NCBI GenBank assembly: GCA_030156615.1
Contig: JASGME010000009.1
Coordinates: forward strand, 1 to 40,409
Direction of reading: 5' to 3'
Source: Candidatus Woesearchaeota archaeon
GTDB lineage: Archaea; Nanobdellota; Nanobdellia; Woesearchaeales; UBA119
Length of the DNA: 40,409 bases
Below are positions 1 through 40,409 of this stretch, piece by piece (the stretch's first letter is position 1; each line of letters opens with the position of its first letter). A program made the translations under genes and the position numbers. The notes beneath the pieces are model-generated. The model saw only the letters and a list, made by a program, of their open reading frames with translations. It was not told the origin of the DNA and did not search any database.

Positions 1-1061
1 ATTGCAGTTCCTCCCTTCTCATCAACATCGCTCTTTGTAAGAATCACTGCATCAATTCCTACTGCTTTGTCAAACTCTTTTGCCTGTTCAATGCAATCAT
101 TTCCTGTCAACATCTCCCCGACAAAAATCTTTAAATCAGGCTTAGAAACCCTAACAAGCTTCGCCAGTTCATCCATGAGATTCCTGTTTGAATGAAGTCT
201 TCCTGCAGAATCTATCAATACGGCATCTATCCCTTTTGCCTTAGCATATTCTATGCTATCGTAAGCTACTGCCGCTGCATCAGCTCCATAATCATGTTTT
301 ATCAGTCTTATTCCTAGAGCTTCAGCATGCTTCTCAAGTTGTTGGATTGCTGCCGCTCTGAAAGTATCGGAAGCGGCAAGAACACAGGAGAGGCCGTTCT
401 TTTTTAGAAGATAGGCTAGCTTCGCCAAAGTCGTCGTCTTGCCGCTTCCGTTTATTCCTAAAAATAGGATAACATATGGACGCTTTGTTTCATCAGATTT
501 TCCTCTCTCTTGTTTTATCTTCTCAATCAAATCAAACGGCTGTAAAAGAATTTTTTCAATTATCTCTTTTATAGAAGAACTTAAGACATCTTGGATTTTT
601 CCTCTTTGGAACTCTTTTCCAATAATCTTTTCTGCTAGTTCTTTTTTTATCTCTTCTATAACTTCATAGGCAACATTGTTTTCAAGAAGCATCAGCTCAA
701 GTTCCCAAAAGAAGTTCTCAAATTTTTCCTCTGTGATTAGTATTTTTCCTGAGAAGGCTCTTCTAAAGAATCCTCTACTTCCCTTATCTGTCTTTTTATC
801 TGCCTCTTTATCTGTTTCTTTATCTGTTTTACCTGTTTCTTCTGTTTTTTTTAGTTCTTCTAGTTCTTCTTCATTTTCTTTTTCATGGGCTTCTTCTTTA
901 GTCCCTATTTCATGCTCTTGTTCTTCTTCATATATTTCTTCTGCTTCTTCTGCTTCTTCTCTTTTTTCTTCTATTGATTCTGCACTCTCTTCATCTTCTT
1001 CAAGGTCTTTAGCGGCATTCTTCAAAGCCTTTCGGAATCCTTTCTTGAAAAGTTCAAACAT
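1..1061 (-). CDS. ftsY: FtsY, SRP receptor GTPase (C-terminus cut by window edge)
   Basis: This is the signal recognition particle receptor. It docks the SRP-ribosome complex at the membrane and hands nascent chains to SecYEG. Translating the minus strand from ATG 1061 gives 353 codons open to the window edge. A very acidic Glu-rich N-terminal region (about residues 20-95) is followed by the helical N domain (about 105-190). The NG GTPase core has P-loop GINGSGKTTT (202-211), then DTFRAAA, DSAGR and TKSD. The N-terminal region contains a 12-bp tandem repeat. It follows aIF6 on the same strand, a common archaeal pairing, but the prefoldin-alpha and LX genes often found between them are absent. 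Only the last part of the G domain is missing. Confidence 0.95.
   Translation of the reverse strand, partial: MFELFKKGFRKALKNAAKDLEEDEESAESIEEKREEAEEAEEIYEEEQEHEIGTKEEAHEKENEEELEELKKTEETGKTDKETDKEADKKTDKGSRGFFRRAFSGKILITEEKFENFFWELELMLLENNVAYEVIEEIKKELAEKIIGKEFQRGKIQDVLSSSIKEIIEKILLQPFDLIEKIKQERGKSDETKRPYVILFLGINGSGKTTTLAKLAYLLKKNGLSCVLAASDTFRAAAIQQLEKHAEALGIRLIKHDYGADAAAVAYDSIEYAKAKGIDAVLIDSAGRLHSNRNLMDELAKLVRVSKPDLKIFVGEMLTGNDCIEQAKEFDKAVGIDAVILTKSDVDEKGGTA
784..831 (-). repeat. 12-bp tandem repeat, four copies, inside ftsY
   Basis: Four near-identical 12-bp units (plus strand TTATCTGTTTCT and variants) lie head to tail. Read on minus they encode a repeating Thr-Asp-Lys-Glu/Lys/Ala tetrapeptide in the linker between the acidic region and the N domain of FtsY. 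They stay in frame, so copy-number change would only alter linker length. Confidence 0.9.
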
Positions 1062-1216
1062 TTTTCCTCTTTTAACGCTTGTTTCTTTGTAGCTTGTTTA
1101 CTCAAATACGGATTGTTTCTCAACAAACTTTTAATGCCATATTTATTTTATTTAATCATTATATATCTTATGTTTTCTGATGTTTAGTTTTCTGATGTTT
1201 CATCCATATAAGCTTC

Positions 1217-1897
1217 TTATTCATCTAAGCCTCTTAAGAAAGAATCTATTTCGGCTATTTCAATTCCTGTAGAGGACTGACCAATAAGGAAGCCATGATT
1301 GTTCATTACGATGCCAGATGAAACATACGACTGACCAAAATTAACCGTTGCTCTCTTAATCTTAATGTCAAACAGGTGTTCTAGTTTTTTTATAAGATTG
1401 TCATCTGCCTCAGGGCTTATAATCCCTCTTTCATCAGTTATGGTTATGCATGAACCTATTGCTTCAATATCATCTATTTCTACTACTTCAACAGGTGTTT
1501 TAAAAATCTCGCTTAATTCTTCCTTTTCTCTTTTTGAAAAGATTGGACTTATTGCTGTGCCTTTATCTGAAGAAACTATTAAGTTTCCTAATGCGGTTTT
1601 CTCTGTTTTAAATGTATGTATTGTAACGCCGTATTTCTCAACAGCTTTCAATGCTTTTAATTCTGAATCAAATATTAAATCAGGAACGAGCAGGATTGAA
1701 GAATTTCCTACACAAAATACGCCTAATAAATCTGTGCCCAGAACTGATGCTCTAATTATATCTACATTTAAGGTTTTTTTTATTTCTTCTTCATCTTTCT
1801 CTCCAAGCCAGTTTGGAGCAAGACAGAATTTTTCAGTTGTATAAAGAAGCAATCCAAGGTTTGGATTTCCTCTCAAAGATTTCTTTAAAATTTCCAT
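1217..1897 (-). CDS. eif6: Translation initiation factor 6 (aIF6)
   Basis: aIF6 binds the large ribosomal subunit and prevents premature joining of the subunits. The 226-residue length is typical of archaeal and eukaryotic IF6, which folds as a five-bladed pentein. Recognisable blocks include GNPNLG near residues 10-15, ASVLGTDLLGVFCVGN around 51-66, and the C-terminal STGIEIAEID repeat remnant. The start is ATG 1897. A TATA-like element centred about 25 nt upstream suggests a leaderless mRNA. The gene is upstream of and co-oriented with ftsY, separated by 155 bp. Confidence 0.95.
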   Translation of the reverse strand: MEILKKSLRGNPNLGLLLYTTEKFCLAPNWLGEKDEEEIKKTLNVDIIRASVLGTDLLGVFCVGNSSILLVPDLIFDSELKALKAVEKYGVTIHTFKTEKTALGNLIVSSDKGTAISPIFSKREKEELSEIFKTPVEVVEIDDIEAIGSCITITDERGIISPEADDNLIKKLEHLFDIKIKRATVNFGQSYVSSGIVMNNHGFLIGQSSTGIEIAEIDSFLRGLDE

Positions 1898-1917
1898 AAT
1901 ACGAGGTTCCTTGCTGT

Positions 1918-1927
1918 CTTTAAAAAT
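1918..1927 (-). promoter_or_regulatory. TATA box of aIF6
   Basis: On minus the sequence reads TTTTTAAAG, centred about 25 nt before ATG 1897. That spacing places transcription initiation at or next to the start codon. No Shine-Dalgarno site is evident, which fits leaderless expression. Confidence 0.55.
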
Positions 1928-2030
1928 GTTTCTTAGCTTTCTTTTAGCTTTCTTATCCTTCTATTTTTGACTCTAGGTTATTTTTAGTTATTTTAATGGT
2001 CTCGATTCTTTTGCTGCTTTAATTCTTTAA

Positions 2031-3872
2031 TTATTTTGATTTATTCTGATTATTAATTATTGATATGCCTAGTTCTTTTAATTGTTCCTGAGAAACTTCT
2101 GAGGGGCTATCATCCATCAGGCATTGCGCTTCTTTGTTTTTTGGAAAGGCAATGACCTCTCTTATTGATTCTTCTTTTGCCAGGATTGCTGCAATTCTGT
2201 CTAAGCCTAAAGCTATTCCTCCGTGTGGAGGTGCTCCATATTCGAGTAGCTCTAGCAAAGATCCAAACTTTTCTAGGTATTCTTCTCTTGATAATCCTAA
2301 TAGCTCAAATATCTTTTCTTGTAGTTCCCTTTTGTGGATTCTAATAGAACCTCCACCAATTTCCCAGCCGTTTATGACTATATCGTATGCCTTTGATTTT
2401 ATATCAGATGGCAACATCTCTGGCAATATTTCTTTTAGTTCATCAAGTGAATTTAACTTCATTAATATAGGCATGTATTCTTCTTCTGGGGAAGTAAAAG
2501 GATGATGTTCATAAACCCAACGATGCTCAGTTTCAGAGAACTCAAATAGAGGAAACTCAGTTATCCATAATAATTCAAATCTATCTTTATCTACTAAATT
2601 AAGATCTGTCCCGAGTTTTAATCTAACAGAGCCTAGGGTTTTCTTTACTATTGATTTTTTTCCTGCAGACAGCAACAGGATATCGTTTGAAGAGGCATTT
2701 GTTAGTTTTATTAATTCAGAGATTTCTTCTTCAGAAAGATGTTTTGCGATTGAGCCTTCTGCTGCATTATTCTCTTTGATTTTAAGCACGATAATGCCGC
2801 TTCCTTTAATTGATTTTGAATGAGTTGCTAAGCTATCAATGTATTTTCTTGTGAATCTTTCAGCATTGTTTGAAACCTTAATTGCATTTATTACTCCTTT
2901 TTCTTTCAACGCATCTTTGAATATAGAGAATTCTGTTTTTTCAAATGCCTTTGAAACATCTGAGATTTTTAGAGGATTGCGCAAATCTGGTTTATCTGTG
3001 CCATAAAGCTCCATGGCCTCTTCGTAATTCATTCTTCTGAAAGGAGTTTTTAAATCTATGCCTATGATTTCTTTGAAAAGTCTTTTGAACATTCCTTCTA
3101 TTATCTCAAAAATATCTTCCGGCTCTGGCCAAGACATCTCAATATCAAGCTGGGTAAATTCTGGTTGCCTGTCTGCTCTTAGATCTTCATCTCTAAAGCA
3201 TTTTGCTATTTGATAATACTTATCAAGTCCTGCAATCATTAGTTTTTGCTTATACTGCTGTGGAGATTGTGGAAGAGCATAGAACTTGCCGTTGTGGATC
3301 CTTGATGGGACTAAGAAATCTCTGGCCCCTTCTGGTGTTGGCTTGGCTAGTATTGGTGTTTCAACATAAATAAAGTCATGCTCATGGAAGTATTGCATAA
3401 TTATATTGAATACCTTACTTCTAAGAATTAGATTCTGCTGTGCTTTCCTTTCTCTTAGATAAATTGGCATCCATTTAAGCTTGACATCGTCGTATACTGG
3501 AATTCCTTTGCCTATGGGAATTGGCAATGGCTTGGCTATATTATTTATAACATAATCTTCTACATCAACCTCTATGCTTCCTGTTGGCATTTCCTTATTG
3601 ATGGCTTCCTCTGGTCTATTCCTGACCAAGCCTGATACGCATAATGTGGTATGTGGAGTAATTGATTTTATTTCATCAAATTTGCTGCCGATAGCTTCCC
3701 TGCTGAAGACGAGCTGTGTTGTGCCGTATCTGTCAAAGAGATTGACAAAAACCATGCCTCCGTGCAGTCGTATGCTCTCTGCCCAGCCATAAAGCACAAC
3801 ATTCTTTCCTAAGTCTTTTTCTCTTAGTTCACCACAGGTATGGGTTCTTTTAAGTTTGTTTTTGTTTTCCAT
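2031..3872 (-). CDS. aspS: Aspartyl-tRNA synthetase, bacterial type with GAD domain
   Basis: A class II synthetase that charges tRNA-Asp. Its architecture is bacterial: an N-terminal OB anticodon-binding domain (about 8-112), the class II catalytic core, and a GAD insertion (about 305-425) that the short archaeal/eukaryotic AspRS lacks. Motif 2 reads FRDEDLRADRQPEFTQLD (226-243) and motif 3 GGIALGLDRI (551-560), followed by the bacterial-style IAFPKNKEAQCLMDDSPSEV (574-593). The length, 613 residues, fits bacterial AspRS. His37 in an LHGG context matches the residue typical of non-discriminating bacterial AspRS, so charging of tRNA-Asn is possible; this is inference. SD-like GGAGAA precedes ATG 3872. 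Probably acquired from bacteria. Confidence 0.95.
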   Translation of the reverse strand: MENKNKLKRTHTCGELREKDLGKNVVLYGWAESIRLHGGMVFVNLFDRYGTTQLVFSREAIGSKFDEIKSITPHTTLCVSGLVRNRPEEAINKEMPTGSIEVDVEDYVINNIAKPLPIPIGKGIPVYDDVKLKWMPIYLRERKAQQNLILRSKVFNIIMQYFHEHDFIYVETPILAKPTPEGARDFLVPSRIHNGKFYALPQSPQQYKQKLMIAGLDKYYQIAKCFRDEDLRADRQPEFTQLDIEMSWPEPEDIFEIIEGMFKRLFKEIIGIDLKTPFRRMNYEEAMELYGTDKPDLRNPLKISDVSKAFEKTEFSIFKDALKEKGVINAIKVSNNAERFTRKYIDSLATHSKSIKGSGIIVLKIKENNAAEGSIAKHLSEEEISELIKLTNASSNDILLLSAGKKSIVKKTLGSVRLKLGTDLNLVDKDRFELLWITEFPLFEFSETEHRWVYEHHPFTSPEEEYMPILMKLNSLDELKEILPEMLPSDIKSKAYDIVINGWEIGGGSIRIHKRELQEKIFELLGLSREEYLEKFGSLLELLEYGAPPHGGIALGLDRIAAILAKEESIREVIAFPKNKEAQCLMDDSPSEVSQEQLKELGISIINNQNKSK

Positions 3873-3910
3873 ACGAATCTTCTCCAGCTTTGTTTCATAG
3901 ACTTTATTGT

Positions 3911-3949
3911 AAATATATAAGTCTTTTCTTTCAAAAAACTTTATAAAGG
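3911..3949. promoter_or_regulatory. Divergent TATA boxes for aspS (minus) and eL15 (plus)
   Basis: Two back-to-back TATA-like elements occupy the aspS-eL15 intergenic region. The minus-strand GACTTATATATTT (3911-3923) is about 45 nt before the aspS ATG. The plus-strand ACTTTATAAAGG (3938-3949) is over 100 nt before the eL15 ATG, so eL15 would have an 85-90 nt leader ending in a strong AAAGGAGG site. Confidence 0.55.
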
Positions 3950-4057
3950 GTTCTTCTTTCCCTTGATTTACTTTAGGGATGTGGAGAGTGGCTTCTCTGA
4001 ACCTAAGAAAAGAGTTTGAAAAAAACTAGAAGTTAAAATTAAAAAAGGAGGCCGGAA

Positions 4058-4636
4058 ATGGGAATCTACAAATATTTAAGAGAAGAATGGAAGAAGCCTG
4101 ATGAAGAGCTAAAAGGGTTGATGAAGGAAAGGCTTCAGCAATGGTCTAAAGAACCGAGTATTCTAAGAATAGACAGGCCTGACAGATTAGACAGGGCAAG
4201 AGCTCTTGGCTATAAGGCAAAGAAAGGTGTTGTTGTTGTCAGATGCAGGATTAAGAGAGGAGGCAAAACAAGACCATTATTCAAGGGAGGCAGAAAGTCT
4301 AAGAATCGTAGAAGAAGCCTTGTCAAAGGAAAGAATTATAGATGGATGGCTGAAGAACGCGTGCAAAGGAAATTTCCAAATCTTAATGTTCTTAATAGTT
4401 ATTGGGTCGCAAAGGATAAATCGCATTATTATTATAATGTAATAATGGTTGATCCTGAAGCGAATGAGATAAAGAATGATAAGGCATTGAAATGGATTAC
4501 TAAGAATAAGCACAAAGGCAGGGTATTTAGAGGAAAGACAACTGCCGGAAGGAAATCCAGAGGACTTTTGAATAAAGGGAAGGGAGCTGAAAAAGTAAGG
4601 CCTTCTAAAAGGGGCAACTTAAGAAGAAGGAAATAG
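4058..4636 (+). CDS. rpl15e: Ribosomal protein eL15
   Basis: A large-subunit protein found only in archaea and eukaryotes that binds 23S rRNA. The 192 residues begin MGIYKYLREEWKKP and show the family's basic core (RCRIKRGGKTRP and GGRKSKNRR, about 62-85) and the KNYRWMAEERVQRKFPNLNVLNSYWV block (about 91-118). The C-terminus is strongly basic. Translation is supported by the Shine-Dalgarno AAAGGAGG about 9 nt upstream. It is monocistronic, divergent from aspS and convergent with the downstream glycosyltransferase. Confidence 0.96.
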   Translation: MGIYKYLREEWKKPDEELKGLMKERLQQWSKEPSILRIDRPDRLDRARALGYKAKKGVVVVRCRIKRGGKTRPLFKGGRKSKNRRRSLVKGKNYRWMAEERVQRKFPNLNVLNSYWVAKDKSHYYYNVIMVDPEANEIKNDKALKWITKNKHKGRVFRGKTTAGRKSRGLLNKGKGAEKVRPSKRGNLRRRK

Positions 4637-4676
4637 ATGAAAGAGGGCATGCTAAAATCAGAGCATGATGAATTGA

Positions 4677-6161
4677 TTACGATGAATCTGAAAGATTGAA
4701 GAAATAAACAATGCCGTATACATCACTTACATTTGCACGATAAATCTCTTTAAAGATATTGCATGTTTCAAACAGGGCTGACTCAACTCTCGTGTATTCA
4801 TCGTATCCTCTTGGGAAAGAAACAAAATAGCCATATGTTGAATTAATATTAAAAAGTTCAAACGATGAAGAAGAGCAGTTCAGGACAGCATCAATTCTTT
4901 GTGGAACTGCAGGAAATATTGTTTTGTTTGAGTAGAAATTTAACATAGGATAATGAGTCATAGCATAGATTGGATAATCATCTTCTCTTGCGGAGAGCCA
5001 TTCTGCTATTTCTATGAAATCAACTGGATAGTTATTAATTATGCTATAATGATTTGTATTGATAATTATTAATGTTGAGACTGCATAAAAGAGGAGAAAA
5101 AACACAAAAAAAGAGTTAAGAATCAATCTGTTCTTTTTAGCTCTCGTATTGTTTTTAAGAGATTTTAGAAGCATAAAATAACCTGCACAACTTGTTATTA
5201 TTGCTCCTGAAAATACTGGAAACAGATATCTGATTTCCTTATGAGACATAAATGAAAGAACAAGGAAAAGAAGAATGCTCCATATTAAAGTTGAATAAAC
5301 TATTTGTTTTGAGCTGCCTAAATAACTCCTGCTTTCCTTATTTGAAAGATAGATGAAGAAGAGAATTATGCCAATAAGAATTGGAAGCTCTGCCAGATAA
5401 TTGAAATTATAAAAGTAGAATGAGAAAGGAGAACCGGGACTTTGTCCAACAACATAGTTTCCTGCTAAAAAGGTATAAACCGGATTCCCAAACTCTGCCA
5501 GATTCCAAAAGAGGTATGGAGAAATGAACAATAAAGAAAAGAAAATCAATTCAAGATAAGTTGATGGCTTTTCTTTCTTGAAGATAAGGAAGATGAGCAG
5601 GAAGAATGCACCAAAAGCATATGTGAATTTAGTAAGAACAGATAATACTAAGAATAAGGCGGAAAGCATATTTAGGATGTGCTTCTTCTTTCCATGAGAA
5701 GACAATGCAGAATCTATGAAAAAAACATGAAATAGAAAAAGACTTAATGCCATATTGTCTGTAAGGATTCCTCTTGCTGATAAAAGCAATGTTGGAGAAA
5801 AAGAGAACATTATAAAACCAAGAAATGCTATTGTTTTATTGAAATGTTGCTTAAGCAATAAATAAAGAGGGATAGAGCCAAGAAGAGATATGAAACCAAC
5901 GCCTAGTTGGGCCATATAAGGACTATGCCAGAATAAATTCAAAAATGCTATATACAAAGAGATAAGAGGAGGACGAAAGCTTAATTCATTCCATCCCTCT
6001 TCATTTCCCATAATGACTTCGGCATTTTGAAGATAAACACAGGCATCCCAATATTGGACTAGGCTGAGGGGGAATGTATAAAGGAAAAAGGCAAGAAGAA
6101 AAAGGGAGAGCAAAAGAATACGATATAGAAGACCATGATACGATGTTGGTTTTGCTTTCAT
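4677..6161 (-). CDS. Polytopic membrane glycosyltransferase, GT-C (GT39/ArnT-like)
   Basis: The 494-residue protein has about ten to twelve hydrophobic segments through residue about 385 and a soluble C-terminal part. After the first membrane helix, the first outer loop carries QYWDACVYLQNAE (about 36-48) and SFRPPLISLY (61-70). This Asp-plus-RPP arrangement is typical of polyprenyl-phosphate-sugar-dependent GT-C enzymes of the PMT/ArnT group, with Asp39 as the likely catalytic base. It probably moves a sugar from a lipid-phosphate donor to a protein or lipid at the outer membrane face. Donor and acceptor cannot be read from sequence. GAGGTGAT immediately before ATG 6161 is a strong SD site. 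Confidence 0.75.
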   Translation of the reverse strand: MKAKPTSYHGLLYRILLLSLFLLAFFLYTFPLSLVQYWDACVYLQNAEVIMGNEEGWNELSFRPPLISLYIAFLNLFWHSPYMAQLGVGFISLLGSIPLYLLLKQHFNKTIAFLGFIMFSFSPTLLLSARGILTDNMALSLFLFHVFFIDSALSSHGKKKHILNMLSALFLVLSVLTKFTYAFGAFFLLIFLIFKKEKPSTYLELIFFSLLFISPYLFWNLAEFGNPVYTFLAGNYVVGQSPGSPFSFYFYNFNYLAELPILIGIILFFIYLSNKESRSYLGSSKQIVYSTLIWSILLFLVLSFMSHKEIRYLFPVFSGAIITSCAGYFMLLKSLKNNTRAKKNRLILNSFFVFFLLFYAVSTLIIINTNHYSIINNYPVDFIEIAEWLSAREDDYPIYAMTHYPMLNFYSNKTIFPAVPQRIDAVLNCSSSSFELFNINSTYGYFVSFPRGYDEYTRVESALFETCNIFKEIYRANVSDVYGIVYFFNLSDSS

Positions 6162-6227
6162 AATATCACCTCATAGAATCAATTATTATAATTTTCGTTT
6201 TCCTAAAGACAAACAAAGAAAATAAAA

Positions 6228-6334
6228 ACATATAAATATCTGAAATAATTGCTAATAAATCAGCTGTAGACTTAAGTATTTACGAGTATTGCGGGAAAAC
6301 CGCTTCAAGAATAACTTGAGAGGAGGAGAAAAAA
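6228..6334 (+). promoter_or_regulatory. Alba promoter and structured 5' leader
   Basis: A TATA box (ACATATAAATAT, 6228-6239) predicts initiation near 6262 and a leader of about 70 nt. The leader holds two small perfect hairpins: GCGG-GAAAA-CCGC (6291-6303) and TCAAG-AATAA-CTTGA (6305-6319). The Shine-Dalgarno GAGGAGG (6320-6326) abuts the second stem. The layout could modulate ribosome access; that role is inferred. Confidence 0.5.
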
Positions 6335-6616
6335 ATGGCAGACAACTCAGTTTTTGTGGGAAACAAGAATTTTATGAACTATGTAACTGCAGTAGTGATG
6401 CAGTTTACAACAAAAGATGCAAAGGAAGTAATCGTGAAGGCCAGAGGAAAGTTTATATCAAGAGCAGTGGATGTAGCTGAAGTGGCAACAAAGAGGTTCT
6501 TAGAGAATCAGGTTGAAGTGAAAGATATCAAGATTGACTCTGAGGAATTTCAGAATAAGGAAGGCAAGAATGTCAGGGTTTCGACAATAGAGATTACCCT
6601 TGCGAAGAAAGATTAA
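6335..6616 (+). CDS. albA: Alba chromatin protein
   Basis: A small DNA/RNA-binding chromatin protein that coats archaeal DNA as dimers. The 93-residue product has the typical Alba layout: an N-terminal strand with [12 protein letters not shown], helix 1 ([19 protein letters not shown]), a basic K-A-R-G-K turn with [15 protein letters not shown], and the C-terminal strand pair ending STIEITLAK. The lysine after VGNK corresponds to the region acetylated in Sulfolobus Alba. Its strong SD GAGGAGG implies high expression. It is monocistronic and convergent with the tRNA thiolase gene. Confidence 0.95.
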
Positions 6617-6644
6617 ATAATTTGATTTTTTTATTTTTGAGTTT

Positions 6645-7547
6645 TTAATTTTCTTTGGCTTTTTCTATTATTCTACAGAACTTGCATATTTTTGATGTTG
6701 TAGGGAATCCGCATCTTATGCATGGCTCAACATTATCTTCTTTCTTTAGAGGATAGAATTTTTTAAGCTTGTTTATGCTTTTTATGAATGAAAGCTTCTT
6801 ATTCCTGCTATCAAAAAGAACCGACTGCTTGGATTTTTCAGTCATCTGAAGATTTTTGACTGCATAAGGACAGCCTTGAGTTGAGAAGGGAATTTTGTTA
6901 ATGATGCAATAAAGCATAGACTCCTTTTCAGTCAGATAATAGAGTGGTTTTACCCTTCCTGCTAATCTTTTCTCTTCATCTTTTGGTAATATCTTAGCAG
7001 ACCTGACAAGAAAATCAATATTTCTATTGACAAGATTATGAATCGCAAAGAAAAGTTCATCATCAAGGTTATGTCCTATAAGAACAAAATCAAATCCATT
7101 CTCATAGGCAAACTTGTTTAACAGATATCTCTTGATTACTGCACAACTAGAGCAAATCTTTCCTGTCTTCTGACTTAAGTCATCTATAGTGAGATTGTAG
7201 AACTCCTCAAGATTTATTGTATTGAGCTTTATTCCAGTCTTTTCTGAGAGTTGCTTCACTAGATTCTCATTATAAGAAGAATTATCTTTTATTCCTAAGT
7301 TAATGTAGAGGGATTCAATCCTTTTTATATTAAAATCTAATCTTTTTTCAGAGAGGATCTTTGAGACGGCAAACATCATAGCAGACGAATCCTTGCCTCC
7401 GCTAACTGCAAGCAAAAGACTCTTTTCCTTAAAAAAAGGTTTGTTTAGAACATCGGCAACATTTTTCTCAAAATATGATGAAAAGTGTTCAGAGCAAAAT
7501 CCTAATTCTTTGTAAACTGCCTTCTTTCCACAAACTCTACATCTCAT
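6645..7547 (-). CDS. tRNA 2-thiolation enzyme, TtuA/Ncs6 family
   Basis: An adenylating PP-loop enzyme of the TtuA/NcsA/Ctu1 group that puts sulfur on tRNA uridines (wobble U34 or T54). Visible features are an N-terminal zinc knuckle (C3, C6, C18, H21), the PP-loop SGGKDS (49-54), CSSC (132-135) and C226, which would bind the Fe-S cluster or form the catalytic site, GHNLDDE (158-164), and a C-terminal zinc site (C276, C279, C288, C291). At 300 residues it is full length. SD GGAGG sits 9-10 nt before ATG 7547. The immediately upstream co-oriented gene is tRNA-Arg. The choice between U34 and T54 cannot be made here. Confidence 0.9.
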   Translation of the reverse strand: MRCRVCGKKAVYKELGFCSEHFSSYFEKNVADVLNKPFFKEKSLLLAVSGGKDSSAMMFAVSKILSEKRLDFNIKRIESLYINLGIKDNSSYNENLVKQLSEKTGIKLNTINLEEFYNLTIDDLSQKTGKICSSCAVIKRYLLNKFAYENGFDFVLIGHNLDDELFFAIHNLVNRNIDFLVRSAKILPKDEEKRLAGRVKPLYYLTEKESMLYCIINKIPFSTQGCPYAVKNLQMTEKSKQSVLFDSRNKKLSFIKSINKLKKFYPLKKEDNVEPCIRCGFPTTSKICKFCRIIEKAKEN

Positions 7548-7569
7548 TAGGAACCGCCTCCAAAAGATA

Positions 7570-7643
7570 CGAGCCCAAGGGGATTTGAACCCCTGTCAAT
7601 CGGTCCGAAGCCGATCGCACTATCCTGACTATGCTATGGGCCC
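7570..7643 (-). tRNA. tRNA-Arg (anticodon UCG)
   Basis: A complete cloverleaf on minus. The 7-bp acceptor stem pairs GGGCCCA with TGGGCTC (one G-U pair), the anticodon stem ATCGG/CCGAT encloses CTTCGGA (anticodon UCG), and the T arm AGGGG-TTCAAAT-CCCCT is intact. The discriminator is G and CCA is not encoded. No intron. A TATA-like CCTTTTAATATC lies about 26 nt upstream, so it has its own promoter. Confidence 0.97.
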
Positions 7644-7785
7644 AAAAAGAAGAGCCAATCTAAGATATTAAAAGGTTTCTGTCTAATATAATTCTATATA
7701 AAAATAAGCGAACGATTAAGAACCAAAAGAATTCTAAATATCTTCTTAGAAAGATTTAAAACATAGAAAATAGAACTCAAAAGTG

Positions 7786-10314
7786 ATGGAAAGGGAAATT
7801 AAGGATGGGATGTTTAATGAAGAGCTTACTCCTGCGATGAAACAATTTGTTGAGGTTAAAAAGCAATATCCTGATTGCATAATCTTATTCCGAATGGGGG
7901 ATTTCTACGAAACATTTTATGAGGATGCGAAAACTGCCTCAAGGGTCCTTGATATAACACTGACATCAAGAGGAAAAGGTCAAAAAAAGGCTCCATTAGC
8001 AGGAATTCCATACCATTCGTTAAACATCTATTTGAAGAAACTTCTTTCAAAGGGATATAAGGTTGTTATTGTGGAACAGGTTGAGAACCCTAAAAATGCC
8101 AAAGGAAGGCTTGTTAAAAGGGAAGTTATTAGAGTAATAACACCCGGCACGATAATAGAAGATGATGTTTTAGAGAAAAACGACAACAATTACATAATAA
8201 GTCTTTTTGAGAAAGAAAATAACTATGGATTAGCAACCTGTGATATATCTACAGGAGAATTTCTTGCAACAAAGCTTTCGTCAATAGAAGAACTGCTTTC
8301 CATGCTAAAAAGATATGATGTAAGAGAATGTATAATCCCTGAAAGTCTTGCTATAAACGATGAACTTATTCAGAGGCTTAAAAGGAACAACATATTCATT
8401 AGCTATCTTGATAACTATAACTTTTCATATGAATCAAATATTGAAAAGATTAAGGATTATCTTAATGTAGAAACATTAAAAGGCTATGACATTGATGATG
8501 AGTTGATTGCCAGAAGCGTTGGGGCACTTTTAACATATATTGAAGAAACCCAAAGAGGAAAATTGGCTAACATAACTCAGATTAGAAGGTTATATTCTTC
8601 AGAATATGTAAGCCTTGATGAAACCACGATAAGAAATCTTGAAATCGTGGAAAGTCTCTATGATCATTCTAGGGAATATACGCTCCTTAATGTGATTGAC
8701 AAGACGAGCACGGCAATGGGAAGCAGGCTCTTAAAGAAGATAATTCTAAATCCTTTAAGAAGCACAGAAAAGATAAATCAAAGATTAGATGCGATTGAAG
8801 AATTGATAAAAAATAAGCTAATATGCGATGAGCTTGAATCAATGTTGAAGGAATGCACAGACATAGAAAGGATTGCAAGCAGAATATCTTATAATAGTGC
8901 AACCCCAAGAGACCTGGCTGCATTAAGAAAAACACTTGAGATTATTCCTTCAATAAAGGAAAGAATTGCTTCTTTCAAAACCAGCCTGTTTAATGAGATT
9001 CGCGAGATGCCCGATTTGAGCGAATTTAGAGAATATTTAAGCAGGGCGATTTCAGAAAATCCTCCAATGCGCGTAGGTGAAGGGGGTATTATAAAGAAAG
9101 GCTTTAGTCAAGAGCTTGATGATTTGAGAGAGACAAAATTAAACAGTAAAAGGTTCATAAGAGAACTTGAAGAGAGGGAGCAGAAAAGAATCGGAATAAA
9201 TAATCTAAGAATAAGTTACAATAAGGTCTTAGGATATTACATTCAGTTAGGAAAATCAAATAAAGACAGGGTCCCTGAAGATTACATAATAAAACAGACG
9301 CTTGTTTCAGGGAACAGATATATTACAGAGGAATTAAAAAACCTTGAAGACAAGATTTTCAGTGCTGAGGAAAGAATAACAGAACTTGAAGGAGAAATTC
9401 TTAATGAAATATTTGAGGAAGCAAAGAAGAAAACGCAGGATATTCAAAGAATAGGAAATTCTTTAAGCCTCATTGATTTCTTGGTATCATCTGCATTAGT
9501 TTCTATTGAGAATGATTATACTAGACCAGAGATAAGAGACGAAAAAAGTCCTTTAGAGATTGAAGAAGGAAGACATCCTGTTGTAGAGAAATATATTGAA
9601 GAATTCATCCCGAATAGCATAATGGTAAAGCCGGGCGAATTAATAATCCTGACAGGACCAAACATGGCAGGGAAATCAACATTTATGAGACAGATTGCAT
9701 TGATTACTCTAATGGCTCATGTCGGCCTTTTTGTTCCAGCAAAAAAAGCCATAATAAGCAATGTTGATAAGATTTTTACAAGGGTTGGTGCTTATGATGT
9801 TCTTAGCAAGGGCCAAAGCACATTTATGGTTGAGATGGCTGAGGCTGCGAACATTGTAAATAATGCAACTAGCAACTCCCTGATTTTAATTGATGAGTTA
9901 GGAAGAGGAACATCAACATTTGACGGGGTAAGCCTTGCATGGTCTATTGCAGAGTATATATACAAAAAGATTAAAGCAAAAACAATATTCGCTACTCATT
10001 ATCATGTATTAAACAAGCTCGGAGAAGAATATAGCAACATCTCAAATTATAATATACTTGTAAAGGAAACTGAGGAGGGGATTTTATTTTTAAGAAGGAT
10101 TGTAAAGGGCAGCACAGATAAAAGCTATGGGATTCATGTGGCTAAATTAGCCGGGATTCCAAACGAGATTATTGAAAGGGCAAAGGAGATGCAAAAGAAG
10201 TTTACAGACGAGGATGTTATGCTAAAGGCAGCAAAAGGAATTAAAGAAGAGAAACAATCACTTCTTTCTGATTGGAGCATGTTGAAAGATGGGACAAATA
10301 AAAAAACTTCCTGA
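7786..10314 (+). CDS. mutS: DNA mismatch recognition ATPase MutS
   Basis: Full-length MutS1-type protein (842 residues from ATG 7786; a GTG lies one codon upstream). Domain I carries the mismatch-stacking motif GDFYETF (FYE about 40-42). The connector, lever and clamp domains follow, and the ABC ATPase has Walker A GPNMAGKST (about 624-632), Walker B LILIDELGRGTS (about 699-710) and the switch FATHYH. A TATA-like ATTTAAAAC (7754-7762) about 28 nt before the ATG and no SD suggest a leaderless message. mutL starts 26 bp before the mutS stop, so the two are translationally coupled. MutS1/MutL is typically bacterial and patchy in archaea, so acquisition from bacteria is likely. Confidence 0.97.
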   Translation: MEREIKDGMFNEELTPAMKQFVEVKKQYPDCIILFRMGDFYETFYEDAKTASRVLDITLTSRGKGQKKAPLAGIPYHSLNIYLKKLLSKGYKVVIVEQVENPKNAKGRLVKREVIRVITPGTIIEDDVLEKNDNNYIISLFEKENNYGLATCDISTGEFLATKLSSIEELLSMLKRYDVRECIIPESLAINDELIQRLKRNNIFISYLDNYNFSYESNIEKIKDYLNVETLKGYDIDDELIARSVGALLTYIEETQRGKLANITQIRRLYSSEYVSLDETTIRNLEIVESLYDHSREYTLLNVIDKTSTAMGSRLLKKIILNPLRSTEKINQRLDAIEELIKNKLICDELESMLKECTDIERIASRISYNSATPRDLAALRKTLEIIPSIKERIASFKTSLFNEIREMPDLSEFREYLSRAISENPPMRVGEGGIIKKGFSQELDDLRETKLNSKRFIRELEEREQKRIGINNLRISYNKVLGYYIQLGKSNKDRVPEDYIIKQTLVSGNRYITEELKNLEDKIFSAEERITELEGEILNEIFEEAKKKTQDIQRIGNSLSLIDFLVSSALVSIENDYTRPEIRDEKSPLEIEEGRHPVVEKYIEEFIPNSIMVKPGELIILTGPNMAGKSTFMRQIALITLMAHVGLFVPAKKAIISNVDKIFTRVGAYDVLSKGQSTFMVEMAEAANIVNNATSNSLILIDELGRGTSTFDGVSLAWSIAEYIYKKIKAKTIFATHYHVLNKLGEEYSNISNYNILVKETEEGILFLRRIVKGSTDKSYGIHVAKLAGIPNEIIERAKEMQKKFTDEDVMLKAAKGIKEEKQSLLSDWSMLKDGTNKKTS

Positions 10315-12046
10315 GGAACTGGTTGCCAAGATTGCAGCAGGTGAGGTTATTGAAAGGCCTGCCTCTGTTGTAAAAGAGCTTGTTGAGAATTCAATTGATG
10401 CAAAGGCAGATAAGATAAGTGTTGTAGTTAAAAACGGTGGAAAGGACGAGATAAGGGTTAGTGATAATGGAATTGGGATGAGCAAAAATGACCTTGAGTT
10501 AAGTATAGAAAGACATGCAACGAGCAAAATAAATAATGAAGAAGATTTGTATGAAATTAAAACGCTTGGTTTTAGAGGGGAAGCCCTTGCTTCAATTGCT
10601 TCTGTTTCAAACCTAAGCATAATCACAAAAAAAGCTGATGAGAATACTGGATTTAGACTTCAATATCCTGAATATAAAATAGAAGAAGTAGCTGCTCCAA
10701 ACGGCACTACGGTAATTGTTAAGGATTTATTCTATAATACGCCTGCAAGGAAAAAATATCTCAAATCAGAAGCAACTGAATTAAATCGTATAATGGATAT
10801 TATGATTGATGTGGCTCTTGCAAACAAAGAGATAGAGTTTAGACTTTATAAAGATAAAACACTTCTTCTTCAGGCTCCAAAGGGGATTGATGATATATCA
10901 AGGATTAGCTACATCTATAATGATTATATCGCTAAGAATCTGATTCCAATACACTTTGAGAACGAGTTTATTAAAATAGAAGGTTACGCAGGGAAACCGA
11001 CAGTAGCAAGGGGAAGTTCCGATTATCAAAGGGTTTTTGTGAATAACAGGGCCGTAAAGTCAAAACTAATTATAGATGCAGCAACAGAGGCATATCAGGC
11101 AATGCTCTTCCTAAAAAGAAAACCTGTTCTAATCATAAAAATCTATATTGATCCCAGAAGAATTGATGTTAATGTTCATCCTACAAAGAAAGAGGTAAGG
11201 TTTGACAATGAGCAGCTTGTCTATTTTTCTGTGCATGAAGCAGTTAAGAATGCACTTGATAAGAGCAATCTGATTGAAAAAGGAGGTTTTTCGTATTCTT
11301 TTCATAAGAAAGACAGGAGCTTTGGAAAGAATAATGCAATGGGACAAAAGGCAAAATATCCTATGCTTAAAGAGTATAATCGGCCTTTGTATGCTTCTTC
11401 AGTGAATGAAGAAAATCAAGAGATGAAAGATGAAATAGATAGAACAGTAGAAGAGAAAAAATCAGCAAAAAAATATAGAATACTTGGACAGATTCACAAA
11501 ACATACATTGTTGCAGAATCTGATGAAGGACTAGTCATTATTGATCAACATGCGGCTCATGAAAGGATAAATTATGAAAAGGTCAGGAGAGAATTTTATA
11601 ATGCAAAGGTAGAATCTCAAATGCTTATCAAATCTGTGGTTTTAAACTTAGGGATACCAAAAGCAGAAATGCTAAACGAAAGGAAAGATTATCTAAAGAG
11701 GCTAGGCTTTGAAATAAATGAATTTGGAAAAGGAGAAATTATTGTAAGAGGTATTCCAAGCATACTCAAAAGCATGAAAGAGGATGAAATAAGCTCAATA
11801 ATTGAAGAAATGATTGAAAGCTTTAAGGATAAGAAGCCTCAGCAATTTATAGATGAAAGAAATCTTTATACGATTGCATGCAGAATGTCTATAAAGGCAG
11901 GGGATGAATTGAATATTATGCAGATGAAAGATTTGATGGAAAGGCTGTTCAAATGTGAGAATGCCTTCACATGCCCACACGGAAGACCTACGATAATAGA
12001 ATTAAGTGAAGCTGAACTTGAAAAGTTATTCAAAAGAAGAGCTTAA
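10289..12046 (+). CDS. mutL: Mismatch repair protein MutL with endonuclease motif
   Basis: A GHKL ATPase that couples mismatch recognition to strand incision. The N-terminal domain shows the catalytic Glu33 in ELVENSIDA, DNGIGM (59-64) and GFRGEAL (94-100). After a variable linker (about 335-395) the C-terminal domain carries DQHAAHERINYE (419-430), which exactly fits the DQHA(X)2E(X)4E metal-binding endonuclease motif, together with ACR (530-532) and CPHGRP (562-567). It should therefore nick DNA itself, as in MutH-less bacteria. It overlaps mutS by 26 bp. Its TAA shares a TTAA palindrome with the stop of the convergent pilin-like gene. Confidence 0.97.
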   Translation: MGQIKKLPEELVAKIAAGEVIERPASVVKELVENSIDAKADKISVVVKNGGKDEIRVSDNGIGMSKNDLELSIERHATSKINNEEDLYEIKTLGFRGEALASIASVSNLSIITKKADENTGFRLQYPEYKIEEVAAPNGTTVIVKDLFYNTPARKKYLKSEATELNRIMDIMIDVALANKEIEFRLYKDKTLLLQAPKGIDDISRISYIYNDYIAKNLIPIHFENEFIKIEGYAGKPTVARGSSDYQRVFVNNRAVKSKLIIDAATEAYQAMLFLKRKPVLIIKIYIDPRRIDVNVHPTKKEVRFDNEQLVYFSVHEAVKNALDKSNLIEKGGFSYSFHKKDRSFGKNNAMGQKAKYPMLKEYNRPLYASSVNEENQEMKDEIDRTVEEKKSAKKYRILGQIHKTYIVAESDEGLVIIDQHAAHERINYEKVRREFYNAKVESQMLIKSVVLNLGIPKAEMLNERKDYLKRLGFEINEFGKGEIIVRGIPSILKSMKEDEISSIIEEMIESFKDKKPQQFIDERNLYTIACRMSIKAGDELNIMQMKDLMERLFKCENAFTCPHGRPTIIELSEAELEKLFKRRA

Positions 12047-12504
12047 CTTTGCTCCATAAGCTGATTACACTTGATCATTTCTGTTTTTAAATCTTCATCA
12101 TCACTAAGGATTAAGCCATCTGCTCCTATACCGTAAACAAAAGAACCATTCTTAAGCCTAACCGGAACAAGATTATGATCGGAATTCTCAAAAAAGATGC
12201 AGAAATCGTAATCAAGGTTTAATTCTTTCTTTATTTTTTCATAGTTCTCTGCATACTGTGAAGTATTGGCAAGATCCTGCAGTCTTTCAAGGTCAATAAT
12301 ATTTTGGGGGGTTACAAACCCATACTTATTATCATTGCTAATCGTAAAGAACTGATCTGCATCCTGAATTATTGTAAAGAGTTTTTCTTCACTTAGCTCA
12401 CCAACCCTAGCAAATGTCATAGAATAGATTAAAATAAATAGCCCCACAAATATCAATACGGCAAACAAGATATCCATTGACCAAACCTGCCCTTTCTTGT
12501 TCAT
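12043..12504 (-). CDS. Class III-signal pilin-like protein, third of three
   Basis: A 153-residue protein with the short N-terminus MNKKGQVWSMDILF followed by one hydrophobic helix (about 11-30) and a soluble domain. Basic residues, then GQ, then a hydrophobic stretch with an acidic residue at about +5, match the class III signal used by archaeal prepilin peptidase. The soluble part is rich in Asp/Glu and contains no catalytic motif I can recognise. It follows the other two pilin-like genes by 3 bp. Likely a minor pilin or pseudopilin of an archaeal type IV pilus-like structure; no assembly ATPase or peptidase is in view. Confidence 0.6.
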   Translation of the reverse strand: MNKKGQVWSMDILFAVLIFVGLFILIYSMTFARVGELSEEKLFTIIQDADQFFTISNDNKYGFVTPQNIIDLERLQDLANTSQYAENYEKIKKELNLDYDFCIFFENSDHNLVPVRLKNGSFVYGIGADGLILSDDEDLKTEMIKCNQLMEQS

Positions 12505-12507
12505 TGA

Positions 12508-12921
12508 TTAACCTCTTGTGATATTAACGAAATTATCTCCTTTATATATAAAGTTAGCGCCTGGTCCGATTTCTCCGCTGACATTATAATAAAAAGCTAC
12601 CGTTGCTGCTGAAAGATCGGAGTATGGAAAAAATACTGAAATCATTGAAGCATTTTCAGCAGTGTCTAATATTATCTCGTATTCATTTCTGCCGAGTTTG
12701 AAAGGAAGCATAATTTCTCTGCTATAGCCGGCATGAGCTTTTATAGCAAAGTTTATTTCTTCTTCTAAATAACGAGCGAGATCTTCTAATCCAAGAATGC
12801 TTGATTTCCTTTGCATATTGTAGAACTGTTCATAAACTGCAACAGTGAAAAAAGAGAAGAACAAAAAGGCAAAGGCAAATACCAATGCAAGTTCAACGGC
12901 AGCCTGGGTTCGTTTTGACAT
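12508..12921 (-). CDS. Class III-signal pilin-like protein, second of three
   Basis: 137 residues. MSKRTQAAVELALVFAF shows a basic N-terminus, a QxxxE-type processing site (cleavage predicted before the Q) and a continuous hydrophobic helix. The remainder is predicted to be beta-rich, with potential N-glycosylation sequons (NAS, NVS, NIT). Only 1 bp separates it from the upstream gene and 3 bp from the downstream one, so the three are one transcript. Function as a pilus or pseudopilus subunit is inferred from the signal architecture. Confidence 0.65.
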   Translation of the reverse strand: MSKRTQAAVELALVFAFAFLFFSFFTVAVYEQFYNMQRKSSILGLEDLARYLEEEINFAIKAHAGYSREIMLPFKLGRNEYEIILDTAENASMISVFFPYSDLSAATVAFYYNVSGEIGPGANFIYKGDNFVNITRG

Positions 12922-12922
12922 C

Positions 12923-13366
12923 TTAATCCAAAATAGTTATATTAACGATCTGTTCTTCATCAAGATAAACTGAATCAAATCTTACAGTGATTATTCCTTC
13001 CTGAAGTGGCCTGTTCAGATTAACATTGATTGGATAGTATGTTGAGAAAGAGAAATTTGTTTTATCAGGCAGAATGAATATGATGTCTTGATTATTGTAA
13101 CCTCCTGCTGTTATGTTTTCTAATGGCGTTGGCACCCTTTGCTGAGCCGTGATCCTTGCAGGAACACCTATGTTATATACCTTTTCAACATTCTCCAAAA
13201 AAAAGTTCCCCAATGTTTCCAACTGCTGTTTCTTCGTCTGTTCTGTTTCTCCAACCATTGAATTATATCCTATAAACAAAACTGGAATAAATAAGGCAAT
13301 TATGATTACTACTGTAAGCAAATATTCCATTGAAAACTGAGATCTCTTTATTCTGTTTAATATCAT
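12923..13366 (-). CDS. Class III-signal pilin-like protein, first of three
   Basis: 147 residues. IKRSQFSMEYLLTVVIII is a textbook archaeal class III signal (QFSMEYLL) with a hydrophobic helix to about residue 30. The soluble domain contains NIT and NFS sequons. A TATA-like CTTTATAAATTG on minus lies about 27 nt upstream of ATG 13366, giving a leaderless start and the promoter of the three-gene operon. The products probably assemble together in a type IV-like filament or surface structure. Confidence 0.7.
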   Translation of the reverse strand: MILNRIKRSQFSMEYLLTVVIIIALFIPVLFIGYNSMVGETEQTKKQQLETLGNFFLENVEKVYNIGVPARITAQQRVPTPLENITAGGYNNQDIIFILPDKTNFSFSTYYPINVNLNRPLQEGIITVRFDSVYLDEEQIVNITILD

Positions 13367-13457
13367 ATTAAGAATTATGGGAGAACAATTTATAAAGGTT
13401 TGTATCTATTTAAAAGTAATCAAGAGAAGATAAAAAATCTTATTATTTAGAATAAAT

Positions 13458-13601
13458 ATGCTAAAGAATTACCTGAAAAACAATATAAATATTATAGCAA
13501 TTCTATTAATATTGCTTATTGCAATTATTGTATTGATATTCGCTAAAAGCATGTATCGATTTGATGTGATTATTTTTAGGATAATTGAAGGAATAGCTTA
13601 G
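13458..13601 (+). CDS. 47-residue single-pass membrane peptide (unrecognised)
   Basis: A short reading frame starting MLKNYLKNN, followed by a strongly hydrophobic stretch (about 10-29, Ile/Leu-rich) and a basic juxtamembrane segment AKSMYRF, ending at TAG. A positive N-terminus plus one helix is coherent for a small membrane protein. It fills an otherwise empty gap between the pilin operon and radC. No SD or clear TATA was found, so expression is uncertain. Confidence 0.35.
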   Translation: MLKNYLKNNINIIAILLILLIAIIVLIFAKSMYRFDVIIFRIIEGIA

Positions 13602-13610
13602 CCAATATAA

Positions 13611-14288
13611 TCAATTATTTAACAAACCATTCTCTTTAAAACTAAAAAATCCTTCGGATGCTACTATAACATGATCCAATAGATTCAGGCTCATCATATT
13701 TGATAATTTTTTTATAAGCATAGTAATCTCTTTATCTTCTTGGGAGGGGGTAGGATCTCCAGAGGGATGATTATGAACCAGTATGATTGAAACAGCACTT
13801 TGTCTTATTGCTTCCTTAAAAATCTCTCTTGGATGGACAATTGATTCATTTATTGTTCCTTTAAATAATAGCTTTTTTGAAATTATCTTGTTTGCAGAAT
13901 TCAGGCAGAGAAGAAACACATTTTCCTGATCTTCATGTCTTAAAATTGGCAGCATTATGTTGTATATATCCTCAGGCGATTTAACCTTTGTAAAAGTCTC
14001 ATTGGATGACATGTTCATTCTCTTTGCTAATTCAGTCACGGCTTTTATCTGACATGCCTTTGCCATCCCTATACCATTTACCCTCAAGAGCTCCTGAATA
14101 GAAACCTTAGAGAGTTGATCAAAGTTATATCTTGAAAGAAGGGCATTGCTAATCTCTAAAACATTGTTGTTTTTGCTGCCACTGCCAAAGATTATGGCAA
14201 AGAGCTCTGCGTTGCTCAATGCAGATTCCCCCTGTTCAAATAATCTTTCTCTTGGTCTGTCTGAGGCAATGATTTCCTTAACTTTCAT
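13611..14288 (-). CDS. radC: RadC/JAB-domain protein
   Basis: A 225-residue RadC family protein. An N-terminal UPF0758 helical region includes a helix-hairpin-helix (VNGIGMAKACQIKA, about 70-83). The C-terminal MPN/JAB-like domain has the metal ligands HNHPSGDPTPSQED (172-185). Despite the name, a role in recombination repair is not established; the domain is a metallo-hydrolase-like fold often found with mobile DNA. TATA-like AT-rich sequence about 27 nt upstream suggests a leaderless start at ATG 14288. The family is mostly bacterial, so transfer is likely. Confidence 0.93.
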   Translation of the reverse strand: MKVKEIIASDRPRERLFEQGESALSNAELFAIIFGSGSKNNNVLEISNALLSRYNFDQLSKVSIQELLRVNGIGMAKACQIKAVTELAKRMNMSSNETFTKVKSPEDIYNIMLPILRHEDQENVFLLCLNSANKIISKKLLFKGTINESIVHPREIFKEAIRQSAVSIILVHNHPSGDPTPSQEDKEITMLIKKLSNMMSLNLLDHVIVASEGFFSFKENGLLNN

Positions 14289-14379
14289 AATGCATATTGA
14301 TGAGGTTTAATTTAAGAATTCAATTGTTTTAAAATTGTGAATCTCACGAGAAATAAAAGGACTTGCTGTAAAGAATGAT

Positions 14380-14652
14380 TTATTCTATCATGATTGCCTT
14401 GCCATTTTTTAATGCATCGGCGATTTTTCTTCTTGCTGATTTTAGTGTTCTAAAGAAGCTTGGTTGAGAAACTCCCATCTTTTGAGCTGCTTCAACCTGA
14501 TTTAATTCGTCTATTTCTATTAAAATAAAAGAAGAGAGTTCTTCCTTGCTTAGAACAACTACCTCAAGATCTCGTATAGGAATTCCCTGAGGTTTAAAAT
14601 AGGTAACCTTTGGATTAAAATTGATCCTCCGTCTTAATCTTGGCCTTGGCAT
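14380..14652 (-). CDS. DUF134 (UPF0251) predicted DNA-binding protein
   Basis: 90 residues beginning MPRPRLRRRI, then FKPQGIPIRDLEVVVLSKEEL and a helix-turn-helix (about 50-78: LNQVEAAQKMGVSQPSFFRTLKSARRK in two helices). This is the DUF134 family, thought to be a sigma-region-4-like or HTH regulator. A TATA box (CTTTATAAATC, minus 14673-14683) is centred 26 nt before the ATG, implying a leaderless transcript. It is divergent from the DUF5320 gene; such neighbours are common in archaea and anaerobes, so it may regulate that gene or itself. Confidence 0.85.
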   Translation of the reverse strand: MPRPRLRRRINFNPKVTYFKPQGIPIRDLEVVVLSKEELSSFILIEIDELNQVEAAQKMGVSQPSFFRTLKSARRKIADALKNGKAIMIE

Positions 14653-14781
14653 ACCAAAAAGGAGAATCTTTGATTTATAAAGTTGTTGTTAATGAAACAA
14701 GCAGTTATGAATAATAATCTGAAACACCTAAATACTATTTATGCTAACAAAATGAATAATAATTCGTTTGGAGGTAAAAAA

Positions 14782-15030
14782 ATGCCAAATATGGTTAGAA
14801 CTGGACCAATTGGAGAAGGTCCTATGACTGGTCGAGGCCTTGGAAGATGTTCTTCTAGAAGATACGCTGGAAACGGAAGAGTTGACTTCGGAAGAGGATT
14901 TATAAGAGTTCTTGGACGGGGATTTAGAGGTTATAGAAATGCCCCATTAGACATTGAGACTGAAAAAAAGGAACTTGAAGCAGAGAAAAAACTAATTGAA
15001 GAGAGATTAGCAGAATTAGAGAAGAGATAG
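14782..15030 (+). CDS. DUF5320 family small protein
   Basis: An 82-residue protein starting MPNMVRTGPIGEGPMTGRGLGRC, the Gly/Met-rich DUF5320 signature, followed by an Arg/Gly-rich middle and a C-terminal charged coiled coil (about 58-82, ETEKKELEAEKKLIEERL). The start at 14782 is chosen because GGAGGT lies 6 nt upstream and the family begins here; a longer in-frame extension to 14683 lacks support. Family members usually sit with DUF134 and NifX/NifB-like or Mrp proteins. No function is established. Confidence 0.85.
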   Translation: MPNMVRTGPIGEGPMTGRGLGRCSSRRYAGNGRVDFGRGFIRVLGRGFRGYRNAPLDIETEKKELEAEKKLIEERLAELEKR

Positions 15031-15050
15031 ACAACTCAGTCAGGCCGTAA

Positions 15051-15066
15051 TTTTTTATTTTTTTTA
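15051..15066 (+). terminator. T-rich terminator after DUF5320
   Basis: A run of TTTTTTATTTTTTTTA begins 20 nt after the stop codon, consistent with archaeal oligo-T-dependent termination. No strong stem precedes it. Confidence 0.5.
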
Positions 15067-15170
15067 TTTATTATTCTAATATTTTCATTAATACCTCAAT
15101 ATTCACTTCTATACTGTTTATACTCCGATTGATTGTTTTTCTTAATTATGTTAGATAAAAATAGGAAAGA

Positions 15171-15241
15171 TTTAAAAAGGTAGGGCACTGACTAATTTTG
15201 TTAGGGCAAGACTCTAACTAAAGTAAAAAGTTGTGAGAAAA
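15171..15241 (+). promoter_or_regulatory. Cold-shock gene promoter and leader
   Basis: TTTAAAAAGG (15171-15180) is a plausible TATA box, placing initiation near 15200 and a leader of about 40 nt. The leader holds the imperfect inverted repeat GTTAG...CTAAC (around 15200-15218), a repeated TAGGGCA, and GTGAG 4-5 nt before ATG 15242 as the SD. Temperature-sensitive leader structures are known for bacterial csp genes; whether this one behaves so is inference. Confidence 0.4.
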
Positions 15242-15439
15242 ATGGAAGGAACAGTAAAGTGGTTTAATAGCAAGAAAGGCTATGGCTTTGTAAAAGGCGA
15301 TGATGGAGAGGATTACTTTGTCCATCATACACAAGTACCAAGAGGCGTTTTCTTAAAGGAAAACGATAAGGTTACATTTGAACCTGCCGATACAGACAGG
15401 GGAAAACAAGCGCAGAATCTTGAGATTCAAAGGGATTAA
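15242..15439 (+). CDS. Cold-shock domain protein (CspA type)
   Basis: 65 residues from ATG 15242: MEGTVKWFNSKKGYGFV with RNP1 (KGYGFV) and RNP2-like YFVHH, the complete OB-fold of bacterial-type Csp. It should bind single-stranded nucleic acid and melt RNA structure at low temperature. The GTG at 15233 is in frame, but its GTGAG is better read as the SD for the ATG, and the family begins MxGTVKWFN. It is flanked by T-rich sequence on both sides, hence monocistronic. Confidence 0.93.
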   Translation: MEGTVKWFNSKKGYGFVKGDDGEDYFVHHTQVPRGVFLKENDKVTFEPADTDRGKQAQNLEIQRD

Positions 15440-15464
15440 GAATTTTGATTCCTTAGGCTCAGAA

Positions 15465-15478
15465 ATTTTTTCTTTTTA
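15465..15478 (+). terminator. T-rich terminator after the cold-shock gene
   Basis: ATTTTTTCTTTTTA lies 25 nt downstream of the stop codon and fits archaeal T-tract termination. Confidence 0.45.
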
Positions 15479-15567
15479 TGATTTATTTTTAATTATCTAA
15501 CTTGTTCTGATTAGTTTTAATCATAAAATAAATAAATATTTAAAAAACAAGGCTTTTCAAAATATAA

Positions 15568-16548
15568 ATGGGAGAAGGGAGAAATTTTGGAAGCATTTTG
15601 ATAACCCCGGGATGCTCTAACAATTGTGTCTTTTGTAAGATTAAAGCATATCCTGATAAAAAAGATCTAACCAAAGAAGATGAGAAGCAGTTATTGATAG
15701 ATTCAATGTTTTTTATTAAAAAAGGCTACAAAACTATTGACATTTCTGGTTCTGAACCTTTGAGGTATTCTAAGATTATTCCTTATTTTAAATGGATAAC
15801 TCAGTTCTTTAAAGAAGTAAATCTCCTTGATCCTTGCAATAGACTTGTCGATGAAGAGTTCTGCAAAGAAGTTCTATCATGCGGGATATCAAGAATACTC
15901 CTTCCAATATATGGAAGCAAGCCAGAGATTCATAATGCTTGTGTTGGCAACCCCGAGGCTTTTGATAATATAACTAAAGCTCTTTCAAACATAAAAAAAT
16001 ACAACAAAAATGTTAAAATAGAGATTACAACGATGATATTAAAACAAAACTATTTTGACATCGCAGAATTGGCAAGATTTATAGATAAAGCAGGATTTCA
16101 TTTGGACAAAATAACTATTCCGCACTGTCATGCAGATAATAAAGCCATAAACTATGATGAATTCGTTGCTGACTTTGATAAAGTAAGAAATGCATTACTA
16201 AGCGTAGATAAGGAACTGTCAAATATATTCTTAGATCATATTCCTGCATGCATATTAAAGCCAGAAGAGATTCAAAATATGCAATATTCATTTTTTAATG
16301 AATACTATTTATATAAACTTTCTGAGAAAAACAAAGAAACTCCAAAAGTCGAGGAGATTGTAAAGGATTATAGAGGACAACACCAAACTAAATACTGTAA
16401 AGAATGTTATCTTTTTAAAGAAGGAATTTGTGGTGGAATATACAAAGGACATTATGAGAGAAATCTTAATTATCATTTTCATCCTTTTACAAAAGAAGGT
16501 TATTTAAAAAATAAAGAAAAGATTGTCTTTCTAAAGGTAAATAAATAA
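15568..16548 (+). CDS. Radical SAM protein with C-terminal Cys cluster
   Basis: 326 residues. The radical SAM cluster is CSNNCVFC (C16, C20, C23), followed by SGSEPL (60-65) as the GGE-like SAM motif. C-terminal cysteines C228, C277, C280 and C288 (PACIL, YCKECYLFKEGICGG) could ligate an auxiliary Fe-S cluster as in SPASM/twitch enzymes. His-rich NYHFHPF is near the end. TATA ATATTTAAAAAAC (15535-15547) is about 27 nt before the ATG, so the mRNA is probably leaderless. The substrate is not identifiable and no partner peptide gene is obvious. The stop codon directly abuts the 3' end of tRNA-Gln on the other strand. Confidence 0.8.
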   Translation: MGEGRNFGSILITPGCSNNCVFCKIKAYPDKKDLTKEDEKQLLIDSMFFIKKGYKTIDISGSEPLRYSKIIPYFKWITQFFKEVNLLDPCNRLVDEEFCKEVLSCGISRILLPIYGSKPEIHNACVGNPEAFDNITKALSNIKKYNKNVKIEITTMILKQNYFDIAELARFIDKAGFHLDKITIPHCHADNKAINYDEFVADFDKVRNALLSVDKELSNIFLDHIPACILKPEEIQNMQYSFFNEYYLYKLSEKNKETPKVEEIVKDYRGQHQTKYCKECYLFKEGICGGIYKGHYERNLNYHFHPFTKEGYLKNKEKIVFLKVNK

Positions 16549-16621
16549 TAGCCCCGAGCGGATTCGAACCGCTGTCTCAGGCTCCAAAGGCCTGAATGAT
16601 TGGCCTCTACACTACGGGGCT
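16549..16621 (-). tRNA. tRNA-Gln (anticodon UUG)
   Basis: A complete 73-nt cloverleaf on minus. Acceptor AGCCCCG pairs with CGGGGCT, the anticodon stem CAGGC/GCCTG encloses CTTTGGA (anticodon UUG), and the T arm AGCGG-TTCGAAT-CCGCT is intact. The discriminator is A, CCA is not encoded and there is no intron. A TATA-like GGTTTAAAAAGA about 30 nt upstream gives it a separate promoter. It is convergent with the radical SAM gene with no spacer. Confidence 0.97.
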
Positions 16622-16739
16622 AATGTCTGCTGAAGAAATAATTGTTCTTTTTAAACCTTTTTGCTTTCATCATTATCACCGATAAGAAACGAACTACTCA
16701 CAATACTTAAAAAACAAAACAGATGATTTAGATTTAAGT

Positions 16740-16856
16740 ATGGCGTCTCATACAAATTCTAGTCCTATCATATCAAAAGAAATATTGCACTCATTACAAC
16801 GAATCAAACAAAAGCGTAGAAGAATGCTAAGCAAGGCCGATTATAATAAAGAATAA
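16740..16856 (+). CDS. 38-residue basic peptide (unrecognised)
   Basis: A short frame, MASHTNSSPIISKEILHSLQ and then a basic IKQKRRRMLSK segment, ending at TAA. The C-terminal half would form a positively charged amphipathic helix. ACTTAAAAAAC (16705-16715), 30 nt before the ATG, matches the TATA-to-start spacing of leaderless genes here. It ends 1 bp before the stop of the convergent acetyltransferase gene. No family is recognised. Confidence 0.35.
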   Translation: MASHTNSSPIISKEILHSLQRIKQKRRRMLSKADYNKE

Positions 16857-16857
16857 A

Positions 16858-17277
16858 CTAAAACCTCAGGCTCATTCTATATTTGTCAATATTAAAACCC
16901 CATTTTTTATAAATTGCTAACGCTGGATTATCTGGATTAACATCTATCCTGCATATGCAGATGCCTTTAGATTTGAGAAATTCAATAAAACGATCTTTTA
17001 ATCTTGTTGATATGCCTCTGTGTCGAAATGGTTTAGAAACAAAGATTTCTTCGATATACCCTGTTGTTTCATATAAGTTTTTCTCTATAATCCCAGTCAG
17101 ATATCCAACAATTTTAGAGTCTGATTCTGCTATAACTATAATCCCTTTCCCAAGATAATTACTTAGTTCACAGGATATAAAGGAATTAGATTTTGAAATA
17201 CCGTATTCTTCGTTAAACTCTTTTTTTATTGAAATGAGCGATTTCAAATCAGAGTTAGTAGCGAGTCTTATTTCCAT
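16858..17277 (-). CDS. GNAT family N-acetyltransferase
   Basis: A 139-residue acetyl-CoA-dependent acyltransferase. The order IRLATNSDLKSL, IVIAESDSKIVGYLTG, GYIEEIFVSKPFRHRGISTRL and NPALAIYKKWGF covers GNAT motifs C-D-A-B, with RHRGIS as the Q/RxxGxG/A acetyl-CoA loop. ATG 17277 is chosen over two upstream ATGs because a TATA-like TTTTATATAATC on minus is centred about 25 nt away. The substrate is unknown; similarity to RimI-like enzymes is general only. Confidence 0.85.
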   Translation of the reverse strand: MEIRLATNSDLKSLISIKKEFNEEYGISKSNSFISCELSNYLGKGIIVIAESDSKIVGYLTGIIEKNLYETTGYIEEIFVSKPFRHRGISTRLKDRFIEFLKSKGICICRIDVNPDNPALAIYKKWGFNIDKYRMSLRF

Positions 17278-17311
17278 AATCATCATAATATAACAGATTA
17301 TATAAAAGTTG

Positions 17312-17830
17312 TTAAAAAGACTTAGTTATCTTATTTTCAAAATCACGAAGTTTTTGTTTTTCTAGGAAAGGACATTTATCAGAAGGATAATTTAGGAATT
17401 CCTGCAAAGCTTCTTCTCGTCTTGAAGAAAGATATACATTCTCTAAAGACTTATTTTTTACATTATCATATATTTGCCCATCAAAGAAAAGACAGCACTT
17501 CACATCTCCATTAGGCATAACAGTTAAAGTATTATCCCAACAAGCTCTTCCTTTATTATATAGTCGATAAACCAAATCTGTTGATGCTTCTTCCATCCTT
17601 TTCTTCGCTCCCGGAACAAGAATATGATCCAAGATTACAGAAATACCATATTTGTCAGATTCTTGTTTTAACCTCTTAAGCAAACCGCTCTCCTTAGCGC
17701 TTTGCCATAACTTCTTAGTATATTGAATGTCCTCTTCTTTACCAGAAAACCTTCCAGATGGTCTCAGCATAACCAAACTCCAGTGTTTTCCACCATATTT
17801 TGATATGAACTTAACAGAATAACAAACTTT
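17312..17830 (-). pseudogene. 5'-truncated radical SAM/SPASM remnant
   Basis: The minus frame is open from a TAA at 17831-17833 to a stop at 17312, but no ATG start fits the homology. Residues such as SKYGGKHWSLVMLRPSGRF already look like the middle of a radical SAM barrel. The C-terminal part has a SPASM-like pattern: CWDNTLTVMPNGDVKCC, then SLENVYLSSRREE and CPF. The CxxxCxxC-bearing N-terminal half is missing. The break falls exactly in the promoter of the 5S rRNA gene. A TTG at 17776 or ATG at 17770 could start a shorter product. I favour a decayed gene; the alternative is a stand-alone SPASM-like domain protein. Confidence 0.6.
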
Positions 17831-17838
17831 TTAAATAA
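17827..17838 (+). promoter_or_regulatory. TATA box of the 5S rRNA gene
   Basis: CTTTTTAAATAA is centred 26 nt before the predicted 5' end of the 5S rRNA, showing that the gene is transcribed independently of any 16S-23S operon. Confidence 0.65.
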
Positions 17839-17858
17839 AGCAGTATTCTCCCTTCCTA

Positions 17859-17965
17859 GGACGGCCATAGCGGTAGGGCAATACCCGATCCCTTTTCGAA
17901 CTCGGAAGTCAAGCCTACCTGCGTTTGGAGATACTGGCTTTTGCCGGGAATACCTTTCGCCGTCC
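17859..17965 (+). rRNA. rrf: 5S ribosomal RNA (short form)
   Basis: The sequence begins GGACGGCCATAGCGG and ends CTTTCGCCGTCC, closing helix I (GGACGG/CCGTCC). The diagnostic core ACCCGATCCC, GAACTCGGAAGTCAAGCC and GATACTGG are all present. At about 107 nt it is shorter than the usual 115-125. The deficit is in helix IV/loop D, reduced to a CTGGC-TTTT-GCCGG hairpin. No 16S, 23S or tRNA adjoins it, so it is a stand-alone gene. T-rich sequence follows at 17972-17976. Confidence 0.93.
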
Positions 17966-17991
17966 ACATAGTTTTTCTAAAATTAATTTAA

Positions 17992-18534
17992 TCAATAGTA
18001 AAAATCTTCAACTGGTGATTCGTTTGTATTAATTTCATATTCTGATATTGCTCTTGCAGAGAGTGCCACGAATTCCTCTTTTGAGATTGGAATTCCGGAA
18101 AGGCTTATTGCTTTTGCAAGCCTAAAGCCCCATTCCCTAAATTGTTCTCCATTGTATTTCATTGAAAAGAGATTAGTCAATGTAAAATCACAGATAAAGC
18201 CATTGTTTATCTCAAGAACAGATTTCCTTCCTTTTGCCCTAACTGTTTTGTTTTTAACTATTAAGGAATCCCTGACAAAAGAATTCCCTTTTTTTTCAAA
18301 ACCTAAGGCTTTTAAGCATCTTTCAAGAAGAATATACAATCCTTTTTTGAATTCATTGTTGGTTAATTGATCAGCTAACTCTTCATTAAAAACACTATCT
18401 AAATCAAGATTTGTTAATTTGAAAACCCTGCCCAAGTATGCCTTGTTTCTTTGATTAGTCTTTCCATGACTCCAGTTATTCTCAACAAGATAGGCATAAT
18501 TATAGTTTCCTATCTTCTTAACTCTTATAAACAT
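17992..18534 (-). CDS. Uncharacterised protein with transposase-like N-terminus
   Basis: 180 residues. The N-terminus FIRVKKIGNYNYAYLVENNW followed by QRNKAYLGRV resembles the first beta-rich segment of IS4/IS1634-type transposases, but the rest shows no DDE-type catalytic acidic triad and is too short. The C-terminal half is helical (FREWGFRLAKAISLSGIPISKEEFVALSARAISEYE). Similar short proteins occur in archaea without known function. ATG 18534 is preceded by AAAGGAAA. I do not assign a role; a domesticated or truncated transposon-derived protein is one possibility. Confidence 0.6.
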   Translation of the reverse strand: MFIRVKKIGNYNYAYLVENNWSHGKTNQRNKAYLGRVFKLTNLDLDSVFNEELADQLTNNEFKKGLYILLERCLKALGFEKKGNSFVRDSLIVKNKTVRAKGRKSVLEINNGFICDFTLTNLFSMKYNGEQFREWGFRLAKAISLSGIPISKEEFVALSARAISEYEINTNESPVEDFYY

Positions 18535-18891
18535 AACAAAACAAAGATTTCCTTTCTTTTAATTGTTTTGGATTTTAAATTTGCTTTAACGAGTTCAAAA
18601 TAGAGGGAAAAAGCAATAAAATAAGCAAGAACAGTAGTTGGCAAAGTTGATGGCTCTATAAACTAGATTTCAGGGTCAATTTAAGTTTTTATAAGTCGTC
18701 ATTCTCCAAATCAGATTTTAATCGTTCATTGAGAAATAGATATCTTTTTGATAATTTTCTTTTGAACTCTTAAGGTTTTTTTTGATAAACTTAAAATCTT
18801 GACTAACACAAGGTTTATATATAAAAGTCCTATATGAGTCGTTAGGCCAAATCGCTGGGTCGCTGGGATTTAAACTAGAGACGAGTAAAAT
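18535..18891 (+). promoter_or_regulatory. Gene-free stretch with promoter and GTTAGGC core-like site
   Basis: The left two thirds is AT-rich with no coding signal that I see. Near the right end, TTTATATATAAA (about 18814-18825) is a strong TATA element predicting initiation around 18841-18848. GACTAAC (18801-18807) and GTTAGGC (18841-18847) form an inverted CTAAC/GTTAG pair flanking it. GTTAGGC matches the integron core consensus GTTRRRY. A TCGCTGGG direct repeat (about 18853-18869) follows before the next ATG. Confidence 0.4.
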
Positions 18892-19524
18892 ATGATAACT
18901 AACGAAGAATTTGCCAAAGCAACAAAAGAATTTGATAATATTGAAAAAAGAGGTAGTTTCTACAATATGGCCATTGATCTTATTGAGAAAGATTTTGAGA
19001 TCGAGGCTTATTTTCTAATTCTTGCCACTTGGAATTTTGCTCGTTTTAGATATGCTGTAAACAATTTTGATATCAATGGATTTAAAGAAAAAATCAAAGA
19101 ACTTAATCCTTATTTTGACAAAGTGAAAGACAAAGATTTTAGAACTATAAATTTTGATGAGTATAAAGACAATATAAAAAAGATATTTACAACCCTATCT
19201 TCAATTAAAGGGGTTGAATACACTGGGACATCAAAAATAATGCATCTTAGAAACAGGTCTGTTTTTGTTATGTGGGATGGGTATATTAAAGGAGAGAAGC
19301 CAAAGAGATATTACAACGAGCTTGAAATTGTGAAAAGTGGATTCTGGAAATATAAGAGATATAAGAATGATCCTGAAAATTATTTTCAATTCCTTAAGGA
19401 TATGCAGGAAAGGTTTAAAGACATAATTTTTCAGAGTAATGAAAAAACCTTTGCTAAAGCAATAGATGAATTCAATTATGTTAAGATAACTCTTCCGATC
19501 CAAGACATGGAAAAAAAAGAATAA
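18892..19524 (+). CDS. Uncharacterised 210-residue protein (first cassette-like gene)
   Basis: No family is recognised with confidence. The protein is mostly helical, with no signal peptide or membrane segment. The most distinctive block is TGTSKIMHLRNRSVFVMWDGYI (about 110-131 in two parts), a pattern of small-K-x-hydrophobic-His-Leu ... FVMWD that recalls uncharacterised helix-hairpin-helix/DNA-glycosylase-like proteins. The residues around Lys and Asp would be candidates for an active site. A TATA box lies about 70 nt upstream, leaving a leader of about 45 nt. It is followed by a palindromic non-coding element and then the 567-residue defence-like gene on the same strand. Confidence 0.65.
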   Translation: MITNEEFAKATKEFDNIEKRGSFYNMAIDLIEKDFEIEAYFLILATWNFARFRYAVNNFDINGFKEKIKELNPYFDKVKDKDFRTINFDEYKDNIKKIFTTLSSIKGVEYTGTSKIMHLRNRSVFVMWDGYIKGEKPKRYYNELEIVKSGFWKYKRYKNDPENYFQFLKDMQERFKDIIFQSNEKTFAKAIDEFNYVKITLPIQDMEKKE

Positions 19525-19553
19525 GAGGTGAGAAATTCACAATCTTTATTCAC

Positions 19554-19703
19554 AAGGTCATAGCACTTTCCAGCGGCTCTTCGGTCTCTATCGCTCTCTC
19601 GTCCTTTATAAAGCTCGGAATGTATAAAGCAGACATATGGTTCGGGCTTACACCATCCAAAAATTTCGGCTTTGCAAAAACTTTATTTCATGCTATGAAC
19701 CTT
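19554..19703. repeat. Large imperfect inverted repeat between the two cassette-like genes
   Basis: AAGGTCATAGCA (19554-19565) and TGCTATGAACCTT (19691-19703) are reverse complements apart from one extra base, bounding a 150-bp non-coding element. The interior contains a duplicated TATAAAG, an ATGGT...ACCAT hairpin and a segment GGGCTTACACCATCC...TTCGGC that loosely resembles the interior of the element at 21466. The canonical RYYYAAC/GTTRRRY core is not seen, so an attC call is weak. Confidence 0.4.
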
Positions 19704-19737
19704 ATCTGTAATTGAGATGCTAAAAGAGGCTGGATAA

Positions 19738-21441
19738 ATGATACCATCAAATATTGAGAGGGAACACATTATTAAGGCCATACGGGAAATTGATTCAAAT
19801 GAAATTCCTCTTGGCAGGGAATCAAAGAAATTTTGCTTGATCTTTGAAGAAAAGCGATATCCGCCAAAATATGTGTTATCGTTAGCTAACAGATTTGCTA
19901 ATAATAAGGAACTCAATCCGTCTAAGTTTAGTGGTGGTCAGGAAACAAATAATTTTTTAAAGAGATTGGGGTTTGATATCGAGGAAACTCCCTCATCGGG
20001 TACATTTGTTAAGTCAATTTCTTCTCAAAGGAAATCCTGTGAAACAACACAAAAAAGACACAATGAAAGATGTCCAGAGTGCAAAAATACTATTAAAAGA
20101 ATGTTAAAGAAGATTTATGGCGATGTAGAGATCAATTATAAATTTGAAGTGAGTACAAATGTTGAGGATTATAAGGATTTTTCATTTTATCAAAAACTCA
20201 AAGAAATTCTTTTAGAACTCCAGAAGTACAGAGGGCATACAGATTTTGTAAGAGCTCGGAACCTTCCTCGCTGTGATTTTTTCGTTCCAAATCCCGGCTT
20301 CATCGTAGAGTTTGACGAATCCCAGCATTTTACAGAACCGAGAAAAATATCACTGCAAAAATATCCAAAGAATCTTAAATTAGGCTTTTCACTTAGGAAA
20401 TGGACTGCTCTTTGCGAAAAAATCAATGCAAAGGATAATTATCCGCCTTTCAGGGATGAACAGCGAGCGTGGTATGACACTTTGAGGGATTTCCTGCCAG
20501 AAATCAAATGCTTGAAACCCACAGTAAGACTTTACTCCAAGGAAATGCAATGGTGTAGTTTAAACCCAGAAAATCCACGGGATATAGAAAAGTTTAGAAA
20601 ACTTATCGAAAATAGACTAGGAAGATTAAGTAATTGGGTTGCGACAGTAGTTCTTCGATCGAATGGAGAATATTCCAATGAGGATCGGCTTGAGGTTTTA
20701 TCTCAGGTCGTGGACTTGATTGCAAAGAAAACGGATGGCGATGGTGTGATTTTATTCCCAGGTGGGTGGTTTAGTGCAGATAAAAAAGGGGCGAGAAGTC
20801 TGTATAAATTGGTAGAGAAGCAAGTAAGAACTATTCTTAGTAAAAAAGATAGAATTATGATTGCTTGCTTGGGGATTGACGGAAGAAAAACAAGCGAGTG
20901 GGCAAAGGACCAGATCGGAGCGGCAATAAGCAGAGAAGGTATCATAGCCTTAGGACGAAAATTCCATCCAACGCTTAATGAAAAAGAGAATGTTAACCTT
21001 GCGAGTGACCACTTAGAGAAAGAGAAAGACAAGTCCAGGGTATTTAAATTTGGCGGAAGGAAATACTTTATTTGTGTTTGTTACGATATTTTTGGAATAA
21101 AGCAAAAGCGAATACCTAATTTTGGAATAGATGTTGTCCTGGATCTCGTTCACGGTTTTCATCCGAAAGGTAAAGGTCCGTCTGGTGCCCCAAATTTTGC
21201 TAGACACGGATTTGCTGGAGTCTCAACTCAATGGAAATGCCCTGTTTTTGGTGCTGCGGTCTTCTTTAACCGCGAAATCCCTGAGCGTTGGCCGTCAGGT
21301 GTTTATTGGGATGGAGGAAAGACTCGTAACTCCGAGTGCACCTATGAGAATATAAGTCTAAAACCAGTTGAAGATAATATGCCACTCAAAGTATCGGAAG
21401 GTGTTGCCTCAGTAAGAATCTATAATCTTGACGTGATATAA
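19738..21441 (+). CDS. Candidate defence protein: ScoMcrA-like head, nuclease-like and nitrilase-like domains
   Basis: 567 residues, apparently three parts. Residues about 7-83 resemble the N-terminal head domain of ScoMcrA-type modification-dependent restriction enzymes (RYPPKYVLSLA, KFSGGQETNNFLKRLGF). Residues about 100-255 include a CPEC knuckle (112-115) and a PD-(D/E)XK- or Vsr-like acidic pattern (D180, then VEFDESQH with E191, D193, E194). Residues about 298-565 resemble a carbon-nitrogen hydrolase fold: GVILFPGGW (336-344), RKFHP (407-411) and FICVCYDIF (444-452), aligning Lys408 and Cys448 with the nitrilase triad; the Glu position appears replaced by Gly. SD-like GAGG is 8 nt before the ATG. 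CGN arginine codons are more common than in neighbouring genes. Likely horizontally acquired; the defence role is inference. Confidence 0.6.
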   Translation: MIPSNIEREHIIKAIREIDSNEIPLGRESKKFCLIFEEKRYPPKYVLSLANRFANNKELNPSKFSGGQETNNFLKRLGFDIEETPSSGTFVKSISSQRKSCETTQKRHNERCPECKNTIKRMLKKIYGDVEINYKFEVSTNVEDYKDFSFYQKLKEILLELQKYRGHTDFVRARNLPRCDFFVPNPGFIVEFDESQHFTEPRKISLQKYPKNLKLGFSLRKWTALCEKINAKDNYPPFRDEQRAWYDTLRDFLPEIKCLKPTVRLYSKEMQWCSLNPENPRDIEKFRKLIENRLGRLSNWVATVVLRSNGEYSNEDRLEVLSQVVDLIAKKTDGDGVILFPGGWFSADKKGARSLYKLVEKQVRTILSKKDRIMIACLGIDGRKTSEWAKDQIGAAISREGIIALGRKFHPTLNEKENVNLASDHLEKEKDKSRVFKFGGRKYFICVCYDIFGIKQKRIPNFGIDVVLDLVHGFHPKGKGPSGAPNFARHGFAGVSTQWKCPVFGAAVFFNREIPERWPSGVYWDGGKTRNSECTYENISLKPVEDNMPLKVSEGVASVRIYNLDVI

Positions 21442-21465
21442 AAATGCTACAAACATCACAACAGC

Positions 21466-21554
21466 AGATAACACAGCATATACGCTTTGGGCTGACGCCC
21501 TTGCCCTTCAGGACATTGCCTTCGGCAACGTCGTATATGCTAGAGCCGTTCAAC
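21466..21554 (+). repeat. attC-like palindromic element
   Basis: A perfect 10-bp inverted repeat, AGCATATACG (21475-21484) and CGTATATGCT (21532-21541), is flanked by an AGATAAC-type left box ending at 21472 and GTTCAAC (21548-21554) on the right, giving the AAC...GTT framing of integron attC sites. Between the arms sit two hairpins, GGGCTGACGCCC and TTGCCTTCGGCAA. It begins about 25 bp after the stop of the 567-residue gene, the usual place for attC in a cassette. Core boxes deviate from RYYYAAC/GTTRRRY, and no integrase is in view. Confidence 0.5.
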
Positions 21555-21776
21555 TCAGGTTTCTGAGAGTTAAAATATACAATCTTACTCCAAATATATT
21601 TGCTGGGATAAAAATTCTTATTTTTAACCGACTTTGTGAGAAATTTTATAAAAAATTTATATTATTGCTAATTCATGAGATTTTTTTATTACCTAATTAA
21701 TCTGATTTTCAAATAGCTTTATCAATGTTGTCAGATAAGCAATAATGAGAAAAGTATAAAAAGAGAAAGATTACTA
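21553..21776 (+). promoter_or_regulatory. Hairpin and promoter region before the nucleotidyltransferase
   Basis: A CTCAG-GTTT-CTGAG hairpin (about 21553-21566) directly follows the attC-like element. The rest is AT-rich without genes. AAAGTATAAAAAG (about 21750-21762) is the best TATA candidate for the downstream gene, about 36 nt before ATG 21792. Confidence 0.4.
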
Positions 21777-21791
21777 TTGAGTAGTTGTAAA

Positions 21792-22853
21792 ATGACAAAA
21801 ACAGAAAAAATTCAGGCAATTATCCCTGCTGCAGGGGCTGGCACAAGACTTAAACCTCAAACGCACAATAAACCAAAGGCATTAGTTTCTGTAGGAGGCA
21901 AACCAATAATTCATCACATAATTGATGCGATAATAGAGCAAGGTATAAACGACATTGTTGTGATAATAGGATATTTTGGAGAAAAGATAGAAACAGATCT
22001 CTCAGCAGCATATCCTAAGGTAAGATTCACATTTGTTGAGCAAAAACAAAGATTAGGATTAGGACATGCAATAGGGGTTGCTAAGGAATACATACATGAT
22101 CCAGTGCTTATTGTTTATGGTGATACATTATTTGAAGGCGAGATTTCAAACGCATTTAAAACAAAATTTGATGGCGCAATCGGAACAAAGATAGTTGATG
22201 ATCCTAGAAGATACGGGATTGTAGAGAAAGATGGAGAATACATAAAAAGACTTATTGAAAAACCTGATTTCATTAGAAGAAGCGAGGTTATTATTGGCGT
22301 AAATTTCATACGGAATTATAAATTAATGTTCAAGGCAATTGATTATCTTATTGAGAATAATATATCTTTCAGAGGCGAGTATCAGCTTACACATGCTTTC
22401 CAGAAAATGGTTGAATGGGGAGCTAAACTTACAACATTTAATATTGAAAACTGGTTTGATTGTGGCACAAACGAGGCATTATTAGAGACAAACAGACATA
22501 TTTTAGAGAAGCATAGCAAAAACAGGAATCCTGTTGTTTTTAAGGATAATATTCTTCTTCCCCCAGTGTATATCTCAAAAAGGGCTACCGTCAGAAAATC
22601 AATAATCGGGCCTTATACATCAATAGCAGACGATGCAGAAGTTGATAATGCGGCAATAGAGAATACAATAGTAAACGAAGGAGCTTCCATAGAAGGAATA
22701 AGAATTGCTGATTCAATCATTGGACAAAACAGCAAAGTCAAGGCTTTCCCTTATACTTTAGTAGTTGGCGATGATTCTGAGATGATAGTAAGTGTTCCAA
22801 AGCAGATTCAATCAGTAGAAGCAGAGGGAATCAAATCTGAAGAAGAGAAATAA
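21792..22853 (+). CDS. Sugar-phosphate nucleotidyltransferase with left-handed beta-helix
   Basis: 353 residues from ATG 21792. The N-terminal Rossmann-like nucleotidyltransferase domain has the signature IIPAAGAGTRLKPQTHNKPKAL (in pieces, about 9-30), GLGHA, VYGDTLF (Asp metal site) and EKPD. The C-terminal hexapeptide repeats (KRATVRKSIIGPYTSI, DDAEVDNAAIENTIV) form a short left-handed beta-helix. This is the RfbA/GlmU-like group that makes NDP-sugars from sugar-1-phosphates, feeding glycan or lipid-sugar pathways. Sugar and nucleotide cannot be decided. An in-frame TTG at 21777 adds five residues without an SD. Convergent with the secY-DUF106 end of the ribosomal unit. Confidence 0.9.
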   Translation: MTKTEKIQAIIPAAGAGTRLKPQTHNKPKALVSVGGKPIIHHIIDAIIEQGINDIVVIIGYFGEKIETDLSAAYPKVRFTFVEQKQRLGLGHAIGVAKEYIHDPVLIVYGDTLFEGEISNAFKTKFDGAIGTKIVDDPRRYGIVEKDGEYIKRLIEKPDFIRRSEVIIGVNFIRNYKLMFKAIDYLIENNISFRGEYQLTHAFQKMVEWGAKLTTFNIENWFDCGTNEALLETNRHILEKHSKNRNPVVFKDNILLPPVYISKRATVRKSIIGPYTSIADDAEVDNAAIENTIVNEGASIEGIRIADSIIGQNSKVKAFPYTLVVGDDSEMIVSVPKQIQSVEAEGIKSEEEK

Positions 22854-22858
22854 AAGGG

Positions 22859-23602
22859 CTAATAGACTTTTAAGATCTTTCTTAATATTGGACTAAGAAT
22901 CATTGTGAAGATGATATATGCAAGGATCCAGTGGAGCTTTATTCCTAAGTTTATTCTCATCGGTTTATTTGAAAGCTTAATCTGCTTAAGAACAGAATCC
23001 TTTATATTCTCAACAGGAGGCTCATAAATCTGTCTTTCAGAAAGGATGATGTTCTTTGAAAAATTTTGATTCTGGAAAGAGATAAGAACTGAATAGTTTC
23101 CTTCTTCATTTCCTTTAAAGGTATAGTTGATTTCTCTTGAGGGGGAGGTTGGCGAGATATTTATCAAATAAAGACCTTCGGAAGGTTCAACAATAACTTC
23201 TTCAGGCGATATATTGTTCTCAAAGATTAAGGTCATATTGAAAGGCTCTGTCGGGCTTAAAGGAAAGAAAGCAAGATGCGCATTTAGCCAGCCAAATAAA
23301 ATCAATATCGGCAGGATTGTATAAAAATTTACCTTTAACATATGTTTGTTATATTGACCTTGCACACTAAAAAGCTTCTTCTGTGTCTCCATCATCTTCT
23401 TTTGGTTTGTTCTATTTTGTTTCATCTCATTGCTAAGCTTCTTCATCTCTGCCTTCAGTCGCTTCATTTCCTTCTGATCTGAGAAGTATTTGATTATTAA
23501 GGTAGAAATCAATGTAACAATAAAAGCAAATATAAAAAGAGCAAGAGCAGGATGCAGATAAGTCATCCATCCAAGCAAGAAATCCAAAATTGATTCAAAC
23601 AT
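22859..23602 (-). CDS. EMC3/DUF106 family membrane insertase (Oxa1/YidC superfamily)
   Basis: An archaeal member of the YidC/Oxa1/EMC3/TMCO1 superfamily that helps insert membrane proteins. One N-terminal membrane helix (about 12-36) is followed by a long charged cytosolic coiled coil (EMKRLKAEMKKLSNEMKQ..., about 43-85), a second helix (about 90-110), an outside beta-rich loop with several N-x-S/T sequons, and a C-terminal membrane helix (about 222-242). The large outer loop is longer than in many homologues. The start ATG 23602 is supported by GTGAT 7 nt upstream. It is the last gene of the unit, directly after secY, as usual in archaea. Confidence 0.85.
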   Translation of the reverse strand: MFESILDFLLGWMTYLHPALALFIFAFIVTLISTLIIKYFSDQKEMKRLKAEMKKLSNEMKQNRTNQKKMMETQKKLFSVQGQYNKHMLKVNFYTILPILILFGWLNAHLAFFPLSPTEPFNMTLIFENNISPEEVIVEPSEGLYLINISPTSPSREINYTFKGNEEGNYSVLISFQNQNFSKNIILSERQIYEPPVENIKDSVLKQIKLSNKPMRINLGIKLHWILAYIIFTMILSPILRKILKVY

Positions 23603-23701
23603 CATTAATATCACGAACTTATTATTTTTTATGCTGGTTATGTATACATTGCCAACTTATTTATGCTACTAATTTTACGCTTATATAAAGATATAGTTTT
23701 A

Positions 23702-25111
23702 TCACGCTTTGAACAACTTCCTCAGGAAAGGAGGCATATCCATTGCATGATCTCTTTTAATATCCTCATATAATCTGTAAATAATCATCACCGAAAGCAG
23801 GATTCCTGTTCCTCTTGATAATGCATTTGTCATATCAGCAAGAGCTGCAAGAAGTCCAACAGAGGCGCCTCCCAAAACCGTCAACGGCCATATATACTTG
23901 CTAAGCATTCTTTCAAGTATTTTTTTATCCCTCCTAAAACCGGGAATCTGAAGTCCAGAATTAATAATCTGCTCTGCTTGAGATGCAGGATCCATTCCTG
24001 ATGTCTTTACCCAGAAGATTGAAAAAAGTATAGCACCACCTACCATCAAACCAGCATAGCCAAGCATTGCTCCAAGCATTGCAGGGGTAAAGGAACCATT
24101 AATCAAACTGGTGATAACACTTGGACCTGAGAAAAACATCTGCATATTATTAACAACCATTGGATTCGTAGCGATAAACCCTACGAACATAGAGATATTA
24201 TTAAGCAAAGTTGCTGTAAGGATTACAGGAATATTGCTTGTATATATGAAATTCAATGGCCATCTGACTGCATATCCTCTGACCCTGCCCGGCGACAAAG
24301 GAATCTCTATCTTCATTGCTTGCAAATATACTGCAAGCATAAAAACAACAACAGTAAAGAAAATTCTTGATAATTGCTCTAAAAGAACGCTTGGCTCTCC
24401 TAGGTATAGAGCCTGAAAGATGCCAGGGATTGCACCGCTAAAGTGAACTCCATCAATCTTTATCCAACTGAAAGCTCCAATGAACATGCTCTTTCCAACA
24501 CCTGCAACGATGAATAAGCTGATACCGGAACCAAAGCCCCACTTTGAAACTACCTCATCCATTAATATGATTAAGAAACCACCTAAACATACCTGTAAGA
24601 AGAGTAAAAACCTTAGAAGACCTATCTGGAAAGCGCTCAGTGCAACCGCACCTTCAATAGCGTAAGTTACAAACTGATTGCTCGCGGGATCATAATAGGG
24701 GGATGGAGAAAGACCACCTAAATAAACATATATTGCACCTTCAACAATTACGAAGACGACGGCAAACACCTTCTGCAAAGCCTGAAACTTCTTTTTTCCA
24801 TCAGGAGAATGAATGTCAAGCTTTAAGATATCTGCACCTACCAAAACCTGAAGAATTATTGAAGCGGTTACTATTGGCCCAATACCTAAAGAAACCAAAG
24901 AGCCAAAAGAAGCTCCAAGAATAACAGAAAGGGATTCAAATTGTTGTAGAGCCTGCTCTCCTAATCCAAAGAGAGGTACCAGCGAAAGAACAAAGTAAGA
25001 CACTAACATGATTAGTGTCCACTTAAGCTTTGTATTGAAAGGGACCCTCTGTTGAGTAGGTTTCCTAACCTCAGGAAGGAATTTTGCAAGATTTACAATT
25101 TTGTCGATCAT
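23702..25111 (-). CDS. secY: Protein translocase subunit SecY
   Basis: The channel-forming subunit of the SecYEG translocon. The 469 residues contain ten membrane helices in two halves, the archaeal/eukaryotic (Sec61-alpha) N-terminus VPFNTKLKWTLIMLVSYFVL, a plug segment around 60-75, and the conserved LSPGRVRGYAVRWPLNFIYTSNIPVIL loop (about 277-303, cytosolic C4/5 region that contacts the ribosome). It lies downstream of uL15 in the spc part of the unit, so it is expressed with ribosomal proteins. SD-like GTGAGG lies about 12 nt before the ATG. Confidence 0.97.
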   Translation of the reverse strand: MIDKIVNLAKFLPEVRKPTQQRVPFNTKLKWTLIMLVSYFVLSLVPLFGLGEQALQQFESLSVILGASFGSLVSLGIGPIVTASIILQVLVGADILKLDIHSPDGKKKFQALQKVFAVVFVIVEGAIYVYLGGLSPSPYYDPASNQFVTYAIEGAVALSAFQIGLLRFLLFLQVCLGGFLIILMDEVVSKWGFGSGISLFIVAGVGKSMFIGAFSWIKIDGVHFSGAIPGIFQALYLGEPSVLLEQLSRIFFTVVVFMLAVYLQAMKIEIPLSPGRVRGYAVRWPLNFIYTSNIPVILTATLLNNISMFVGFIATNPMVVNNMQMFFSGPSVITSLINGSFTPAMLGAMLGYAGLMVGGAILFSIFWVKTSGMDPASQAEQIINSGLQIPGFRRDKKILERMLSKYIWPLTVLGGASVGLLAALADMTNALSRGTGILLSVMIIYRLYEDIKRDHAMDMPPFLRKLFKA

Positions 25112-25163
25112 TTTGGATTTAAATCCTCACAAACAGATTCATAAATCAATTCAGGTTATTTAA

Positions 25164-25685
25164 TCATTCTTCTGTGCTTTCTGTTTCTTTACCATTCTTT
25201 GATACGGCTTTTGATTTCACATTTGTTTGAATCTTATTCTCGTCTATTTTAATGATTCCTCCTGCCTTTTCAACTTTCTCTTTTGCTTTTTTAGAGAAAG
25301 ACTCAACAGTTATTTCATAATTATGCTTTAAACTGCCTGAACCGAGAAGTTTAGTATAACCTGCCTTTTTAAGATCTATGACATAGCGATTGCCATTTTT
25401 CTTTGCTACTCCAGAAGAGATAAAAGAGTCAAGTTTTTCATCCAATGAGCCAAGATTGATAGACACATGATTCTCACGCAGTGATTGTTTTCTGTTGAAG
25501 CCTCTTCTTCCAAAATAATCCTTATCTTTCCAAAAAGAAGGTTTTTTTGAATCAGCCCTTTTTCCTGAACCGGCATGACCTCTTCCGCCTTTGTTACCGC
25601 TACCCCTGTGCTTTTTCTTAGCCCCGAAGCCGTATGTTTTCTTGCCTCGTTGCCTTGACGCCTTTTTCCTTTTCAAAACGACCAT
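25164..25685 (-). CDS. rpl15: Ribosomal protein uL15
   Basis: A late-assembling 50S protein. Basic Gly-rich N-terminus (RGKKTYGFGAKKKHRGSGNKGGRGHAG in parts) and the C-terminal core with KLLGSGSLKHNYEITVESFSKKA match archaeal uL15. The last 20 or so residues (NVKSKAVSKNGKETESTEE) form a charged tail. ATG 25685 is preferred over ATG 25691 because GTGAGG lies 7 nt upstream. Sits between uL30 and secY. Confidence 0.95.
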   Translation of the reverse strand: MVVLKRKKASRQRGKKTYGFGAKKKHRGSGNKGGRGHAGSGKRADSKKPSFWKDKDYFGRRGFNRKQSLRENHVSINLGSLDEKLDSFISSGVAKKNGNRYVIDLKKAGYTKLLGSGSLKHNYEITVESFSKKAKEKVEKAGGIIKIDENKIQTNVKSKAVSKNGKETESTEE

Positions 25686-25733
25686 AACCATCCCTCACAA
25701 ATATCATAAAGATTATTGCATATTAAAGTTAAT

Positions 25734-26231
25734 TCATTTCTTTTCAATCATTCTATTCAGGAGCTCCAAAAAAGATTCTTCGTTCTTCTTCCCAAGGATG
25801 CCTTTTGGACTTCCTCTTTTAATTGTTTTTTTGAAGCCGTGCCTGGGCGGAGATAAATTATAAACAGATAACAAGTCTGAGGAGTATTCAGGAGTTCCGA
25901 GCTTTAGATTATCTATTGCCTCTTTTGAAAGCTCTGCCCACACTCCCATTTCATTTAAAGAACGGATCATGCCAGTTAAATCTGACGTGTTTTTTGCTAT
26001 GAGCAAAGAATGCTTTCTTTTTAGCTTTAAAGATTTAAGCGTATATTTCTTTTCAGGAGTTACATTTAATAATCCTCTAACAAGAATAAAAGCAACATAT
26101 TCTTTTTGGGGAGATGAACTGCTTGGATTGCCCGGTTTTTTAATAGATTTTGTAGTTCCTTTTGTGGATTTTTCCTTCACGGCCTTTGCCTTTCCTTTAG
26201 CCATTTCCTTGTTTAAATTATCTTTTACCAT
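25734..26231 (-). CDS. rpl30: Ribosomal protein uL30
   Basis: A 50S protein. The conserved domain begins around residue 44 (YVAFILVRGLLNVTPEKKYTLKSLKL) and ends with the archaeal extension SPPRHGFKKTIKRGSPKGILG. The first 40 residues are a Lys/Ser/Pro-rich extension, longer than usual, so an internal start (for example the Met at residue 10) is possible. GGGGAAAA precedes ATG 26231. Confidence 0.93.
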   Translation of the reverse strand: MVKDNLNKEMAKGKAKAVKEKSTKGTTKSIKKPGNPSSSSPQKEYVAFILVRGLLNVTPEKKYTLKSLKLKRKHSLLIAKNTSDLTGMIRSLNEMGVWAELSKEAIDNLKLGTPEYSSDLLSVYNLSPPRHGFKKTIKRGSPKGILGKKNEESFLELLNRMIEKK

Positions 26232-26254
26232 TTTTCCCCTTGTTCATTCTTCAT

Positions 26255-27178
26255 TTAGTTTGCTTCTTCATTTGGTTCATTTGCCAGGATTTCATCGTTA
26301 GCAAGTTCATTAGCAATGGAGAATGTTCCATCAACGATGCCTAAAGATTTTGATTGTTCATTCGTTATTCTCATTTCTGACATTTTTAAAAGACAATCCC
26401 ATAAGGCAGCGACATGATTAATCTTATTCTTAGTCTTGCCCCTTGACTTTCCCCATACATCCTTGACACCTGCTAATCTCAGCACCTTAGCCAATTCTTT
26501 GTTTATAACAAGACCATTGCCTTTTGGAGCAGGAATTAATTCAAGTTCGACAGAAGCGCATTTTCCAACAACTCTAAAGGGGACAGAATGATGTTCGCCG
26601 CAATGACATTGCCAAGAACCGCATCCTCTTTTTATTTTAATTATATTTAACTTGGCCTTTCTTATTGCTTTTTCTCTGGAAGGAACAGTTTCCTTAGCCT
26701 TTCCTATTCCTATGCCAACATGACCATCATAATCACCAACAACTGCAACAGTTGTGAAATGAGGCTTGTTTCCTTCTTCTGTTTTTTTCTGAGTTTGTCT
26801 AAAAACCCGTCTTTGACCTCCACCGAACTTCCCCTTAGCCTGCCCTACAAGTATCAGTTCTGAAGATAAGTTTGGCAATAAGGCATCAACGATTTCTTCT
26901 TCCAAGATTGTCTTTCCCTGGCTTAATATTTCATCAATATTCTTAATCCTGCCTTCTTTGACAAGCCTTCCCAGCTCTGTCTTTGGCTGCCATTGTTGAA
27001 CATCTTCGCTAACTATCTTTTCTACTATAATTTCTTCTTCTGATTCTTCAGGCTCTATAAATTCTTCAGTTTCATCAAAAGGGATTGATTTGTTTTCTGG
27101 CTTTTTCTCTTGATCCTTCTTAATTGAAGTTTTTCTTGATTCCGTTTTTTTTGATTTTGATTTGGTTTGTTTAGCCAT
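26255..27178 (-). CDS. rps5: Ribosomal protein uS5
   Basis: A 30S protein involved in accuracy and mRNA entry. The double-stranded RNA-binding-like domain (about 100-165, with FGGGQRRVFRQTQK and VAVVGDYDGHVGIGIGKAKE) and the C-terminal S5 domain (VPFRVVGKCASVELELIPAPKGNGLV) are intact. A Lys- then Glu-rich N-terminal extension of about 60 residues precedes the core, giving 307 residues against roughly 220 typical. ATG 27178 is chosen because TGAGG sits 7 nt upstream. Confidence 0.95.
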   Translation of the reverse strand: MAKQTKSKSKKTESRKTSIKKDQEKKPENKSIPFDETEEFIEPEESEEEIIVEKIVSEDVQQWQPKTELGRLVKEGRIKNIDEILSQGKTILEEEIVDALLPNLSSELILVGQAKGKFGGGQRRVFRQTQKKTEEGNKPHFTTVAVVGDYDGHVGIGIGKAKETVPSREKAIRKAKLNIIKIKRGCGSWQCHCGEHHSVPFRVVGKCASVELELIPAPKGNGLVINKELAKVLRLAGVKDVWGKSRGKTKNKINHVAALWDCLLKMSEMRITNEQSKSLGIVDGTFSIANELANDEILANEPNEEAN

Positions 27179-27233
27179 CGTCATGCCTCATTTTTTGTAT
27201 TTTTTTATTTTTGATATTGCATTTTTAACTCTT

Positions 27234-27815
27234 TTAAATTGAATTCAACATTTTGAGTGTTTTGTCAAATTGCGTTTCAATATCTTCTGGATTTTGTTTG
27301 TTCTTTACAAACAATGAAAATCTTTCTTTAAACTGACCTTCATTCTTCAGTTCTTTGATATAATTAGCGATATGAGCTCCTCTTATTCTTTCTTCAGAAG
27401 GAAATACTTCTGGAGAAACAGGGATGTTAAAGCCTGCATCTACAAGGCCTTTTGCAAAAGCAAAATATCTGCCGCCCTTCTTAGGCACAACAATTCCTGT
27501 ATCAAATATTGCTTCATTAAAACCATCTTTCATGCAAAGCTTAGCAAAGTAAAATCCGAAAAGATAACATGTTGGGATATTTGGATTTGTGAAGAACCAA
27601 CCATGCTCCTTAAGTGATGATGCTCTTGCAGTTTTTAATACCTTATCGCCTTTTTGATCATATTCAATAAACTGAGCTATTGCATCCTTGCTACCTATCC
27701 TGAAATAAATTCTTGGCTTGCCAGATTTTAATAGCGAAAATCTCTTTTTGTAATCTGTTCTGCCTTGCCTCTTCCTTCTGTGTGGCACAGTCCTGTGTAC
27801 ATGTTTCTTAACCAT
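27234..27815 (-). CDS. rpl18: Ribosomal protein uL18
   Basis: The 5S rRNA-binding protein of the central protuberance. 193 residues with RRKRQGRTDYKKRFSLLKSGKPR at the N-terminus (archaeal/eukaryotic form) and the conserved core NIPTCYLFGFYFAKL and RGAHIANYIKEL. It overlaps eL19 by 8 bp, consistent with coupled translation. Its RNA partner gene, 5S rRNA, is about 9 kb away in this window. Confidence 0.96.
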   Translation of the reverse strand: MVKKHVHRTVPHRRKRQGRTDYKKRFSLLKSGKPRIYFRIGSKDAIAQFIEYDQKGDKVLKTARASSLKEHGWFFTNPNIPTCYLFGFYFAKLCMKDGFNEAIFDTGIVVPKKGGRYFAFAKGLVDAGFNIPVSPEVFPSEERIRGAHIANYIKELKNEGQFKERFSLFVKNKQNPEDIETQFDKTLKMLNSI

Positions 27816-28269
27816 TTTTATTCTCTCGTCTTATGACATTTTCAAATACATATAACTTAATATGACGAAGATTCCTAAAGAATCCTCCTTTTATCATCAA
27901 ATAAAGCTTTCTGTATTCTTTTGATGAAATCTTCTTAGATTGTCTAAGTCTCTTTATGAATTCCTTCTGCTTTCGTGTTGAATTTATTCTTAACTGCTTT
28001 GCATTTGTCCTAGCATTCTTCTTTCCTTTCCTGCTACCTTTATTCTTCCTTTTTCCCTTTGCCTTTTGCTTCCTGATCTTGTTTGCTCTCGCTCTTGAAA
28101 CTCCTCTTTTTGGCTTGAGCGTTATTGCCCCTTTTTTTATCAAAGAGCGGATATCTTCTTTTGTTACAGCTTCTCCTATCTCTTCTAAAGCATCCTCAAC
28201 CAAAACAACACGCTTAGGAGATGCCTTCAAAATATCTGCTGCAATCCTTTTTTGAAAATCAAGTTTCAT
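27808..28269 (-). CDS. rpl19e: Ribosomal protein eL19
   Basis: A 50S protein restricted to archaea and eukaryotes. MKLDFQKRIAADILKASPKRV and the highly basic central helix (RGVSRARANKIRKQKAKGKRKNKGSRKG in parts) are diagnostic. ATG 28269 is chosen because GTGAT lies just upstream and homologues start MKLxxQKRLAA; an in-frame ATG at 28284 overlaps the eL32 stop. Confidence 0.96.
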   Translation of the reverse strand: MKLDFQKRIAADILKASPKRVVLVEDALEEIGEAVTKEDIRSLIKKGAITLKPKRGVSRARANKIRKQKAKGKRKNKGSRKGKKNARTNAKQLRINSTRKQKEFIKRLRQSKKISSKEYRKLYLMIKGGFFRNLRHIKLYVFENVIRRENKNG

Positions 28270-28283
28270 TAACATCACGCTCA

Positions 28284-28883
28284 TTAACTTTTCTGAGTGA
28301 GTATTTTATCCCATTCCTTCTTTTGCTGCTCTTTTTGTTCCTCTCTCTGCTTCGCCTTTTCTTCTTCTGTTATGTTTTCCTCTATTGTTTTTTTGGTTTG
28401 CTTTTGTGCTTCTTCTATCTTCTCCTCTGTCTTTTTTGGCTTTTGTTTTATTCTGGTTTTTCTTGCTTTAAAATCATCTTCTAATTTTTTTAGGTATGAA
28501 ACAGGATCTTTTATTCCATATAAAGAGATTCCTTGTTCAATCGCTGCATTTATTATCTTAATTCTTTTCTTAGAGCCAACAGATGATGCAATAACTGCAC
28601 ATTCTTTCTTCGCATCAACTGCTTTTATTTCATCGGCATTTTTTATTACAACTGGCATCAGGCCATTCTTGATCATTCCTCTAACTTCTTTAGGTGATGA
28701 ATATCCAGATTTTCTCTTTGAAGGACCTCCTTTCTTGTTTAGCCTCATCTTTGATTGAGATCCTGTGGGCCTTCTCCATCTATCATTATTTCTTATTCTT
28801 TTAACTGAATTGAATCCTTCCTGTTTGAAATCAGGTTTTCTTCTCTTGATTTGTGACCTTTGAGCTATTAATTCATCTATCAT
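28284..28883 (-). CDS. rpl32e: Ribosomal protein eL32 with charged C-terminal tail
   Basis: The eL32 core spans about residues 12-130: KRRKPDFKQ, RWRRPTGSQSKMRLNKKG and GYSSPKEVRGM are typical, and the SLYGIKDP region closes it. The last 60 residues are an unusual Lys/Glu/Gln-rich segment (KQKPKKTEEKIEEAQKQTKK and so on). ATG 28883 has GGTGA 5 nt upstream; the GTG at 28892 belongs to that SD. Confidence 0.95.
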   Translation of the reverse strand: MIDELIAQRSQIKRRKPDFKQEGFNSVKRIRNNDRWRRPTGSQSKMRLNKKGGPSKRKSGYSSPKEVRGMIKNGLMPVVIKNADEIKAVDAKKECAVIASSVGSKKRIKIINAAIEQGISLYGIKDPVSYLKKLEDDFKARKTRIKQKPKKTEEKIEEAQKQTKKTIEENITEEEKAKQREEQKEQQKKEWDKILTQKS

Positions 28884-28892
28884 ACGATTCAC

Positions 28893-29441
28893 CTATACAA
28901 TTGCTTTGCCTGCCTTCTCAACGATGTATATGCCATCCTGGAATCTTCTTCTATCCCTGTTTGTTATTCTTGTTAATTTTTCTATACTTCCAGCAACGGC
29001 TCCAACCTTTTCTTTATCGTTTCCTTCCAATACAATATAATTTCCATCAATCTTTAATGAAACATCCTTTTGAATTTCAAGTGTTCTTGGAACTTTTTCA
29101 CCTAGGAAATTTTTTACAGACAGCACATTATCCTTAAAACTAACATTCATTGGGAAGTGACTTGAACATATCTTCAATTTATAAACAAAGCCCTCGCTCA
29201 CTCCTTTTATCATGTTTTTTAAAATAGCCTCAAAAGTTCCTAAATGCATCTTATCTCTTTTAGTTGCGTTTCTGCAACTGAGAACTATGCTTTTAGGCTT
29301 CAATTCAATTGATAATTTATGATAATAAAAAGGCCTCTCTAGCGTTCCATTAGGACCTTTGAGCTGAATCAGATTGCCTTCGAGCTTTGCCTCTACTGCT
29401 TCTGGCAATTTTATTTCAGTACTCATTTTTTCTTGTTTCAT
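28893..29441 (-). CDS. rpl6: Ribosomal protein uL6
   Basis: A 50S protein near the factor-binding site, made of two homologous alpha/beta domains. The N-terminal domain shows VEAKLEGNLIQLKGPNGTLER; the C-terminal half includes HFPMNVSFKDNVLSVKNFLGEKVPR and the family signature NRDRRRFQDGIYIVEK. Several ATGs are possible (29450, 29441, 29426); 29441 has GGATGG close upstream. About 182 residues, normal for archaea. Confidence 0.95.
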   Translation of the reverse strand: MKQEKMSTEIKLPEAVEAKLEGNLIQLKGPNGTLERPFYYHKLSIELKPKSIVLSCRNATKRDKMHLGTFEAILKNMIKGVSEGFVYKLKICSSHFPMNVSFKDNVLSVKNFLGEKVPRTLEIQKDVSLKIDGNYIVLEGNDKEKVGAVAGSIEKLTRITNRDRRRFQDGIYIVEKAGKAIV

Positions 29442-29472
29442 CTTAACCATCCGAATTAGCTATCAGCACAGA

Positions 29473-29865
29473 TTAATAGCAATATGCGAGCAATCTTCCT
29501 CCTATCTTCTTTTCCCTCGCCTCTTTAAGTGTCATTAACCCTTGAGAGGTTGTTATAATTATGATTCCAAAATCAACCGCGGGAAGATACCTTTGTTCAA
29601 ACTTGTCAAATTCTTTCAATGTCACAGGAAATCTTGGTTTTATTGAATTGCAATCGTTTATATTTCCTAAAAGGTTAAGTGTAATAATCCTACCTCTCGT
29701 AGTTTCCTCTACTTTATATTCTCCAACATATCTGTTTTTTCTAAATATGTCTAAAATCTGCAACAATACATTTGAAACAGGATAGAGCTCAACCTCTTTC
29801 TTTCCTATTTTTTCTGCATTTAAAATCTTAGACAATGCATCCGCAATTGGATCATTCAATGCCAT
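29473..29865 (-). CDS. rps8: Ribosomal protein uS8
   Basis: A primary 16S rRNA-binding protein. MALNDPIADALSKILNAEKIGK is the archaeal N-terminus and the C-terminal signature IITTSQGLMTLKEAREKKIGGRLLAYCY is complete. 130 residues, as expected. Located between uS14 and uL6 in the canonical order. Confidence 0.97.
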   Translation of the reverse strand: MALNDPIADALSKILNAEKIGKKEVELYPVSNVLLQILDIFRKNRYVGEYKVEETTRGRIITLNLLGNINDCNSIKPRFPVTLKEFDKFEQRYLPAVDFGIIIITTSQGLMTLKEAREKKIGGRLLAYCY

Positions 29866-29894
29866 TTTAACACCTTAATTATCCTTAATTATCC

Positions 29895-30125
29895 TTAATT
29901 ATATTTCTTAAATCCTAGTTCTTTTGCAGTTTCTCTGAAACAATGCCTGCATAAATGTATACCATATTTGGAAATATGGCCTCCTGCCCTTCCACATCTC
30001 TGACATCTGTGTTTATCTACGCCATAGCTTCTTTCCTTTGGAGATGAATGTTTTAAATACTTCTTTATCTTCGCGGGCTTGGCTTCAAGTTGCTTAAACA
30101 CTTTTTTATAATTTGAAGTAGTCAT
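29895..30125 (-). CDS. rps14: Ribosomal protein uS14, zinc-binding
   Basis: A 30S head protein. 76 residues with the four-cysteine zinc site CQRCGRAGG...LCRHC followed by the C-terminal [14 protein letters not shown]. The N-terminal half is longer than in the eukaryotic form but similar to other archaea. GGTGAT lies immediately upstream of tandem ATGs; 30125 leaves better spacing than 30128. Confidence 0.96.
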
Positions 30126-30133
30126 CATATCAC

Positions 30134-30673
30134 CTATTCTACATTAACATTAAAAGCAGTTCTCATAAATTCTATTCCTTCCTGCTTTGAAACAACATGA
30201 GATTTGCCTATTTTCTTTCTAAGATATTTCCTCTCCTTAACTCTGTAGCCTTGTCTTGAAAGAGTGACAGATACCTGAAATCCTAAAATACCCAATTCAT
30301 ATATGTAATCCATATTCGGCAAATCTATGTATTCTTTAATACCGAATGAAAAGTTTCCTTGTTCATCAAAATTATCTAATGAAAGTTTGTCATCTACTGC
30401 TTTTAACAATATGCGCAATTTATCCTCAGCTTCCTTCCCTCGTAATGTAACCTTACATCCAATAGGAAGCCCTGGCCTGATTGACCATGTTGGAATCCTT
30501 TTTTTAGCCAAAGTTTTGACTGGTTTTTTACCTGACACAATCCGCAGGAGCTTCATTCCTTTATCTAATCTATCCATATCTGTGCCGGTGCCCATACTTA
30601 AGCTAACCTTCTCTATGCGTATCTTTCTCATTGGATTCTCCTTCTTCCCTTCTAAAGGATTCTGTTCGTTCAT
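30134..30673 (-). CDS. rpl5: Ribosomal protein uL5
   Basis: A 5S rRNA-binding 50S protein. After a short [13 protein letters not shown] leader the conserved [16 protein letters not shown] and [19 protein letters not shown] blocks appear, then [20 protein letters not shown] 30673 is selected by GTGAT 4 nt upstream; upstream in-frame codons to 30709 overlap the eS4 end and lack homology. Confidence 0.96.
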
Positions 30674-30705
30674 TATTATCACATTATTCACATATCTTAA
30701 TATAA

Positions 30706-31410
30706 TCAAGCAATTTTAATAGCAGCCTCTTTCTCGCCAACAACAATAAAACTGCTAACTTTTGCATTGAAAACAGTGCCTCCTTCCTCAAGCACAGCTT
30801 CTTTTCCATTCGCTTGCATACCCTGAACTTCAGCGATTTTCCCAAGGTGTTTTCCTGAGAGCATAAAAACCTTTGCCTTCTTTTTTAAAGGCAAGCTCTC
30901 AATAATCTTCAAAGGTGGATACGAGACTAAAACAGATTGATACAAAGAATAGTTTGAATGTTCTTCATAAGGCAAAATTATATTCATCCCTGAACTCAAA
31001 TTCAGCTGAACTCTTCTGTCCTTAAGAAGTCTCTTTCCAATAACCTGAAGGATAAATTTATCTGCCTCACTTTTATCAATCTCAATCATATCGATTCTTC
31101 CTTTCTTGTTAAGGATAACTCTGTAGTATTTATCAATTGTTGGAAAAGAGATGCAATCAAAAAGGCCGACTGGAAGTCTATAAGATTTTACCTTTTTTCC
31201 GTTTACATAAACAAGCTCTCTATTGATTAAGGATTTTACTTCCCGAGCATTTTCAACAATGCTTAAAACATCGCGTAAGGCCACTACAAGAGGCAAAGAC
31301 ATATTCATCGGATGTGCTCCGGGATCTGACTTTGCTACAAAAACATTATCTTTTCTGGCAATTAGCCAAGATCTTGGCGTTGCCAACCTTTTTATATGAT
31401 TTTTTGCCAT
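30706..31410 (-). CDS. rps4e: Ribosomal protein eS4
   Basis: A 30S protein with S4-like RNA-binding, central and KOW-like domains. MAKNHIKRLATPRSWLIARKDNVFVAKSDPGAHP is the archaeal/eukaryotic N-terminus (seen in pieces), ALRDVLSIVENAREVKSLINRELVYVNGKKV the S4 domain (about 45-75), and VFMLSGKHLGKIAEVQG the KOW part. 234 residues, as expected. AGTGAT is close upstream. Confidence 0.96.
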   Translation of the reverse strand: MAKNHIKRLATPRSWLIARKDNVFVAKSDPGAHPMNMSLPLVVALRDVLSIVENAREVKSLINRELVYVNGKKVKSYRLPVGLFDCISFPTIDKYYRVILNKKGRIDMIEIDKSEADKFILQVIGKRLLKDRRVQLNLSSGMNIILPYEEHSNYSLYQSVLVSYPPLKIIESLPLKKKAKVFMLSGKHLGKIAEVQGMQANGKEAVLEEGGTVFNAKVSSFIVVGEKEAAIKIA

Positions 31411-31412
31411 CT

Positions 31413-32045
31413 TTAATCACTCACATTCTGATTTTTTTCCTCTCCAGCCTTAGATTTTTGTGATTTCTTATTTGAACCTGATTTTGCTTTAGATCTTGGT
31501 TTTGATGTTGTTGAGCTCTCTTTTGATTTTTCTTCTGTTGTTTTTTTATTTCCTTTCTCCTTGACTTCCAGTTTAACTTCTTTATCTTTGGGTTGCTTTT
31601 CATTGCTTTCCTTTTGTTTTTCTTTTTCCTTTGATTCTGCATTTGATGATTCTTTTGATCCCCCTACTTTTGCTGATTTTTTACCAAATCTCCTCTTATC
31701 ATCCATAGTCAGATTTGTAATCTGAAGGTTTGAAGGATCTATAGGAGGATGAACCTTTGAACCATCCTTTTTCAAGTAGCTAATCTCTGAAATATAGACT
31801 TTGCCTTTCTTCAAATCAACTCGTTCAACCTTACCACTTTTACCTTTAAAAGAACCTCTCATAACAATAACGCCATCTCCTTTCCTTATTGGCAATGATC
31901 TCTTTTTGTATTTCTCTCTAAGAGGTTTTGAAAGATTAGCAGATACAAAATTTTTTCTTATGTGAAGAGGAGCATTAGCTCTGTATTTCCTTTGCTTTCT
32001 CTTTTGCTTAGACGAGATCCATGATTTTGAAAACGATTTTTTCAT
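31413..32045 (-). CDS. rpl24: Ribosomal protein uL24 with long charged tail
   Basis: A KOW-domain 50S protein next to the exit tunnel. The first 125 residues are normal archaeal uL24 (LPIRKGDGVIVMRGSFKGKSGKVERVD and VHPPIDPSNLQITNL). Residues about 128-210 form a Lys/Glu/Ser-rich low-complexity tail, so the protein is about 80 residues longer than usual. It ends 2 bp before the eS4 start. Confidence 0.95.
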   Translation of the reverse strand: MKKSFSKSWISSKQKRKQRKYRANAPLHIRKNFVSANLSKPLREKYKKRSLPIRKGDGVIVMRGSFKGKSGKVERVDLKKGKVYISEISYLKKDGSKVHPPIDPSNLQITNLTMDDKRRFGKKSAKVGGSKESSNAESKEKEKQKESNEKQPKDKEVKLEVKEKGNKKTTEEKSKESSTTSKPRSKAKSGSNKKSQKSKAGEEKNQNVSD

Positions 32046-32073
32046 TTTTATCCCTTTATTCCATAAATATCAT

Positions 32074-32475
32074 TTAAACGATCACACTTGCAAGCTTTGC
32101 AATTCCCGGCCATCTTTCACAGGCTTCTTTTGCAACAGCACCCTTTATCAGGGTTCCTTTTGGATTTCCTTTATCATCTTTTAAAACAACTGCAGCATTA
32201 TCTTCAAATGAAACTCTTGTTCCATCGGGCCTTCTGAACTCTTTTTTCTGCCTTATTATTATTGCAAATACAACCTTATGCCTCATCTCAGGCGTTCCTT
32301 TCTCAACACTTGCAACAACAAAATCACCAACGCCAGCACTACTAAGCCTGCCTTTAACGGTTTTATGACCTTTCACTGAGATGATTTTGATTATTTTTGC
32401 CCCAGAGTTGTCTGCTGTAGGGACTCTGGCACCTACAGGTAAAGCCCTTGTAACACTCGCTTTAATTCCTTTCAT
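32074..32475 (-). CDS. rpl14: Ribosomal protein uL14
   Basis: A 50S protein at the subunit interface, near the aIF6-binding site. MKGIKASVTRALPVGARVPTADNSGAKI, VASVEKGTPEMRHKVVFAIIIRQKKE and the RPDGTRVSFEDNAAVV region give an unambiguous match. ATG 32475 fits homologues; it overlaps the uS17 end by 14 bp with GGTTGATT just upstream. Confidence 0.97.
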   Translation of the reverse strand: MKGIKASVTRALPVGARVPTADNSGAKIIKIISVKGHKTVKGRLSSAGVGDFVVASVEKGTPEMRHKVVFAIIIRQKKEFRRPDGTRVSFEDNAAVVLKDDKGNPKGTLIKGAVAKEACERWPGIAKLASVIV

Positions 32476-32827
32476 TTGAATCAACCAATCCTTCTACATG
32501 TTCTCCTTTCTTGATTACTTTAAGTAGGACAAAATTCTTTGTTTTGCTGAGAGGTCTTGTTTCTCCAATCAAAACCTCGTCACCAACTTTTACGTCAATA
32601 CATTCTGGTTTATGAGCGTATAACTTCGTGATAACCTTACTATATCTATTATATTTTGGAACATAAATTGTTGATTCTGACTTAACAACGATGCTTTTAT
32701 CCATCTTTGTAGAGCTTACTGCGCCCCTTCTAAGCCTGCCATGAATCCTTACTTTCCCGTGATAGGGACATTTTGGATCATTACATTCCTTCTTTGGAGC
32801 ATTTGCCTTCAAATCAAAATTTATCAT
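32462..32827 (-). CDS. rps17: Ribosomal protein uS17
   Basis: A 30S OB-fold protein. The archaeal form carries an N-terminal extension with C-x4-CPYHG (CNDPKCPYHGKVRIHGR), then KMDKSIVVKSESTIYVPKYNRYSKVITKLYAHKPECIDVKVGDEVLIGETRPLSKTKNFVLL in the OB fold. 121 residues. Follows the Rnp1 gene after 60 bp, the largest gap in this part of the unit. Confidence 0.96.
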   Translation of the reverse strand: MINFDLKANAPKKECNDPKCPYHGKVRIHGRLRRGAVSSTKMDKSIVVKSESTIYVPKYNRYSKVITKLYAHKPECIDVKVGDEVLIGETRPLSKTKNFVLLKVIKKGEHVEGLVDSNERN

Positions 32828-32887
32828 TCTTAATCACCAATTTCAAATCTTCATTTTTAACATCTTTTCATATCAATCTTTGAGCAT

Positions 32888-33283
32888 TCACAAAAACCTT
32901 GTCATCCTCTGAACGAGATCACCGATCAAAAAATGACCAGCGAGTTCAATTTTGGAGCCTATGAGGTTTTTGTATTCTTCAGGGAATTGAAAAAGAGTTT
33001 TTTCAATCATAAAGGAACTCTGCCTCTTGACCAACTTTTTTGTTCGGCCATTATCGAGCAACACATAAAACAGTTCCTTTGTTTCACCAATCACAATTCC
33101 GTTCTTTTCCTTTCCTTTTTCAATGTAAGTTATTTCCTTCCCAATATAGTTGGCTGCAAAAACATTTCTGCAATATCTTAGTTCACGATTACTTAATTCG
33201 GATGCTTTCTGCTTTGAAGCCAGCTTGGGTAAGGTATTCCTTAACTCTGCTTTTATGATCCCCTTGAAGTTCAATAACGCCAT
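32888..33283 (-). CDS. rnp1: RNase P protein component 1 (Rnp1/Rpp29)
   Basis: A protein subunit of archaeal RNase P. The Sm-like barrel (about 35-125: NVFAANYIGKEITYIEKGKEKNGIVIGETKELFYVLLDNGRTKKLVKR, then IGSKIELAGHFLIGDLVQRMTR) matches Rpp29/POP4, and the locus between aIF1 and uS17 is where archaea keep it. ATG 33283 lies inside the aIF1 gene, giving a 95-nt out-of-frame overlap. No ATG, GTG or TTG lies closer to the conserved part. GGAGG 11 nt upstream could serve as SD, although the same bases encode the conserved CGGT of aIF1. Confidence 0.85.
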   Translation of the reverse strand: MALLNFKGIIKAELRNTLPKLASKQKASELSNRELRYCRNVFAANYIGKEITYIEKGKEKNGIVIGETKELFYVLLDNGRTKKLVKRQSSFMIEKTLFQFPEEYKNLIGSKIELAGHFLIGDLVQRMTRFL

Positions 33284-33497
33284 TTTTATACGTTCCTCCA
33301 CAAGCCAGCTTGTTTTTCAGTTCCTTTGTCAATCCCTTCAAGTCTATGTCTTTATCTGCAATACCTTGCACAACTGTATAAACCTTTCCGAATCTTCTTT
33401 TCACCGTTTTCACTTCAATGATTTGTGATTCTCTTGCAATTGAATCACAAACACACAACTCTTTGGGAAGTCCACAACGTGGGCAAATCTCACTCAT
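33189..33497 (-). CDS. Translation initiation factor aIF1 (SUI1)
   Basis: Controls start-codon selection on the 30S subunit. An N-terminal zinc knuckle (CPRCGLPKELCVC, 5-17) precedes the SUI1 domain with IEVKTVKRRFGKVYTVVQGI, LKNKLACGGTYKNGVIELQGDH and the C-terminal LTQAGFKAESIRI. 102 residues, typical for archaea. It overlaps the start of the RNase P gene. Confidence 0.95.
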   Translation of the reverse strand: MSEICPRCGLPKELCVCDSIARESQIIEVKTVKRRFGKVYTVVQGIADKDIDLKGLTKELKNKLACGGTYKNGVIELQGDHKSRVKEYLTQAGFKAESIRIK

Positions 33498-33515
33498 TTC
33501 CTTTCCAAATCCTCC

Positions 33516-33704
33516 TTATTTTTTTAACAAACTATTAATACGACTGATAGTCTTTTTTAAATTCTTGATCTTTGCAACATCTTTCTGAGAGGAGGCCATG
33601 GCTGCCTGACCTTTAAGCTTAATCAACTCAATCCTAGCTTCCTTGAGCCTTTCCCTTAATTCATTTTCATGAAGAGATGATATGTCGTTAAAATTCTTAC
33701 TCAT
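33516..33704 (-). CDS. rpl29: Ribosomal protein uL29
   Basis: A small helical-hairpin 50S protein at the exit tunnel rim, where SRP docks. 62 residues containing ENELRERLKEARIELIKLKGQAAM and VAKIKNLKKTISRINSLL. It overlaps uS3 by 8 bp, indicating coupled translation. Confidence 0.95.
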   Translation of the reverse strand: MSKNFNDISSLHENELRERLKEARIELIKLKGQAAMASSQKDVAKIKNLKKTISRINSLLKK

Positions 33705-34395
33705 TCTCAGCCTCCTCTTTTACTTCTTTTATTTCATCTGATTCCTCATGCTTTGTTTCTTTCTTTTCTGCAGCACTTTCTTCCTTAACTTCTTCTTCAA
33801 CAACAATCTCAGTGATTTCATCTGGTAAGGTTATATTTGGCGGCATTATCCTAACTGTTATTCCAACTGCTCCTGCTTTGATAAAAGCAGTTTCCTTTGC
33901 ACTCAAAACCTGAGAAACGGCAACATCTCCACTCTTCTTCAGATAGCCATGATATACGCGCCATGTCTTTGCCCTTGCACTCGGTACCTTTCCGCTGATT
34001 ACGATTTCTATGCCTTTCGCACCTGCCTGCATGGCTGCTTCTGCACTCTTGTGCATTACTGCCTTGAATCTCTTTGGACCAAATCTCTCAAAAGAATAAG
34101 CTATCTTTTGAGCAATGGCCTTTGGATTCAAATCCTGATTTTCCTCTTCGGCAACCTCTATTTGAGGATTCTCAAGGTTGAACTCTTCCTTGAGACGCTT
34201 GGTTAATTCTGTAATATTCCTGCCTTTTCTTCCTACGACTACGCCAGGCATTGTGCTATAAAGGATTATTCTTTCCCCAAGAGGAGTTTTCTTAAACTCT
34301 ATCTTAATGATACTTCTTTCTCTTAGATTATCTATTATGAATTGGTTAATCTGAAGTTTCAATGCATTTTCCCTAACAAAGTTTCTCTCAATCAT
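33697..34395 (-). CDS. rps3: Ribosomal protein uS3 with acidic tail
   Basis: A 30S protein at the mRNA entry site. N-terminal KH domain (TPLGERIILYSTMPGVVVGRKGRNITELTKRL in parts) and the C-terminal S3 domain (SAEAAMQAGAKGIEIVISGKVPSARAKTWRVYHGYL) are complete. The last 40 residues are strongly acidic (VVEEEVKEESAAEKKETKHEESDE...). It overlaps both uL22 (8 bp) and uL29 (8 bp). Confidence 0.96.
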   Translation of the reverse strand: MIERNFVRENALKLQINQFIIDNLRERSIIKIEFKKTPLGERIILYSTMPGVVVGRKGRNITELTKRLKEEFNLENPQIEVAEEENQDLNPKAIAQKIAYSFERFGPKRFKAVMHKSAEAAMQAGAKGIEIVISGKVPSARAKTWRVYHGYLKKSGDVAVSQVLSAKETAFIKAGAVGITVRIMPPNITLPDEITEIVVEEEVKEESAAEKKETKHEESDEIKEVKEEAENE

Positions 34396-35197
34396 CTTGA
34401 TTCCTCTTCATTGATTCCTTTTTATCTGATTTTGATTTGTTTGAATTTGTTTTTTGATTATTGTCTTTTGAATCTGGCTTTACAGCCTTATTTTCATCTT
34501 TGATTTTCTTTTTTGATTCCTGTTTTGCTTTTTGTTGCTTTGTCTTTTCTTCAACAACATTTTCTGCATTTTCAGCAGATTTTGCTTCCTCGCTTTTTTC
34601 CAGGGAATTTTTGCTTTCTTTTTTTGGCTCTTCTTTATTTGACTCTTCCTTTCTTTGAGTTGTTTTTTTATTTTTGCTATCCTTTTTCTCTGCTTCTTTC
34701 TTTGATAAATTAGTTTTTTCCGATTTTTGCTTTCTTTTCTCAGTCTTAGTTCTCTCAACTGCTTTCTCCATCAAAATTATTTCTAAATTCGTATTTTTTC
34801 CACTTCTGCCTCCGTGTCTTCCTGCTCTGATACGGGAAGCTGCTTTGTCGGCTGCAATATGATAAATAAACAGGGAATCAGTATCAAGACCTTTTGCTGC
34901 AGCATTTGATTCTGCACTCTTTAATGCTTTCTTGAAATTCTCTGCGGTCTTAACTGGAAATCTACCTGGGCCGATTCCTCCTTTTTTGTGCCCTCTGTCA
35001 GAGATATATCTCCTGAATGCAACAGCCCGTTTCAATGCAATAACATCTTTAAGGAAGGCATACGCATCATTAAGTTTCATTCCTTTTATAGCTCTAGCTA
35101 ATTCAACCGAATGCTTTGTTGATATTGGAAGAGACAGTGATTTGCTCTTTCCTATCTTATCTTCTTCAATTCCGTTAAAAGCAACTTTGTATGCCAT
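34388..35197 (-). CDS. rpl22: Ribosomal protein uL22 with very long low-complexity tail
   Basis: Lines the peptide exit tunnel. The core, about residues 1-150 (MAYKVAFNGIEE, STKHSVELARAIKGMKLNDA, GGIGPGRFPVKTAENF and AGRHGGRSGKNTNLEIILME), is normal archaeal uL22. About 120 residues of Lys/Glu/Ser/Asn-rich sequence follow, nearly doubling the protein (269 residues). The start at 35197 is chosen by GATGAT just upstream and by homologues beginning MAYK. Confidence 0.95.
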   Translation of the reverse strand: MAYKVAFNGIEEDKIGKSKSLSLPISTKHSVELARAIKGMKLNDAYAFLKDVIALKRAVAFRRYISDRGHKKGGIGPGRFPVKTAENFKKALKSAESNAAAKGLDTDSLFIYHIAADKAASRIRAGRHGGRSGKNTNLEIILMEKAVERTKTEKRKQKSEKTNLSKKEAEKKDSKNKKTTQRKEESNKEEPKKESKNSLEKSEEAKSAENAENVVEEKTKQQKAKQESKKKIKDENKAVKPDSKDNNQKTNSNKSKSDKKESMKRNQDD

Positions 35198-35212
35198 AAT
35201 TATCATCAAAAT

Positions 35213-35593
35213 TTACTTTACTGAAAGACTGGCGCTGGATCTTGTAGCTCCAACTCCCGGAGCATGGTGCATAACAGGTTTTCTTGTTGGAACCAATTCT
35301 CCTAATCGCATTCCAAGCATTTCTGGTACGATTGTAACCTGAACAAATTCTTTTCCATTGTAGACTCTAATAGTCTTGCCAACCATTGACGGGATGATTA
35401 CTGTTTCTCTGGCATGCGTCTTTACATTATCCTTTGTTTCAAGCTTTTTTAACAATACTCTTTCTTCATGAGTCCTATCACGCAACAGACTTCTCCGGGT
35501 GCGAGCATCAACGAGCTTAGCAAACTCACGAATGCTCATGCCTTTCAATTCTTCAATCGTTTTTCCTTTAAATGTGAATTCTTTTTTTGCCAT
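35213..35593 (-). CDS. rps19: Ribosomal protein uS19
   Basis: A 30S head protein. FKGKTIEELKGMSIREFAKL is the archaeal N-terminal extension and VYNGKEFVQVTIVPEMLGMRLGELVPTRKPVMHHAPGVGATRSS contains the family signature. ATG 35593 has GTGAG 4 nt upstream; the in-frame GTG at 35602 is that SD. Ends 15 bp before uL22. Confidence 0.96.
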   Translation of the reverse strand: MAKKEFTFKGKTIEELKGMSIREFAKLVDARTRRSLLRDRTHEERVLLKKLETKDNVKTHARETVIIPSMVGKTIRVYNGKEFVQVTIVPEMLGMRLGELVPTRKPVMHHAPGVGATRSSASLSVK

Positions 35594-35598
35594 CTTGC

Positions 35599-36318
35599 TC
35601 ACTTCTTTTTTCTACCTGTACGCTTTGGTGAAATATAACCTACTTTTCTTCCCGGAGGAGCGTGCCTTGAAACAGGCCTTGCCTTTGATTTTCTTGAACT
35701 TCTCTTGTTTCCGAAAGGATGATCAAAAGCATTCATCTTTGCTCCAGATACCTTTGGGAATAATTCGTGCTTTGATTTTGAAATATAATACATCTTGCCA
35801 GCTTTTAAAATTGGTTTGTCCAGTCTGCCTCCTCCTGCTGCAACACCTATTGTTGCCCTGCATTTTGGATCAAGCCTTTTTTCTTTCTTTGATGGGAGCT
35901 CTATAATTACCCCTTTTTCAGACTTTGAAATTATCCTTGCAGATGTCCCGGAAGCTCTAACTAGCTTTCCTCCATCTCCGGGAATCAACTCAATATTAAA
36001 GACTGAACTGCCATCAGGGATATCTTTTAAAGGAAGCACATTTCCTGTCTTTGCTTCTTCATCTGTTGAGGCATACTTCAATCTTTGCCCTACAGAAATG
36101 CCTTCCGGAGCAATATGATGAACCAGTTTGCCATTGATTGAAACTGCCGCAATTGGCGAGCTATGAGCAGGACATCTAAATATCTCTTTCACGATTCCTT
36201 CTGCTTCAGCATTTATGGGTAAAGGAGCATAGCTAGCCTGAGCTTTGGAATTAAAGCTAGGCTTTCTATACTTAGGAGAGCCTGAGCCCCTCCTTTGCGC
36301 TATTATTCTCTTACCCAT
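35599..36318 (-). CDS. rpl2: Ribosomal protein uL2
   Basis: A core 50S protein needed for subunit association and peptidyl transfer. MGKRIIAQRRGSGSPKYRKPS is the archaeal N-terminus; the C-terminal block NAFDHPFGNKRSSRKSKARPVSRHAPPGRKVGYISPKRTGR carries the signature and the universally conserved His. In the Gly-rich turn after HPFG there is N-K instead of the usual G-G. 239 residues, normal. Confidence 0.97.
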   Translation of the reverse strand: MGKRIIAQRRGSGSPKYRKPSFNSKAQASYAPLPINAEAEGIVKEIFRCPAHSSPIAAVSINGKLVHHIAPEGISVGQRLKYASTDEEAKTGNVLPLKDIPDGSSVFNIELIPGDGGKLVRASGTSARIISKSEKGVIIELPSKKEKRLDPKCRATIGVAAGGGRLDKPILKAGKMYYISKSKHELFPKVSGAKMNAFDHPFGNKRSSRKSKARPVSRHAPPGRKVGYISPKRTGRKKK

Positions 36319-36346
36319 TCTTATTCACCATTTCTCATGATTAATC

Positions 36347-36604
36347 TCATAGTATGCCTAATTTTGTTGCAACATCCATTGCCAGATTATCTGAATGGAG
36401 CTTCACTATTGCTCTTTTCTTTCCTTTGGGAGTAATGAATGTCTTAACATCGACAACTTTTATTGAAAATAATTCTTCCAAATCTTTCTTAATCTCATCT
36501 TTTCTTGCTCTTGAATCCACTACAAAGACTAGCTTGTTCTCATTCTGCATAAGCCTTATTGCCTTTTCTGTGGCAACCGGAGATTGGATAACGCTTCTAC
36601 TCAT
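36347..36604 (-). CDS. rpl23: Ribosomal protein uL23
   Basis: A small 50S protein at the tunnel exit and an SRP contact. MSRSVIQSPVATEKAIRLMQNENKLVFVVDSRARKDEIKKDLEELFSIKVVDVKTFITPKGKKRAIVKL in parts matches the archaeal family. ATG 36604 is preceded by GTGAT at 5 nt. It starts just past the uL4 stop. Confidence 0.96.
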   Translation of the reverse strand: MSRSVIQSPVATEKAIRLMQNENKLVFVVDSRARKDEIKKDLEELFSIKVVDVKTFITPKGKKRAIVKLHSDNLAMDVATKLGIL

Positions 36605-36609
36605 CTGAA

Positions 36610-37413
36610 TCACTCAAATAGATTTTCCTCCTTTAATGTATTCAATGCCTTTTCAGTGAAAAACACAAGCCTTCCACCTTTTCCGTCTGGTGCTAAAAGA
36701 GCAACATTAAGATGCTTTACATCAGCAATGTCAAAGCCGGGAATGTTTTTCACAGCATTCACCATATCACATTTGTCAGATACAACAAATAAAGGCCCTC
36801 TCTTCTTTTTGTAAGGTCTATTTCTGTTCTTTCCCTTGCCTGCTCTTATTTTCTTTTTTGAGCATCTTTCGAGTTCTTCAGCAAGTCCTAACTTCAATAA
36901 AGAATTCCATAAATCACTGGTTTTCTTTATTGATTCGTATTCGTTTGACAGTGCAAAAGGAAAGATATCTGGCAATTTGTGCCTCTTTGAAACCAAATCT
37001 TTAGAGAGGGTTGCTGCAAGGGCAGAGCGAATAGCTTTCCTTCTCTCCTTTTTATTCATATCTTGTTTCCAATTCTTTGCAGCCTTTGGGGGATGAGCCT
37101 TTCTTCCACCGACAGTTCCTGGAGAGAATGCTCCAATCCAATAAAATCTCCTGCCTCTTCTAGTCAAAACCTTTCTTCTTGACCTTGATATGCCTTGACC
37201 ATACGAACCCCTGTAATCCTCACGTCTTCTTGATACCTCTGCACTATATCTCATTCCTGCATCCACATCAGTTCCATAATCCTGACGATTATTGGATTGA
37301 TAAGCCAAAAAAGCTCTTTTTACTAAATCAGGTCTAAAAGGTTCATTGAATTGCTTTGGCAGTTCAATGGTTTTCGTCTCTTTCCCTTCAGGATTGAAAA
37401 TTTTTATTTTCAT
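36610..37413 (-). CDS. rpl4: Ribosomal protein uL4
   Basis: A 50S protein whose loop reaches the exit tunnel constriction. 267 residues with the archaeal N-terminus IKIFNPEGKETKTIELP, FRPDLVKRAFLAYQSNNRQDYGTD, the tunnel loop GQGISRSRRKVLTRRGRRFYWIGAFSPGTVGGRKAHPP, and C-terminal NLVF-like domain ending TEKALNTLKEENLFE. GTGATGATG is just upstream of ATG 37413. Confidence 0.97.
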   Translation of the reverse strand: MKIKIFNPEGKETKTIELPKQFNEPFRPDLVKRAFLAYQSNNRQDYGTDVDAGMRYSAEVSRRREDYRGSYGQGISRSRRKVLTRRGRRFYWIGAFSPGTVGGRKAHPPKAAKNWKQDMNKKERRKAIRSALAATLSKDLVSKRHKLPDIFPFALSNEYESIKKTSDLWNSLLKLGLAEELERCSKKKIRAGKGKNRNRPYKKKRGPLFVVSDKCDMVNAVKNIPGFDIADVKHLNVALLAPDGKGGRLVFFTEKALNTLKEENLFE

Positions 37414-37422
37414 ATAACATCA

Positions 37423-38412
37423 TCACAATATTATTTCCTTAACCTCGAGATTTGGCTTTTTAGATGGAGCTCTCACAGGCACAGATAAAACGATGGGGCG
37501 CTTTGCACTTCCCTGTACGCTCCCCTTTAATAAGATATAATCATGCTTGACTATTCCGTATTTATGAAACCCGCCTTTTCTATTAATCTGCTGGGCGTCT
37601 GAGCCAATCTTCAAAACTGCTTTATTATACTCCGTTCTTTGGAAGAATCCGAGTTGTCCTGCATGAGCAACCCTATACATTACTGCATTACGAGCGGTCC
37701 AAGGTCCTAAAGAACCCGGGCCTCTTTTGGTCTTCTCAGATTTATGAGATCTCAAAGAGATGCCAAATCTTTTGACAGGCCCTGAAAAACCCTTCCCTTT
37801 GGTAATTCCTCGAACATCAACATAAGTTCCTTCCTTAAATACATCGCTTATTCTAATGTCTTTATCGAGGTTATTGCTAATAAAGTCTATTGCTGATTGA
37901 ACATCTTTTGCAATTGCAGTTTCCAAGAATAAAGGATTTTTCCTTGAGAGAAAGCCTTTTTGGGCATTTGAGAAAATCACGACTCTTATTTCGGCGACAT
38001 TTTGAGAATCAGAAGAAAGTTGTTTTAATTTTTGAAGATTGGAAGAAAGAGAAGGTTTTGATGTTGGTTTAAAACCAGCATTTTTAATAATTTTATCAGA
38101 AGACAACACGATATCTTCAGAAACAATGCGATTGCCTAACTCATCAAAGGAATATATTCTTGCAGCTGCAATCCTCACAGGGGGGCATTCAAGAATTGTT
38201 GTGGGAACAGAAAGAGTTTCACCCTTTGTAAGCGAGAGTTTAGAAATATCTTTTGCCATCACATGGCACATACTAACCTTATATGCAATAAAACCGCTAA
38301 GGTTTGGCTCATTTTGAAGAGGCCAATGTCTAACCCTTGCTAACACTCTCTTAGCCCTTTTTCTAGGCCAGTATTGCATACTTCCATGCCTTGGATTTTT
38401 CTTTTGTACCAT
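37423..38412 (-). CDS. rpl3: Ribosomal protein uL3, first gene of the ribosomal unit
   Basis: A 50S protein initiating large-subunit assembly. MVQKKNPRHGSMQYWPRKRAKRV is typically archaeal; VDVRGITKGKGFSGPVKRFG and the R-W/T-A-R-N-A region (GPWTARNAVMYRVAHAGQLGFFQRTEYNKAVLKIG) are conserved. 329 residues, normal. It leads a run of 26 minus-strand genes ending with the DUF106 gene and is preceded by a roughly 110-nt leader. Confidence 0.97.
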   Translation of the reverse strand: MVQKKNPRHGSMQYWPRKRAKRVLARVRHWPLQNEPNLSGFIAYKVSMCHVMAKDISKLSLTKGETLSVPTTILECPPVRIAAARIYSFDELGNRIVSEDIVLSSDKIIKNAGFKPTSKPSLSSNLQKLKQLSSDSQNVAEIRVVIFSNAQKGFLSRKNPLFLETAIAKDVQSAIDFISNNLDKDIRISDVFKEGTYVDVRGITKGKGFSGPVKRFGISLRSHKSEKTKRGPGSLGPWTARNAVMYRVAHAGQLGFFQRTEYNKAVLKIGSDAQQINRKGGFHKYGIVKHDYILLKGSVQGSAKRPIVLSVPVRAPSKKPNLEVKEIIL

Positions 38413-38554
38413 ATCTCATCAATGTAGCATAAATGAGAGAGAAGTAGCAAACAAATTTCAGCAACAAAGACCTTTCCATAAAACCTCACAAATGCATGAG
38501 CACGGGTCTCTTTGCAGGTCTTGCTTGCCACTCATCTCGGACTATAATTTAAAT
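38413..38554 (-). promoter_or_regulatory. Promoter and leader of the ribosomal gene unit
   Basis: On minus, TTTAAATTATA (38544-38554) is the best TATA match, placing initiation near 38520 and a leader of about 110 nt, much longer than for most genes here. The leader is richer in G and C than the surrounding intergenic DNA and contains repeated GGTCT/AGACC motifs, so it could fold. An autoregulatory protein-binding site is possible, not shown. Confidence 0.45.
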
Positions 38555-38690
38555 GAGCTAATAAAAGCATAGAATGGGAAATTCAATTGCTTTATAAATA
38601 TTTTGGTAGAAAAACGAGATTTGAAAGTTGATAAATCCAGATTTTACAAATTGGAAAATTTTAGATTGAACTGTATTCTCAAAAGACCAA

Positions 38691-38700
38691 TATTTATAAA
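38691..38700 (+). promoter_or_regulatory. TATA box of tyrS
   Basis: TATTTATAAA is centred 27 nt before ATG 38723, predicting a leaderless message. A second TATA-like CTTTATAAATA occurs about 100 bp further upstream. Confidence 0.6.
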
Positions 38701-38722
38701 CAAAGAACTTTTTTATTTTGTC

Positions 38723-39859
38723 ATGGAATTTGAAAAGAGATTTGAATTAATCAAGAGAAATACTGAAGAAATTCTTGGAGAAGATGAATTAAAGGAGAAT
38801 TTGAAGAATAATGAAAAAATCAAACACTATATTGGATTTGAAATTTCTGGAAAGATACATTTAGGAACCGGCCTTATGTGCATGTCTAAAGTTAAAGATT
38901 TCCTTGATGCAGGGATAGATTGTTCTATTTTTTTAGCAGATTGGCATACCTGGATAAATGATAAATTGGGAGGGGATTTAGAAGCGATAAAAAAGGTTGC
39001 AGTAGGATATTTTAAGGAAGGGATGAAAGCGAGTCTAAAATGTGTTGGCGGAGACCCTGCAAAGTTAAAATTTGTTTTAGGAAGCGAATTGTATCATAAC
39101 AATGATTTATACTGGCTGGATGTACTAGAAATTAGCAAGCATACTTCTCTTTCAAGAATGATGAGGAGTATTACAATTGCCGGAAGGAAAGAAGGGGGCT
39201 CCGTAGATTTTGCTAAATTAATTTACCCGCCAATGCAAGTCGCAGATATATTTATACAAAACATAAATATGCCTCATGCAGGAATTGATCAACGCAAGGC
39301 CCAAGTAATTGCTAGAGATGTAGCTATGAAATTATCTTTTAATCCTTTAAAAAATTCCAAAGGTAAAAAAATAAAGCCAATGGCAGTTCACCATAGCTTG
39401 ATACTGGGATTAGGAAAACCGCCGATATGGCCAATTAAAAAAGAAGAATTTAAAGATATGCTCTCTGAATTAAAAATGAGCAAATCAAAACCAGATAGTT
39501 GTATATTCATTCATGACTCTGAAGAAGAGATAAAAAGAAAGGTAAATAAAGCGTTCTGTATGGAGAAAGAAATCGAATACAATCCTCTATTAGACTGGGC
39601 TAAAAAATTGATTTTCCCAATTCAAAAAGAACTAGAAATCAGGCGTCCGGAGAAATTTGGGGGGGATATAAAATATGGAAATTATATTGATTTGGAAAAG
39701 GATTTCGAAAAGGGCAATGTGCATCCAATTGATTTAAAAAATTCTATCTCAGAGAGTTTGATAAGAATATTAAAACCAGCAAGAGATCACTTTTCAAAAG
39801 GGGATGCCAAAAAAATGCTTGAAGAGCTTGAAGAAATGATTAACCTGATAAGTAAATAA
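38723..39859 (+). CDS. tyrS: Tyrosyl-tRNA synthetase, archaeal (Pyrococcus-like) type
   Basis: A class I synthetase charging tRNA-Tyr. YIGFEISGKIHLGTGL (about 36-51) contains the HIGH-equivalent HLGTG; FLADWHTWINDKLGGDLE, RSITIAGRK, AGIDQRKAQVIARDVA (tyrosine/ATP pocket) and KMSKSKPDS follow. The sequence runs closely parallel to the Pyrococcus enzyme through FGGDIKYGNY and HPIDLKN. ATG 38723 gives 378 residues, aligns with that N-terminus and has a TATA box 27 nt upstream; an upstream TTG frame is not supported. Divergent from the ribosomal unit. Confidence 0.95.
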   Translation: MEFEKRFELIKRNTEEILGEDELKENLKNNEKIKHYIGFEISGKIHLGTGLMCMSKVKDFLDAGIDCSIFLADWHTWINDKLGGDLEAIKKVAVGYFKEGMKASLKCVGGDPAKLKFVLGSELYHNNDLYWLDVLEISKHTSLSRMMRSITIAGRKEGGSVDFAKLIYPPMQVADIFIQNINMPHAGIDQRKAQVIARDVAMKLSFNPLKNSKGKKIKPMAVHHSLILGLGKPPIWPIKKEEFKDMLSELKMSKSKPDSCIFIHDSEEEIKRKVNKAFCMEKEIEYNPLLDWAKKLIFPIQKELEIRRPEKFGGDIKYGNYIDLEKDFEKGNVHPIDLKNSISESLIRILKPARDHFSKGDAKKMLEELEEMINLISK

Positions 39860-39899
39860 TTCTTCCACAGAGTATTGGTGAGGAGGAAAAGACAAGTGG

Positions 39900-40010
39900 T
39901 TGTCCGGAAAAATAAATAAACTTAAAAAGTCAAGAAGGCTCAATCAAGAAGATGAATATGAAAATAAAATAACGGAAGCACTCAGACAATTAGGAATTGA
40001 TTTTAAATAA
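39900..40010 (+). CDS. Possible 36-residue basic peptide
   Basis: A TTG-initiated frame reading SGKINKLKKSRRLNQEDEYE and ending ITEALRQLGIDFK. GGTGAGGAGG lies about 13 nt upstream, a strong SD at rather long spacing. A GTG at 39896 fits the spacing better but leads to only seven codons, so a frameshifted remnant is as likely as a real small gene. No family recognised. Confidence 0.25.
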   Translation: MSGKINKLKKSRRLNQEDEYENKITEALRQLGIDFK

Positions 40011-40091
40011 AAAATATTGAAACTACTATAATAGTGTGCTTAGAAGTGAAAAATTAGATAGAAAGAAGGATTTTGCAAATTATGTAAGAAA

Positions 40092-40400
40092 TCAAATCTT
40101 TTTATTACTCTCTTGCCAATATTCTCTTACTTTTTTTGAGAAGGTTATCAAGGATGGCAAATGTTTTCTCCAAAGTTCTAAAGATGTATCAACATATTCT
40201 GCCTCTTTTTGTTTATCCCTTGTTAATCCTGCTTCTAAATTCAGAGAAACCAAAGACATGAAATCTCTGAGGATTATCTTTAATTCTTTTTTTTCTTCAT
40301 CATTGAACAGCTGGTGTTCTGATCTGCTGACTAGAGAATATGGTGCAGGGATCAACCATGAATGTATCTGCTGAACCCAACCATAAAAGGTGTCTCTCAT
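40092..40400 (-). CDS. Hypothetical protein, possibly extending beyond window
   Basis: 102 residues from ATG 40400. The frame stays open to the window edge, so the true start may lie outside. Predicted helical, Trp-rich at the N-terminus (YGWVQQIHSWLIPAPYSL) with SRSEHQLFNDEEKKELKIILRDFM and a C-terminal SLELWRKHLPSLITFSKKVREYW. No membrane helix or catalytic motif seen. No function assigned. Convergent with tyrS. Confidence 0.55.
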   Translation of the reverse strand: MRDTFYGWVQQIHSWLIPAPYSLVSRSEHQLFNDEEKKELKIILRDFMSLVSLNLEAGLTRDKQKEAEYVDTSLELWRKHLPSLITFSKKVREYWQESNKKI

Positions 40401-40409
40401 TCTTCCACA

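Follow-up and report, generated by a model that had tools for sequence, protein, structure and literature searches.

The protein encoded by one gene in the window (the whole analysed stretch of 40,409 nucleotides from a Candidatus Woesearchaeota archaeon) comprises a ScoMcrA-type head, a nuclease-like domain, and a nitrilase-fold domain. At roughly even odds, its family is an undescribed, horizontally spread nuclease system in which a nitrilase-fold partner gates the nuclease, and which most likely acts against phages or plasmids. An undescribed defence system is probable because the pairing of nuclease and nitrilase fold recurs in dozens of distant microbes, sometimes beside antiviral genes.

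Gene and Domain Composition

The 567-residue open reading frame lies on the + strand at 19738–21441 and is intact, with no internal stop. It starts with the ATG at 19738, which is backed by the MIPxNI opening of its relatives, and ends with the stop codon at 21439–21441. AlphaFold2, with a 74-sequence alignment, models the whole protein as three folded domains with a mean pLDDT of 90.9, and residues 1–293 modelled alone reach a pLDDT of 92.3. The features are listed in Table 1. The open reading frame, the three domains, and the key residues described in the first-pass annotation are confirmed, and as the head, nuclease, and nitrilase features recur across phyla, they are not due to chance. The label of a fusion suits the window gene, but it covers only part of the family, because the nitrilase partner is exchangeable and is sometimes a separate gene.

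The protein passes no curated cut-off in Pfam or NCBIfam scans and has no match to PADLOC profiles at E values up to 1. A reverse transcriptase domain is absent according to the Pfam, NCBIfam, and PADLOC scans. A single-sequence search of solved structures with the window protein gave chance matches only, and a resemblance of the C-terminus to beta-lactamase in such a search (E 0.4–0.8) was discarded as chance.

Table 1. Coordinates of the gene and its features in the window.
Feature	Positions	Strand	Evidence
Whole gene, head + nuclease-like + nitrilase-like	19738..21441	+	ORF, AlphaFold2 pLDDT 90.9
ScoMcrA-type head, residues 1-85	19738..19992	+	Profile match 5zmm_A, Foldseek 5zmm_B
Flexible linker, residues 86-107	19993..20058	+	pLDDT <50 at 87/88-105 in both models
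PD-(D/E)XK-like (Vsr/DUF559-like) nuclease domain, residues 108-293	20059..20616	+	74-sequence alignment, weak fold matches
CPEC motif, C112 + C115, putative zinc site	20071..20082	+	Nearly invariant in 74 sequences
Nuclease motifs D180 ... E191-F-D-E-S-Q-H197	20275..20328	+	D180, E191, D193, E194, Q196, H197 invariant
RDEQRAWYDTLRD motif, residues 239-251	20452..20490	+	R239, D240, E241, R243, W245, D247, D251 invariant
Nitrilase-fold domain, class II, residues 297-567	20626..21438	+	Foldseek 4h5u E 3.5e-10; class II profile
FPGGW, residues 340-344, Gly342 at catalytic Glu position	20755..20769	+	Class I/II column comparison
Lys408, nitrilase lysine	20959..20961	+	Invariant in aligned classes I, II, III
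Glu415, second nitrilase Glu spacing (RKxxPTxxE)	20980..20982	+	Glu in 9/11 class II
Cys448, nitrilase cysteine (CYD)	21079..21081	+	Invariant in aligned classes I, II, III

Head Domain

The head profile, made from 74 relatives, matches residues 4–98 of ScoMcrA (5zmm_A) with an E value of 7.7e-4. In Foldseek, the model of residues 1–293 has 5zmm as its top PDB match, with a probability of 1.00 over 91 columns. The earlier call of a ScoMcrA-like head is thus borne out by both profile and structure. ScoMcrA is a type IV, phosphorothioate/5mC-dependent restriction enzyme with the order head-SBD-SRA-HNH. The window protein has a homologous N-terminal head, and a modular nuclease architecture is common to the two. 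In contrast, the window protein lacks SBD, SRA, and HNH, and has a PD-(D/E)XK-like nuclease and a nitrilase fold. Pfam and NCBIfam scans of the window protein found none of the modified-base reader domains SRA, SBD, EVE, NEco, and wH. The head of ScoMcrA is stated to be without known function (PMC6224610). A head of this type may contact the target DNA.

The same head precedes HNH, DUF7662, and NOV_C in other proteins. Plain protein searches of plasmids reach the head only, with a match to an HNH protein encoded by plasmids of Klebsiella and E. coli, and a single-sequence search gives a head match on a protein of Thermococcus barophilus pTBMP1. The pTBMP1 cluster (L002:3452-8511) is operon-like and contains RNase J, the head-DUF7662 protein, class II glutamine amidotransferase, gamma-glutamylcyclotransferase, and ADP-ribosylglycohydrolase. 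In L114, L132:6427-8400, and L115, the head stands before a Walker A protein (GPPGTGK; McrB-like as judged by eye), a protein with NOV_C, and one with HNH, which suggests that it is a general targeting domain. At L130:9415-10524, the head is fused directly to a class II nitrilase, with no nuclease. This head-nitrilase gene adjoins a HerA-type ATPase gene, and its other neighbour encodes a protein judged NurA-like by eye.

Nuclease Domain

The nuclease-bearing part has 19 invariant residues in the 74-sequence alignment, among them D180, E191, D193, E194, Q196, H197, R202, D233, R239, D240, E241, R243, and W245. Identity to the window's nuclease-bearing part is 37–65% across archaea and bacteria. 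Foldseek with the model of residues 1–293 found no significant PDB match for the nuclease half, which counts against the preferred explanation, and the weak fold matches include the influenza PA endonuclease, the Cas4-family protein SSO0001, and Vsr. In the viral structure library, the matches are restriction and homing endonucleases and DUF559, with probabilities up to 1.00 and E values of only 0.02–0.08. The proposal of a nuclease in the middle part survives on the invariant motifs and these weaker fold matches, which fall short of proof, and residues 108–293 are described as nuclease-like. The CxxC pair formed by C112 and C115 may bind zinc.

The motif layout D ... VExDxxxH ... RD is common to the window nuclease, the Vsr, DUF559, and REase_MTES_1575 nucleases, and DUF7255, and the fold similarity to them is weak. 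The DUF7255 profile scores below its cut-off. In contrast to these groups, the window nuclease has no significant family match and represents a distinct, tightly conserved family of 186 residues with RDExRAWYDTLRD and CxxC.

A nuclease of selfish or homing type that carries accessory domains would fit two observations: the weak structural similarity to homing endonucleases of phages, and an EFDExQH pattern that nuclease-like proteins from viral contigs share. However, the protein is encoded in no phage record or viral contig searched, and homing enzymes would not be expected to have a head or a conserved nitrilase partner, which makes such a nuclease very improbable.

Nitrilase-Fold Domain and Active Site

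The best Foldseek match of the C-terminal half is yeast Nit2 (4h5u; E 3.5e-10, probability 1.00), and further matches are amidases, carbamoylases, and the glutaminase domain of NAD synthetase, all with a probability of 1.00. The C-terminal part, annotated by eye as nitrilase-like, has the alpha-beta-beta-alpha nitrilase fold on this evidence. The order of its elements, strand-FPGGW, strand-Lys408, and strand-Cys448-helix, fits a nitrilase. The class II profile, which includes the window sequence, matches residues 297–567 at 3e-123, and the Pfam scan of the window protein gives no match to PF00795.

Class I partners are canonical, with Glu-Lys-Cys and Pfam CN_hydrolase, and match PF00795 at 4e-11 to 4e-16. 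The Lys and Cys are kept in 10/10 aligned sequences of class I and 22/22 of classes II and III. Lys408 and Cys448 were rightly assigned as the nitrilase Lys and Cys, and both are invariant in the window's class. The column of the catalytic Glu contains Glu in all ten class I sequences, and Gly or Ala in 11/11 sequences of class II and 11/11 of class III. Gly342 of FPGGW holds this position in the window protein, as had been noted. The second nitrilase Glu (Lys+7) is Glu in 9/11 class II sequences and Gln in 10/11 of class III. Profile comparison relates class II modestly to class III (E 1e-5, hhalign probability 81) and to class I (E 9e-4, hhalign probability 23); the PG/PE and Cys columns line up in both comparisons, and comparing class III with class I alone gives no significant match.

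Carbon-nitrogen hydrolases (PF00795; Nit2, D-carbamoylase, the NadE glutaminase domain) share the fold and the Lys, Cys, and second-Glu positions with the window C-terminus. In contrast, the window's class has Gly or Ala for the first Glu and is fused to a nuclease. Ordinary hydrolysis by the window copy is doubtful because the general-base Glu is gone in every aligned member of its class. The first-pass annotation had proposed that the protein senses modified DNA and then acts on a metabolite. While its three domain calls and the novelty of their order stand, the role of a metabolite hydrolase does not hold well for this copy.

The lost Glu also fits class II and III folds that are pseudoenzymes and hold a dimer or a higher assembly, so that gating would come from assembly and not from ligand chemistry. 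A dimer structure is common to known members of the nitrilase superfamily (PMC4700190), and nitrilase domains form the filament core of DRT1 (PMC13275509). The invariant Cys448 and Lys408 would be needless in a pure scaffold, and this view is rather unlikely.

Relatives and Distribution

The window genome (0.86 Mb, 30 contigs) has a single copy of the gene. In its own phylum, the gene is found in 1/371 genomes and is lacking in the other 370. Plain protein searches of the own phylum, phages, and viral contigs found no full-length relative. A scan of genome collections, steered to EFDExQHF and RDExRAWY, found 200 relatives, and 80 of them were retained. These patterns were chosen via an alignment of the window protein with invented variants that keep the guessed motifs; the variants served for the choice of patterns only, and matches were confirmed with the real sequence. 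The patterns lie in the nuclease only and therefore do not by themselves select for a C-terminal partner. The directed scan comprises 76 distinct nuclease loci, spread over many archaeal and bacterial phyla. Frameshifts or stops are frequent in L017, L025, L037, L049, L061, and L108, and represent gene decay or draft-assembly errors.

Partner Classes and Their Exchange

A nitrilase-like domain of class I–III is fused or adjacent in 50/76 nuclease loci by profile, and in 53/76 when class V is included. Profile searches place class I in 18 of the 76 loci, class II, to which the window protein belongs, in 15, and class III in 17, proportions that are not natural frequencies because ranking by tblastn with the window sequence favours the window's class. 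Class V occurs in 3/76 loci and is nitrilase-like by eye from its sequence, with no significant match. The remaining loci have a class IV partner (3), other extensions (6), or no recognised partner (14), and these last 14 count against the preferred explanation.

Among the 53 nitrilase-like partners, 40 are fused and 13 are in a neighbouring reading frame. Two-gene forms are found for class II (L032), class III (L023, L033), and class I (L067, L072, L074), and the partner in L067 is a plain CN_hydrolase (E 6.5e-13). The apparently split cases L058, L061, L017, and L037 look like draft-genome frameshifts. Apart from the head-only fusion L112, no class I–III matches occur elsewhere in the fetched flanks.

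In the reverse test, a class II query against 295 genomes gave nine strong matches. Seven are nuclease fusions (one of them frameshifted), one is a decayed fragment, and one is a head + nitrilase protein with no nuclease that adjoins a HerA-type ATPase gene. This test indicates that class II is close to exclusive to the nuclease/head module, and the existence of a head + class II protein without a nuclease counts against the preferred explanation.

A quickly built tree of the nuclease domain, in which many branches are weak, needs 25 or more changes of the partner label, compared with a possible minimum of 6 and a mean of 47 in shuffles, so the labels are clustered. When only the well-supported branches are counted, the changes number no fewer than 3 for class I, 5 for class II, and 3 for class III. 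Partners are thus passed down for some time before they are swapped or lost.

A second kind of partner, class IV, is not nitrilase-like by eye and is found in L044:8563-9558, L076:1554-2573, L060 (C-terminal), L050, L055, L107, and L109. The class IV partners of L050, L055, L107, and L109 contain a CAxx[EA]GPxF motif, and Pfam has no match for the L044 copy. A nuclease-only clade with no recognised partner comprises L075, L077, L080, and L082-L086, from Myxococcota, Binatota, and relatives; some members possibly lie beside molybdopterin oxidoreductase-like genes.

Proposed Mechanism

The constant part of the system would be a Vsr/DUF559-like PD-(D/E)XK nuclease, which in many cases carries a ScoMcrA-type head, and the variable part an exchangeable partner, usually of nitrilase fold, that is either fused or the product of a neighbouring gene. 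Of the two parts, the nuclease is the probable effector, because its catalytic residues are kept everywhere while the nitrilase varies from an intact triad to Glu-less forms. It would act by cleaving DNA. The nitrilase fold may bind a small molecule or a modified group via its Cys/Lys pocket, may assemble the protein, or both, and would in this way gate cleavage; such a gate would still need its Cys and Lys.

The roles may also be reversed, with the nitrilase-fold domain as the effector: the nuclease or head would detect or process foreign DNA and switch on the hydrolase, which would then deplete or make a metabolite. DRT1 offers an abortive-infection parallel in which nitrilase activity is required (PMC13275509), and a system of an RT-nitrilase and a TM protein is antiviral (PMC9122126). 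Neither the Cys nor the Lys varies in any of the three aligned classes. Such an effector is the better fit for class I, with its complete Glu-Lys-Cys, and for the nuclease-less L112/L130, in which a head is joined to class II with no nuclease. However, the general-base Glu is absent in 22/22 aligned members of classes II and III, the same nuclease also has non-nitrilase partners, and the catalytic residues of the nuclease are never lost in the aligned set. The reversed roles are therefore unlikely, although they are the least unlikely of the alternatives.

In a more novel reading, the Glu-less pocket would be a covalent sensor, whose Cys/Lys captures a nitrile- or amide-bearing group and so licenses the nuclease. 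Examples of such groups on phage DNA bases would be 7-cyano- or 7-amido-7-deazaguanine and carbamoylmethyl-adenine. This reading is speculative and has a small probability.

Genomic Context

The window copy sits between RadC and a ribosomal/SecY cluster, and Pfam and PADLOC scans recognise no defence genes beside it. Upstream of the gene, a 210-residue open reading frame (18892-19524) has a weak LmuB match (E 1.4e-3). Neither this reading frame nor the other window neighbours have relatives in the homologous loci. The all-against-all comparison of neighbours found no widespread recurrent neighbour besides the partner.

Some other members do have defence genes beside them, as seen among ten neighbours picked mostly for size and not at random. 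PglZ and DrmD, which are BREX/DISARM-type genes, are directly upstream in L045, and Druantia DruE is close to L012. The surroundings of L014 include a type IV restriction enzyme, a Mokosh-like helicase, and a second helicase that carries an MTES_1575 nuclease. Further loci adjoin HisRS or HypF, and the metabolic genes beside some relatives count against the preferred explanation. PADLOC families matched at E <= 1e-10 amount to 84 among 128 neighbours vs 17 among 129 random-region genes, a comparison that counts families and not genes, has a small control drawn at random from part of these genomes, and includes matched families that are general ATPases or CARF proteins. The expectation of a defence role thus gains from the genes beside some relatives and loses from the lack of recognisable ones beside the window copy.

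In two loci that are not related, the gene immediately upstream of the nuclease is ADP-ribosylglycohydrolase-like (L036:126-869, L044:7125-7913), and one such gene is also near the head protein on pTBMP1. Those in L036 and L044 fit a role in DNA repair or base modification and not in defence, in which a Vsr-like nicking nuclease and an amidase-like partner would act on bases that are damaged or modified. The resemblance of the nuclease motifs, and of some of the weak fold matches, to Vsr and mismatch endonucleases is in line with such a role. It is at odds with the rare and patchy distribution, the defence-island neighbours in several loci, and the heads common to restriction-type proteins, and repair or base modification is an improbable function.

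Comparison with Known Systems and Significance

To our knowledge, antiviral nitrilase domains are known from a few reverse-transcriptase systems only, where they have no known substrate. The literature searches, which covered open-licence papers, combined nitrilase with restriction, defence islands, nuclease, and effector, and apart from the reverse-transcriptase systems they found only papers that were general or on other subjects; for DUF7255, nothing was found in them. The statement that no described system has this order of domains remains valid, given no PADLOC match, no Pfam or NCBIfam match above cut-off, and no paper in the open-licence literature.

DRT1 and the class 3 UG-Abi reverse transcriptases resemble the window protein in having a C-terminal nitrilase fold on a nucleic-acid enzyme (PMC13275509). 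In contrast, the window protein has a nuclease and a head where DRT1 has a reverse transcriptase, and while the nitrilase tetrad is intact in DRT1, the window's class lacks the first Glu.

The family represents a second, unrelated nuclease family that repeatedly gains nitrilase-fold partners. Its class with an intact triad and its Glu-less classes can be compared, as a natural experiment, to learn what the nitrilase fold adds. The unexplained ScoMcrA head is now seen in a broader range of nucleases, so that its function can be put to the test. If the covalent sensor were true, it would be a new way to read DNA modification, with partner classes tuned to different chemical groups.
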